64,000 nucleotides of DNA. It comes from Aphrocallistes beatrix (Eukaryota > Porifera > Hexactinellida > Sceptrulophora > Aphrocallistidae). The DNA lies in contig OY725497.1 of NCBI GenBank assembly GCA_963281255.1, forward strand, positions 4,084,968-4,148,967. Direction: 5' to 3'. The notes beneath the pieces are model-generated. The model made no database searches and was not told where the DNA came from. It saw nothing but the letters and a program-made list of their open reading frames with translations. The first letter of the stretch is position 1. Each line of letters begins with the position of its first letter. Positions 1-64,000 of the stretch are shown one piece after another. The translations under genes were made by a program, and so were the position numbers.

Positions 1-1
1 G

Positions 2-232
2 ATGCGTCGTGATGTAATCAAGAAGGTCTGCTGTAACCACTACATAACCACTGGAATGAAAATTGCCCACCATCAAGGTAACGAGAAGCGTTTGGCATGG
101 CGCACCAACGCTGATTTCTCTGAAGAGCCTCATAGAGCAGAAACCTTCGTGGCCGCATTTCGGAAACTTGAGGGAGCTAAAGATTTCTTTGAGACTTTTA
201 GTAATTGCATCACGAAACAAAACACCACTTGA
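2..232 (+). CDS. RanBP1-type Ran-binding domain protein, 3' end only
   Basis: The 76 residues before the TGA stop match the second half of a Ran-binding domain (RanBD): an MRRD start, then VCCNHYIT, a tryptophan in AWRTNADF, and the AAFRKLEGAKDFFETF helix typical of RanBP1 and the RanBD repeats of RanBP2. RanBDs bind Ran-GTP and help RanGAP release cargo complexes in nuclear transport. The first methionine lies inside the domain, so the gene begins left of the window and this is not a true start. Only about ten residues follow the domain, so this protein lacks the C-terminal tail of vertebrate RanBP1. RanBP2 or RanBP3 cannot be excluded without the missing 5' part. Confidence 0.75.
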   Translation: MRRDVIKKVCCNHYITTGMKIAHHQGNEKRLAWRTNADFSEEPHRAETFVAAFRKLEGAKDFFETFSNCITKQNTT

Positions 233-669
233 TCCCACCCTGTCGATTTAACTAGTGTCTTAACAGATTTATATGTTTAGTTTATCTCGTTTTAATTCTT
301 ATTCTTGAAGACTAGAATCAATTCCTGATCTGATTGAATCAAGCTCATCTTGTCTCCCCTTTAACACAACTGTTTCAGATATTACTTGTGTCTTGTTCTC
401 ACAGGCTCATTAGTAACAACTCGTTTGAATTATTGCGTTTATTTCTGAATTTTGACCTACGTGCATACTTATATAATACTTCTTTAGTTATTGTCTCCTA
501 CTTACAATTTACACACGTTTCTTATTTCTCTATTCTGTTCTTGATAACTTTTCGAAATGGAAATTCATTTTAGGCCACTGTTAATAGTTTTTCAGCTCCA
601 AAAAAAGCTAGCTACAGCTTTATAGAGGGAACCGAAATTAATTAACATGACCATATATTTATTTTAGTA
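233..669. other. Intergenic, no gene seen
   Basis: AT-rich spacer after the RanBD gene. A 79-codon open frame is present but has no recognisable domain and looks like 3' untranslated sequence. Confidence 0.5.
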
Positions 670-1244
670 ATTCAAAGGAGTTGACTGAATAAGGCCGAAT
701 TGTCAAACTGGAATAAGGCCGAATTGTCAATCCGGAATAAGGCCGAATTATATTCATGACTGGAATAAGGCCGAATTATATTCATGACTGGAATAAGGCC
801 GAATTATATTCAAGACTGGAATAAGGCCGAATTTTCACAACTGGATGAGTCGAGTGATATGTGCGTAATACTGAAATAAATAAGTGACAAAAAAGTTGAA
901 TATACATTTTGCTTAAAAACACCTCACCAGGCGAATTTTCAAAATATTCCATGTCAAAAACCCTTAAAATCTCCCTGTTTCCCAACAAACCAAGTGATGC
1001 TCCCAATCGACCCTCCATTCTTTAGTTCACAAATTTAAAACCATTCTTCCCTAGATCCAAAATGAAAATTCGACCTTATTCCAGTTTTGAAAATTCGGCC
1101 TTATTCCAGTGTTGAATATTCGGCCTTATTCTAGTCATGAATTTAATTCGGCCTTATTCCGGATTGACAATTCGACTTTATTCCAGTCATGAATATTATT
1201 CGTCCTTATTCCATTCGGTTTTATTCAGCTTTCCCATTCAAAGG
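670..1244. mobile_element. Foldback element with 9-bp target duplication
   Basis: The left arm has six direct copies of GAATAAGGCCGAATT starting at 687, 711, 735, 763, 791 and 819 (24- or 28-nt steps). The right arm (about 1067-1227) has about seven copies of the reverse complement, several slightly diverged. The spacer filler is mirrored too: TATTCATGAC in the left arm pairs with GTCATGAAT in the right. The element is bounded by identical 9-mers ATTCAAAGG at 670-678 and 1236-1244, consistent with a target-site duplication. No transposase frame lies in the roughly 230-nt centre. Foldback elements and Mutator-like elements commonly make 9-bp duplications, so this is probably non-autonomous. 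Confidence 0.75.
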
Positions 1245-1731
1245 TCCCAACATCTGAATTATTTGGGCCCAGTCATTCTAAAATCTCATGTATTTCGCTA
1301 CTAATTATTTAGATAAACAAATTAATGTTATTATTTCGGAAATTATTGACTCCAATTCTGATTCGAATTGTCTTGTCTAGTCGCGTACTAAAGATAAGAA
1401 ATACGAACTACTTTATTCAACTTCTGAAATTGATTCAGTGACTATTCGTCGTAGGAGTCAGCTATTCAAATTTCAAGAGCTGTTTTATAGCACAAACCTC
1501 TTTGATAAGATACCATATAAACTAGCAATCTCTTCTTTCAAATCTGAGATATTCATTCGTGCACTCATTAATATTATCCTGATTTACTAATAATCACCCA
1601 TTTTAGCCTTTTATTTCCTTCTCGTACTGTGTTCATTCTAACTATTCGGCACCAGGTTTGTGGCGAGTTTATAAATAGTAATTTAATAATTCTCGAATTG
1701 CTATTACTCGTTTTTGCGTTTTAGTTTGGAT
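1245..1731. promoter_or_regulatory. Upstream region of the beta-type dynein gene
   Basis: This AT-rich stretch between the foldback element and the dynein start codon presumably contains its promoter and 5' untranslated region. No TATA box or initiator can be assigned with confidence. Role inferred from position only. Confidence 0.3.
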
Positions 1732-4700
1732 ATGGCACAGGGCGGAGATTCTGGCTCCGACCAGCGTCTCAGCTTCGTAATGCAGTACGTTATGAAGTCA
1801 TTGAAGATTAAGTCTGACAAGTGGGAGAAGATGAAAAGCATCGAAGATAACGAAGTGTTGTTGAACGATTTCCTCGAAAGGGGAGATGCAATCTTCCTCG
1901 TTTTCTTCGTCAACACTACAGGGCAGCTATTGCCCATGGCCCAGTTCCCCAACTCCTGCAAGAACAAGATCATCTACTTCATCAAGCACAAGAGAGAAGC
2001 GGTGCAGGCTGGAAAGCTACAGCAGATCTGCTTCTACGGAGACCTCTCCTATGCTCCACTCGACCACCTCGCATTCCTAGTGGACCAAGTACGACACGCC
2101 TACTCCTGGGTTACGCAGGTTGTAGCGGAAGTTAAAACTATTTATACTCTTAGATCCTGCTCCCACTGTTGGATAACAGGATGAACCACAACAAGTGGCC
2201 GTCTGTAGTGGCTACAGACGTGATGCGACACGTCCACGCTCTGAAGAACGCTGTCTACGTGGTGTGTGGTCAGGTGAAGGGGCGCACTCTACTCCCGCTA
2301 CCCCCGGGCACTGAGCAGATCGTGGAGAAAGTCTCTGCTCTCGAAGAGAGGTAAGGATCGTAGGCTTTCTATAATGTTTTATTTTTAAAAATTATATAAC
2401 TATTTTTACATATCCACCCTATCTGTGGAACCTTGGGTGTAATTATGCACGTTCACTCAATTATATTATTGAATAACCAGAATATGTATAAGTGCCTGGC
2501 CATCCATGATCTCTAACTGTGGATTGAGCTAAGATAGGAATACAAAGCACAAGCGGAGAATGGAGAGTAAAACTGTCCTGGCACTGGGCTGGTCAGCTTA
2601 TCTAAATGAATTGAGTGAACAAAACAAACCCATTCAGTCTGATATTCCGTCAATCAAACCGAAACCGCAAACCCCCTTGCCCCCTCGCACCCTCTGGACG
2701 CGCTGTCTCGAGGCCGTTGTTGAGTTTTCGCGAGTTGCGTTCGACTTGTTCTACGGTATTCACTACCTCAGTGTTGTGTGTGCAGATCATGTCGAGATCA
2801 AGAATAAGGCCATGATCACGTGGGAGCTAGGGGATCAGAGGCTCAGTAAGCTGCAGACTGCTCTCGCTTCTTATGAGCGTCCCTTTTCAGACCCTCAGGC
2901 CCTGGCTCAGCACCAGACGGCGTCTTGTGTGAACAGCCTTACTGAGAGCCTGAAAATGGTATTCCTGCCGACTCAGACTGAGCTACAGAACCCTGCCAAG
3001 TCCTTTCCTAGTCGCATTCTCCTCATCTCTGCTGTCTCCAATGAGGCACAGCTCTCAGAGATACAGAACAATCTAGCTACATGTCTTTGTTCTAAAACCT
3101 TCCTCCAGCATTCCCAGCTCGACATAACTCTTCTCAACGTCCACTTTGACTTTTGTCCAAACCGTCCCCCCACACTCCCCCAATGCACGATCGCCCCCGG
3201 CTGTTCCTTCCGCTGCATCTCCTGTCCAGGCAATCAGGTCTCCGCTCAAGTGATGGCACTCTGTCGAGTTTTCTACTCCCTCAGCTCAGTCATCATCAAA
3301 GGCATTCCGATGAAGGAAGAGCAGAGCAAGCCTGCCCCCTCACACCACTTCGATGTGGAGCTGTACCACTCGCAAGAAGCGCAGAGAGATTTTCTACGGA
3401 CTAGTGGATGCACCACTCCCCCTGGAGTAAAACAGGACCAGGGAGAGCTTGTGTTTGATTTCAAATGGTGCTCGCCTAAGAAAAGCAACTTAGAGTTCCG
3501 TTTTTGTTCAGGATCTTGGCGCATATCTCCAGTTCTGGTCTCCCACCGTCCTACTGCCTGCCTCTTCACCTTCCTGCACCAAGGAAACCAGGTGCTTCTG
3601 GAGCATCACCGTCCACAGGGGACCCCTGCTGACTCTCCTACACCCACTCCAATCTCCTTCACTCTCCTCACACACAACAAGGCTGCTTTTCTTCATAGCA
3701 TTCCTCACATCAACCATACTCCCATCGATGATCCCCCTCCCGTCCCCAGTTCCGCTACGAGCAGAGCACATGAGTCCCGTGTTGAGGAGTTTGTCCGATT
3801 GATGGAGAGATATAAACTTGCACCCCTGCCTGCTGAATCCCTTGCACCCTTCGGGTATATATCACCTTGTGACCAAGCACTCCATAAATTGCTCTTTCAG
3901 AACCATCAGCTCCCTCTCACTCAATCGGATTCACTTCTACACCAACTGTCCGATCGGTTTAGACCGATTCTGTCCACGCAGGAGCTCCCCTCCATCTCAG
4001 AGGAAGCTATCACAACCTGCAAAGACCTGTTGTCTGAGCTAGACTCAATGATGCGTAAAGGAGAACCTCTGATACAGACTAGAACCATCCCGAAAGGAAA
4101 GCGAGAAGACAATTATATGCAACTTTGGAGAGAGTTGATCTACTTGTTGGATGGTTCTCGCCGTATATGCGAGGGAGCTCAGCAAGTGTATGCGCACCTG
4201 CTGTCTCTGCTGCAGAATCTGCCTCAGGAGCACCTGACAGCTGCTCTTATGCAGACATTCGAGGAGGCTAAATCTGAAACCGAGAAACATATGAGTCAGT
4301 TGGCACACGTGCCCCAGGCAGACCAACGGGTAAGGCGGACTCTTTCGCTCCAGGAATCAACTGGGGTCAAGAGAAAGCTGGACGGTTTCCCAATACAACA
4401 ATCTTTCACACCCTCCAGAGTGAATATGCAACCTCCTCGCCAGCAAATCTCTCTCCTTACCATGTGGTCCCTTAACACTGAGAAGGATGCCAAATCTCGC
4501 CACGTCGAGTTTGCAGGCCGTGCGAATTCGACTTCCAACAGGGCTGAGCTTTACGGTCTCAGAACCAGGGATCCCATGCAGGGAGAACACTCCCTCAACC
4601 TCTGAGTGGCGATCCTAGGATCGACTATTAACTATCTGTCCCTGAGTATTGTACTTGGTCAAATCCGAACCAGGGCTCTTTGCGTAATTTCACCCTGCAT

Positions 4701-7700
4701 TGCAGATAACAAGTATAAATAGGGAATTAGTATACTAAGTTTATTTATAATATGTTACATATATACGTACTCATTTTAGTTGAAGGCTTCATTAAAATAA
4801 CATTTTAGCCGCTCTTCCTTAGAGATTGTAGTTGGCCCTCGGAAGAGACGGGTCCACAAGCGCTCCATATAAATAGAGTCTGTCTCCTTACTCATCTTTC
4901 CGTACATCGATTCCATCCACTGCCTGTGCATCGAGATTGTGCGGCGTATTAGAGCCTCCGTCACCAAAAACTCGCCTCCACTCGAGCTACGAAAGTTGAG
5001 ACAATTTTCTTTTGTTCCCGTCAGAAGAGAGTACCATTCACACATGTTTTTCGCGTATGTTTTAGAGTTGAGCTGAGACAAAGAGCAAATGTATGATGCA
5101 TTTGTATCAAACTGCTCTGCCATTTCTTCCCTGGGAATTTTGATATAGTCACTTGGCTCAAAGCTCTTCACATTTTGTTGCATCCTGTCGATAACTGCCA
5201 TCACATCCTGGTACCTATGGAACTCAGGTGGGTTTGGGAGGAAGATGTTGATATTTTTGAAGCCAAATGACTTGTACAGCATGTGGAACAACCAGGTTTG
5301 ACTTACACTTGTTGTCTCAGGGAGTTTGACTTGGTTCACTCTACATGCCCCGTATTCTCCACTCAAGTCCGAACTCACCCCGCACCTTTGGTAGATATAA
5401 ATACTGACATCATGCGTATTGCATAAATTCGTGAATTGTTGGAGGAAGTCTAGCCCATTTTCACAGTTTGTAGTGATAATGGAGAGAGACGGGTTATTAT
5501 GTGCTCGGTTAAAAATCCTATTCATGTCCTTCAATGTAGTTTTACCGTAGATTTTCTCATCCTCAAAGGAAACGCCTTCCTCCTCATAAATTTTCTTAAA
5601 TTCATTGATTGCATTTTGAATTGCTTGATCCATGTTAAAGTATTTAAAACTAGCGAGACGCCCAACAAAGTGAACATTCTTGCTACTTTCTTCTGATTCT
5701 GCCAAATTCCGATACTTTGAATAGAGAATCCTGTTTTTCTCATTGAGTACAGGGTAGTATGGGTCTCCTTTATCTGTCGAATACTCCCGTACGATTGTTG
5801 TCCCTTTTGTTTCCTGAGTATACTGAGTATAGAGATGTTTGTATTCCACAATCCGAGTGAATGTCTCAGGTCCTTGAGGGTAGTTCACTACGGAGTTAGA
5901 CTGATAGTAAGAAATATTTTCAAAATGAAGGGTTTCAAATTTGATTGATCGATATTCTAAGCTATCTAACCCCCTCCCTGCATAATAGCGATCTATTGGT
6001 CCGGTAAAGAAGACCTTTTTGAAGTTACTTATGTCGATATGCCCGTTCTTCCCAGACTCAATGTAGTCCACACCTAGATGAGTTGTAATTCTAGCGTGAG
6101 TTAGCATGTTCCTCGCGAATGCTGTGTATCCACCTACAGGCAGAGCCTGGTAGGGATCATCTGGGAAATAGCGATCATCAAAATCATCTCGAACTGGAAT
6201 TCGTTGCAAGATGGAAGGGTCTAACTCCGCTGGGAATTTGTTCCATTGTTTCTTTGTATAGGTTTTGAATATCTTCTCATAAAGTTCTTTCCCTACCCTG
6301 GCCAATCCTGCTTCTTCACCATTCTTCGGATCCGGAATGTCTTCTTGGTGTACCTTGAGCCACTTTTGCATGTGTTCATGATTCTTTAAGTTTTCTTCCA
6401 TCAGGGAATTGACGGTCTGTATGTTGACAGGAATAGGCACAAGTTTATTATCTACTTTCCCTATGACACGGTGCTGGTATGGTGTCCACCGGGAGAACTT
6501 GTTCACAAATCTCCATACTTGTTCATCATTTGTATGGAAGAGATGTGCTCCATATAAAGATACCCGTATCCCCAATTCGTTATCAAAGTCATAGATATTT
6601 CCTGCGATATGGTTTCTTTTCTCCACCACGAGGACTGACTGATTTAGCACAGTTGCATGAAGATGCGCCAGCACTGCTCCACTCAACCCAGCTCCAACTA
6701 CTAGCACGTCATATTTGTGTTTTCCATCTGAACCTTCTGATTTTTCTTTCAATTCCTTTAGGAGATTATTATTTTGTACGATCCTGAGATTTACCTTGAC
6801 ATTAATACTGATCCAGTGGAGATTTTTCCTGAATAGTATTAAAGTTAATATGATGCAGAATGCTAATACCAGTCTCCGATAAAAAGTCTTCATTTTACTT
6901 TTAATTGAGGTTTTCTTGACTAATTCAGTGAAAAATAATACACAAAATCACTGATATTAAAAACATTCAACCATTTTAGTAATGAAATACCAAAATGGCA
7001 TTTAAATTTTTTTATTAGGAAAAATTTCGATTATTTAATCATTTTGGTACTGGTCCTTTTAGTACTGGTCCTAGACACATGTAAATAACGCGAAATTTGG
7101 TAAAAATCGGACTGTTATATTTTGCAGGATCGCGCGGACGGACGGGTTGACGGACATAAGTGCATCTCTTCACAGGAGCAGCACAGATGTGCTAATCCAT
7201 CTTCCCGTCTAAGAGTGCCACAATGCTCATTTTCAAATCGTTCTTCAGTTAATAGTTATTGGGTAGAGGGCTAAGTTCTCGATATATACAGTTGACCTTT
7301 GTTACACGGATAAAAATACAAAATACTCATACGCACAAATATTGACTGCTCACTTGTGTACATACTAGAGAGCAGCAGCATACTCAGGCTATCACTTAAT
7401 TTAGAGCGTATGGATTGTCTAGTACAGTTGTTTTAACCTGTCGTCCTTTTTACCAAACGTAAACGAATTGTAGTTGACTGGAATTTTTTGTGATTGTATG
7501 TTGCAGATATTATATTAACATTGTAGCCAGGATTGATTTAATGGAATATGCTACTGTACTTTATTTTAATATTTTAATATTTCGCTCTTCCTCATATAAA
7601 TCGATATTAAATAGTTGTATATTTTTATGCCTATGTCAAATTGTTAAACTCAAATTGTTCTTCATGTTAACAAATTAGTCCAAAATGCAATTATTAATTA

Positions 7701-10700
7701 ATTATTTACTTAATTAATTCACCATTCAATTCTTAATCAAGCAGTAATTCTGTTGGTTGGGCGAAATTTTCCGATAAAACCATCGTATTAAGGTTTCGCC
7801 TAAAAGCACAAACTTTGAAAATTGCCAAAGAAGCCCTACATATTTTAGGAAAAAGACGGATTTATTTCATCTAATATACCGACTTGGATCAATTACTTAG
7901 AACTGTTTTTTTTGCAAAATTTCCAATTTCTAATCTTTCTAGCCATCATAAGCGAATTTTCAAAATTTTCTCATTTTTCCGGCACCAATCGACGTAGAAG
8001 TGTCTCCTCTAACAGACGTTTTTACGAGTTATGGTTTTAAAGTTATAAATTCCCAAATTTCTGTGGCTAAGTGGCTAACTTTAAAACACCATAACTCAAA
8101 AACACGATTCTAACCATACATCTGAAAGAGGAGACATTTCTACGTCGATTGACGCCGAATAATGCGGAACTGCTGAGTCATGATGGTTAGAAGGATTTTA
8201 AATTGTGATTTTAATATAGAGGTGAGACTATCGACAAGCATATAGTGCATGCATTCGAGACAGTAGTGATAGAATGGGCACATCAGATTCAAGACGTACT
8301 AAAGCAGAAGTCAGACCAGCAGCTTTTACAGGGATTGCATCCTAATCCTCTCGTGGAGCTAGAGTTTTGGAAAGATCGGTGTGCAAACATGGAGTATATT
8401 TACGAGCAGGTTGGATACTAATGATGATAGAGTAATCTATCATTTGGAAACTATGAATTCACATTCCTAATTTCTGTTTAGCTCACGAGTGAAAATGTCT
8501 CCAAGATCGCTCAGCTCCTCGAGTGGTCTGAAAGTACATACTTCCAGGCTTTCCAACAGATGATTGGACATGTTGAAGAGTCCCTCGAGGAATCTCAGGA
8601 CATCTGGATGCATTTGAAGCTGACACAGCGTTACTTCGAGGACATGGAGAGTACAGAGTATTTGGAGCTGGAGCAGCTGATTGCTGCCACCATCCATCTC
8701 ATCTGCCTAATTTGGGCCAACTCTGCACACTACAAACAGCCTTCCTATGTTGTCATTCTATTCCGCGAATTCTCCAACTACTTGATTGAGCTGGTATGGT
8801 TCGATTTGTACTATTTAGTTTGTTTATTCCGGGTATCTTTAAAGTGTATTACAATAAGCACAGCGCAAGCGAGCTGTTATTAAAAAGTCATAACCTTAAT
8901 CTCACTCATCAAGATTCGCGAATGTTGTTATTAATGCGTATTCTAATTGTTTCAAGATTATATTGAATAGTTAAATTTTAAATTATTTCTTTTCAATAGA
9001 CGAGAGCTTATGTTGGCCCTGACGAGATATTGAACCTTGAACCAGAGGAAGCGATTGAGAAAATAAAACTCGCACTGAAGACTTGCAATGCTTTCATCAA
9101 CCTCTTTAGTGAGAAGCGACTGAATCTGAAGAACTATTTCAAAGAGGGGAACGGATATATTGCTTGGGATTTCACGAATGATATGATATTCTCTCGATTG
9201 AACCGCTTCATCGAGAAGCTGAATACTCTCCAGGGGTTCATTCGCACAGCCATGGAACTGTTCAAGCTTGAGAAAGTTGAGATTGGCGGCCTGAAGGGAA
9301 GAGCTCTGTCCGAAGAAATTCTTACTCTCTTCGAAGGGTTCAGTACGATTTACACTGAATTCCAAGGCAAAGGCTATGACTCTCTCTCTTTGGAGAGTGA
9401 TGAGTTTGAAACCGCCTATGATAAATTCTCTCAAGGAGTATTGGATATTGACAAGAAGTTGGCTAGCATCGCCTGCCAGGCGTTCGACGAGTGCAGTAAT
9501 TGTGACCAAGCTTACAAACTGATCCTCATCCTCGGAACACTTGTGGAGCGTAAAGAGATCAAATCTCACTTCGAAGACAAGTACCCTGTTCTAGTTAACA
9601 TGTTCATGAAGGACCTTGACCTGTGTAAGGGTATCTTCGACACGATGACCGGCCGTCCCGAAGGGCCCATTCTGTATAAGAACATGCCTCCTGTGTCCGG
9701 GGCTTTGCGCTGGTCTCAAGATCTCCGTGAGAGGCTTTCTAACACAATGGTTAACATACGCGCATTGAACCATGGACATCAGAATATGCCAGAGATTGAG
9801 CTGGCCAACTCGAAATTTGAAGAAATGTCACAGCTCATTGACAAGTCAGTTGGCATTAGTATATCCATAGTATTTTATAAGGGTAGGGATTATAATGATT
9901 TCTCAATGGCCTCGCATCATCATATATCCATATTACCATACGTTGAATTAGTATTGTTGTAAGGAAGTGTCGATTTCCTTGTCGTTGTAGGTATGAAGAG
10001 CGGCAATATGTGGAGTGGTCTCAGGATGTGAATGCTATCTGCAAGGAGAATCTGAATCAGCCCCTGCTCATTCGCAACCCTCAGACTAACCTCGTCTCTC
10101 TCAACTTCAGTCCCAAGCTCGTCGCTGTCCTGAAGGAGGTGCACTACCTGAATCAGAGGAAGCACGGACAGGAGGAGCACCCGATCCCTGAGAGCGCTGT
10201 CGCCATCTACTCGGAGAATGAGGTCTTCCTCAAGTACGTGCACAACCTCACTCTGGTACAGGACCTCTACAACAAGGTGCGGGAGACCATCTTGGACGTG
10301 GAGTATCCTCTCATCGAGCAGGAGCTGAGGGGGATAGACGACCGTCTTAACCAGGCCATGAACAGCATCAACTGGACGTCTGACGGTGATTACTGCTCTG
10401 ATCGCAGTAGCAATGTGCAGTGAGGTATTCGCAGTTTAAACTGTTCTTTCCAGGTATCTGGGAGTACATCCAGGGGACTCGTACTGCTGTGGTGGATCTG
10501 GAACAGAGAGTGAGACTCGCCAAATTAAATGTTGAACAGATATCCAATGAGATGGCGAAATGGTGCGATTCTCCTTTTTACTATCGAAAAGATGGCAAAG
10601 ATACTAATTTCTTCTTCCCAGAGGTAAAGTATATCATGCATCATCAGTTTAGATCCTGCATTGTTTGAGTAGACGTTTTAATTAACCATGCATATTACAT

Positions 10701-13700
10701 ACGTTCAGTCGTGATAATGTGAAATGTAATCTGTTATATCGAATGGAGAGATCCCATGCAACGAGACATACAGATAGATAAATAGATGAGCTATGAGTGT
10801 TCCTCCTCTTAAGGATCGCAATGCTCAAGTGGAGCCGCGCTACACTCTCATCCGCACAGGCGCTGACATCATTCACCGGTTGGTGGGAGAGAACTTGAAG
10901 CTCTTCGCGGCACAAGAAGATTCCGACACTTGGAAGAGCTATCTGGACTACCTCGATGAGATTATTGTAGACGGTCTGTTCGAGTGCGTTCTTTGCTCTC
11001 TCAATTTCCTCATTTTCAACACAGACCCGACCAAAGACATCTCCCCCTTCATGATGGTCAAGTTGGAATTGCATGCCCCTGAGATTAGTTTCCTGCCTAC
11101 CCTGGACACAGATGACCCTGACGGGTTCTATGCGATTGTAGAAGGACTCGTTGATGATGTGTTCAAAGTCGCATCTCTAATCCCCCGCGTTGCTAAGCAC
11201 TGCGGGCAGGAGATGTACCACTCGGATGTGGATGAGATAGCAGAGTTGTCAGACATCAGAGACGAACTGCTCTCTCGTGTGCAGAAGGGAATCAATTCTG
11301 CTACCGATTACAGAGAGACGTTCAACACCTACTCATACCTGTGGATAGATGATAAGGAGGAGTTCATGCGCCAGTTCCTCTTGTACGGACATATGCTGAC
11401 TGCTGAGGAGATAGAACAGGTGTCCATCTGATCCTTTCAGTCTCTAATTTAATGTGCAGGTTGAATTTATATTTCTTTGTTAGTACGGCGATGATCCGAT
11501 TCCAGAGAATCGTCCCCATCTCTCCCAATTCAAGTCTCAGATAGACAACTACGAGAAGCTGTTCACAGAACTGAGCAGCATGGAGAAGACCACTTTGTTC
11601 GACAAGTGGTTCCTAGCCGACATCCACCCCTTCAAGCAGGGTCTGCTCAACACTGTGAAGAGGTGGAGTCTGATGTTCAAGCAGCACCTCACAGACCACG
11701 TGTACAACTCTCTTAATGAGCTGGAGAGCTTTGTCAAGGCTACCAAATCAGGACTTGATGTAAGAACCGCTGCGTGAAATATTTCGAGATTTTAACATGA
11801 TTTTTAGAAATATATTCTGCTATTTAAAGATGTTACCAATTTATAATTCTAACACTTCAGGTGAATATCGACGAGGGAGACTATGACACGCTGGTCAAGG
11901 TCATGTACCACCTCTCCGACATCAAGGACCGTGCCTCCTCGACTGACGGGATGTTCGAACCTCTGAAAGGTATGATTGAGCTGCTCAAGTCCTACGGACA
12001 GGAGGTGGGGGAGGAGGTGTACGAGCAGCTGCAGAGTCTCCCCGAGCAGTGGGTCGATCTGAAGAAGCTCTCTGTTGCTATGAAGCAGAATGTGGCGCCC
12101 TTGCAAGCCGCAGAGGTCAACCTCCTTCGGAGGAGATCGACTAACTTTGACGTACGACAGCACGAATTCAGAGAGATGTTCCGCAAGGTCAGTCCTTTCT
12201 GGCTGGATTCTGCGCGCCCTTACGCAACGCTGGACAAAATGTACGGAGAGACGAGTGAGATGGAACGGGAGATGAAGAGTTTGCAAGAGTCCGCCTCTCT
12301 ATTCGAGGTTAACTTGCCAGAATACAAGCAACTGAAGACTTGTAAGCGAGAGCTCAAGATCTTGAAGGACCTCTGGGACATGATCACTCTGGTGCAGAGC
12401 TCGTTCGAGGCGTGGAACTCCACCATGTGGAAGGAGATCAATGTGGAGCAGATGGAGATGGACTGCAAGAGATTCGCTAAGGACATTCGCGGTCTCGACA
12501 AGGAGTGCAGGGCGTGGGACGCGTACTGCGGATTGGACGGGATGGTGAAGAACATGGTGACGTCACTGAGAGCTGTGGGAGAGCTACAGAACCCGTCGAT
12601 AAGAGAGAGACATTGGGAGCAGCTTATGACGGCTACAAAGGTAGTTGGCAGGCATAATGTGGCTATTTGCGTTAATAAGCTTGTAAACATATTCTCTCTA
12701 GGTGACGTTCGTAATGTCTAACGACACTTGTCTTGCCGATCTGTTGAAGCTGAATTTGCATAATTTCGAGGACGAAGTACGGAATATCGTGGATAAGGCG
12801 AACAAAGAGCAGAAAATGGAGCAAGCGCTTAAAGACCTCGAAGTGACCTGGTCCCAAATGGAGTTTGAGTACGAGAAGCACGAGAGAACAGGACTGAAAC
12901 TTATCAAGGCTTCTGAGGAGCTGATTGAGATCCTGGAAGATAACCAGGTACAGCTACAGAACTATCTCCTCGACAAGTTCGTGGCCTTCTTCTTGGAGCA
13001 GTTCACATCTTGGCAGAAGCGGCTCAGTATCGTAGATTCCGTGATCGCCGTTCTGACAGAGGTCCAACGCACATGGTCGCATCTCGAGTCCATCTTCATC
13101 GGATCGGCAGACATCCGAGCTCAGCTGCCGAAGGAATCTGAACTGTTCGATGAGATTGACTCCACATTCAAGGAGAACATTACTGAGATGGTCAAGTTCT
13201 CGAATGTAGTGGAGTCTTGCAATCTCGCCGGTCTGTTGGGGCGGATAGAAGACATCCAGTCCAGACTAACCGTGTGCGAGAAGGCTCTAGCTGAATACCT
13301 GGATACCAAGAGGCTAGCATTCCCTCGATTCTACTTCATCTCATCCGTAGATCTTTTGGATATATTGTCAAAGGGAAATAACCCTCAAGCCGTTGCGAAA
13401 CATTTAGCGAAGCTGTTTGATAACGTGGCAGCACTCAAGTTTAAGGAGGAAGAGGGAGGCGTCCCCTCTAAACACGCAGTAGGGATGTACAGCAAGGAGA
13501 AGGAGTACGTGGACCTGTTCCAGAACTGCGAGTGCGTGGGTCAGGTGGAAATCTGGTTGAACCGACTGATGGACCGTACGCACGAAACCGTGAGAGAGAC
13601 GTTCGCAGACGGAGTTGTGTCGTACGAGGAGAAGGCCCGGGAACAGTGGATATTCGACTACCCTGCGCAAGTGGCACTCGCCGTTACTCAGATCTGGTGG

Positions 13701-16700
13701 ACGACAGAGGTGGGACTCGCGTTTTCACGCCTGGAGGAGGGCTATGAAAATGCAATGCGGGATTATTTTAAGAAGCAAGTTCAGCAGCTGCACACTTTGA
13801 TTGCGATGCTGTTGACAGACCTCAATAAGGGGGACCGACAGAAGATCATGACGATCTGTACCATTGGTAAGTCTGCCTTCAAAGGAGCTGTATAATGGCA
13901 GTCAATGGCTGGGCTTTCGTTTTAGTGGCAGATGCTATTTTGAAACTTCTGGTTGTTACTCTTTTTATTTGATTTTATTACGTAGATGTGCATGCACGAG
14001 ATGTTGTGGCGAAGATGATCGCTCAAAAGATAGAAAATGTACAAGCATTCTTATGGCTGAGTCAGCTGAGACACAGATGGTCTGAAGAGAAGAAGCACTG
14101 CTTTGGTAACATATGTGACGCCGAGTTCAGATACTCGTACGAGTACCTAGGGAACACTGCTCGACTCGTTATAACCCCACTCACGGACAGGTAAGTGTGC
14201 ATTGATGCTCTTTTATTATCGACATGTTGACTCTGATTATATTAATTCCGCTTACTTCAGATGTTACATCACTCTCACTCAATCGCTCCATCTAACCATG
14301 AGCGGTGCACCAGCTGGTCCGGCCGGTACTGGGAAGACAGAGACCACGAAAGATCTAGGACGCGCACTGGGGATAATGGTGTACGTGTTCAACTGCTCTG
14401 AACAGATGGACTACAAGTCTATTGGGAACATCTACAAAGGGTTATCGCAGACAGGTGCCTGGGGCTGCTTTGATGAATTCAACCGTATTGCAGTAGAAGT
14501 GCTGTCCGTAGTAGCTGTGCAAGTGAAATGCATCCAGGACTCGCTACGTGACAACAAGACACAGTTCATGTTCCTCGGGGAAGAAATCGTCCTGAAGAAC
14601 ACGGTCGGGATATTCATTACCATGAACCCAGGCTACGCCGGCCGCACGGAGCTGCCAGAGAACCTCAAGTCTCTGTTCAGGCCGTGCGCCATGGTAGTGC
14701 CGGACTTTGAGCTGATCTGTGAGATCATGTTAGTCGCTGAGGGCTTTATCGACGCCCGTCTTTTAGCTCGTAAGTTCATCACTCTCTACACCCTGTGTAA
14801 AGATCTTCTCTCGAAACAGAGGCACTATGACTGGGGGCTCAGGGCCATCAAATCTGTCTTGGTGGTAGCCGGTTCCCTCAAGCGAGGGGACAGAAGCAGA
14901 CCTGAAGATCAGGTGCTAATGCGCGCACTCAGAGATTTCAACATTCCTAAAATCATCACTGATGATCTTCCCGTGTTTATGGGACTCATTAGCGATCTGT
15001 TCCCTGCTCTCGACGTCCCGAGAAAGAGAGACGTGGACTTTGAGTCTACGGTAAGGAAAGCCGTCACTGAGTTGAAGTTACAGCCAGAAGATAGCTTCTG
15101 TCTCAAAATCGTACAGTTCGAAGAGATTCTAGTCGTACGCCACTCTGTGTTTGTTATTGGAGCTGCTGGCACCGGAAAAACTCAGATTATTAAAAGTCTC
15201 AACAAGACGTACCAACTGTTGGGTATGAAGCCTTACATCAACTACCTCAACCCCAAAGCTGTTACCACAGATGAACTCTTCGGAGTCATTAACCCCTCCA
15301 CGCGTGAGTGGAAGGACGGTCTCTTTTCAACCACCATGCGAGACCTCTCCAACATTCCGAACGAACATCCCAAGTGGATCGTCCTGGATGGGGACATTGA
15401 TCCCATGTGGATCGAGTCTCTCAACACAGTCATGGACGACAATAAAGTGCTCACTCTAGCTTCTAATGAGCGAGTCCCGCTCAATCCCTCTATGCGTCTA
15501 GTTTTCGAAATCTCACACGTGCGAGAAGCCACACCTGCCACTGTGTCCCGAGCTGGAATTCTGTTCGTTAACTACGCAGATCTCGGTTGGAACCCTCCGA
15601 TTGCTTCCTGGATTGACACTCGGCCGATTCAGTCAGAGAGGGCGAATCTCACCATCCTCTTCGACAAATACGTTCCCACCTGCTTAGACACGCTCCGCAC
15701 TCGCTTCCGTAAGATTACTCCCGTGGTCGACCAATGCATGACTCAGATGCTGTGCTACCTGCTGGAGTGTTTGCTCACCAAAGAGAACACGCCCCCTGAC
15801 TGCCCTAAGGAATGGTATGAACTCTATTTCGTATTCGCTTCTGTTTGGGCGTTTGGAGGTACCATGTTTCAGGATCAGTTGGTGGATTGGCGTGTCGAAT
15901 TTACCAAATGGTGGGTAAACGAATTCAAAGTGATCAAGTTTCCCACACAAGGCACTGTGTTCGATTACTATATCGACAATACTCAGCATAAGTGGGTACC
16001 ATGGGTTGAAAAGGTCCCCAAATTCTCTTACGACCCCGAGATCCCACTCCAGTCCGTTCTTGTGCACACCGCTGAAACGATGCGTATCCGATTTCTACTC
16101 GACATGTTAATGGAGAAGAGCCGTCCTGTGATGCTAATCGGAGCGGCCGGTTCAGGGAAAACAGTGCTTATCAACGACAAATTCACTGCTCTCTCAGAAG
16201 ATTATATGGTCACGACGATCCCCTTCAACAACTACACCACTTCCTTGATGTTGCAGGGAGTCATGGAGAAGCCGCTTGAGAAGAAAGCGGGCCGTAACTA
16301 TGGACCTCCTGGTCTCAAGAAACTAATCTACTTCATTGACGATATGAACATGCCTGAGGTTAGTTGACATTCATCATCCGCTAAAGTATGTGTCATAACA
16401 CACTGTCCCACTTATCTCCATTATAATCCTTTATCCTAGGAACCTGCCTAAACTAGCGAATAAATTGCTTGGGTCATAATGATATAATAAGGGGCATGCC
16501 TAATTTCCGGGACGGACATCCCGAAAATCTAGGTACCTAGTAATTTCCGGGACGGGACGAGTCAAGATGCCTAATTTCCGGGACGGGACAGAAAAGGTAC
16601 CTAATTTCCGGGACGGGATCCTGTCCCGTCCCAGAAATTAGGTACATGATTTTCCGGGACGGTCCCGTCCCGTCCCGGAAATTAGGCTTGCATTCTACTA

Positions 16701-19700
16701 ATTCGCTTTGAATCACGATTAAAGCGATTAAAATTTGTTTCACTGAATTAGGTGGACTTCTACGGGACAGTACAACCGCACACTCTGATCAGACAGCATC
16801 TGGATTACACCATGTGGTACGACAGACAGAAGCTAATACTGAAGGAAGTGCATCGCTGTCAGTACGTGGCCTGTATGAACCCAACATCCGGCTCTTTCAC
16901 CATCAATCCGAGGTTGCAGAGACACTTCTGCGTTTTCGGTATCAGTTTGCCAGGTCCGCAGGCCCTGCAGACGATCTACCAGAATATCTTCCAGGGCCAT
17001 CTCAAGCAAGGGAACTTCTCATCCACTATTCAGCGGATTTCAGAGAAGATTGTGCAGGCAGCACTTAACTTGCATATTAAAGTCTCTACAACCTTCCTTC
17101 CCACCGCAATTAAGTTCCACTACCTCTTCAACCTGCGCGACATGTCCAACATATTTCAAGGAATTCTCTACAGTATGCCCGAGATATTCAAGACCCCGAT
17201 TGACATAGTGCGTCTCTGGCTGCACGAGTCTACCCGTGTGTATTGCGATAAGCTCATTGATTTGAAGGACATTGAAATGTTTGACAAAATTAAGCTGGAA
17301 GTCGCTCAGCAAACGTTCGAAGATATGGACGAAGAAAGCCTCAACTTGAACCCACTTATCTTCTGCCATTTTGCAATGGGTATCGGTGAGCCCAAGTACT
17401 CCATGGTCTCCAACTGGGATAACCTCAAGAAGATTCTAGATGAGGCGCTGGAGTCTTACAACGAAGTGAATGCTGTGATGAACCTAGTACTGTTTGAGGA
17501 CGCCATGCAGCACGTCTGTCGCATCAACCGAATCCTCGAAGCTCCGAGAGGAAACGCACTCTTAGTGGGAGTGGGCGGATCAGGTAAGCAGAGTCTGACA
17601 CGGCTTGCTGCCTCTGTTAGCGCGTTAGATGTTTTCCAGATAACTCTACGGAAGGGCTACAGCATGGCCGACATGCGAGTTGATCTTGCTCAGCTCTATC
17701 TGAAGGCAGGCGTTAAGAATATCGGTACCGTGTTCCTACTCACTGACGCTCAAATCCCGGAAGAGAAATTCCTGGTACTGGTGAACGATCTGCTCGCGTC
17801 TGGCGAGATCCCAGACCTATTCGCGGATGATGACATGGAAATTATTTATTCAGGTGTGAAGAATGAGGTGAAAGGATTGGGGATGGAGGATACGCGGGAG
17901 AACTGCTGGAGTTTCTTTATCGACCGAGTGAGACGACAGCTTAAAGTGGTACTCTGCTTCTCACCTGTAGGCACGACCCTACGGGTTCGAGCTAGGAAGT
18001 TTCCTGCTGTTGTGAATTGTTGCAGCATTGACTGGTTCCACGAGTGGCCTGAGTCGGCCATGGTGTCCGTCAGCGAGCGGTTCATCTCTGAGAGCGAGTT
18101 CGTCCCCGAGGAAACTCGGGGTTCCACATCCCGCTTCATGGCATACGTGCATCGTTGTGTTAATAAGATGAGCAAAGTTTTCCTGACCAATGAACGCAGA
18201 TACAACTACACCACGCCCAAAACTTTCCTAGAGCTGATCAGTCTCTACCTCAACATGCTCGCTACTAAGAACAAAGAGCTCATTGATAATATCGAGCGGC
18301 TGGAGAATGGCCTGACCAAACTAATCAACACGTCTTCCCAAGTCGACGATCTGAAGGAGAAGCTGAAGGCGCAGGAGATTGAGTTGAAGCAGAAGAATGA
18401 AGATGCTGATGCTCTGATCCAGCGCGTGGGCGTCGAGACGGAGATTGTGCAAAAGGAGAAATCTGTCGCGGATGTGGAAGAGAAGAAAGTGGCCGTGAAG
18501 GCGGAAGAAGTGACGGCTAAACAGAAGTCCTGTGAGGAAGATCTCGCTAAAGCAGAGCCCGCACTGATAGCGGCTTCAAACGCTCTGGACACGCTGAATA
18601 AGAATAACCTGAGTGAGTTGAAGGCTTTCTCCCAGCCGCCCCCGGCCGTCCTGATGGTAACCTCAGCCTGTATGGTGCTGCTTGCGCCATCCAGTAAGAT
18701 CCCTAAAGACCGTAGCTGGAAGTCCTCTAAGATCATGATGGGAAAGGTGGACCAGTTTCTCGATTCGCTGCTTCACTACGATAAAGAGAATATTGGAGAC
18801 AATAACTTGAAGGAAGTACAGAGATATCTGGACGACCCTGAATTTAACTTCGAGAATATTTGCACCAAGTCCATCGCAGCCGCGGGTCTCTGCTCCTGGG
18901 CTGTCAACATCGTCGCTTACTATCGTATCTTCTGTGATGTGGAGCCTAAGAGATTGGCGCTAAAAGCTGCGAATGATGAGCTGGCTGCTGCTCAAGACAA
19001 ACTCTCCAAGATACAGAGCAAGCTGAAAGCTCTGAATGACAATCTCGCAGGACTGACACGAGAGTTTGAAGAGGCGACATCCGCGAAACTTAAGTGCCAG
19101 CAGGAAGCCGAAGAGACTGCCCAGACGATCTCACTCGCTAACAGGCTGGTGGGGGGGCTTGGTTCTGAGAAAGTTCGTTGGAAAGATACTATTGAGCAGT
19201 TTAAAGAAGAGCTAAAGAAGCTGCCTGGAGATGTCTTACTCGCATCTGCCTACCTGTCATACATGGGCTGCTTCAGTCGCTCTTACCGTGTGGATCTGCT
19301 GGAGAACAACTGGTTACCCCATTTTAAGGAGACAAAGGTATGTTATAATGGAGGCCCTTGAATAATCACCCCCCCCCCCATGGGTGCTAATCTTTTCAAT
19401 ACTTATTTAGCCTCCAATCTCATACACTGAAGGTCTGGATCTATTGAAATTGCTGACGGATGATGCTAAGATTGCACAATGGAATAATGAGGACCTGCCT
19501 AACGACAGAATGTCTATTGAGAATGCAACCATCTTACTCAACGCAGAGCGATGGTCTCTAATGATTGACCCACAGCTGCAGGGAATTAAGTGGATAAAAA
19601 CGCGAGTGGGAAAAGCTTTGAAAATTGTTCGTCTCGGACAAAGAGGTTATCTTGACACTATTGAGCGAGCTGTGTCATCAGGTGAGTCGCATGTTGTAAG

Positions 19701-22700
19701 ATGACGAATCAAGAGTGATGAATAAGTGAGGGAGTAACGGGTCTATGCACTGTTCTATTTGTAGGAGACACTATGCTTCTGGAGAATATCGGGGAGAATG
19801 TGGAACCGGTGTTAGATGCTCTGATTGGTAGAAACACGATCAAGAAGGGGCGCTACATCCGGATAGGCGACAAAGAAGTGGAGTACGATCCTAGGTTCAA
19901 GCTAATCCTCCATACTAAATTAGCGAATCCGCATTACAAGCCTGAGATGCAGGCTCAGACCACTCTCATCAATTTCATGGTCACTCGCGAAGGTTTGGAA
20001 GACCAGCTGTTGGCAGATGTAGTGGGCTATGAACGGCCAGATCTTGAGAAATCCAAGGTTTGATGGCAGACAATTCTAATTTATTTCACTTAACCTCTTC
20101 TTTTCCCAAATGCGAATGGACTATTTATTAGGTTCTATCCATTTTATTATTGTTTCTCTCTCAAGGCGGAGCTAACCAAACAGCAGAACGACTTCAAAAT
20201 CAAGTTGAAAGAGTTGGAGGATTCCTTGCTTCACAGACTCTCTTCTGCTAAGGGAAACATTCTCAAGGACACCGCACTGGTGGAGAATCTTGAGATCACC
20301 AAAGCAACTGCTCAGGACATCGAAGTGAAAGTGAAAGAAGCGAAGAAAACAGAGGAGCAAATAAACTTGACTCGAGAGAGCTATCGCCCCGTAGCTTCTC
20401 GAGCCGCGCTCCTCTACTTCATACTGAACGACCTCCACAAGATCCACCCCATGTACCAGTTCTCTCTCAAAGCTTTCAATGTTGTCTTTGAGAAGGCAAT
20501 TAATAAGGCGCCATCTGCGGAAACCATTAAAGAGCGAGTGGAAATATTGATTGATTACGTCACGTATGCGGTGTTCATTTACACCTCTCGAGGTCTCTTC
20601 GAGAGAGACAAGATCATCTTCACCACACAGGTCGTGTTCCAAGTGCTGCTCTCAGCTAAGGATATAGATCCCGGGGAGCTAGACTTCTTGCTTCGATTTC
20701 CGATTATACAAAATGTCGTTTCTCCTGTCGACTTCCTCAACAACGTCGCTTGGGGCGGAGTAAAGGCTCTGTCAGCGATGGATCAGTTTAGGAATCTTGA
20801 TCGAGATATCGAGGGTTCAGCAAAAAGATGGAAGAAATTCGTAGAGTCAGAGTGTCCCGAGAAAGAGAAGTTCCCTCAAGAGTGGAAGAATAAGAGTAGT
20901 CTCCAGAAGTTGTGCATGATGCGCGCTCTACGCCCGGACAGGATGACATATGCGGTGACCCTTTTCGTAGATGAGAAGCTTGGGAGAAAATATGTGGAAG
21001 GGCGTGGGATCGAGTTCGCGAAATCTTTCGAGGAAACAGGTCCTGAGACTCCTGTCTTCTTCATCCTGTCCGCTGGCGTAGATCCTTTGAAGGACGTGGA
21101 AATCTTAGGCAAAAAGTTGGGATTCACAAGTGACAATAAGAACTTCCACAACATTTCACTGGGACAAGGTCAAGAGGTGGTAGCGGAGGGAGCTTTAGAT
21201 CGGTCTGCCGAGGAGGGCCATTGGGTCGTATTGCAGAATATCCATCTGGTGGCTCGTTGGCTTCCTTCCCTTGAGAAGAAACTGGAGTCCACTGCTATGA
21301 GCGGACACAATAATTACCGGGTGTTTATGTCCGCAGAACCTTCATCTACTGTGGAGTCGCACATCATTCCGCAGGGCATCCTCCAGTCTTCGATCAAAAT
21401 CACTAACGAACCACCCACAGGGATTAAGGCTAATCTCCACGCGGCGATGGACAATTTCTCACAAGATACACTTGAAATGTGCGCAAAGGAGAATGAGTTC
21501 AAATCAATTCTATTCGCGCTCTGTTATTTCCATGCGGTTGTTTCTGAACGGCGTAAATTCGGGCCGCAGGGATGGAATCGCATCTACCCCTACAACATGG
21601 GAGACCTCGCTATGTCCGCCAATGTTCTATACAATTACCTTGAAGCAAATCCAAAAGTACCATGGACTGATTTGCGCTACCTGTTCGGAGAGATCATGTA
21701 CGGAGGCCATATCACTGATGATTGGGATCGCTGTCTGTGCAGGACTTACTTGGAAGAGTACATGCGACCCGAGCTGCTGGATGGAGAGATGGAGTACGCG
21801 CCTGGCTTCACTTGCCCGCCTAACGTAGACTATAATGGGTATCACCAGTATGTTGATGACCTGCTGCCCCCTGAGTCTCCTTACCTCTACGGACTGCACC
21901 CTAACGCCGAAATAGGATTCCTGACGACTGCATCTGATAATCTCTTCAAAACAGTGCTCGAAATGCAACCGAAGGAAACAGGGTCGAGCGCGGCTACTGG
22001 GATGAGTCGTGAGGAGAAGATTAAGAGCCTCCTGGACGAAATTCTGGATAAGCTGCCGGAGGAGTTCAACGTTCCTGAGCTGATGGCGCGAGCAGAGGAA
22101 CGCACTCCTTACATCGTGGTCGCATTCCAGGAATGTGAACGGATGAATAACCTAACCAAAGAAATGAAACGTTCTTTGAAGGAGCTTGATCTAGGACTGA
22201 AGGTTTGTTGGTACATTTTAATTATACTTGTAACGCGAAAAAGGATATTCGATATTTGTAGTGACATCAATTCCGCGGATACTTTGTTATAGAGCGTTTT
22301 ATTATTTTTATTAAAGGATTTCCGAGATTTATTCAGTTTAATTTGTATAAGCGATGAGAGAGTGAGAGACAAACCTATTTCTAGCATTGATGAAGATTCA
22401 TTGGTTCTATTAGCCATGCCGTGCTTAATCAGAGACACAATATGCGATCTCTACCCCTATCTTATGATTGTATTCAAATGCATTTAATCTAGGGAGAGCT
22501 GACAATCTCACCACATATGGAAGTCCTTGGCAATTCTCTATTCTTCGACAATGTGCCTGAAGTGTGGGCTTCACGGGCATATCCATCTCTCAACAAACTT
22601 GGAACTTGGTTTGTGGATCTCCTCGCTCGAGTGAAGGAGCTTGAGAATTGGGTATCCGATTTTCAGATGCCAGCGGCAATCTGGCTAGCTGGTTTCTTCA

Positions 22701-23110
22701 ATCCACAGTCCTTCCTGACAGCCATCATGCAGTCTATGGCTAGGAAGAACGAGTGGCCTCTTGACAAGATGTGTCTCCAGTGTGACGTCACTAAAAAGAA
22801 CCGCGAGGATTTCGCAAGTGCGCCTAGAGAGGGCGCGTACATCCATGGACTCTTCATGGAGGGTGCCAGATGGGACACACAAACAGGTGTGATTCAAGAT
22901 GCGCGGCTAAAGGAGCTCACCCCTACCACCCCTGTTATTTTTATCCGTGCAATCCCGGTGGATAAACAGGAGACGAAAAACATCTACCCCTGCCCAGTGT
23001 ACAAGACGAGACAACGAGGTCACACCTACGTCTGGACGTTCAACCTGAAGACGAAGGAAAAAGCTTCTAAGTGGGTCATTGCTGGCGTAGCTATTCTCCT
23101 GCAGATCTAG
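1732..23110 (+). CDS. DNAH9/11/17: Axonemal outer-arm beta-type dynein heavy chain, complete, 18 exons
   Basis: Exons: 1732-2088, 2154-2350, 8220-8409, 8482-8793, 9000-9844, 9991-10385, 10454-10623, 10814-11419, 11484-11759, 11861-12640, 12702-13866, 13986-14190, 14261-16358, 16752-19337, 19411-19681, 19765-20057, 20166-22202, 22493-23110. All junctions are GT-AG and frames join cleanly to 4466 aa, the usual length for DNAH9/11/17. The N-terminal tail fills exons 1-12. P-loops: AAA1 [10 protein letters not shown] (about residue 1852), AAA2 GAAGTGKTQ (about 2133), AAA3 GAAGSGKTV (about 2459), AAA4 GVGGSGKQS (about 2806). A coiled-coil stalk with the microtubule-binding tip lies near 18240-19190. 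The C-terminal [12 protein letters not shown] and [17 protein letters not shown] stretches are typical of outer-arm beta chains. The protein powers ciliary beating. Start: the first ATG of the conserved N terminus. Intron 2 (5.9 kb) holds two other genes. Choice among DNAH9, 11 and 17 is not resolved. Confidence 0.95.
2560..4605 (+). CDS. INTS13: Integrator complex subunit 13 (Asunder)
   Basis: A single-exon 681-aa protein, close to the usual length of about 700. INTS13 belongs to an Integrator arm that works with the RNA-cleaving module on snRNA and other nascent transcripts; it is also needed for dynein positioning and spermatogenesis in flies. Matching blocks are the N-terminal [14 protein letters not shown], central IPMKEEQ and [30 protein letters not shown], and the C-terminal SLLTMWSLN...[16 protein letters not shown], the region known to bind the cleavage module. 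The N-terminal half corresponds to a divergent VWA fold. It lies inside dynein intron 2 on the same strand, starting 209 nt after the splice donor, so it needs its own promoter and polyadenylation within that intron. Confidence 0.9.
   Translation: MESKTVLALGWSAYLNELSEQNKPIQSDIPSIKPKPQTPLPPRTLWTRCLEAVVEFSRVAFDLFYGIHYLSVVCADHVEIKNKAMITWELGDQRLSKLQTALASYERPFSDPQALAQHQTASCVNSLTESLKMVFLPTQTELQNPAKSFPSRILLISAVSNEAQLSEIQNNLATCLCSKTFLQHSQLDITLLNVHFDFCPNRPPTLPQCTIAPGCSFRCISCPGNQVSAQVMALCRVFYSLSSVIIKGIPMKEEQSKPAPSHHFDVELYHSQEAQRDFLRTSGCTTPPGVKQDQGELVFDFKWCSPKKSNLEFRFCSGSWRISPVLVSHRPTACLFTFLHQGNQVLLEHHRPQGTPADSPTPTPISFTLLTHNKAAFLHSIPHINHTPIDDPPPVPSSATSRAHESRVEEFVRLMERYKLAPLPAESLAPFGYISPCDQALHKLLFQNHQLPLTQSDSLLHQLSDRFRPILSTQELPSISEEAITTCKDLLSELDSMMRKGEPLIQTRTIPKGKREDNYMQLWRELIYLLDGSRRICEGAQQVYAHLLSLLQNLPQEHLTAALMQTFEEAKSETEKHMSQLAHVPQADQRVRRTLSLQESTGVKRKLDGFPIQQSFTPSRVNMQPPRQQISLLTMWSLNTEKDAKSRHVEFAGRANSTSNRAELYGLRTRDPMQGEHSLNL
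4776..6893 (-). CDS. Membrane-anchored bacterial-type UDP-galactopyranose mutase fused to a DUF3431-like domain
   Basis: A 705-aa single-exon protein. Residues 8-21 form one hydrophobic segment after a basic MKTFYRR start, a type II signal anchor that suggests a Golgi-lumen enzyme. Residues about 60-440 match bacterial Glf (UGM), the FAD enzyme converting UDP-galactopyranose to UDP-galactofuranose: [72 protein letters not shown]. About 460-705 form a second domain whose [16 protein letters not shown] and LWTRLFRG segments resemble DUF3431, a putative glycosyltransferase-like family. Usual UGMs are soluble, about 370-500 aa, with no such extension. The gene lies inside dynein intron 2 on the opposite strand. 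UGM call firm; DUF3431 and Golgi location inferred. Confidence 0.85.
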   Translation of the reverse strand: MKTFYRRLVLAFCIILTLILFRKNLHWISINVKVNLRIVQNNNLLKELKEKSEGSDGKHKYDVLVVGAGLSGAVLAHLHATVLNQSVLVVEKRNHIAGNIYDFDNELGIRVSLYGAHLFHTNDEQVWRFVNKFSRWTPYQHRVIGKVDNKLVPIPVNIQTVNSLMEENLKNHEHMQKWLKVHQEDIPDPKNGEEAGLARVGKELYEKIFKTYTKKQWNKFPAELDPSILQRIPVRDDFDDRYFPDDPYQALPVGGYTAFARNMLTHARITTHLGVDYIESGKNGHIDISNFKKVFFTGPIDRYYAGRGLDSLEYRSIKFETLHFENISYYQSNSVVNYPQGPETFTRIVEYKHLYTQYTQETKGTTIVREYSTDKGDPYYPVLNEKNRILYSKYRNLAESEESSKNVHFVGRLASFKYFNMDQAIQNAINEFKKIYEEEGVSFEDEKIYGKTTLKDMNRIFNRAHNNPSLSIITTNCENGLDFLQQFTNLCNTHDVSIYIYQRCGVSSDLSGEYGACRVNQVKLPETTSVSQTWLFHMLYKSFGFKNINIFLPNPPEFHRYQDVMAVIDRMQQNVKSFEPSDYIKIPREEMAEQFDTNASYICSLSQLNSKTYAKNMCEWYSLLTGTKENCLNFRSSSGGEFLVTEALIRRTISMHRQWMESMYGKMSKETDSIYMERLWTRLFRGPTTISKEERLKCYFNEAFN
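6894..8219. other. Gene-free 3' part of dynein intron 2
   Basis: AT-rich. It must hold the promoter of the UGM gene near 6894-7000. A GGACGGACGGG-type short repeat remnant is seen near 7132-7160 and an inverted repeat at 7934-8197. The 62-codon frame near 7490-7678 has no recognisable product. Confidence 0.5.
7934..8197. repeat. Imperfect inverted repeat (MITE or foldback remnant)
   Basis: The left arm contains TTCTAGCCATCAT, AATCGACGTAGAAGTGTCTC and GTTATGGTTTTAAAGTTA. The right arm has their complements in reverse order: TAACTTTAAAACACCATAAC (about 8075-8094), GAGACATTTCTACGTCGATT and ATGATGGTTAGAA. The arms are about 100 nt with few mismatches around a short loop near 8045-8073. No coding capacity. 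It ends about 20 nt before the exon 3 acceptor. Confidence 0.65.
16499..16687. repeat. GC-rich palindromic repeat cluster in a dynein intron
   Basis: Within the 393-nt intron 16359-16751, TAATTTCCGGGACGG occurs at 16501, 16541, 16572 and 16602, and its reverse complement (CCGTCCCGGAAATTA-type) near 16624-16640 and 16669-16685. TTTCCGGGACGG followed by CCCGTCCCGGAAA at about 16650-16684 makes a strong hairpin. The sequence is much more GC-rich than its surroundings. Confidence 0.75.
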
Positions 23111-23336
23111 CAACCCGTTCACTTATCGATTATTTCAGTATTTACTATCTATGCTATATTACGAATCTTATCATAAACACTTCTGATTCTAAAACTCGAA
23201 TAGGTATCTACTCTGTATTTATTTACCTTCTTGTTATTAATTATGTCCTTGCATTTATTGTTTATTTTAATATCGCATTAATTAAAACTAAATAAATAAA
23301 TAGTAATTATGTTTTTTCATTATTTTTAATCAAAGC

Positions 23337-23738
23337 ATGGCATTTGAATCACAGCTCATAGCTTCGTATAACCGTCAGCTGAAGGATAACATTAAGGCTA
23401 TCGCTGAGAACTACATCAAACTACTCCAGTGTTCAAAAGTCAAACAAGTTTCTTTGGAAGGAAGAGAATCATTCAATTTCGAACAGTCTCGGTTTGAGAT
23501 CTTAGTCCGCGCGCAGAAGATTGTCAGAGCGGCACAGGCCTTAGCACAATTGTCTTCTGACATAAAAGAACACATTTTATTAAACGATTTTTCTCTCATC
23601 AACAATTCTATAGACCAGCACACTGGTAGGCTTCAAGAGTCGTGTGAGCAGTCGAAAGAGGGAATCGATAAGCTCAGAAAAGTTATACTGCAGCGACCTT
23701 CACAAGAACAGGTCATTAACTACGATCTTCTATTGTGA
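23337..23738 (+). CDS. MED22: Mediator complex subunit 22
   Basis: A 133-aa intronless protein beginning 227 nt after the dynein stop. MED22 (Surf5) is a helical subunit of the Mediator head module, which contacts RNA polymerase II. Matching features are the N-terminal SYNRQLKDNIKAIAENYIKLL helix, the central FEILVRAQKIVRAAQALAQLSSDIKE block with its V-RA--IVRA pattern, and LLNDFSLIN, which corresponds to LNDFPSVN in animal MED22. Length is near the usual 140-200. It is mostly amphipathic helices with no catalytic residues, as expected. ATG at 23337 is the only good start. Confidence 0.88.
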   Translation: MAFESQLIASYNRQLKDNIKAIAENYIKLLQCSKVKQVSLEGRESFNFEQSRFEILVRAQKIVRAAQALAQLSSDIKEHILLNDFSLINNSIDQHTGRLQESCEQSKEGIDKLRKVILQRPSQEQVINYDLLL

Positions 23739-24323
23739 CAATAAGCATTTCCTACTGCACTATGTTTATAAGCTCATTATTTTGCTTATTTTAGAATTCA
23801 AATGTGAAAATCTTGAGATAAAAATGTTTAGGTTACAATTGAATAAATTTTTATTTACGTTTCAGATTTAGAGTTCAAAATTCTTTCAATAATTAAATTA
23901 TTAAATGATTTAACCTCACTCATGAAGCATTTAGATTCAGATAAATTGTACCTTGTGACAATTATCATTTCCTTCTCATTGCAATTCGATATTACCAATA
24001 AATTTGAATGACCTACCTTTACTAAGTCAAAATATGAGGTTACAATCACAAGATATTCGATAAGGATATTCTTCCAAGACATTTAATCTCGTGGCTTAGT
24101 ATCATCCTTAAAATAGCTTGTGTACTCGCCATTCGTTTGAACTCTCGACCTTACATCTGCGTATAGCTATGTAGTGTTCCGCCTGAGTCCCAAAATACAT
24201 ATATCCAACGCATTAGTAGAACTGTACACGACATGTACTCAGAGGAGAAAACGAGTAATATATAAGCTCATAATGAAATATTATTAGTACTGATAATTAA
24301 CTGTAACAAATTAATAAGCTATC
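23739..24323. other. Intergenic, no gene seen
   Basis: AT-rich spacer between MED22 and the first cathepsin B gene. AATAAA near 23841 may serve MED22. Short open frames on both strands have no recognisable content. Confidence 0.5.
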
Positions 24324-25364
24324 ATGATGCAATTCACAACATTCCTTGTGCTATGTGGGTTGCTAACGATACAAGCTATTCACATTGACCTTGGCTTTGG
24401 CATTTATGTTGACGAAATTATCCCCCCCCATCCGTTTGCTGATGAAATCGAAAAAATAAACGCCTTAGACACTACCTGGAAGGCCGGTAAGCAAAAGCGA
24501 TTTGAAGGGATGAGTGAGTCTGATGTAAAAAAATTGTGTGGCGTACTTCCTTATTACGGCCCCCCTCTCCCTACCAAGGAAATAAAAGCGGCAGAAGATA
24601 TTCCTGACACCTTTGACGCTCGAACAAAGTGGCCCGATTGTCAAGGTATCGCAGAGATTCGTGACCAAAGTAACTGCGGTTCTTGCTGGGCCTTCGGTGC
24701 TGTTGAGGCGATGAGTGACCGTTATTGCATACACATGAAAAAGACCTACGAGATTTCTGCTGCTAACTTAATGGATTGCTGTGAAGCATGTGGCAGTGGA
24801 TGTGATGGTGGATACCCTCCTGTGGCATGGCGATATTGGGTCGAGACGGGAATCGTTACTGGCGGACTTTATGATAATTCTACCACTGAAGCGAAAACCT
24901 GCCAACCTTACCCGCTCCCAAGCTGTGATCATCATGAAGCAGGAAAAGAATCTCCTTGCTCGAAACAAATAGCTCATACCCCTCATTGTACGAAGACATG
25001 CCATGCAGGGTACAGCAATCCATATTCAGAAGATGTGCACCACGGTGAATCGGCTTATGGAGTTTCTGGAGTTGAAAAAATACAAACTGAAATTATGACA
25101 AATGGTCCAGTCGAAGCGTCTTTCACAGTCTACTCGGACTTCCCTACTTACAGGAGCGGTGTCTACAAGAAGCACTCATTCCAGGCGTTGGGTGGACATG
25201 CAGTGAGAATATTAGGTTGGGGAACTGAGGATAGCACTCCGTACTGGCTGGTTGCGAACTCTTGGAATCCAGATTGGGGGGATAACGGATATTTTAAGAT
25301 CGTGAGAGGCAAGGACGAGTGTGGGATTGAGTCTGGAATCATGGCTGGGATGCCCAAGGACTAA
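24324..25364 (+). CDS. CTSB: Cathepsin B-like cysteine protease, copy 1
   Basis: A 346-aa intronless papain-family (C1A) zymogen. Residues 1-18 are a signal peptide (MMQFTTFLVLCGLLTIQA); a propeptide follows with the short cathepsin B type INALDTTWKAG motif; the mature enzyme starts near IPDTFDAR (about 93). Catalytic Cys121 lies in NCGSCWAFG, His292 in GGHAVRILGWG and Asn312 in ANSWNPDWGDNGYF. The cathepsin B occluding loop is present with its His-His pair at 203-204 (CDHHE), so dipeptidyl carboxypeptidase activity is expected. It likely acts in lysosomes or is secreted for digestion. A related copy lies at 40237-41238; the two differ widely, so the duplication is not recent. Confidence 0.95.
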   Translation: MMQFTTFLVLCGLLTIQAIHIDLGFGIYVDEIIPPHPFADEIEKINALDTTWKAGKQKRFEGMSESDVKKLCGVLPYYGPPLPTKEIKAAEDIPDTFDARTKWPDCQGIAEIRDQSNCGSCWAFGAVEAMSDRYCIHMKKTYEISAANLMDCCEACGSGCDGGYPPVAWRYWVETGIVTGGLYDNSTTEAKTCQPYPLPSCDHHEAGKESPCSKQIAHTPHCTKTCHAGYSNPYSEDVHHGESAYGVSGVEKIQTEIMTNGPVEASFTVYSDFPTYRSGVYKKHSFQALGGHAVRILGWGTEDSTPYWLVANSWNPDWGDNGYFKIVRGKDECGIESGIMAGMPKD

Positions 25365-26009
25365 AGATAGTCGAGTATCGAACTATCACTACTTCCCATA
25401 CCTTTCATTCTTTTGTTTATAGTTATTTGTTTATTGTTTATAGTGTTTATAGTTGTTTTAGTTTTAGTGCATGTTTGATGAACTATGATAATCATTGTGA
25501 GTGCATCAATATTTTATTGTGTAAATGTAAATTAAAATGGTATTATGAAGCGGTTTTTTCTTATTAAAGTTACATCAATAATTTTACATCCAAAAGGAAA
25601 TGCACAGGTTCTAATATAAAAATTGAATTAGACTGAGACAGGTTAAAGTATACTAATCACGAACTGGACTAGGTTAGCCTGCATTTAAAAAATGTAGAAT
25701 ATTTTCAATTGCAAAGACCAGTGCCTCACTCTGTTGAAATCCTAAACAAAATTTTAATTGATATAATTCGTTACATAATATCACAGCAATACCCCCCCCC
25801 TATGTTACATTTTGTATGTTACATTTTGTATGTTACATTTTGTATGTTACATTTTGTAACAATTTCATTGACACAAAAATGATATTCAAAACAATTTCTT
25901 TTATATATCAGAAAGTGATATTAAACTTTTTAAATGGACGCGATCCTTTAATGCTCTGAGCATGACCACAACACTTTTTTTTGAAGATTTTTATAATTAA
26001 TTAATTAGA
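25365..26009. other. Intergenic, with tandem repeat
   Basis: Spacer between cathepsin B copy 1 and the ABC transporter. It is AT-rich and contains a C9 run and a 14-nt tandem repeat (25790-25858). No gene seen. Confidence 0.5.
25801..25856 (+). repeat. 14-nt tandem repeat, four perfect copies
   Basis: Four exact copies of TATGTTACATTTTG, followed by TAAC and preceded by a run of nine C (25792-25800). A minisatellite about 150 nt upstream of the ABC transporter start. Confidence 0.95.
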
Positions 26010-29000
26010 ATGGTGCATCGAAGGAATAAAGATGAGAGAAGCATATTCGCACAAATATTCTTTTTCTGGCTAGATAAAATTTTTATCAAGGGATTCAAAA
26101 CTAATTTGAATTCAGATGATTTATCTTCATGTCCAAGAGAACTACACTCAAATAGAATTTATCAAAAATTCCACTCATATTGGCAGACAGAACAGAAAAG
26201 GCGAAGACCAGATATCAAAATTGCCCTTGCTAGAACTTTGAAACCATATCTTTTAATATCTGCTATTTTTCAACTTCTCGAAGGCGTTCTTTTGTTAGCC
26301 CAAATAATCTTAATCAACTACTTATCATCATGCAATGTGAATACAGGGAATCAAACTATAGCTTATATCGGCCCTTCAATTGCTTACACACTTGCGTTAG
26401 CCTCAATTACAATTTCCCTCCCATTAATTCGCAGCGTGCTTTACTATCTAATGAATTGTGCTGGGATGCAAATGCGGACAATATGCACCACTGCTATCTA
26501 CAAGAAGATCCTGAATGTTCAGTTGGCTGTGTTGCATCGGGTCTCCACTGGACATATTATAAACCTCGTTTCTAATGACGTTTTTAAATTCGATTTGGGA
26601 ATCCAAACTTTGAATTCACTTTTCGTCTCTCCCCTTATTGTCCTGCTGTCTATCGCTGTACTACTAGTATATGTTGGTCCTGTTGCTTTACTTGGTATTA
26701 TTTACATTATTATGCACATTCCATTACAAATTGTAATAGGGTTTTTATATGGTCATTTCAGACATTACCAATCAAAAACTGCTGACAATCGCATCCTTCT
26801 CATGGATCAGATTATTCGGGGTATGCGAGTGATTAGATCCTATGTTTGGGAGAAGGCGTTCATAGAACAGATCAGCCAGATTCGTAAGAAAGAGATCTTA
26901 TTTGCTAGTCTTGCTGGCATTTCACAGAGTAGTACTTTTGCTTTCTACGATACTAGCTTGTTCATTGGTCTCTTCCTGTCCTATTCTGTCAGCATAGTCT
27001 TGAATCAACCTTTAGAATCCTCCCAGCTAGCTCTCACTTTTTTGGTCTTGAGCACAGTTCGTCTGTATTGTGTGTTCTTAGTGGGGTTTTCTATTTTTGG
27101 CTTAAGAGAGAGCGTTATCGCTTTGAGAAGAATACAGTATATTTTAGAATTACCTGACACCCAGAATAGACCGATGCTCTCTTCTAAATATAATAGCTCA
27201 ATCAAAATGAGTGATTTCTCTGCATCTTGGAAAGAGAACGATAAAATCGTTTTATCATGTATCAATCTTACTATAGACCATCCTCAGCTTGTGGTTATAG
27301 CCGGTCCCATCGGATCTGGAAAGTCAAGTCTCCTTTTGAGTCTGATCAATGAACTTCCTGGTTTGTCAGGCGATCTGTGCATTACTGGTAAGTCTGCCTA
27401 CTGCTCACAGGTACCATGGATTTTCTCTGGAAGCGTAAGAGATAACATTCTGTTTGGAAATATATTTGATTCAGAACGCTACTGGTCAGTTTTGAATGCA
27501 TGCAGTCTCAAAGAGGATGTTGATTCACTTCAGGATGGAGACATGACATTGATAGGCGAGAGAGGCATGACTCTCAGTGGGGGGCAGAAGGCTAGGGTGT
27601 CTCTAGCTAGGTCTGTGTACCACCGAGCAGATATTTATCTCTTAGACGACCCACTCAGCGCAGTTGATCCCCAGGTTGGAAGGGAAATATTCAATAATTG
27701 TATTCAGCATTTTCTCAAAGATAAAATAGTTATTTTAGTCACTCACCAAAATCAATATTTACAAAATGCTGATCTCGTAGTAATTATGAGTGAGGGAGCA
27801 GTTGTTAGTAGCGGCACATACAGATATGTCATTGAGAACGAATTAGATTTTATAAAGGGTTTGGAAAAAAAGAAAGGGGATGAGGACAAATTTGAAAAAA
27901 GAAATATTTTTTCCATCAATGAAAATTCTGTTGAAATAACTGAAGATATCGAGTTAAATCCAGCGACAAGTGACCTTGCAGTAGAGCGAGATGGTGATCA
28001 GCCTCACACTCATACCTTATCTACACCCCTGACCGATGAGGATGATGGGGGAAGCTCGGTTAGAATTTTAACATATTGTCGCTATTTCTGGGCGGGTGGG
28101 CTCCTCGCATCACTTTTTATAATAATCCTGACGATATTGAGTAACGGAGCCCTAATTATTTCATACAGATGGATGCAATCTCTTGCCACTTGTATAGTAA
28201 TAAGAAATGGAACGAATTTAACTAGCTTTTATCAGGCTTGTCCATGGTATCTATACTTTGATACCAATCTAACCTTGAGCTTATTAGCACTTCTTACATT
28301 ATCTGGGGCAATCTTCGTGTTTCTTCGTGGGTTCAGCTTCTACTACGTCCTGCTTCAGGCCAGTAGAAGACTTCACAACAGGATGCTACATAGATTACTG
28401 CGCACACCAATGAGATTTTTCGATACTAATCCCAGTGGGAGGATTCTTAACAGGTTCTCCAAGGATATCGGATTTTTGGATGAACAATTACCAACGGTAT
28501 TCTATGATTTTTGGCAAAACTTTACTCATAACATTGCAGTGGCCATTGCGATATGTACAGCTCAATACATCATGATCGTCCCATTCTTCATCTTGACCAT
28601 TTCTACCCTCTCTCTAAGGTTTTATTACCTCAGGTCATCTACACAGATTAAACGCATGGAAAGCATTGCTCGCAGTCCGCTCTACTCTCACTTTTCACTC
28701 ACTTTGCAAGGTATTTCTACCATTCGTGCCCTTGGAATCGAGAGCAGAGTTATCCAAGATTTTCATTTTCTTCAAGATGAGCACTCTCGAGTTTGGTACC
28801 ACTACATTGCTGGAGAGAGGTGGTTCGGAATGAGAATTGACCTTCTCGCAACACTGACAATTGAATTTGGTATCTTCTCCGTGTTTGTTTCACATTGTAT
28901 ATTTGATCAGGGGGAACTTATTAATTTTTCCTTCCCCTTGCTCTTCTCAATTGTCTATTCTTTTTACTATTTGGTAAAACTGAGTGGTCATGTAGAAATT

Positions 29001-29873
29001 TTCATGGTGTCTGTTGATAGAATTCTAAAATATTCCGAACTGCCACAGGAGAGAATAACTGACTGCGATTCACCCAATCCTCCTCCCCAACGCTTAGATA
29101 CAGGGAAGATTGAATATGAAAATATTTGTTTCAAATACTCAGATGAACTTCCCTATGTACTTCGAAATATATGCTTGACAATATTTCCTGGAGAAAAGAT
29201 TGGAATAATCGGGAGAACTGGAGCAGGAAAATCCTCCCTTTTTAACTCATTGCTACGTATCAATGAAAATTCCAGTGGGAGAATTACTGTAGATTCACAA
29301 GATATACAAAGTCTGAATCTTTATGAGCATCGAAATAGGATATCTGTAATCCCACAGGACCCTTTCCTATTCTCCGGAACCCTTAGTTTCAACTTGGATC
29401 CTTTTAGTCAGTTTAGCACGGAAGAGGTATGGGATGCTCTAAGTAAGTCGCATATGAGAGGGAGGGTAGAGTGTCTCCCTGGACAACTAGGGGCTAAGGT
29501 AGAGGAAGATGGTTTTAACTTCTCTACGGGGGAACGACAACTCCTGTGTCTAGCGAGAGCTATTCTTACAAGGAACAAAATTATTCTTATAGACGAGGCG
29601 ACAGCTAATGTTGATCTACATACCGACCAGTTAATACAGCAGGTAATCCGATCCCACTTCTCAGATTGCTCTCTACTCACCATCGCTCACAGGATTGAGA
29701 CCATAATCAACTCAGATCGAATAGTTGTACTAGAGAATGGTGGGATTATTGATACAGGTGCTCCATCCACAATGCTACTTGATGAAAATAGCTATCTGAG
29801 CAAATTGCTTGCTCAGCTAGATCCGGGTACTCAGGTCAACTTGAGAAGATTTGCGAAGACCCTAACCCAGTAA
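26010..29873 (+). CDS. ABCC-family (MRP4-like) ABC transporter
   Basis: A 1287-aa full-length, single-exon exporter of the short ABCC type: two membrane domains and two nucleotide-binding domains, no extra TMD0. It starts with a RSIFAQIFFFWLDKIF segment, as MRP4 relatives do. NBD1: Walker A GPIGSGKSS (about 432), signature LSGGQ (about 521), Walker B IYLLDDPLSAVD, with Asp in place of the catalytic Glu, as usual in ABCC site 1. NBD2: Walker A GRTGAGKSS (about 1067), a changed signature FSTGERQ (about 1170), Walker B IILIDEATANVD with Glu. The membrane domains lie roughly at 75-320 and 690-960. The role is probably export of organic anions, conjugates or nucleotides at the plasma membrane; the substrate cannot be read from sequence. 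The absence of introns over 3.9 kb is notable. Confidence 0.93.
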   Translation: MVHRRNKDERSIFAQIFFFWLDKIFIKGFKTNLNSDDLSSCPRELHSNRIYQKFHSYWQTEQKRRRPDIKIALARTLKPYLLISAIFQLLEGVLLLAQIILINYLSSCNVNTGNQTIAYIGPSIAYTLALASITISLPLIRSVLYYLMNCAGMQMRTICTTAIYKKILNVQLAVLHRVSTGHIINLVSNDVFKFDLGIQTLNSLFVSPLIVLLSIAVLLVYVGPVALLGIIYIIMHIPLQIVIGFLYGHFRHYQSKTADNRILLMDQIIRGMRVIRSYVWEKAFIEQISQIRKKEILFASLAGISQSSTFAFYDTSLFIGLFLSYSVSIVLNQPLESSQLALTFLVLSTVRLYCVFLVGFSIFGLRESVIALRRIQYILELPDTQNRPMLSSKYNSSIKMSDFSASWKENDKIVLSCINLTIDHPQLVVIAGPIGSGKSSLLLSLINELPGLSGDLCITGKSAYCSQVPWIFSGSVRDNILFGNIFDSERYWSVLNACSLKEDVDSLQDGDMTLIGERGMTLSGGQKARVSLARSVYHRADIYLLDDPLSAVDPQVGREIFNNCIQHFLKDKIVILVTHQNQYLQNADLVVIMSEGAVVSSGTYRYVIENELDFIKGLEKKKGDEDKFEKRNIFSINENSVEITEDIELNPATSDLAVERDGDQPHTHTLSTPLTDEDDGGSSVRILTYCRYFWAGGLLASLFIIILTILSNGALIISYRWMQSLATCIVIRNGTNLTSFYQACPWYLYFDTNLTLSLLALLTLSGAIFVFLRGFSFYYVLLQASRRLHNRMLHRLLRTPMRFFDTNPSGRILNRFSKDIGFLDEQLPTVFYDFWQNFTHNIAVAIAICTAQYIMIVPFFILTISTLSLRFYYLRSSTQIKRMESIARSPLYSHFSLTLQGISTIRALGIESRVIQDFHFLQDEHSRVWYHYIAGERWFGMRIDLLATLTIEFGIFSVFVSHCIFDQGELINFSFPLLFSIVYSFYYLVKLSGHVEIFMVSVDRILKYSELPQERITDCDSPNPPPQRLDTGKIEYENICFKYSDELPYVLRNICLTIFPGEKIGIIGRTGAGKSSLFNSLLRINENSSGRITVDSQDIQSLNLYEHRNRISVIPQDPFLFSGTLSFNLDPFSQFSTEEVWDALSKSHMRGRVECLPGQLGAKVEEDGFNFSTGERQLLCLARAILTRNKIILIDEATANVDLHTDQLIQQVIRSHFSDCSLLTIAHRIETIINSDRIVVLENGGIIDTGAPSTMLLDENSYLSKLLAQLDPGTQVNLRRFAKTLTQ

Positions 29874-30392
29874 CTTATTTTTTTACATAGCCTTAACTAT
29901 TAGTTCCTTTAATGGATGCGTTTGATGAACATTAAAACGTTGTACTTCATTTAACCATCTCTATAATATACGTGTGTACAGTGGATGCCGGTTATAAGAA
30001 CACCGTTGGGAACTGCCTATAATGTTCTTATAACCGGCATAAGTTATATAGGGTATATGTCAACCGTTTTCTTATAGAATATTCTTATATCCGGCATCTA
30101 CTGTATTACGAAATATACTAAGAATCAAAGTTGGGGTTTGTTCGTCCCGAACAGGTTTTGGACAAACTTAGACCTTGATTTGAAATGACAGGAGGAGGTA
30201 GCCTGGATGGCGCCTATAAAGATTTAAGTCTACTCCTCAATTTTTTACACACTAGTAGTAAATTTAAATTAATTTGCTTTTACTAAGTTTATTTATACTA
30301 AAGAAGGTAGAATCATGCGATGAATAATATTTGGTTAAATTGTTAAAATTTTAAATCGCAATAATTATCCCACTTCCAAGCAAAATAATATA
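29874..30392. other. Intergenic, contains a MITE
   Basis: Spacer between the ABC transporter and the Skp1-like gene. Apart from the pogo-like MITE at 29979-30103 there is only AT-rich sequence, presumably including the promoter of the next gene. Confidence 0.5.
29979..30103. mobile_element. Pogo/Tigger-like MITE, about 125 bp
   Basis: Terminal inverted repeats start CAGTGGATGCCGGTTATAAG on the left and end ATATCCGGCATCTACTG on the right, flanked on both sides by TA (29977-29978 and 30104-30105), the duplication made by Tc1/mariner/pogo transposases. An internal copy of the same motif (GTTCTTATAACCGGCAT, about 30023-30039) pairs with the left end, so the element is partly foldback. CAGTGGA-type ends are typical of pogo/Tigger elements. 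No coding content. Confidence 0.75.
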
Positions 30393-31376
30393 ATGGCTGA
30401 AGCTCACACATCTGAATCTCAATCGTCTCCAGTGCCTACAGAGCGCATGAACCAGGTCAGTTCCGCGTCCGGAGAAGTTCTTACTGTATCTGACTCCATT
30501 TTCAAACACTCATTCCTACTCTCCACGATGAGGAGCGTTCTTGACTCTGAGAACGAATGCGAACCGTTTCCATTGCCAAGTGTTTCTACAGATTGTTTGA
30601 GAATAATTATAAAATTTGTGGAATCTTACCCAACTCTTATGTTGAAGGAAATAGAGAAGGAGAAAGATTACAGTCGCTGGGGCAATATCCTTTTTACTCT
30701 CTCTACCTCTAACTTGCGTGAAATGCTCCTTGCTTGCAATTACATGGATACGCCGGTTCTAATGTATGTCGTTACTCGCACTCTTGGTGAACGTTTTAGA
30801 GACACACCCCTTGAAGACACTGCAGAGATGGTTGAGTTTAGGAAGCCAGGTGACAATCCTGTCAGAAGAGAGTATTTGAATGATCTTGTCGTTCATTTTC
30901 TCCCGCACTCCATGGAATTGTGCATGATGGTGTTAGATTTTGCCGAGGTTTGGAATTGCACTGTTGTACGAACCGATCTAGCCTTTAAAAAACAACATTG
31001 TAAGGAGATGTACTTAAGAATTTCTGTGCCAAATATTCCCATGTCCAAAGGTCCTAGAAAACTAGAAATTTCTGTAGACTCACATGATCAGGGATGGTCA
31101 TCCTATCCTCATCACGCCAACACACGACAGAATAGCTGGACATGGGGAGAAGTGTGGGTGAGTAACAGCCAAGGTGAGGCCCTATACAAAGACCATGTCT
31201 ATCGCAATCTACACGCTTGTGGTCAGTGGGAGTTGCAGCATAAGACTTTTGATCGTTATACTGAGTTGTTGTCACACATTAAACCTGGAGTTAATGTGGA
31301 CTTGATGCTGTGTGCAGAATTTCCTGGCTGGATGAACAGTACTAGATTTGCTGAAATGAAGCTTTACTTCCTATAA
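30393..31376 (+). CDS. Skp1-like domain fused to a DQGWS/FPGW beta-domain
   Basis: A 327-aa intronless protein. Residues about 25-150 resemble Skp1: SGEVLTVSDSIFKHS, a PFPLPSVSTDCLRIIIKFVE strand-helix, then LREMLLACNYMDTPVL and FRDTPLEDTAEM, matching the Skp1 LAANYLD and KTPEEIR helices. In true Skp1 these bind cullin 1 and F-box proteins in SCF ubiquitin ligases. Residues about 215-327 form a second domain with SHDQGWSSYP, NSWTWGEVWV, RNLHACGQWE and AEFPGW. I recall similar DQGWS...SWTW...FPGW domains in uncharacterised fungal proteins, but do not know a function. An adaptor that uses the C-terminal domain for substrate recognition is possible but is inference. The Skp1 similarity is moderate. 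Confidence 0.7.
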   Translation: MAEAHTSESQSSPVPTERMNQVSSASGEVLTVSDSIFKHSFLLSTMRSVLDSENECEPFPLPSVSTDCLRIIIKFVESYPTLMLKEIEKEKDYSRWGNILFTLSTSNLREMLLACNYMDTPVLMYVVTRTLGERFRDTPLEDTAEMVEFRKPGDNPVRREYLNDLVVHFLPHSMELCMMVLDFAEVWNCTVVRTDLAFKKQHCKEMYLRISVPNIPMSKGPRKLEISVDSHDQGWSSYPHHANTRQNSWTWGEVWVSNSQGEALYKDHVYRNLHACGQWELQHKTFDRYTELLSHIKPGVNVDLMLCAEFPGWMNSTRFAEMKLYFL

Positions 31377-32073
31377 TTTAATTAGTCGAGATGTTATGTA
31401 TTTGTAATATAATGTTGTACTTACATACGTAGATGTGTGTGTATGTTTCGTAAAATGGATATAATCTGGGGGCCCCACCCTTTTTTTCATTCTTTTTTCG
31501 TGCTTTTTTCGTGCTTTTTCATGCTTTTTTCGTGGTTTTATCGTGCTTTTCTCGTATTTTTTTCATGCTTTTTTCGTGCTCCGGGCATTACTTGATCGTG
31601 AGAAAGAAGTTCGCATTCCCAATCCTATCTTAGCTGATATTATAATCAGTGATCTCGATCATACTAATTTAATTAACTTAGCTATCAGAATGTGTAATGG
31701 TTTTTAGTCCTGGTAAAATGCTCAAATTGGTAACATCTTCAAATAGGATCGCGATTGTAATCGAGCGATCCTAATTCCCTAATAGCTAAATGCCGTCACA
31801 CGATTTGGTTTGCTTACAGGTTGAGAGGCCTGCATTTGAATATTGTACCGTGGGGGAGGGGTCTTGTTTACGTCAGATTCGGGGGGAGGGGATAAATCTG
31901 GTCTTTCAGACTGTATTAACGGGAATCGCTTAGAGCGCTGGTGTTCCGATCGTACCAACGTTAGTGGGCAGTACCATTTATCGTACGCCTTGTGTCAGAT
32001 CAGTATAACGAATCGCGTTGTAATTATTATATATATCTACCTAGTGATATTATAAGTACCTCAAAGTATCTCA
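31377..32073. other. Intergenic, contains phased T-tract array
   Basis: Spacer of 697 nt before GCN1. It contains the T-tract array at 31481-31580 and G-rich patches (GGGGGAGGGG near 31852 and 31881) that may be remnants of a transposon. No gene seen. Confidence 0.5.
31481..31580 (+). repeat. Phased T-tract tandem array (unit TTTTTTCGTGC)
   Basis: Nine imperfect units of about 11 nt. T-runs start at 31481, 31493, 31504, 31515, 31525, 31536, 31547, 31557 and 31569 (steps of 10-12 nt), separated by CGTGC, CATGC or similar. T/A tracts repeated near the helical period are known to curve DNA. It sits about 500 nt upstream of GCN1. Confidence 0.85.
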
Positions 32074-35000
32074 ATGAGCGTTACTCCCTCTGATTCAACT
32101 CTTGAGCTCGCCACTCCCTATGTTTACCTCTCGTCAGGTACTAAGGACAGAACTTCACGAATTGAACATTTGCTAACCCATCTCGACTCCCTCTCACAAA
32201 CACAAATTGAAGACACAATTCATATTCTATTCCGCACTCATCTTATCTATGAGGACCGAGTGTCTCGACTTGCAGTAGAGAATGCATTCAAATACATCCT
32301 AGGCCACCATCCTCAAGTTTCAGACTTCTTTATTTCACAATTACAGGCCTCCTGCAACAGTTCGTTATTGACACCGAATCTGAAGACAAAAACCCTCTCT
32401 GGATCTTGCCTCGTTCTACTTCGCTGGACCTGTTTGCTGCTGAGAATTGATGATGAGCATAACACAGATCTTGTCCCGTTGTTATTCCCACTACAATGCG
32501 AACTCTTATACTCCATCCTTACTTGTAAGAGCACCATCGTATTCAACTCAGCATCCCACCATGTCGAAACTCTCTGGTCCTCTTCTACCGTTCTCTTGAA
32601 GCTCTATGCAAAAGAAATACTTGGATTGAAAGAATCCACACCACACCACCTCCTGTTTATCTCTCTCCTGTCTAGATATTGCCAGAGAACTGGGAGCGAT
32701 ATTATCGTCAGTCAGCTAAAGCCTCTCTCAATACAATTCTACAACCATGAGATGATTAATCGAGGATTCAGTCATCCGTCTATGTGTGAAGTATGTGGAC
32801 ACATCTTCACTCCTATCAGTGTGGAGGAGTTTGAAATTCTGGTTCGTAGCGATGTTCAAAAGGCTCTGCTTAGGAATCCCGAGCTGTCCGTGATTCCTCT
32901 GGCGGCTATGCTGCGCCAGGTTCAAATTGACATGAGCCGATTTTCATTCGAGATTATTAAGACTTCAAGCAAATGCTTTCTCTCCTCCAACGCTCAATTA
33001 CGCCAATCAGCTATACAAATATTCCAGAGTCTTATCTCGAAAACGTACGACTTTGGACAGTTCGAGGTTATACTGCATCATCTAATGACGCTGCTTACAG
33101 GAAATGAATTCAAGAGTTCGACTTGGGAGCAGCGATGCGAGGTTATTGGAACTTTGGAGCTTTTCACACAAGTTCCTCTCCCTCAGGAAGAGTTACCCAA
33201 TTGTTTGCAGGGCCTCATGACCCACTTAATTTCTCTGTCTCTACAAGAAGCCAATGAGAACTGTAAGATCCAAGCTATGCGCGGGCTCGCTAGTGTCGTT
33301 ATTAAAGTTAAAAGAATTCCAGCCAATCTCCTTTCCCTCTCGGCCAAGTTCATAGAACATAAGAACACGACAATTCGCTTGTTATTCTTCCGTATTGTTG
33401 ACAGTACCTTAGATTTTGATCTTGGTTTCGCCACTAGCATGAAACAGTCCTTCACCTCCATAATCGAAAAGTCTCTATCTACTCCTTCCAATGCTAATTT
33501 GCTGAGTGATTCATCACTCGCATGCTTGGTGTTGCTGAAATTCTCAAAATCTAGCAAGCTCCCTCCATCTACTCTTACCTGCGTCAAGAATTTCATCCTA
33601 CTCAACCCTCTCCCCTACCTGCAAGACAAGTTCTTCAAAAATGCACCAGAAGACACAGTTATCTCAATGCTAGCTCTGTGTGCTTTCCTTTTAACTGACC
33701 ACTTCGAGATGCTAACACCTCAGTCTCGATACTCATGGGCGGCCGTTATAATCAGAATTTCTACACACCCAGTCCTTAAAGTTAGGCGGGCGGTCCCAGC
33801 TCTCATTCATAGTCTTGAGACGACGGAAAATAAAGTTATTATTTTTCAAACGCTGCAAATTGCGTTTTTAGAGTTTATTTTTGCGAATAAAGTCCAAGCT
33901 GAGACTCAAAATTGGAGTGTTAACCCTGCTTACCTGTACCGAGCTATCAAACTTATTGCCAAACCCTTCTCTTTAGATCCAAAGAGTGAGTCCACTAAAT
34001 CTATATTTATAGCTTTTCACCACCCTTGTCTCCAGGAGTACGAGTTACTGTGGGTGAAGATTCTGAGCGCTTCTCAGGCGATTGACTGTGAAACTTTTCT
34101 TGAATCGATGCTAGAATCGTTGTGGGATAAAGTGTATGAGTTACGCGCGGACTCTACTGCGAATAATATGGTTAGAACTCTACTCAATACGGTCGGCCAT
34201 CCTTTTCTCGGTTTAGTATTCGAGAAAATAAGTCACTATTTTCTTGATGAAAATCTCCTTAAAATCACTGAAAGTGATTTCGAGATATACCAGTCCCCTT
34301 CAGACGAGTTGTTCGATAAATCTGTTTTGCCCAAGCAGTTGAGTGAGACGAATGTCAAGCGAGAATCTAAGATGTACAGTTTTGAGGATCAAAAATGGGA
34401 AATTGAAATGAACAAGAAAAAAGCGAATGAGAGTAGAATGAGAATCGTTAAAATTGAGTCATTGAAAGACCCAAATACTGGATATTCTCCGAAACAGGTT
34501 GAGTTAATTCAACAACAGATTTCGCTGGAGCAATCTATCCGTACCCAGCTCTCAAGGATCTATTCAGATATTCGGTTTGCGGTTAATATAATTATGATTA
34601 TTATTGATTCACAACCCCAATCACTCACTGGTCATGTTTCGATGCTGTTATCAATTTTAATTCCCCTCTTTCCAAACCCTCTCGCTTCTGAATGTGTCAC
34701 AGATTTATACTACCATCTACGGAATGTTGTGTTTCTCAATCAACCAGCAATCGCGTATTTGATTACAATTAACACAATGCGTCTCTTGAATCCATCTCAC
34801 CCTCTCCCTAAAGAATGGTACGCACAATCCATGAAACAAGGAATTGCAGCCATTCTCGAGAAGCTGTCTCAACTCAACCTCTTTAATATTAATGACAAAT
34901 TCTCGATTCGCCCATCCTCCATTGCTTGTATAATCCCATTCGTTAATTGCCTCTTTTACAAATATCCTGATGTCAGTAACACCCTGGTTATGGACTTTCT

Positions 35001-38000
35001 ACAAACACTCGCGGATATAAATACAAGAACTGCCGTACACGTTAACATAACGGATTCTGAGCAGTTACCCATCTCCTCTCTATTCTCTCTCATCACTGAT
35101 TTGAATAAATTAGGCAAAACATGTCCTGATCAAGTCTGCAGGTTTGGACTGAACCTCCTGGTGGGGTATTGTGAGACGCTAAATTTCGCAACAAATCCCC
35201 TTCCCTTTGACATCTATAACACTTTGTATCAAGGTTTATTCTCGGCCGTCGAGTCCACACGCTTGGCTACCATATCCTCCCTACTCGCAATGACGTCTGT
35301 CATCGACGTGTCGAGACTGAGAGGTCTGCTGTGGAGGATTTGGGTTCTGTCTCATGACACAGATAAGATTATTAGTGAACGCGCGAGTGATACTTTGCAA
35401 AAGTTAGACGTCTCTCTGCTCTCAGAACTAATCGAGGAAATCCCTGGCGATCTCTCTCATGTGCCGTTTGTGTTACAACTGCCATTAGCACAAGCTATTG
35501 CAGACGTTTTAGAGACAGCAGAATTTGAAAACGTTTATCAATTAGTCCACACCTTAGTACATATCTACACTGAACAAAGCAAATCCTTAGAAGTTAAGAG
35601 CAAAGAGGGTAAGCCACTTGTAAACAAACAAGTGAGTGAGGAGCACCGATTAGCCATCGCGAGAAGCTTAACCAGCTGTTGCCAGTTCTTATCTGGGGAT
35701 ATTGTGATCACAATGTGTGAGATGGTCTTTTCCTTTGGTCTGGGTGATGCTAGTGCTAAAGTGAAGGAAGAAATGCGAACAATGGGACTGGCCCTGCTCA
35801 TGAAACTTGAGACTTCGCAGATTCCAGATACGCTGACTCTCCTTGAGAACCACTTGAACGCCTATCCTGAGACAAAAGAGTATGACGACTCGAAATCGTC
35901 CTTAATCATTCTATATGCTACCCTCGCAAAGTCTCTTGACCAACATGACCCTAAGATTAAATCTATAATATCTCTCCTGCTCAGTTCATTACGCACACCG
36001 TCTCAAACGATCCAGGAAGCTATCGCTAACTGTGTAGCCCCACTCATTCCGTTCGTTAAGAGTCAGGGAGAAGAGATGATCAAAGACCTCCTAAAGACAC
36101 TCTTGGATAACACGAACTATGGCGTGAGAAGAGGAGCTGCGTACGGCTTAGCTGGTATCGTGAAAGGCCTTGGCATAATATCTCTCAAGCAGTACGGCAT
36201 CATCAAATCACTGACTGACGCCGTGCAGGACATGAAGAGTGCCCGGCACAGGGAGAGCTCTCTCTTCGCTTTCGAGACGTTTTCACTGATGCTGGGCAGA
36301 CTCTTCGAGCCCTATGTCATGCACTTACTGGACTATTTGCTGCTGGCATTCGGGGACGGCAACCAGTACGTCAGAGAGGCTGCAAACAGTGCCGCTAGGA
36401 CCATCATGATGAAGTTGAGCGGCCATGGCGTGAAGCAGGTGCTGCCCAAGTTGATTGGTGCAGTTAACGATGATTCTTGGCGTACCAAAGTGGGAAGCAT
36501 CGAACTGTTAGGGTCGATGGCCTACTGCGTTCCGAAGCAGTTATCCCAGTGCCTTCCTATCGTAGTTCCTAAGCTCATTGACGTGCTGGCGGATTCTCAT
36601 AGCAAGGTGCAGCGAGCAGGCCAGGAGTCACTGAAACACATAGGCTCTGTGATTAAGAACCCTGAAATCCAGCGAATCGTTCCCATCTTAACTCGCGGTC
36701 TGGTTTCTCCAGACGAGCATTCGAGCACATGTCTAGATACACTCATCAACACTTCCTTCGTACATGTTATAGACCCTCCCTCCTTGGCTATTATAATGCC
36801 CATCGTTACGAAGGCATTCCAGCAAAGATCGACCGAAACAAAGAAGATGGCGGCTCAGATAATGAGCAACATGTACTCACTCACAGACCCTAAGGACCTC
36901 AAGCCGTACCTGGACGCAGTCATTCCAGGCTTGAAAGAGACACTGACCGATCCGGTGCCGGAGGTACGCCATCTGGTCGCCATTGCTTTTGGCGCCATTA
37001 TCAATGCACTCGAGAACGAGGGTGAGCAGCTGGTGAAATGGCTGCAAGATATGATGATCTCGGATACCACTACTGTGGATAGGTCAGGTGCAGCTGAAGG
37101 TCTGGCTGAGGTGTACAAATATAGAGGTATCCCTGTTCTAGAACAATGCTTGCCCGAAATGGTAGCAGAGATTCTGAATATTAGCAATCCTCCCTACATC
37201 CGTGATGGCTACATGACTTGCTTTATTTTCTTACCCAAAAGGTTTGGTGAGCGTTTCACACCTTACTTGGGTCAGGTGCTCCCTTGCATCCTGCAGGGGC
37301 TGGCCGATGAATGCGAATACATCCGAGACAGCTCAATGAATGTTGCTCAAGTCATAGTAAAGTTGTTTGCAAACGAAGCATTGATTTTGTTCTTGTCTGA
37401 ATTCGAACAAGGCTTGGAAGATGAGAACTGGAGGATACGGCATTCGTCTTTGCAGCTGTTGGGCGATCTGCTCTACAGACTGGTCGGCGTGACCGGGAAA
37501 ATGACCACGGAGACAGGTGACGACGATGAGGGTTTGGGGAATCAGCGTATCCAGGTGGCTCTCACTCAGGCGTTGGGCGCCGAAAGAAGAGATCGGATCC
37601 TTGCCAGCATCTACATATGCCGAGCTGACGTGGCATTGTTTGTACGGCAGGCAGCAGTGCATGTGTGGAAGGTACTTATCTCAAACTCTGCGCGCACGCT
37701 ACGCGAGATTCTGAGTCAGCTGCTGATCATTCTGCTATCGAGGCTGGCGTCAGGAGATGAAGATAAACGACTTTCAGGTGCTCGCACGCTGGGCGATCTA
37801 GTCCGTAAGCTAGGTGAGAAAATTATTCTCGAGGTCCTTCCCATTCTACATACCAGACTTTCCTCAGAGGACCCACTCGAAAGACAGGGCGTCTGTGTCG
37901 GTCTTTCTGAGCTTTTGAGATCCACATCCAAAGACCAGATGATGGCCCATGTGGATTCGATAGTGTCTACCGTGAACCTAGCTCTGTGTGACCCAGACAG

Positions 38001-39930
38001 GAGTGTTAGAGAGGCTGGAGCAATCGCATTTAATAGCTTACACGCCTTATTAGGGTTGAGAATTCTGGATCTTGTCATGCAATCCTTATTCAAACTAATC
38101 GAAGATCCAGATCGGAAAGAGCTAGCTTATGATGGACTCAAACAGCTTTTGGCGGTGAAGAGTCAGACAGTATTGCCCTACATAATTCCGCGTTTAATCG
38201 AGCCCCCGATTAACTTCGGAGGAATAATAACACTTGTAGGTGCTGCCGGTGAAGCCCTGAACCCGTATCTGAATCGATTGATATCGACTTTGTCTGATAC
38301 CTACCTCAAAGCTACTGATGAGTCTAAGGTAGAGCTGGCGTTTCAGAGCTTAAAACACATTCTCTCTTGCGAGTTGGATGACGAAGGCATCACGATCATT
38401 CTCACCAACTTCAGTGTCTTGGTTAAGAGCCAGTTCCCAGAAACGCGAAAACTTGCAGCTGGGCTACTCCTACATTTCATCGAGAACAGCGATCTTCAGG
38501 ACATTATCGACTCATATGGAGACCTCTTTAAATGCATATTTTATCTGATTGATGATCCTGAAGAACAGGTGTGGGATATCGCGTGGGATTGTCTGAGTGC
38601 CATCTTGAAACCGATCGATCCTAAAAATGAACAGCTAGCTCTGGATCTGTCTCTCAGGGTGTTCACTAGTTACGAGCTGGACGTATGTATTGCGACGAAA
38701 TCTCTCGAATCAAGAGGGAAAGAGATGCCTTCCTTCTCGAAGAGAGGCATCACTCCTCTCTTCAACGTGTTACGCCCAATCCTGCAGAAAGGCTCTGTTG
38801 AGAAGAAGAAAGAAGCATCCGAATGCATTAAGCAAATCATCAAACTAACTAACGCAGCCGCTATCAGCCATCAAGATATCCTCAACAGTGTGGGTGCACT
38901 TATGAGGATTTTGAGTCAACGTTTCGATGCTAGCACCATGCTAGCCTCCCTGGAAGCTATCAATTTGATATTCCGAAAGGTTGACAAAGCTGCGAAGCAG
39001 TTCTTCGCTCCCGTCCAAACTACTTCCTTGAAATTGATTTCTGAGCCTAATTTTCCGCTCCGTGAAGAGGCAATTGACTGTTTATGCTTCTTAGCACCGA
39101 GAAACCCAAGACCTGACTCTGTTTTCAAACAACTAATCGACGGATTCAATCGGATAGAGGATCACAAAATCAAAGAGAGTTTCTTAAAGGCCATAAGTAT
39201 AATTTCCCTCTCTTGCACCTCCTCACTTCAAGAAGTCACCCTAAGCACGTTGGTGAAGTTCCTACTGACCATTTTTAAATACGATGACGAACTAATAAGA
39301 GTTCTAGCATCTGATACCTTTGGCTCCTTGATTCAATACATTCCAGAAACAGAATCCATAGACATTATTCAGACAGAGCTCTTCGCTCCTCTTCAAGATA
39401 AAATTGAATGGTTTGAGATGCATGGCATTTGCTTAGCCTTGGGAGCCAGCGCAAAGCACTCTTTTGCTTATCTCCAAAAGATAGGTTTAGAGAAGGAGGT
39501 AGTGAATAACCTGATTCAAATCACGTCTTGTGATGATCATAGGATCATTTCAGTCACATGCATTGAGTTGTCTCATGCGATGGTTGAGAGTAAACAGATT
39601 TATCCTAATACTCTGAATATTTTGTTCAAACTGCTCCAACAGACAAATGCCAACGACATTCGTAAGATAAGTGCTGATTCATTGGAAATCTTGGGCAAAG
39701 GAGATATTGAGATTCCAATCGACTACTTAGTCAAAGTAATTCCCTTCCTGGTGGAGAATGCTGGCTCGAAATACTTGCCACTTAAGACCAGCTCTGAAGA
39801 GGCTATAATTGCTCTACTAAAAATGAGAGAAGGCGATGCGATTCTCAATTCATTGCAACAACTCGTTGACGGTTCTATAATGAAGGATATAAATCAGATT
39901 TACAAAAAGTTCACGATGAGATATCTCTGA
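32074..39930 (+). CDS. GCN1: eIF2-alpha kinase activator GCN1
   Basis: A 2618-aa single-exon HEAT-repeat protein; family members are about 2670 aa. GCN1 rides on ribosomes, senses stalled or collided ribosomes and activates the kinase GCN2 through its RWD domain, triggering the amino-acid starvation response. The best-conserved block, residues about 1345-1900, is the eEF3-like HEAT region: NYGVRRGAAYGLAGIVKGLG, MKSARHRESSLFAFE, GDGNQYVREAANSAA and DDSWRTKVGSIELLGSMAYC. The following HEAT arrays (IRDGYMTCFIFLPKRFGERF and DENWRIRHSSLQLLGDLLYR) also match the GCN1 order. Start is the first ATG. An uninterrupted 7.9-kb open frame is striking in a window where the dyneins have many introns. Confidence 0.95.
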   Translation: MSVTPSDSTLELATPYVYLSSGTKDRTSRIEHLLTHLDSLSQTQIEDTIHILFRTHLIYEDRVSRLAVENAFKYILGHHPQVSDFFISQLQASCNSSLLTPNLKTKTLSGSCLVLLRWTCLLLRIDDEHNTDLVPLLFPLQCELLYSILTCKSTIVFNSASHHVETLWSSSTVLLKLYAKEILGLKESTPHHLLFISLLSRYCQRTGSDIIVSQLKPLSIQFYNHEMINRGFSHPSMCEVCGHIFTPISVEEFEILVRSDVQKALLRNPELSVIPLAAMLRQVQIDMSRFSFEIIKTSSKCFLSSNAQLRQSAIQIFQSLISKTYDFGQFEVILHHLMTLLTGNEFKSSTWEQRCEVIGTLELFTQVPLPQEELPNCLQGLMTHLISLSLQEANENCKIQAMRGLASVVIKVKRIPANLLSLSAKFIEHKNTTIRLLFFRIVDSTLDFDLGFATSMKQSFTSIIEKSLSTPSNANLLSDSSLACLVLLKFSKSSKLPPSTLTCVKNFILLNPLPYLQDKFFKNAPEDTVISMLALCAFLLTDHFEMLTPQSRYSWAAVIIRISTHPVLKVRRAVPALIHSLETTENKVIIFQTLQIAFLEFIFANKVQAETQNWSVNPAYLYRAIKLIAKPFSLDPKSESTKSIFIAFHHPCLQEYELLWVKILSASQAIDCETFLESMLESLWDKVYELRADSTANNMVRTLLNTVGHPFLGLVFEKISHYFLDENLLKITESDFEIYQSPSDELFDKSVLPKQLSETNVKRESKMYSFEDQKWEIEMNKKKANESRMRIVKIESLKDPNTGYSPKQVELIQQQISLEQSIRTQLSRIYSDIRFAVNIIMIIIDSQPQSLTGHVSMLLSILIPLFPNPLASECVTDLYYHLRNVVFLNQPAIAYLITINTMRLLNPSHPLPKEWYAQSMKQGIAAILEKLSQLNLFNINDKFSIRPSSIACIIPFVNCLFYKYPDVSNTLVMDFLQTLADINTRTAVHVNITDSEQLPISSLFSLITDLNKLGKTCPDQVCRFGLNLLVGYCETLNFATNPLPFDIYNTLYQGLFSAVESTRLATISSLLAMTSVIDVSRLRGLLWRIWVLSHDTDKIISERASDTLQKLDVSLLSELIEEIPGDLSHVPFVLQLPLAQAIADVLETAEFENVYQLVHTLVHIYTEQSKSLEVKSKEGKPLVNKQVSEEHRLAIARSLTSCCQFLSGDIVITMCEMVFSFGLGDASAKVKEEMRTMGLALLMKLETSQIPDTLTLLENHLNAYPETKEYDDSKSSLIILYATLAKSLDQHDPKIKSIISLLLSSLRTPSQTIQEAIANCVAPLIPFVKSQGEEMIKDLLKTLLDNTNYGVRRGAAYGLAGIVKGLGIISLKQYGIIKSLTDAVQDMKSARHRESSLFAFETFSLMLGRLFEPYVMHLLDYLLLAFGDGNQYVREAANSAARTIMMKLSGHGVKQVLPKLIGAVNDDSWRTKVGSIELLGSMAYCVPKQLSQCLPIVVPKLIDVLADSHSKVQRAGQESLKHIGSVIKNPEIQRIVPILTRGLVSPDEHSSTCLDTLINTSFVHVIDPPSLAIIMPIVTKAFQQRSTETKKMAAQIMSNMYSLTDPKDLKPYLDAVIPGLKETLTDPVPEVRHLVAIAFGAIINALENEGEQLVKWLQDMMISDTTTVDRSGAAEGLAEVYKYRGIPVLEQCLPEMVAEILNISNPPYIRDGYMTCFIFLPKRFGERFTPYLGQVLPCILQGLADECEYIRDSSMNVAQVIVKLFANEALILFLSEFEQGLEDENWRIRHSSLQLLGDLLYRLVGVTGKMTTETGDDDEGLGNQRIQVALTQALGAERRDRILASIYICRADVALFVRQAAVHVWKVLISNSARTLREILSQLLIILLSRLASGDEDKRLSGARTLGDLVRKLGEKIILEVLPILHTRLSSEDPLERQGVCVGLSELLRSTSKDQMMAHVDSIVSTVNLALCDPDRSVREAGAIAFNSLHALLGLRILDLVMQSLFKLIEDPDRKELAYDGLKQLLAVKSQTVLPYIIPRLIEPPINFGGIITLVGAAGEALNPYLNRLISTLSDTYLKATDESKVELAFQSLKHILSCELDDEGITIILTNFSVLVKSQFPETRKLAAGLLLHFIENSDLQDIIDSYGDLFKCIFYLIDDPEEQVWDIAWDCLSAILKPIDPKNEQLALDLSLRVFTSYELDVCIATKSLESRGKEMPSFSKRGITPLFNVLRPILQKGSVEKKKEASECIKQIIKLTNAAAISHQDILNSVGALMRILSQRFDASTMLASLEAINLIFRKVDKAAKQFFAPVQTTSLKLISEPNFPLREEAIDCLCFLAPRNPRPDSVFKQLIDGFNRIEDHKIKESFLKAISIISLSCTSSLQEVTLSTLVKFLLTIFKYDDELIRVLASDTFGSLIQYIPETESIDIIQTELFAPLQDKIEWFEMHGICLALGASAKHSFAYLQKIGLEKEVVNNLIQITSCDDHRIISVTCIELSHAMVESKQIYPNTLNILFKLLQQTNANDIRKISADSLEILGKGDIEIPIDYLVKVIPFLVENAGSKYLPLKTSSEEAIIALLKMREGDAILNSLQQLVDGSIMKDINQIYKKFTMRYL

Positions 39931-40236
39931 TCACTGCCATAGCATCATTAGCCGGTATGTAGTATAATTATTTAGTTTTCGGACTTTTTGATTTATTTGT
40001 CTAGAACATTGTAGGCGAGATTCAGGAGCATGTTAGGAATACGGATTACGTAGCTAGTATATTTATAATGTACGTATAGATATATTTATATATTTTCTAT
40101 ATCAAGTCAACTTTATATTTGGGCTTCTCTACTCGTTCTAGCCATGCAATTTGTAGTTCAGTCAAGGTCTCGGGTTATCTGTTGTCATTATTTAATTATA
40201 ACATTATTTACATTTACAACGAATGACCAATTAGCA
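39931..40236. other. Intergenic, no gene seen
   Basis: AT-rich spacer between GCN1 and cathepsin B copy 2. An open frame reaches back to 40144, but the added 31 residues lie upstream of a normal signal peptide and are probably untranslated. Confidence 0.45.
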
Positions 40237-41238
40237 ATGATGGTATCAAATTTATTATTGGAAATCTTTCTCTTCTCTATTCTCTACTCTCATGTAAATT
40301 CGAAGCACTTTGGCGACCTCATTGATCACATAAACTCGATTGGTACCACGTGGACAGCTGGGACACAGGGACGTTTCAAAGGGATGAGTGGGGAGGATAT
40401 CAAGTCCCTACTAGGTGTACTGAAGGGAGGACCCACACTTCCGATGAAAGAGTTAGATGGGTTGGCTTATATTCCTGAGAGTTTCGATGCTCGTGAGCAC
40501 TGGTCGCATTGTACCAGTATCGGAACGATTAGAGACCAGAGCAACTGCGGGTCATGCTGGGCTTTTGGTGCTGTAGAAGCTATGAGTGACCGTTTTTGCA
40601 TATTTGAGAATGAACAGGTGTCGATATCTGCTGAGAATCTGCTCTCTTGCTGTACAGAGTGTGGGAGTGGGTGTAACGGGGGGTATCCATCTTCCGCTTG
40701 GAATTGGTGGCTGAAGAATGGACTGGTTACTGGAGGCGTCTACAACTCCAGTGACGGTTGCCAGCCGTACTCTCTAGCGAACTGCGACCACCACATTCAA
40801 AGGAAGTACAAGACGTGTGAGGGGCATGCGACTACGCCTAAATGCTCAGAACAGTGCGTATCCGGATATGTCAACTCCTACGCGAGCGATAAACACTTTG
40901 GCGCTTATGTCTACCAAGTAGGTGTTCGTCCTGAGAATATCCAGGATGATATTTATAATAATGGCCCAGTTGAAGCTACCTTTCAGGTCTACGAGGATTT
41001 TCTGGTCTACAAGAGTGGAGTCTACCAACATGTGACTGGGAAATCGCTAGGGGGTCACGCAGTAAAAATATTAGGTTGGGGCGTTGAAAATAGAACCCTG
41101 TATTGGCTAGTGGCTAACTCGTGGAACACAGACTGGGGTGACGAGGGGTTCTTCAGGATCCTGAGGGGGCAGGACGAGTGTGGGATCGAGAACAGTGTCG
41201 TAGCTGGTTTTCCGAAGAAGTCAAACGAGCTATACTAG
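40237..41238 (+). CDS. CTSB: Cathepsin B-like cysteine protease, copy 2
   Basis: A 333-aa intronless zymogen. The start at 40237 is preferred over an in-frame ATG at 40144 because it places a classic signal peptide ([20 protein letters not shown]) at the N terminus and gives the usual length. The short propeptide has [10 protein letters not shown]. Catalytic Cys107 is in NCGSCWAFG; the His in [11 protein letters not shown] and the Asn in [14 protein letters not shown] are intact. The occluding loop CDHHIQ is present, so this is a true cathepsin B rather than L. It lies about 16 kb from copy 1 on the same strand, with three unrelated genes between, so the pair is an old dispersed duplication. 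Probably lysosomal or digestive. Confidence 0.94.
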
Positions 41239-41487
41239 CATACAACCTCAAATTCTCCACTATACATACGTAGATATGTAATATGATTGTACAACTTGTG
41301 AATTGAATATGTTATCATAACAAGGTGTGAGTATATTATATAGGATGTGTACGTGTTTAGTTTCAAAATGAAGGGGTTTAAGTTGGGACATATCCACTCC
41401 GACGATGCTCAATTTACTCTTATTTGTATTTTAAAACGTTTATCATAGTTAGCATTTGCTCGCTGCTCGTAGTGGTATTTCTATAAA

Positions 41488-41739
41488 ATGGATGTTGACG
41501 CTCTTGCTGAAACCAAACTGAAGGACCTAGGAAGATGGAGTTCCAAACACTTCTCGTCTCCCAGGAAAGTTTTCAACTCACTCAGACGTGGCTATCACAG
41601 CTACTTGCGGGCTTACGTGTTGCCTAGAAAAGCTGGGCCTAACTTCATGTTTCACGTAATGATAATGTTCGTTGTAGTGGGCTATAGTCTGGAGTACAGT
41701 CACTTCAAGAAGCACGACCTGCAACGGAAGTATCACTAA
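41488..41739 (+). CDS. ATP5MF: Mitochondrial ATP synthase subunit f
   Basis: An 83-aa protein. The C-terminal half matches animal F1Fo ATP synthase membrane subunit f: LKDLGRWSSKH corresponds to LGELGTWI, RRGYHSYLRAYVLPRKAGPNF to the conserved RGYYRYYNKY region, then one membrane helix (MFHVMIMFVVVGYSLEYS) and the SHFKKHDLQRKYH tail that ends in RKYH as in vertebrates. It sits in the inner mitochondrial membrane at the peripheral part of Fo. The very short N terminus is usual for this subunit. AATAAA at 41902-41907, about 160 nt after the stop, is a plausible polyadenylation signal. Confidence 0.88.
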   Translation: MDVDALAETKLKDLGRWSSKHFSSPRKVFNSLRRGYHSYLRAYVLPRKAGPNFMFHVMIMFVVVGYSLEYSHFKKHDLQRKYH

Positions 41740-42105
41740 CTGTTTGACTGTGACAACGAATCCTATGTCATCGTTATATTACTGTAATTAGCTAATTTAC
41801 TACTTATTATACATACCTACTATATGATACTACTTTTTGATGCATTCATTGTCTTGTGATCTCTACTAGCTTGTTCCGACAATCAAATGCTATTTATATC
41901 AAATAAAGCGAATCGTGTATAGATTAGCGATTACTTACGTAGATTATAGTTAAATGCGTCTGAATTATATTTCCAAATAGAGTTATACTACTACTAATAG
42001 ATTCACTTTCACTTTCTCAGCTTTAGTGGAGTATATTAATACTTAGGCTTGATAGAGTATTTTAGTTGTATAACTAACTTGTACCTTTATCAAATACAAA
42101 TAGAA
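41740..42105. other. Intergenic, no gene seen
   Basis: AT-rich spacer between ATP5MF and CHMP5; holds the likely ATP5MF polyadenylation signal and presumably the CHMP5 promoter. Confidence 0.45.
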
Positions 42106-42783
42106 ATGAATAGGTTGTTTGGATCTTCATCTATTCAGGGGGGTGGGTTCTCCAAAGGGAAACCTAAACCAAACCTTACGGACGCCATATCGACTGTAGA
42201 CGGACGTGCGGAGAGCATTGAGAAGAAAGTTGCCAAGCTAGATCAGGAGCTAGCCAAGTACAAGGACCAGATGTCTAAGATGAAGAACGGCTCGGCTAAG
42301 AACATGGTGAAACAGCGAGCTCTCAAAGTTCTCAAGCAGAAGAAGCTGTATGAGAACCAGTTAGAGGGATTGAGGTCGCAGAGCTTCAACATGGAGCAGT
42401 CCAACTTCGCGATTCAGACCATGAAGGACACCAAGACGACAGTGGATGCCATGAAACTGGGTGTGAAGGAGATGAAGCGGGAGTACAAGAAGATAGACAT
42501 CAACAAGATTGAGGATGTGCAGGATGACATGGAGGACATGCTGGAGCTGGCTAACGAGGTGCAGGATACCCTGGGACGCTCTTACGGACTGGGAGATGAC
42601 ATTGATGAGGCCGATCTCGAAGCTGAGCTTGAGGCGCTGGGAGATGACTTCGCACTAGACGAAGATACCTCTTACCTTGACGCGGCCGCTGCTCCTGATC
42701 CCCCCTCCGGCGTACCTGAGGGGAACCGTGTCAGAGATGGCGTCGCAGTGGATGAATTCGGTCTTCCTCAGATTCCCAACTAA
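42106..42783 (+). CDS. CHMP5: Charged multivesicular body protein 5 (ESCRT-III)
   Basis: A 225-aa intronless Snf7-family protein. The start is set at the ATG giving MNRLFG, which matches CHMP5 exactly; the upstream in-frame codons are not conserved. The basic helical core has [53 protein letters not shown] and [16 protein letters not shown]; the acidic tail ends [11 protein letters not shown], the family hallmark that binds LIP5/VTA1. CHMP5 acts on endosomes, controlling Vps4 disassembly of ESCRT-III during multivesicular body sorting. Length is close to the human 219 aa. Confidence 0.97.
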
Positions 42784-43041
42784 CTGCTTTGCTCTCTATC
42801 TCCTGGTCTTGCCATGAAGTGGAATATTTATGTTCTTTATACTAGTTTATAATGTGGAATTGTTTGAGAGCATTTCTCTGTCTCACTCTATTGTAATATT
42901 GGTGCTCTAACTATCTAATGTGTGTCTGTTAGCCCGTGATTTCCAAACGTTCGAGATAACGTATAGCTCAAAAATAATCTTTGCAATAACATCATTTTGC
43001 AATCAATTTTCAAATACTGAAATAAAACTTCTAGAAGTATA

Positions 43042-44187
43042 ATGGCGTATCGAGACATGCTGGTTTTCCGAGAGCAGATGCAAACTCTGGGGTATCCACG
43101 GCTGGTGTCCATGGGGAGCTTCAGACAGCCCAACTTCCCCTTCTTAGCCGACCTCTTGAAGTACCTCGTGCTCCTCTACGAGCCGTCAGTCATCCTCCCA
43201 CTGGACACGGACACAGAGCAAGACCGAGTCTTGTTCGTGAAGTCAGTGGTTCAGTTCTTAGCAGAGAAAGCGGACATCAAAATGAACCCTCGCAAGCTGT
43301 ACGGGGCAGATGGGTATGCAGTGAAGGAGGTTTTGAAACTGAGTTCCCTTCTATACACTGCTGTGCAGACTGAATCCAACCCAGATGACGAAGAGAACGA
43401 AGTAGTAACCGACTTCTCTCTGAAGCTGTCTGACCTCAAGAGATGTCGGCAGCTAGCTAACGATATAACGAGCAGGGGAGCGGCACTGTACGACTTGATA
43501 GGACGTGAGATTGACCTGAAGGACCAAAGGAAAGCCGCTCTCGCAAACACATTCGACCTGACCGAAATGGAGGAGTCAGTCACCGAGGCAATTAGAGGTG
43601 GAGAAGAAGAGATTTCAGAAATGTTATCCAAACTCGAGAATGCTGCAGGCGACGATTCTAACTTGCGAGGTAAGATTGAGAAGAAACAGGCAGAACTTGA
43701 GCGCAGTGAGAAGCGCCTCAAGAGTCTGCAGAGTGTGCGTCCCGCCTATATGGACGAGTTCGAGCGATTGGAAGCAGATCTGAAGCAGCAGTACGAAATG
43801 TATGTTGAGAAATTCCGTAACATGACTTACCTTGAGCAGCAGTGGGAAGAGTGGAACAGGGCAGAGCAGGAGAAGCTGGAGGAGAGCCAGAACTCTCTGA
43901 GGCAGATGCAGCAGCAGATCAGAGTGGAAGAGCAGCGAAGAATTCAGGATATTCAGAACGACGAAGTTTTAGAAGACAATTCGGGCGAGAACCTAAGTGA
44001 TGAGGAGGATGAAGGTGGGGTGATGCTAGACGAGGGGCGGCGATACATAGGAGCAATGAACCCGCAGGGAATTGATTCTGACGAGTCGCTGACTTCCTCT
44101 TACGACGGAGAGGAGAGTCGTGACGTAGGGGAAGAATCCAGACTCAGTGGGGACAATGTGGGAGGGAGTACGGATGATGACTTTTGA
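43042..44187 (+). CDS. CLUAP1: Clusterin-associated protein 1 / IFT38 (qilin)
   Basis: A 381-aa intronless protein (human 413). The N-terminal calponin-homology-like domain begins MAYRDMLVFREQMQTLGYPR, followed by DTDTEQDRVLFVKSVVQFLA and KLYGADGYAVKELLKL in close register with CLUAP1. A long coiled coil covers about 170-310, with LKSLQSVRPAYMDEFERLE and FRNMTYLEQQ, both diagnostic, and the tail is very acidic. CLUAP1 is an IFT-B2 subunit that carries cargo into cilia. The gene starts 258 nt after CHMP5. Confidence 0.95.
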   Translation: MAYRDMLVFREQMQTLGYPRLVSMGSFRQPNFPFLADLLKYLVLLYEPSVILPLDTDTEQDRVLFVKSVVQFLAEKADIKMNPRKLYGADGYAVKEVLKLSSLLYTAVQTESNPDDEENEVVTDFSLKLSDLKRCRQLANDITSRGAALYDLIGREIDLKDQRKAALANTFDLTEMEESVTEAIRGGEEEISEMLSKLENAAGDDSNLRGKIEKKQAELERSEKRLKSLQSVRPAYMDEFERLEADLKQQYEMYVEKFRNMTYLEQQWEEWNRAEQEKLEESQNSLRQMQQQIRVEEQRRIQDIQNDEVLEDNSGENLSDEEDEGGVMLDEGRRYIGAMNPQGIDSDESLTSSYDGEESRDVGEESRLSGDNVGGSTDDDF

Positions 44188-45174
44188 GGGTAGACAGTGT
44201 GGCAACTACATAATACATTTATTGCTGTAGCCAACCATTAAATCACTTGTTTCCTCTCGATACATCTAATTACCCTACTAGGCTGCTGGTCCAATCTAAA
44301 TACTAACAGTTCTTGCTAACTAATATCCCATTGAAAATTTGGATATTAGGTGTTTACATGGCTGGCGTACTGTCAGCCGAAACCAGCAGGACTAAAGCCT
44401 GATGGACTGAGTATGGGTTGTTTACCTGGAAAATACAGCAAAGCTATCCATTGCCAATAAAAATGCTGGGGCATTTCCTGAAAAAGAGTAGATACATTTT
44501 AGAACTCGTAAATTTACAGAGCCAACAGCAACAGACCTGTTGCGTGAAATTATGAGGCAATTATATAAAAGGAACCATGGATGTGCAACTTATAAGTTAT
44601 AATGATTCTTTTGCCACAACCACGCACAGCAGCAATGGTACTTGATAACACCACGAAGCCAAATATCGTCCATTTTACAAATACTCACTGAATTACTAAA
44701 TAAGGCCTTAAAGTTATAAAAAATGAATTTTGTAATAAAAATGGTAGAAATAAATGCGTGCAAAATTTCATTAGTCTAGCATAATCTCCTTGATAGTCAA
44801 AATACGAACTTTTCAGCCGACCCTAGTAAAACCAAATCATCATGTTTTGTGAAATATAATTCACTAATAGGAACTACAAGTTGCATGATATTAGATCAGA
44901 GCTTGCTAAGGCTTCTAAGCGAATGTCTCAGAATGTCACACAACAGTCCTACGTACCATTACGTAGAATGATAGTAGTTCATGTAGACATATATTTAGTA
45001 GATTGTCTGAACAGTGGTTCAAAATACTGCTTTAGAAACAGCAGCTATTTTTAGGTATTTTGGTGATGCAGTAAGTCTACTAATTATAGACATTGATTCT
45101 AAATATAGAATCTTCGTTGTAGAATATAAAATCATGAATAACTGAGAAGAAATAATTTTAATTTTACTGTTGAG
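44188..45174. other. Long intergenic stretch, no gene seen
   Basis: 987 nt between CLUAP1 and the VWA protein, the longest gene-free gap outside introns apart from the left edge. AATAAA at 44456-44461 could serve CLUAP1. Scanning both strands shows only short interrupted frames without recognisable content. It may contain a decayed element, but I cannot support one. Confidence 0.4.
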
Positions 45175-48100
45175 ATGGGTCAAGTACTTACTAAAGAGAT
45201 TCAAGAACAAGATGATGTAGAATGTTTCATTTCAGGAGAACGAAAGATCTTTACGGTACCACATATCGCGAATGAAGTTGAAAACAACTATGTCTTGTTT
45301 ATCATCGACTGGTCCCCTTCAATGAGACACATTCTAGGAAAAGGACTGAACACTATAACTAATAATTTAGTCCAGAAGTATAACCTCGTGGGGAAGTGTA
45401 GTTTCATATATTTCAGCACTAGGAACATAATTTCAGACACTCCCTACACTGATCAGCAGGTGGAGCCCAGGTTGAAACCTAGCCAGACCAACATAATAAG
45501 TGCCATTGATGCTGCGAAGAAAAAGATTACCAAAGTACGTTCATTATCAAAAACAATACTAATCCAATTAATCTTCATTTCTGATGGGGAAGACACGTGC
45601 CATAGTGAGGACGAGTTCAAGAGACTCCTGTCGCAGATCGCAGTGGGATTCAATTGCTCGCAGTTATCTTTCAATAGCATTGGCATTGGTAAGGAATTCC
45701 CTACTCACGTAGCCATGACGCTACGTAAAAACTTCCACACCATCAATCATGTCTCTCAAGGCGTACAAATAGTCACGGATGTGGAAGAGTACGAGAGAGC
45801 ACTGGAGTGGCTGTTGTCACACCTTCACAGCTCCGTCCTAGAATCGAATATCCCTCTCTCTACGGATCTCTGGTCCCCGCCAGAAACTGTCATCAACAGT
45901 GGCAATGTCGTGTTCGTCGGAAAAGATGTGGAAGAGGTACGATTTATATTCCAAGATGAAACTCTGATAAAAACAGTTTCTTGTCGACTGATTCCCACTC
46001 CTATGAGAGCTGAGACGATTCAATCAATAATCCAACAACTAATCAACACTCTCAACCAGCTCTCTTACACTCAACCGGATAGAACACAGCTGAAGAACTG
46101 GGCGGTGGAGGCTAGCACGCTAGCTGTAGCTCTCTATGAAGACTGGACCGACAACGCGAGACGTGCAGAGAACCTCCTACAGAAGATTGAGGTTAAGAGA
46201 CAGCGAGAGTTGAACTATAAGATCAAGTGCCTCCTGTTAGCCGAGTTGAAAAGGATGAGTGACGGCTCCTTCGTGAACACAATGACCCCGCATGAGGCGG
46301 CATTGAGGATGGACCTGCAGCGAGACCTCTCTACGGTACACAAGATAGACAGGAAGATCCGGAGACACGGGATACAGCGGGAGGATTGGGCCGAACTCCT
46401 GGACTCATTCGTCAATAATCTGCGTAAGAATTCATTTCAAGACAGACTCCAAGAATTGACGGAAGAGGATTGGAAGGAGTGTCGGTGTGCGATTACGATG
46501 ACATCACCAGCTGACTCACTCCTCTCACCGAACTTTCTAGAAGCTCTGAGAGTAATCGACAATCCCTACGACTTTATCCAAGACTTGGAGTGCCTACCCC
46601 CGGGGTTCGGTGTCATGATAAAGTACAACGACGCTATGACTCACGAACCGTTCAACATCCGGATTAGTGGCATGGTGAGACACGTGGAGCTCATCTCCTA
46701 CTGCAAGTACCTCTCGGACGGAGTAGACTCGCCCTGTGGACGTGTCTGTCGCCTCCCGGTTGGTGAGGGTGAAGTGGAGGAATTCAATGCTACCGTCCTA
46801 GTTATTCCTGCGAATTTCGCGAATATTCTCGCCCCTTTTATTCGGCAAAAGCTCACTTCCCTCGTGTTAACATTCACTATCCAACAGAGTGCAGATTTTC
46901 TGGACGCCAACACTCACTTAGGAGCACTCGCCGCTTGCGCGATGTTCTTAGTTCAGGACGGGAATTGTGGGTTCCGAAACAGGCGTCTGAAACTGATAAA
47001 GGACACGTTTAACTTGGTCTACCGTGGACAGGGAGACTTCAAGGCGAGAGAGGATATCAGAGAGTATTTTGAGTTTATCACTAGCACCCCGAAATGTGCT
47101 GCTGTTTCTGAAAAGCAGGAAATACTAGAGAAGTACGGAATGGGTGCGAAATGTCCCGCTCTTGCGAAATTAGCCCTCTTCCTCATTTGCTGCGATGATA
47201 TTTGTTTGGCGCTTAAATTTGAACTATTTACGAATCTGTTGCAGGAGTCCATTGGGCGGATAGGCAGTGGTTGCTCTCTATCCGATCTATTTATGCTGGA
47301 GAATGTCGAAATTACTTTTCCTGAAGTGACGTGGGAATCTATGGAAGCTGAGGTAGGACCACTCGTGAAGTACTTCGCTTGGTATGAGTGCAAACCTGCC
47401 ATTGAGCTGAGGTTTGAACAGTTGAACTCTTCTGTTGAGTCGGAATGTCGGTTCCATGCTGAGAAGATCTGGCGCATGAAGCCTAACCGACTCGGCTCAG
47501 TCGATCTGCCAGCACTGAAAGCGCTGGGAGAGTTCCTCTTCACTGATAGCGACCTCAGTTCATCCCTACTCACTCTTTTTTCCCCTACAAAGATAGAAGC
47601 GATGGCTTATCATGGAATGTGCATAGACTGCTCTTACACGCGTGCTACCACTCCACTGAAGAGCATCGAGATAGTAAGAGACGAGGTTGTCAAGGTTCTA
47701 AATCATAAACTGATGAGTGAAAGAAGACAAAAGCTGTTAACGGAGCTGCTTGAGAGAGGAGAAATTCGACACATGGAGTGTGTGCGTGAGGTGCATATAA
47801 AGGGACCTTGCCTACCGATGAGCTTAGAACAGATTCAAGAACTCCCAGATGTCCAGCGCCTTATCGGGGAGGGAGGGTTAGATCGCAACAGCTTAGCTAA
47901 ACAACTCCGCTACAATCCAATCACCAAGCTCCCCTCCTTGATCTGCTGCATCAACTCTTGCCCTTTCTATGGGTTGGTAAGGAAAGATGCAAGCGAGCAT
48001 TTCAAACTGATTAATGAGGCCGACTTCTTCCTGAAAGGATTGCACAAAACCATAGCCAAATACTACAAGACCCACAGCGCAGAAGAGATTGTCGAATTAG

Positions 48101-48225
48101 CCATAAAAGGAGTTGAGTGTGTCGGAGGCGCAAATGCGACTAACAATTTCAGCAGGGCGTATTATCAGGACGAGTTGAATGTAGTGAAGGAGTCCATTAA
48201 TGCGTATAAGCAGCAGCAGCAATAG
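45175..48225 (+). CDS. N-myristoylation-type VWA-domain protein of unknown function
   Basis: A 1016-aa intronless protein. It starts MGQVLTKE; Gly2 with Thr6 fits an N-myristoylation signal, so membrane attachment is likely. Residues about 38-220 form a von Willebrand A domain: VLFIIDWSPSM gives the DxSxS metal site (Asp45, Ser47, Ser49), Thr105 in SQTN and Asp137 in IFISDGEDT complete the MIDAS, so metal-dependent ligand binding should be intact. The remaining 780 residues are soluble, mostly helical and cysteine-rich in places; I recognise no domain. The C terminus ends in a short glutamine run. No signal peptide or membrane helix. It follows CLUAP1 on the same strand after a 1-kb gap. Coding is supported by length and by stop-free, splice-free continuity, but the function is unknown. 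Confidence 0.85.
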   Translation: MGQVLTKEIQEQDDVECFISGERKIFTVPHIANEVENNYVLFIIDWSPSMRHILGKGLNTITNNLVQKYNLVGKCSFIYFSTRNIISDTPYTDQQVEPRLKPSQTNIISAIDAAKKKITKVRSLSKTILIQLIFISDGEDTCHSEDEFKRLLSQIAVGFNCSQLSFNSIGIGKEFPTHVAMTLRKNFHTINHVSQGVQIVTDVEEYERALEWLLSHLHSSVLESNIPLSTDLWSPPETVINSGNVVFVGKDVEEVRFIFQDETLIKTVSCRLIPTPMRAETIQSIIQQLINTLNQLSYTQPDRTQLKNWAVEASTLAVALYEDWTDNARRAENLLQKIEVKRQRELNYKIKCLLLAELKRMSDGSFVNTMTPHEAALRMDLQRDLSTVHKIDRKIRRHGIQREDWAELLDSFVNNLRKNSFQDRLQELTEEDWKECRCAITMTSPADSLLSPNFLEALRVIDNPYDFIQDLECLPPGFGVMIKYNDAMTHEPFNIRISGMVRHVELISYCKYLSDGVDSPCGRVCRLPVGEGEVEEFNATVLVIPANFANILAPFIRQKLTSLVLTFTIQQSADFLDANTHLGALAACAMFLVQDGNCGFRNRRLKLIKDTFNLVYRGQGDFKAREDIREYFEFITSTPKCAAVSEKQEILEKYGMGAKCPALAKLALFLICCDDICLALKFELFTNLLQESIGRIGSGCSLSDLFMLENVEITFPEVTWESMEAEVGPLVKYFAWYECKPAIELRFEQLNSSVESECRFHAEKIWRMKPNRLGSVDLPALKALGEFLFTDSDLSSSLLTLFSPTKIEAMAYHGMCIDCSYTRATTPLKSIEIVRDEVVKVLNHKLMSERRQKLLTELLERGEIRHMECVREVHIKGPCLPMSLEQIQELPDVQRLIGEGGLDRNSLAKQLRYNPITKLPSLICCINSCPFYGLVRKDASEHFKLINEADFFLKGLHKTIAKYYKTHSAEEIVELAIKGVECVGGANATNNFSRAYYQDELNVVKESINAYKQQQQ

Positions 48226-48494
48226 GAACAGACGTAATACCCAATATGTTGATTATATACGTGTGTTAAGAAGAGAGATTTGTTTATATTTTTATTTAGT
48301 TTTTATCTGTTAATTACTTGTTCACTATTACAAATAATTGTTAAGAGATATCTGACTGGAATCAATCTATGTTTATTGGTATATATGGTGAATTCTCATC
48401 TGTACGAGATTAACATTAATTATGTAACAATATGATTATAATATGCTGCGATTACACTCGAATTCAAATTCAATAATGAACTGACTAGTGATCA

Positions 48495-50123
48495 ATGACG
48501 TCATTAGCTCCTTCATACCTTCTGCACATTCTTCTTGGATTATTTGATTCGCAGGATGTCCCTAAAATAATATTCCGGTATCCATACACGCAAGATGCAG
48601 GGCAGAGCAGCGCTTCAACTCCCTCTCAGGAATCCGATGATGAAGTGTCGGAAAACCTTATCCTTGACTCACTACTGATGTACTCTCTACTGAGCTCTGA
48701 CACCTGTAAACTCCTGTTCTCAGTGGACCACTTGCTGTTACTGGGACACGTGGAGATATTCTCTCAGAATAAGTGCAGCTTTGTATTTATACTCAGAGCT
48801 GACACTCCGGTTCGCGTGTTGGATAGATTCTATGGGATTAGTAAGCTCATCGCTCAGGTATGAAAATTTGTGAAGTATAACATACTGATTACTAAATAAA
48901 AACTTTAAGCTTTGAAAGTTCTCCAGGTCTACTTATTAGAAGAAGAGCGCTGTAAATACTTCACTAATGAGTGTGTAGATAAGTACTCAGCCATGTTGGG
49001 GGCAGGTACGGACATCAGCTACCAATCTCTCTATGAGAGTTTCCACTCGAGCTGTGCTGTGGCTAGAGAAATGCAATCCATTTTTAATGGACTCAAGTCT
49101 GGATCGTTTTCAGTGCATCACATAAACAATCTAGTTCCGTTGCACTTGAGTCTCGACTACGGTGATAGTAGTGAGATCGAAGTGAAGGCCTACCACTCGC
49201 TCTTACTGATAGACCCTCCCAAGTCCATATCTGATTCTCTACTCTCACCTGTCCCTCAGCTGGCTCACAAGTTCTTACAGGTAGTGAATCCAGTGAGGAA
49301 CCTTGAAGAGATGGCAATGGACGCAGACATTCATTTGGACGAGGTTATTTTGCTAGTGAAATACTTCATCGCCCGTCGCAGAGCCAGGCTTATCTTCCCA
49401 ATTTCAGGCGCCAATGTGTACGTACTACATCCCAACTGTAACATCCAGTCCCTCACACCTGCGACTGAGTTCCAACGGAGATTCAGCGAACTGAATATGA
49501 AGTTTTCTCAGTTGATTTCTAAGTTTTCAGACGCACGTAAAATTGAGGATCTTCTCTCCTTCAGCACTCCTCTCCTCTACCGGCTGATAGCCTGGCTGCT
49601 AGAGCACGAGTTCATAGTACAGTTGCACAAGTACATCTTCCTCATGCCGCCTAACATCCGGTCTGACGTGTTCAGCTCAGAGATGAAGGAAGATGCGAGG
49701 CTGATGGAGAGCATGAGCGATTCGCCTCGCTTGATGTTCAGTCACTCAGAGAGTTCGTTCACTAGCCCCACTAATACGGAGATCGCGCTAGATTCAGGCT
49801 TGCCTCGCAGGTCTAGCTCGAGTGACACGGAATATTCGGGAGAGAGTGGGGACCAGCAGACAACTGTGTACATCGATGAAGTGTTCGGGAAACGTGGCTT
49901 GAGCTGGGAAGAACGAGAAGAGGTTGAACAGGCTTTCCGTTCAAGTTCAGAACCCTGTCTTTATCTCCTGCGGAGACTCGCTCCTTTTTTCGACGGCAGA
50001 CACCATGTAGAAGAAATTTTGTTTAATGAACTGATATCCGGAGTTAATGAGAAAGACCTTGAAAAGTTGCTTCTCGAGTTCAGCAATATTCTTGTGCCAT
50101 ATATCAGACCAGAATTCCTTTAG
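48495..50123 (+). CDS. NPRL3: GATOR1 complex subunit NPRL3, two exons
   Basis: Exons 48495-48857 and 48927-50123 join in phase 0 across a 69-nt GT-AG intron to give 519 aa (human 569). NPRL3 pairs with NPRL2 and DEPDC5 in GATOR1, the RagA/B GTPase-activating complex that turns off TORC1 at lysosomes when amino acids are scarce. Matching features: the longin-like N terminus with KIIFRYPY, then LLFSVDHLLLLGHVEIF; VRNLEEMAMDADIHLDEVILL and YFIARRRARLIFPISGANVYVL; LLYRLIAWLLEHEFIVQLHKYIFLMP; and near the C terminus FDGRHHVEEILFNE. The serine-rich acidic insert around residues 395-450 is typical. The first exon is more diverged than the rest. Confidence 0.92.
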
Positions 50124-50512
50124 ATCCTTTTGTTTTGTGTGTTTTAAGGATATCATATTATTCTTATCGTAAATGAGAATTAATCTATTCGTTATGTCAT
50201 GTACGTACTTTATAATATCAATAGCCAACAGAACTCTGGTATAACGAAATGGTTTTGGCCCGACTAGAGCACTATTATACTAAAACGGCGCTTACAACGA
50301 AATAAAAACGATCTCCAGAAAGTTTCGTTATACAGAAGGAGTGACTATCATAGAAATAACTTTTCCACCTACAAGTATTAGCAATCGTGAATAGTTAGTA
50401 GGATATATAATTCAGAGAAAATTCGATTTACTGTATATATAGGGTTCGAATAATAAGATTAGTGATAAGGAATCGAGTTTAGTATAACAAGTGATCAGGT
50501 AGCTGATAGTAG
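50124..50512. other. Convergent intergenic, contains a decayed inverted repeat
   Basis: Spacer between the convergent NPRL3 (+) and DNAH1 (-) genes; holds both 3' untranslated regions and a MITE-like inverted repeat at 50229-50345. Confidence 0.5.
50229..50345. repeat. Decayed pogo-like MITE
   Basis: CTCTGGTATAACGAAA (50234-50249) is nearly the reverse complement of TTTCGTTATACAGAAG (50323-50338). The left end CAGAACTCTGGTATAACGAA resembles the CAGTGGAACC...TATAACGA ends of Tigger/pogo elements. No clear target duplication, so the assignment is tentative. Confidence 0.45.
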
Positions 50513-53500
50513 TTAGTAGTTGAGAGCACACAGCATGGCCACACCCCTCTTGATCCAGTGGTACTGCGGCATGCTGGTCGGTAGTTCTATCGAAACGACG
50601 AAGTTAGTTGAGTGTCCGGTTGTGGACAAGGTGCCTGCTCTGGTTAAGGTCTTGTAGAGAGGACAATCGTATATTCCGGTGTCAGGGGAAGTGCGGTTAG
50701 CAGTCGGGAGGAGACATATCACAGGCATTTCCGTGTACAGTTCTTTAGGACGAGATTCTGTCAGCTCCTGTGCCGTATAAGACCACCTAGCTCCCTAGAT
50801 AGAAGTTGGAATGTTTAACCTAAGATCAAATCTATCTACATAATACGTAAACAAGAGTGCTCACTTCGATATAAAGTCCTCTGATGAAACATCCGCTCTC
50901 CGGCCTATCTGTTATCTCCAAGTAAGGCTCTTTCCTGACTTGGAAACTAAAGCTGATAACGTCTATTGAAATCTTAGTGCGGCGAGCGAAATTCTGGAGT
51001 GTTCCAGTCAAGAAGGCTTGGGGGAAGAAAAATCCAGAAAACCTTGAATAAAATTGGAAAAATTACTAAACAGCTGTAAGTATAGCCAATCCAGAGTCGT
51101 GAATACACATACCAGAATACAGTAGGAATCCCATCGTTTATCCATCCATCAATGAACTTGACCCTATCCACCAGATCGTCCACCCAGGCGGCCAGAGGTT
51201 TGAGTGATGGGTAGGCTTTATCCGCCCAAATCTTAGGTACACTGTTGTTGTACAGACTGATCGACATCTCCTCCAGCTGTTGTGACATCACTACCAGCCC
51301 TTTCAGCGCCTTGAGCAGGTCCTTCAGGGTCTGGATGATAGTCTTGATGAGTCGGTTGTATCTGATCACTTCCTGCACTAGGACTGTGTTCATTGACTCC
51401 TCGTACATGACGGGGTATTTTTCCATCACCTTCTTCAGAGGGAAGGGAGGTGGAATCTTTGAAAGAATGTTCTTTGACATTTCTTCTATCAATACTTCTC
51501 TCGAACTCCCACCTCCAGCCGAAGTCTTGGGTTGAATGAGTACGATACCATCCAATAACTGAATAATTACAACTATAAAATAACTTTTAGTATATTACCA
51601 ATTCGCCACCCCAAAAATTAAGAATTTATCAAATTATAGTTGTAGTTAATAAAACCAGATATCGACGGTACATGATGGATGACACAAAGAGGATTAAGAT
51701 CGAATCAAAATGTCAGATGTCACCGTACACTCTCGAATATGCAATGAATATGGATGAGGAAGACGCATTGTCTCAATTCAGAAATGAGTTCAACATTCCT
51801 CTCGCAAAAGATGTCATCAAGAAATACGCAACCGATAATAAAGAAACCGGAATTCAAGAGCTACTGAAAGGAATTGATGATAAAAAGGAATGCCTATACT
51901 TGGTTGGGAACTCTCTTGGCTTGCAACCCAAAAAGGTTATTTTGATAACTATACATGGTTAATAAAATTTTGAAACAAATGCTAAGGTAAATTAAATTCT
52001 AGGCAGGTGATCGTGTCGATGAACTGATGAAAAGTTGGGGTACATTGTGTGGATATTCACTTCGAGATTATATCCCAGGGGACGAACCCCTCCGCCTCCC
52101 CATGGAGAGAGTGGTAGGAGCAAAGAGTGGAGAGGTGGCGCTGATGAATACTCTCACTGTTAATCTCAGTTTGGGGCTGACAACTTTCTACCATCCTAAA
52201 GGACTAAGAAATAAAATTTTCATAGAGGATTTTTGTTTTTCATCTGACTACTACACATTTGAATCTTACATAAAGCTGCATGGACTAGACCCTAAGACTA
52301 GCTTATTGGTTCAGAAGGCTAGGGAAGGGGAGTGGACTCTGAGAACAGAAGACATCCTGGATAGGATCGAACAGGAAGGAGACAGCATAGAGCTAATTCT
52401 ATTCAGCGGAGTACAGTACTACACAGGGCAGCTGTTTGAGATGGAGAAGATAACGAGGGCCGGACATGCTAAAGGCTGCAAAGTTGGATTCAACCTAGCT
52501 CACGCTGCGGGAAATATTCCTCTCAGTCTACATGATTGGGAGGTGGATTTTGCATGTTGGTGTAGTTACAAATATTTGAATGGAGGACCAGGGGGCATTG
52601 GAGGATTTTTTATCCATGAGAGATATGCAGAGAGATTTGATCTCCCTCGAATAGCTGGATGGTGGGCTCATGAACCAGAGACGAGATTCCTTATGGATAA
52701 CAAGTGCGTATGATTTCACTGAGGTGTTATAAATATAAGATGCATTTAAATTAATTTATCGCAATTAGATTAATACTCCAGAAAGGAGCTCCTGGATTCG
52801 CACTGTCAAACCCTGGGATGTTGTTACTGAGCTGTATGGAGGCTAGTCTAGATATATTCTCTAGAGCTGGGATGACAGAGATACGCAAAAAATCTCTCCT
52901 TCTTACAGGTTACCTTGAGTACCTGATAGAGGGATTCAATGATGACCCACGATTAAAAGGTAAAGTGTACTACTACATACAGGCATTTAATTTTTATCCA
53001 TAAACTAAACTGTTCAAATAAACAAGAGTGCTACTCACATACTCAATTAGGACTTAGATATTATTTTTTTTTGTAGAATTAGAATAGAATGACAACATCT
53101 CAAGATATGAGTGCATTCTACTACTAACTACCATGTGGACAATAAGCCATGACCTATATACAGATTGAGCATTATACTATTATTCATTATAAATAACTCT
53201 TTAGTGAATAGATTTATTGTGTAGAGCAAGCTGTATAGCCTCTGTCAGGAAAATACCTAATGTAGTTCCACCAAATGCTAGAATAACATTGGCAGTAGAG
53301 GTGGTGACTGTGCCAAAGCTGTTCATTGTGAATCTGATCTTGCTCTTACCACAAATGTTCAACTCGTCTCTTATTTCTTTTGTAAGTTCGATCTTCTTCT
53401 CGGCAAGAATGACAAGGATATCATCAGTGAAGGTGTCCAAGGTGAGGTTTAACCTTGCCATGGAGTCAACCATCAGCCACACGCTTATCAGATGCAAAGT

Positions 53501-56500
53501 ATACCACATGATTAACCTAACAGCATCCGTGGTATCATGCGCCAAAAAATCCACCATTTTATTGTTATCACTCATAATGAACTTGACACTGAGCCCAACT
53601 ACGCCGAAGATTAGAACTACTGAATTGATAGCTGCGATCCAACGGAATTTATTCGCAACTTTTGCTACTCGATTTAAAACGAAGTAGAATTCACTCCACA
53701 GTTCGAAGGGAGGTGACTTTGCTATTACTTCCTGCTCAGGGAGAACATTGCCTGCTTCCTGTATTTCTCCTCTCTCAAGACTGTCCAACGTTTGGGTAGT
53801 AGGGGAGAGTCTTGAAGAGGCTGGAGAGGGATTACGGGTGGATGCCTGATCTTGACGCAATGGCATCATTTCTTGGCTTCGATTCTCCATGATTATGGAA
53901 TTTCTGAATGGGAGGCAACTCCAAGCGAACTTATACACGAGTTTATTTAGTTTAGAGGTGAGTTCTATGCAGGACATCCTGATAAAGAAACAGACCAGCA
54001 CTGGCGCTAAATGCCAATAGAAAGAATCGAATATCATGAAAATGAAGAGAAGATCTGAGTTTTGAGTTAGGAGGGAATAGGATTGAGTATTCTCCATCCA
54101 TACGTAAATATTAACGACTATCCAATAGATGACCAATACGACGCTCAGGATAATCACGATCAGATGAAGCAGGCTCCAGCCGAACCTTCTTGAAAATTCA
54201 GATCTGTACTCAGAGCTCTTAATAAACTTCTTATACGAGAATGTCGGCGAATCTTTGAGACCGTTAATCCGCAGCTTATACTTGTAGCTGCTAACTTTAT
54301 TTCGGACGATATCCCTAACTAATCGGGAGATAGGCTTGTGGTCATCTCGCTTCACCCAGGAATAATAGAATAGGAAGAAGGTAGAGCAAAGTGCTATTAA
54401 CCCGTATATGTAATCCCAGACGAACAGGAAGTAGTCCTCGTACTCGTGGTAGAGACGGCTTGCAGGAGAAATTCTAACGTATCCATTCTCATTATCAGAG
54501 AAGTTATCGAAATTATCGGTTAGGATATAGATGAACAAGACAGGCCTGTAAAACAAGATGTCAATCAGGAAAACGAGCAGAATTGTGATTTGAAGAAACG
54601 CACCAAGGGAATTCAATATCGCTACAGAAATGCAACATGTAAATTTCTTCCAACCAGCCCTCTCCTCCGAATTTATATCAGATAGATCTTGTCCCCATGT
54701 GCACAGCTGGCATTGGGCCAGTAAGAACAAAGGGGTCAACCAGGATCTTTTATGATCCTCAATTGCCTCATATTTTTTCACTGATTCGTCCAGGGTCTGT
54801 TCGAAATTGGGTCTAAGCTTAGAGAGATCCTCTCCGTTGCTTATTGATTGGTAACCATGTCTCGATGCCATTTTAAAAAATCTATGCAAAACAGCTCTAT
54901 TTATAGTAATTCATGTAATTACTTTAATACGTCTTATTAAATAAGATATGATTCTCGTAACTTGTATTCTACATAAACTATAATACACAGGTTATATTAA
55001 TATATTTCAAGTTTATTCGCCTTGCTTCATATTGATTTATTGTCTTTTTTGTGTATGTGTTTTTACATAATTATTAGTCAATACAGTCTAGTATTACATA
55101 AGTAGTTGTCAGTGATTTTTTTCGAATTTGTATTTACATAAGACTAGATAATATTGTACTTAATGCAATTACGAATCAGCTTAACTTGTGTGTATGAAAA
55201 GTACGTTTATGATATTATGTAATACGTACTACTAAAGTTTGATATGTCCTTGTGTTAGGATTAATAGAAGTGATAACCCCCAGGGATGAGGATCAGAGAG
55301 GAGCCCAGCTATCCCTACTTAGTATACACGCGAAAGAAATCTATCCCAAACTGAAGTTGAGAGGCATCGCAGTAGATTACAGGCACCCGGACGTCATTAG
55401 AGTAGCCCCGATAGCTCTCTACACTCGTTTCAGGGAAGTGCTAGAGTTCTATCAAGTATTGAGGGAGATACTCATAGCTGAGGAATAGACAGAGTTTTTT
55501 GTTCACTTACATAACTAACATTTCGTATTCCACAAATAGTTTTGTATTGCAGTTAGGCACTTAATTGATAGCACTTACCTTGAAAGTCTCACTTTGTGCG
55601 AATGTTATATTCGCATTTTCATGCAGCCCAAATATTTCTGGGGTGTCATTAATCGGTAAATCTTTGACGTATTTCAGGTAGGATGTTAGTTTGACGTCTG
55701 GATCCAACTGGTAGTATATCCCGGTATTGTCGAATTTATGTTCGGTACTAAGTACTTTGAGATGATAGAAATTTGTCAGGATGTTCATTAAACAACGTCT
55801 GTCCCAATCGTCTGTCACTCTACCTCCGTAGTTGATATGTCCCGCAGTGTAGCTAAATCCAAAAGAGTAAACTTTTATTGTTAATAGAATATTGTGTTGT
55901 ACCAATAATAACTGACCTCAGTACTTTGAATGGAACGTCAGAATACTCGTCTAAGAACATTTGCAGTTGACTGATACAAATTTTCAAATCTCCGTCAGTG
56001 AACTCGTAAGGAATGTTGAATCCTAGAGCTCCGAATTTCCTTCTCTCCAAGGTGACACCGTGGAAGAGACAGAGAGAGAATAATAGGAATCTAAACTCGT
56101 TCTTCTTCGTACACAGATTGAGGAACTCGTCACTCATTCCTGTGTAGGACTTGAGCAAATTCGCTTTTATACCCCGAGGAGGTTCTATGGTCATTTTACA
56201 CCCGTTCTGTAGGATAGGCACAGGGAACCTGGCACTTGGCATGCTGGTTAGCCACAGTCTAAAGTCCCTGTGTACCTAGTAGGTGCAAAACATGTAATAA
56301 GGTGTCTATAAATTGAAGAAGCTAATATCCAGACTGTGTTAGGAGGACATACTTTGTCTCCTTCTATCTGCTCGATGAGACGCTCGAGAGTTGGCATCCA
56401 GCTGGGAGCAAGGTGACAATTCTGGAAGAATATCCACTTTCCTCTCTCCATTCCTTCCTTCATCATCTTCTCTGCGATCGGCCCCTGTCCCTGCCCGAGA

Positions 56501-59500
56501 GAAATGGCCGACAGCTTCTTAGTGAATTTCATTTCTTCTGTGAATTTGTACAGATCAGCCGCCGGGTCAGTCCCCTGCGAGAGCACGAAGATGAGCGGAG
56601 AGACGGGACTCGAGTCTTTGAACGCAACGGCTAGATCAGATGTCTGCGGCTCTGGAGATTGAATGAATGCAATCATTAATTCAAACTTGTAATAATATTG
56701 ATTATGATGTAGTGCTTCTAACCGATAAATCGCTGTCCGATATTTTCAGAGACGAAATCCTGCATTGCGTTGGTAACTTTGTCCGGTCTGAGGCAGCGCA
56801 GCACGAGCAGCTTCTGGAACGAGTCCAGCTCGGACCAGTGGTTGGGCAGCTGTTCTTTGTGCGGATCGATGCTGTCGAATATTGACTTGAATCGCTCCTT
56901 CAGTTCTATGAACTCCTCTGCGAAGGTGGTGAACCTCGTCAAGTTCTACATATGCAAAGGTATTAGATTAGAAGTTCAGTACGCAGTGTAGGATGTGTGC
57001 TTGTGACCGCTTACTTGGATACTCAGTATTTCCTTCCAAGACCGCTCGTTGATCCAGTCAGGAGCCGGGTTAGGGAGCTCCTTGGGAACAACCGCACTCC
57101 CGGAAATGAGGAACCGCCATTCTTCCAGGTCGATCTTGTCTTCGTTCATCAGAATACGGATTGAGAGTAGGAAGGAGAAAAGTAGTTTGTGCTTCTCAAA
57201 CAGAGATCTACATAGAGTGGCAGTATCAGTGTGTCGTTACTATTTCGGAGATCAAATTAGAACGGTGTATCTACCTGCAGACGTTGGAGTAGAGACTGAA
57301 TGTGAAGTAATCATTGATGTTGTATATCCGTTCAGATAGATCCTCACTCTTCTCAGCTCCAGCAATGCTAGAGAGGAAGATAGTGAGGAACCACTCCAGA
57401 GAGTACTGGTACATGGGGTCGATGTTAGATAGGTCGTTGACACAGAAGAAGAGGATGCGAGTGCGTATCGACACTGGAATGTACAAGCTACGCGTCGAGT
57501 CAATGTCTTGTTCAGTCTTCTCCGCCACTGCTACCTGAGAGAGAGAGAGGATTCAATTCGCAGCACCGCACTCTAGCACTAACACCAGACACTCACTTTA
57601 CTCTGTATCTCCTGGGACTTAGCCTTGCTAGCTTGCAGTACGTCGATCATCTCGATGTCATCAACAGGATTCCCTTTCGAGTTGCTGAGTTTGAAGAGAA
57701 TCTTGTCTTCAATTTCTTTCAGCTCCTGCTTCATTCTAGCATTGGAGACGATGAGTGCATTCTTGGCATCTTCTAGATCCGGCCTCTCCTCTGCTACCAC
57801 GAACCCCAGTAGCTGGTCCTCCAGTCCTCTTGGACTCAGCGTGAAGTTCAGCACGGTCACCTTGGTGGCCAGCTCTGGGGTGTAGCGGGGGTTGGGTAGC
57901 TTGGTGGTTATGTATAACTTGAAGTCGTCGTGGTATGGAATCACATTATCACCTGAGTGGGCAGCATAACACACAGCGCAAGGGATTAAACGCACCAGAC
58001 ACAGTCACAACTAACCCAGCTTTATGACCATACTGCCCGCCTGCTTGAAGGTCTGGCGCGTCAGGATGGGGTCCAAGGCTGGGTCCAATTCCTCGCCTAC
58101 GTTCTCTAGGAGACAGGGCTTACCAAACCTCACCGCGTTCTCTAGACTCCTCAAGAAGTCCCTGTCAGTTAGCTTCACAACATCAATCGACTTATCCTTC
58201 TCCAAAGACTTCACCCATCGATTGGCCTGGCCTTGAGGGTCAATGAAGAGAGGCCAGCGACGAGAGAACTGGACGATGACTCCGTTCTCCACTGAGAGGT
58301 TGTCCCGCGGCAGTCCTGCTAGCTGCCACTGTCTGATGCGGACAGGATCGCTCAGCGTGTTGATGAGGGTGGCAGAAGGAGAGTACTCGATGTGCTCTTT
58401 AGTTAGCTTCGATTTCCAAAGCTGAGCATACAATAAACAGCATAAAGTACTAGTTCCACATGATCGTAGTTTCCCGTTATCTTACCTGTACAAGGGCGTC
58501 TCTAAAGTTCCCAGTGAATGGACCCAGGTAAGCGATGGCACCAGAGGCGAGTAGCACATCTCCAATCACGTTCACTAACAGTTTATCAAACCGTTGCACG
58601 GTATCTCCCCAACGGTCCTTCTCATCTGCTAGACCTCCGATCAGTTTATGAGCTCGCTCCAAGCGCTGAGTACATAAGTCCACCTTTTCAGCTAACTCCT
58701 GTTTCTTACTTGCACACTCCTCGTACTTGGCTTGTAGCACATTGATGCCGTCTAGCACCTAAAACAAAGAAATAAAGGATTTGTACGTATACACGTATCG
58801 TACTATCTAACAGTAATTTATTGTAACAAAATTACCTCCTTCAGTTTATCTTTCGCTTTGGCCAACTCCTTTTTGGTGATCTCCAGCTCGGAATTGGCCT
58901 GCTGCAGTCTCGCTCGCTTCGGAGCGACAGATTTGGCGACGTGATGGTACTTGTGCATTGCTCGCACCCACAGACAGATAGAGGTGCAAGCATGGCTTAC
59001 TTTCTCAATGTTAGCTGGTGTGAAGTCTGAGTTTTCAATGTACGGGTTGATCTTCTGAACAATGTTCTCAGGAATGTTGTCTTTGTCGTAGTCGTAGAGT
59101 GCTTGGAGGAACTTGTCAGGGTTGACCAGCAAGCTCCTGCTCCCATCCCAGTAATCGTCGATCTGGAGAGACTCAAATAAGAATTCCATCAATGCAGTAA
59201 CAAATCAACAACCTACCTTCACACCCGGTTTGTCCCCTGCTACTCGCTTCGGCTTGACTCCATGCATGATGCACACAGTCTCCATCACGAGCTTCACACC
59301 GTTGGGAGGGTTGGCGAAGGCCCTTATCTCTACGATGTCGTTCCTGTTCAGGGACTTGAGACTGGCTACGGCCGCATCCAGAGCCGGCAGGGCTTCGTCC
59401 AGGTCTCTTTGGGCGTCTTTCTGTATCGCCTCGCACTCCTCGGCCTTTGCGACTGCACTCACTTCCTCCTTCTCGACGATCGCCTTCGTCTCATTCGCCA

Positions 59501-62500
59501 CGATGGAGTCCTTCTGAATCTGCTCGAGCGTCTCGTCTGTCTCAATCTGAGCTTTCTCCAGGAGAGGCTTCATGTTGGCTAGCTCCTCCTGCAGCCCAGC
59601 CACGATCTCGGCAGTGGAGAGCAGCTTGTCCAGGCCTGTCTTGGTGCGGTTCCTCCCGCTAGAGAGCTCCGTCTTCTGAGAGGTGACTAGCTTCTGGAAG
59701 AGTCCCAGCAGCTCCAGATAGCTGGTAGGTGTCACGTGGTTCTGTCGGTTCAGCTCCACCATGTACTGTCTCGACTTCTCCACCACCGACTGGTGGATGT
59801 CCACACACACCTGCACCAGCCCGTCAATGGAGTCCAGGCTGGACAGCTCGGGGAGGTCCTGAAGGTAGGTATTGGCCACTGACTTCAGAGCTTCGTCCGG
59901 CCATTCAGAGAACCAGTCGATGGTGCAGCAGTTGACGAGACTCGGGAACTTCCTCAGTCTGGACCGAAACACCTCTCCGATGGGACTCATGCAGATCACC
60001 ATGTGTATGCTCGCGCGCACTCGCTTCGTGTAGGCGGTGAAGAGGTTGGCTTTCGTCGCCTGCTGGCCTGCGTCCTGGACGACCGGCTTCATGGCGTCGA
60101 GGATTTTGTCCTGCTCATCTGGCGCGTAGATGTTCGGCACATCTCCTGAACTGAGAACGTTGTTGATGTCCTCCAAGAAGCTTTCGCTCTTTATCTGAGT
60201 GTCCGAGAAGAGGAACACCACCGGTTTGTTCTCCAGCCCAGCTTTGAGCAGCACATTCTTCACGTCCTCTCTCCACTCGGCGATCCCGTAGTTCTTGCTG
60301 AGCTCTATCTGGAAGCAGTCGTACTCCGCCATGTGCGAGGCCAGTCGGGTCAGGGACTGTCGCCCGGAGCCCCCGACACCTAGCAGCAGCGCGTTGCCCA
60401 GGGGCTGTCGGATTATCCGGGAGATGCGACACACGTGCTGCATCGCGTCTTTGAACAGAACCAGGTCCATCTTCGGGGTGTTGATCTGATTGTAGTCGTC
60501 CAGGTACTCGTCCAGTGTTTGCGACAACTTCTCGTAATCCTCCACCTCCACGTACTGCTTGTCCTCTTGGTTGGGGACCATAAAGTCTCCGTAGAATAGC
60601 GTGTCCTTGTTCAGGATCTCCTCGGGCTCTACGCCGAACTCTTTGAACCGCTCCTTCATCCTCTCACTGAACCAGCTCCTGTCCTCACAGCTGACGAGTC
60701 GGTCCTGGAACACGCGGCAGCACTCGTGGTACCACAGTCTGAGGAGGGAGGGCAGGGAGGTCATGCGGTGCGGCTGCACCATGAGCACCCCCTGGAACAC
60801 CTTGCTCAGGTCTCGCAGGTTGAAGGTGTAGTGGCTCTTGGCTGGGGTGGGGAGGAGCTCGGAGGTGATGGTGGAGTAGACGGAGACGGTGGCTCTGACC
60901 AGCTTCTCTTTCAGGTCTTCTTTGTCCACGCGCAGCTTGGAGCAGATCCCCAGCCACGCCCCCAGGATGGCGCAGAAGATGGTGGCCTTGGAGGCGTCCT
61001 CCAGCTCAGTGAATGCCAGGAAGTTGTAGTGTCTGAGCAGGCGGGGAGTGGTGGGATTCCTACCGCCACCAGGGGGGCCGATCGCAGAAATGAAGTTCAT
61101 GTCTACCAGGTTCCTGAATGCACCTACCACCTTCCTGTCGTACCAGCCCTTGTGGTCCATCCACTGGCGCACAAGCTCTATTGGCGGTTGAGCGCCGAAT
61201 TTCTCCAGCGCAGGCATGTTTAAGTCGTCAACAAAGAATACATATTGCTTACCTGTGAAACACAACACATATAACACAATTTCCTCTCATTACAGTGCTA
61301 GTTGATGGAGGTGTTGATAAACCTACCGAGAGGTGGTCCAAACACTCCTTTCCTTCTCTTGTCCAGCTTGTTATCAATAATGTCCTGAGTCTGGTTGGCG
61401 CTAGTCTGAGCTGAGAAGTTGAGGATGTGGGAGAGGTACTCCTTCGGCATCGTACTGAGCAGCTTGTCTACAACACAGAGAGTCTTGCCGGTCCCAGTCG
61501 GTCCCACGCACATCACCGGTTTCTTGTTCGTAAGCAGGAGTTCGATGAGGTAGTTAGAACGGATGGTGTCTTGTGTGGGGACGATGATATCCGAATATTT
61601 CATGTAAGGATCGATCTAACAACAAATTCGGGGAGATGATGTTATATAATGCTACCATATAGGAAAATGCAATATCAAATGACTACCTTGATAGCTTTAG
61701 AGTCGTGCATCCAGTTTTGCCATTGAATCTCCCCCGTCCTAATCTCGGTCTCATCTCCCTCCTCCCTCTTCTCCATCGCACTAGCACCCCCGTCATCCAG
61801 CTTGTAGTCGTAGATCAGGCCTTCTTCCGGGAATAACAGTCTGAATCCTTCCTCCTTCATCAGCCCGCGCACATACCCGTCCAACTGAGCTCTGCCGTCG
61901 TTCTCACACGTAGCCCCCATCGTCCACACGAAGGAGAAAATGAACCAAGGTTCGATTAGATCAGAGATCATTTTCAGTTTTTCCTCCAATATTGACACGC
62001 CTAAGAGATTAGTGTTAAAACCAGCACTTAAAGACCCCAACCATCGACACTACTCACCTTCTGTAATGATAAATGGCTTGAAAAAGCACTCAAACATCTT
62101 CAACAGACTGAACACCAAGTTAGCATCTGAAGTCGTTACAATCTCCTTGATTTGCTCTCGGATGAAGTTGATGCTTCTCTGAACGAACTTATCCAGCAGC
62201 TGAGATATGGTGGGGATGTGGGGGTGGAAGTGTTTCAATGTTTTGTCTTTTTTTAATTTTTGTGTCCAAGATCTCAAGAAAGGAGACAAACCTTTAAAAA
62301 ATTATGAAATAAATCTCAATTTCGCATTGCGTTATTTGTGTATACTGAAGAACTAACCGATTAGACTTGGCTCCAGATACACCATTCCACAGCGACTAAC
62401 CGTTGCTGGGCTAGCTACAGCCAAATCCTGCACCTCAAACATGAGCGTCATCTCCTCTGTCAACTTTATGATCTCTCCACTCGTGAGACACAGCTTCTTG

Positions 62501-63894
62501 TTGTCATCCAGTACCGTGTTCATGCTCTCGATCCACAGGGTGTCAACCGGACCATCAAACACGAACCATTTCTTGTCCGGAGTGTCGGCTGCCACACCCT
62601 GACGTACCAGGGTGCTGAGAAGGCCATCCGTCCATTCGTGAGTGAGCGCATCAAACTCTCCATAGAGCTGTCCCATCGTGATGGATTTGGGATTCAACAC
62701 AAATGTGAATACTTCCTACAATCAAATTTCCGTGAAATGATTTAAGTAAGTAGAGAATATTGTATATAATTACTTCGTAAGGCTGTCCGCTAGATGACAT
62801 CTGCCCTTTCAGGTTGGTAAGGGCAGCCTTGAGGACTTCGTAGCACTTGGTCTTTCCAGAAGCGGTGGGGCCTACCAGCATGAGTCCATGCCTCACGACT
62901 GTGGTCTCGTAGAGCTGGATGCACTTCACCACGAACTCGTCCACATCCTGCAGGCCCTGCTTCAGGGAGCAGCTCCTGATCTGGGACTCCAGGTCTCCGT
63001 AGTCCACTGCCTCATCCTTAACGTGAGGGAAGAGATCGGATACGATGCCGTTGAAGAGCTTCAAGTCCTCTCTCAGGAATTTCGGGACATTCGCCTCTCG
63101 TATAGCTCTGAGTAGAATAATCTCCTCGTCCATGTCTGGATGTTCTCTCTTGAGGTTACCAGCAGCTGATATCACCGTCTTCACTGCTCTCATTCCGAAA
63201 TCATAATGATCCTATTTTAAACACGTCATAGTTATCTGGCAATCAACCCTCGACCATTATCAGTGTATACCGACCTGTGTGCTCAGCTGCTCAGAAGATA
63301 GCTTGAATGTGGTGACTATCTTCTTAGACAAAACCTTAGCTTCAGAGAATCCGAATGAGAAGAGAGAAATCTGTGCAATCAGCGCGTAGTCTGGCACCAT
63401 CATAGCTACCGGTCTAAACAAGGCTTTCAGGTTGTCCGGCAATTCTGTTCTACCTGCATAGCCGGGGTTCATGGTGACAAAAACCGCACATGATCGTCTC
63501 AGCGGAAGCTCGATGCCCTCGAACCAGAACCTAGAACATATAATTTTTAAAATAAACGAATCTAAATTCCACATCCATGGTATATTCGTACCGTTCAAGT
63601 TGTGCCATCTGTGCCTTCTGTATGGTTGTTATCTGTTGCGCCACAACAGACAACACCTCGATGTCAATCCTGTTAAACTCATCGAAACAGGCCCAAGCGC
63701 CCGCACTAGCCAATCCTTTGAAGAACTTCCCCATAGCCATATAGTCCAGCTGGTCTGAGCAGTTGAACACGACGCACTGGATTGCCATCGCTTTGGCCAA
63801 GTCCTTCACTGTTTCAGTCTTCCCGGTGCCTGCGGGGCCTGCTGGGGCCCCTCCGAACCGGAGATGGAGAGCTCCGGTGAGGGTAAGGTAGCAC
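50513..63894 (-). CDS. DNAH1: Axonemal inner-arm dynein heavy chain 1, 3' part (AAA1 to C terminus)
   Basis: Exons in order (-): 63894-63592, 63530-63275, 63211-62774, 62715-62358, 62291-62058, 62000-61687, 61615-61327, 61252-59217, 59162-58836, 58758-58496, 58431-58016, 57952-57597, 57534-57275, 57207-57015, 56945-56723, 56651-56353, 56275-55917, 55852-55579, 51558-51113, 51042-50865, 50794-50513. Frames join cleanly into 2700 aa; the tail domain lies right of the window. P-loops: AAA1 [13 protein letters not shown]2 [11 protein letters not shown]3 [11 protein letters not shown]4 GVGGSGRQS (Arg for Lys, which I recall from other inner-arm chains). The stalk coiled coil and microtubule-binding tip are near 58500-59700. 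DNAH1 identity rests on [41 protein letters not shown] and [16 protein letters not shown]. The first exon boundary in the window is inferred. The intron 51559-55578 holds two other genes. Confidence 0.93.
51672..55488 (+). CDS. KYNU: Kynureninase, four exons
   Basis: Exons 51672-51935, 52003-52703, 52769-52959 and 55259-55488; all GT-AG, phases 0, 2 and 1, joined to 461 aa (human 465). This PLP enzyme splits kynurenine or 3-hydroxykynurenine into anthranilate or 3-hydroxyanthranilate plus alanine, in cytosolic tryptophan breakdown toward NAD. Matching features: [49 protein letters not shown], and the PLP-lysine motif [16 protein letters not shown] (Lys in SYKYLN). Exon 3 gives [21 protein letters not shown]; exon 4 gives [16 protein letters not shown] and [13 protein letters not shown]. 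The GFNLAH box reads GFDLAH in the human enzyme: Asn replaces the Asp expected to contact the PLP ring nitrogen, so activity deserves checking. The gene lies in a DNAH1 intron, opposite strand, and its 2299-nt third intron contains another gene. Confidence 0.93.
52960..55258 (+). other. Kynureninase intron 3 hosting a minus-strand gene
   Basis: The donor AAAAG|GTAAAG leaves one base (G) of a Gly codon; the acceptor TGTGTTAG|GA at 55259 completes it ([10 protein letters not shown]), in register with animal kynureninase. It encloses 53201-54871 (-). The rest (52960-53200 and 54872-55258) is AT-rich with nothing recognisable. Confidence 0.85.
53201..54871 (-). CDS. Seven-membrane-span protein, possibly gustatory-receptor-like (GRL)
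   Basis: A 556-aa intronless protein starting at the ATG of MASRHGYQS; upstream in-frame codons lack an ATG. Seven hydrophobic segments are visible at about 79-104, 147-171, 232-258, 275-302, 411-433, 450-473 and 520-546. The longest loop, about 108 residues and rich in Ser, Pro and charge, lies between segments 4 and 5, and the N terminus is long and hydrophilic. This layout fits insect odorant/gustatory receptors and their GRL relatives, which are ligand-gated ion channels with an intracellular N terminus and a long loop 4-5. There is no clear GPCR signature (no DRY or NPxxY). Sequence similarity to GRLs is not clear by eye, so the family is a guess from topology. The gene lies wholly inside kynureninase intron 3. 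Confidence 0.6.
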   Translation of the reverse strand: MASRHGYQSISNGEDLSKLRPNFEQTLDESVKKYEAIEDHKRSWLTPLFLLAQCQLCTWGQDLSDINSEERAGWKKFTCCISVAILNSLGAFLQITILLVFLIDILFYRPVLFIYILTDNFDNFSDNENGYVRISPASRLYHEYEDYFLFVWDYIYGLIALCSTFFLFYYSWVKRDDHKPISRLVRDIVRNKVSSYKYKLRINGLKDSPTFSYKKFIKSSEYRSEFSRRFGWSLLHLIVIILSVVLVIYWIVVNIYVWMENTQSYSLLTQNSDLLFIFMIFDSFYWHLAPVLVCFFIRMSCIELTSKLNKLVYKFAWSCLPFRNSIIMENRSQEMMPLRQDQASTRNPSPASSRLSPTTQTLDSLERGEIQEAGNVLPEQEVIAKSPPFELWSEFYFVLNRVAKVANKFRWIAAINSVVLIFGVVGLSVKFIMSDNNKMVDFLAHDTTDAVRLIMWYTLHLISVWLMVDSMARLNLTLDTFTDDILVILAEKKIELTKEIRDELNICGKSKIRFTMNSFGTVTTSTANVILAFGGTTLGIFLTEAIQLALHNKSIH

Positions 63895-64000
63895 CTAGGT
63901 AGCACAGATCCTGACACGGTAGAGCGAAAACAATACTTCCAAAAGAACTGAATTACAAGGACACAACCGATCAGTTAGAGGCGAAGACTAATGTAATGAG
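63895..64000 (-). other. Intron of DNAH1 running off the window
   Basis: Upstream of the [10 protein letters not shown] exon on the minus strand. The acceptor is placed at CTACCTAG because dynein AAA1 exons commonly begin with (D/R)CYLTL; the stretch beyond shows no conserved dynein residues. Confidence 0.5.

Follow-up and report, generated by a model that had tools for sequence, protein, structure and literature searches.

Two-level nesting of a membrane-protein gene within a kynureninase gene within a DNAH1-type dynein gene

Are the three genes read at this locus, a membrane-protein gene, a kynureninase gene and a DNAH1-type dynein gene, truly placed one inside the other, and how might such an arrangement have arisen? 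Analysis of the window (the whole 64-kb stretch of DNA) confirmed the two-level nesting as real. The coding exons of kynureninase are all located within the DNAH1 host intron and the 556-aa open reading frame (ORF) is located entirely within kynureninase intron 3 (Table 1). Each inner coding part is therefore enclosed by a single intron of a different gene, in accordance with the definition of a nested intronic gene in PMC8527503. GT-AG borders were present at all four introns examined, i.e., the DNAH1 host intron and the three kynureninase introns. The Pfam AAA_lid_11 domain reaches its last profile position before the host intron, and Dynein_C starts at position 6 after it. The intron coordinates and splice phases proposed in the initial annotation were borne out; the strands alternate as proposed, with DNAH1 and the membrane protein on the minus strand and kynureninase on the plus strand. 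The identity of the outermost gene was also confirmed. When the exon after the host intron, the one exon searched, was compared with the PDB, the top three of the 62 matched sequences were Dynein axonemal heavy chain 1, with a best E value of 8.2e-57 vs 1.7e-43 for the next match.

We consider it likely, at a probability of about 0.78, that these are three independent protein-coding genes, separately transcribed with ordinary splicing, that became nested in the order proposed below. DNAH1 would be spliced across the 4-kb intron. Kynureninase would be transcribed in the opposite direction within that intron, and the inner gene would be removed together with kynureninase intron 3. The membrane-protein gene would have a TATA-box promoter of its own and be transcribed in the direction of DNAH1. 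Nothing in this reading calls for a special regulatory role.

Table 1. Features of the nested locus, in window positions.
Feature	Position	Strand	Remarks
3' exons of DNAH1-type dynein heavy chain (several), to the stop codon	50513..51558	-	Dynein_C 1.7e-51; final exon taken from ORF list
DNAH1 host intron, 4,020 bases, GT-AG	51559..55578	-	Matching intron, directly before LLDG, in second DNAH1 copy
DNAH1 exon 5' of host intron, AAA_lid_11 end	55579..55852	-	AAA_lid_11 profile 60-140 of 140, 7.6e-25; reads in frame
Kynureninase gene, 461 aa, four exons	51672-51935, 52003-52703, 52769-52959, 55259-55488	+	
Kynureninase introns, 67, 65 and 2,299 bases; phases 0, 2, 1			Positions and phases identical in C3 paralog
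Kynureninase intron 3, holding innermost gene	52960..55258	+	
Innermost gene, single-frame, 556 aa, seven hydrophobic regions, predicted N-in/C-out	53201..54871, stop included	-	
TATAAATA box, 34 bases ahead of the innermost gene's start codon	54898..54905	-	TATAAAWA pattern

The product of the middle gene passed the cut-off of NCBIfam TIGR01814 (246.4 bits) with a score of 395.4 bits and aligned over query residues 3-458 with PDB 3e9k, which we take to be human kynureninase, at an E value of 2.5e-125, in agreement with its earlier assignment as a kynureninase. The match to 1qz9, presumably the Pseudomonas enzyme, was far weaker (E 1.4e-40). A second kynureninase gene is present on another contig (C3) and bears three introns at identical places and phases. 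Given the matching introns and the difference between the two E values, origin as a retrocopy or by bacterial transfer was rejected. Along the near full-length alignment to human kynureninase, the nested protein retains Lys276 (human numbering; in SYKYLN), which we assume to be the PLP-binding lysine, as well as Asp168, Tyr275, Trp305, Asn333, and Arg434. It differs from the human protein in having Asn in place of Asp250, presumably the residue that holds the PLP ring nitrogen, and in the absence of the stretch carrying His102, a residue that we assume to act in substrate choice. These two differences, together with the presence of a second kynureninase on C3, suggest that the nested copy might be a pseudo-enzyme that folds and is expressed with its catalysis lost or changed. 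We regard this as possible, with the odds somewhat against it, given the list of retained residues. In the alignment, the C3 copy retains Asp250, but its residues at positions 168 and 333 are Glu and Ala, respectively, and the stretch with His102 is missing from it too; neither copy is thus the more canonical one. A dN of 0.34 with saturated dS between the two further argues for strong constraint on the kynureninases since their split. The families of two further kynurenine-pathway enzymes, tryptophan dioxygenase and 3-HAO, have matches in the genome.

The innermost gene belongs to a family for which 16 loci were found, and 13 of these, the window member included, were aligned. The longest stop-to-stop frame within the DNAH1 host intron spans 569 codons. 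Among 1,000 sequences from a first-order Markov model of the host intron, built with the kynureninase exons included, the median longest frame was 96 codons and none exceeded 191. A TATAAAWA pattern is found upstream of 10 of the 13 aligned members (shuffle mean 0.95, maximum 5). Intronlessness looks like a family trait because each of the aligned members is single-frame. A retrogene of a local intron-bearing parent is unsupported, as all 13 span the alignment in one frame.

A second, truncated DNAH1 copy, which the initial annotation did not include, lies ∼280 kb away, and the same intron of this copy carries two co-oriented relatives of the membrane protein. Comparison of the nested membrane protein with these two gave dS values of 1.11 and 1.03 and dN/dS values of 0.29 and 0.31, respectively. 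The DNAH1 segment adjoining the host intron showed a dS of 1.26 between the two copies (95% range 0.69 to saturation). Since the membrane-protein genes (dS 1.0-1.1) have diverged at synonymous sites about as far as the adjoining DNAH1 exon, the inner gene was probably in the intron before DNAH1 duplicated, and the nested arrangement looks old. Along the two DNAH1 copies the dS values form a mosaic, being 0.47-1.26 in 6 of 20 segments and 0.05-0.38 in the other 14, so that the dating depends on the smaller group of segments and on gene conversion as the explanation for the larger one. The locus is a clean, well-bounded two-level nesting with an internal comparison; because relatives of the inner gene occupy the same intron in a second host copy, the sequence of events and how old the nesting is in relative terms can be inferred within one genome. 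Judged from these comparisons, a kynureninase duplicate would have settled in the DNAH1 intron with its introns kept, and hence as a DNA copy rather than a retrocopy. The membrane-protein gene would then have come into kynureninase intron 3, after which the 3' part of DNAH1 would have been duplicated 280 kb away. The second DNAH1 copy would finally have lost kynureninase and a stalk region and doubled the membrane-protein gene. In addition to the DNAH1 match, a separate 439-base stretch with 82% identity was observed between sequence beyond the right end of the window (extended coordinates 80405-80821) and 4404614-4405049 beside the second DNAH1 copy.

The loss of kynureninase from the second copy is deduced from there being no convincing trace of it. 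A tblastn search of that copy (E up to 10) returned five weak matches, the best with an E value of 0.004 and 27% identity; four of them coincided with the frames of the membrane-protein genes and the fifth with an exon of DNAH1. The same observation would fit kynureninase having entered the intron only after the DNAH1 duplication, such that the second copy never had it. This appears unlikely, since exons of kynureninase lie to either side of the membrane-protein gene, and a late arrival around a gene already in place would take two coordinated events or else a rearrangement. The kynureninases also split before the DNAH1 copies did (saturated dS vs about 1), which makes the kynureninase gene itself old enough for the early settlement that we favour.

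Antisense interference among the nested genes is possible. The outer two genes must be transcribed in opposition, and a scan for four poly(A) signals found none in the 90-base gap between the kynureninase stop and the DNAH1 exon. Over the 1.1 kb covered downstream of the kynureninase stop, no AATAAA was present; the sole signal found was an ATTAAA at 55787, which is inside the DNAH1 exon, and the kynureninase and DNAH1 mRNAs may therefore overlap. AATAAA was likewise missing from the 1.7 kb covered downstream of the inner gene's stop, where only AATGAA at 53188 and ATTAAA at 52991 were seen. The missing AATAAA signals count against the preferred reading. The opposed transcription and the 90-base gap could be taken to mean that nesting was selected as an antisense switch, with transcription of kynureninase repressing both DNAH1 and the membrane-protein gene, or vice versa. 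We find such selection highly improbable, because the second DNAH1 copy manages without kynureninase and nesting is common without known regulation. The locus would also lend itself to a study of possible effects of antisense transcription on nested genes. An assembly or gene-model artefact, in which the genes would not be truly nested, is hardly credible given that the window contains no N and sits inside a 4.87-Mb contig, that all four introns examined have GT-AG borders, and that relatives of the inner gene occupy the same intron of the second DNAH1 copy.

With three separate, ordinarily spliced genes as the preferred reading, we turn to the affinities of the innermost one. The initial annotation had described a receptor-like protein with seven membrane spans. 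Seven hydrophobic regions were indeed predicted (Kyte-Doolittle), but the charge pattern indicated an N-in/C-out topology and not that of a GPCR. Using segment borders transferred from the window protein, we found Lys and Arg to be enriched in the N-terminus and loops 2, 4, and 6 in 13 of 13 aligned members (48 vs 4 in the window protein). The extracellular N-terminus and cytoplasmic C-terminus of GPCRs are thus reversed, by prediction, in every aligned member; the predicted family topology resembles that of insect chemoreceptor channels. Similarly to the 7TMIC superfamily of insect gustatory and odorant receptors (PMC9998090), the family shows seven hydrophobic regions, a predicted cytoplasmic N-terminus, and several members in tandem. 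It differs in that the window protein lacks the TM7 motif TYhhhhhQF, and in having no match either to Pfam 7tm_7 (0 of 13 members, with E allowed up to 1) or to any solved receptor. A family profile searched against the PDB at E up to 10 gave three sequences of an unrelated transporter (E 0.28), and no Pfam 7tm family was among the Pfam matches of the window protein and the family members. PF08395 had no matches in the same genome, in a search whose controls were silent too. At the sequence level, the family is without a match in the databases searched. A literature search for gustatory receptor-like proteins with sponge and Trichoplax found nothing, and the portion of PMC11526382 consulted added nothing on sponges and this family. 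We tentatively propose, as an idea more doubtful than probable, that the innermost gene represents a new single-exon, tandemly expanding, insect-chemoreceptor-like channel family in a nerveless sponge lineage, one member of which became trapped within a DNAH1 intron and, together with a kynureninase whose active site is altered, was maintained there by selection while the host duplicated. Should its fold prove to be that of insect chemoreceptors, the superfamily would gain a further branch, probably from sponges.

Nesting as a phenomenon is already known and is ordinary for such compact genomes. The initial annotation had called two-level nesting rare; this is contradicted by excerpts reporting 2,357 nested and 484 doubly nested genes in Hormiphora californensis (PMC8527503) and 2,432 nested genes (12.4%) in the glass sponge Aphrocallistes vastus (PMC10282587). 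In Hormiphora, as here, whole genes sit in single introns, two levels deep and on either strand (PMC8527503, in part); that species belongs to another phylum, as judged by family searches, whereas here a second host copy provides a relative age. The A. vastus genome is likewise compact, with many nested and many single-exon genes and with Wnt absent, according to the same excerpts (PMC10282587), which do not count doubly nested genes; it differs in size (80 Mb vs 100.5 Mb in the genome studied). Less ordinary are the kynureninase with Asn250 and the membrane-protein family with its predicted N-in/C-out topology, and this family may prove more valuable than the nesting itself. Wnt, innexin, and collagen IV had no matches in the genome; these zeros are no proof of absence, and control genomes were silent too. 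The three zeros agree with absences in the glass sponge Oopsacas minuta given in an excerpt of PMC10280926, and with the match to fibrillar collagen they make a glass sponge the probable source. A ctenophore, considered on account of genome size and of the published nested genes, was set aside on this same pattern of family matches. Fibrillar collagen COLFI was matched in the genome.

The three-gene nest described in the initial annotation, in which an intron of a DNAH1-type dynein gene holds a kynureninase and an intron of the kynureninase in turn holds a membrane-protein gene, is real and was correctly described; the intron and open reading frame coordinates given there match ours. The best match of the exon following the host intron, among 62 matched PDB sequences, was Dynein axonemal heavy chain 1 (E 8.2e-57), and the next kind ranked at E 1.7e-43. 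Pfam models flank the host intron without notable loss: AAA_lid_11 extends to 140/140 and Dynein_C begins at position 6. The kynureninase aligns with PDB 3e9k across residues 3-458; its start and stop lie 113 and 90 bases, respectively, from the DNAH1 exons on either side. Kynureninase introns 1, 2 and 3 measure 67, 65 and 2,299 bases, respectively, the third containing the inner gene. The longest stop-to-stop frame in the host intron spans 569 codons versus a maximum of 191 in 1,000 first-order Markov random sequences built from the same intron. Among the other genes of the window, one encodes a UDP-galactopyranose mutase domain, an enzyme not known from vertebrates.

Features of the nest, its copies and neighbouring genes (window positions unless a contig is named: C11, the contig carrying the window; C3, another contig of the same genome; L numbers, fetched pieces)
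Feature	Position	Strand	Basis
Dynein heavy chain gene	right part of window, ends 50513	-	domain models
DNAH1 host intron	51559-55578	-	GT-AG borders
Kynureninase, four exons, 461 codons, complete	within DNAH1 intron 51559-55578	+	alignment, exon borders
Inner gene	53201-54871, within kynureninase intron 3	-	one open frame, 556 codons
Second DNAH1 copy, truncated fragment	C11:4408205-4422430 (L049, L039)		similarity to window DNAH1
Second kynureninase	C3:3564721-3600515 (L034-L038)		paralog match
Single-frame gene with UDP-galactopyranose mutase domain	4779-6947	-	PF03275, 3.2e-61
GCN1-like protein, one uninterrupted frame, 2,624 codons	32056-39927	+	
Papain-type proteases, two, single-frame	24318-25361, 40069-41235	+	Propeptide_C1 in each

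The second kynureninase, on C3, shows 56% identity to the nested one over 455 codons, with dS saturated. All three intron places are common to the two genes and their phases (0, 2, 1) are identical, which marks the nested kynureninase as a DNA copy, and an old one. Intron 3 of the C3 gene is also long (2,162 bases), with only one frame of at least 120 codons, on the opposite strand; its apparent first intron of ∼32 kb contains retroelement-like frames, as judged by eye. In human numbering, the nested protein keeps Lys276, Asp168, Tyr275, Trp305, Asn333 and Arg434, while Asn replaces Asp250 and a deletion removes the segment that includes His102; we take these residues to have catalytic roles. 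In the paralog alignment, the C3 protein keeps Asp250, but its positions 168 and 333 are Glu and Ala instead of Asp and Asn. Family searches matched tryptophan dioxygenase and 3-hydroxyanthranilate dioxygenase in the genome, so the kynurenine pathway is represented by at least two further steps. Two partial tryptophan dioxygenase matches, covering the C-terminal part, were observed at C2:1637533-1645216, and a fuller gene lies on contig C15.

The inner protein gave no match in Pfam and NCBIfam. Its relatives in the genome comprise 20 matches at no fewer than 16 distinct loci, window included; 13 were aligned, and three of the 16 stand outside the alignment, with the frame broken, in two frames or split over fetched pieces. 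A PDB search with the 13-member profile brought up only three sequences, all from an unrelated transporter (E 0.28). Hydropathy analysis revealed seven hydrophobic regions, and Lys and Arg are concentrated at the N-terminus and in loops 2, 4 and 6 in all 13 aligned members, which predicts a cytoplasmic N-terminus, a topology shared with insect chemoreceptor channels and opposite to that of GPCRs. The protein is a candidate for the insect receptor superfamily (7TMIC, PMC9998090), although the window protein does not retain their TM7 motif. Distant relatives form tandem clusters at C18:398001-408000 (L044) and C2:553001-570000 (L042, L043); one C2 frame (L042 4866-6614) has a long short-repeat stretch at its end.

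The two closest relatives (57-59% identity, C11:4416413-4421009) form a tandem pair ∼280 kb away, where a second copy of DNAH1 carries them in the corresponding intron; their orientation with respect to DNAH1 is that of the window gene. The host intron breaks the protein at an equal place, before LLDG, in both copies. The second copy begins to show similarity near the AAA1 region, as judged by eye, and lacks a counterpart of window 58666-59567, a stretch within the microtubule-binding stalk region. Over the 5 kb of upstream sequence retrieved, the only match was a separate 439-base stretch (82% identity), which occurs near both DNAH1 copies (80405-80821 in extended window coordinates, L048, and C11:4404614-4405049, L049). 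A sequence search detected no kynureninase in the second copy.

Comparison of the inner gene with these two relatives gave dS of 1.11 (0.86-1.51) and 1.03 (0.82-1.33) and dN/dS of 0.29 and 0.31, indicating that the inner genes are old and under purifying selection. The tandem doubling within the second copy is recent, given its dS of 0.11. Between the DNAH1 copies, dS was uneven across 20 segments: 1.26 in the segment adjoining the host intron, whose frame extends a few codons beyond the exon; 0.86, 0.70, 0.66, 0.61 and 0.47 in five; and 0.05-0.38 in 14. We read this pattern as a duplication of old date that gene conversion has partly overwritten. On that reading, the segments spared conversion roughly match the inner-gene dS, which argues that DNAH1 already held the inner gene in its intron when it was duplicated. 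Because the inner gene is bracketed by kynureninase exons, the most economical history would have the full nest present before DNAH1 duplicated; we infer that the kynureninase was then lost from the second copy.

The inner gene very likely has a promoter of its own, because TATAAAWA occurs within 150 bases upstream in 10 of the 13 aligned members (1,000 shuffles: mean 0.95, maximum 5), some of the 13 being tandem copies and not independent. In the window, TATAAATA is located at -34, upstream of the inner-gene start. Apart from this promoter, the nest would require only ordinary splicing. No AATAAA was present in the 1.1 kb scanned after the kynureninase stop; the sole signal found is ATTAAA at 55787, inside a DNAH1 exon, so the kynureninase mRNA may form an antisense overlap with DNAH1. 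The 1.7 kb scanned downstream of the inner gene likewise contains no AATAAA, the signals there being limited to AATGAA (53188) and ATTAAA (52991). Antisense interference among the nested genes, proposed earlier, is possible on this arrangement.

The claimed rarity of two-level nesting did not hold, as it is a known, frequent feature: PMC8527503 gives 2,357 nested genes and 484 that are doubly nested for a ctenophore, and PMC10282587 gives 2,432 nested genes for the glass sponge Aphrocallistes vastus. What this locus adds is the internal evidence on the age of the nest and a membrane-protein family without database match. The genome comprises 28 contigs totalling 100.5 Mb, and the window occupies 4084968-4148967 of the 4.87 Mb C11; the genomes of Oopsacas minuta, also a glass sponge, and A. 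vastus are small and compact. The most plausible source of the present genome is a glass sponge. Family searches of the genome gave no match for innexin, Wnt or collagen IV, zero matches not being proof of absence; all three are reported lacking in O. minuta (PMC10280926), as is Wnt in A. vastus (PMC10282587). A fibrillar collagen (COLFI) match was found in the genome.
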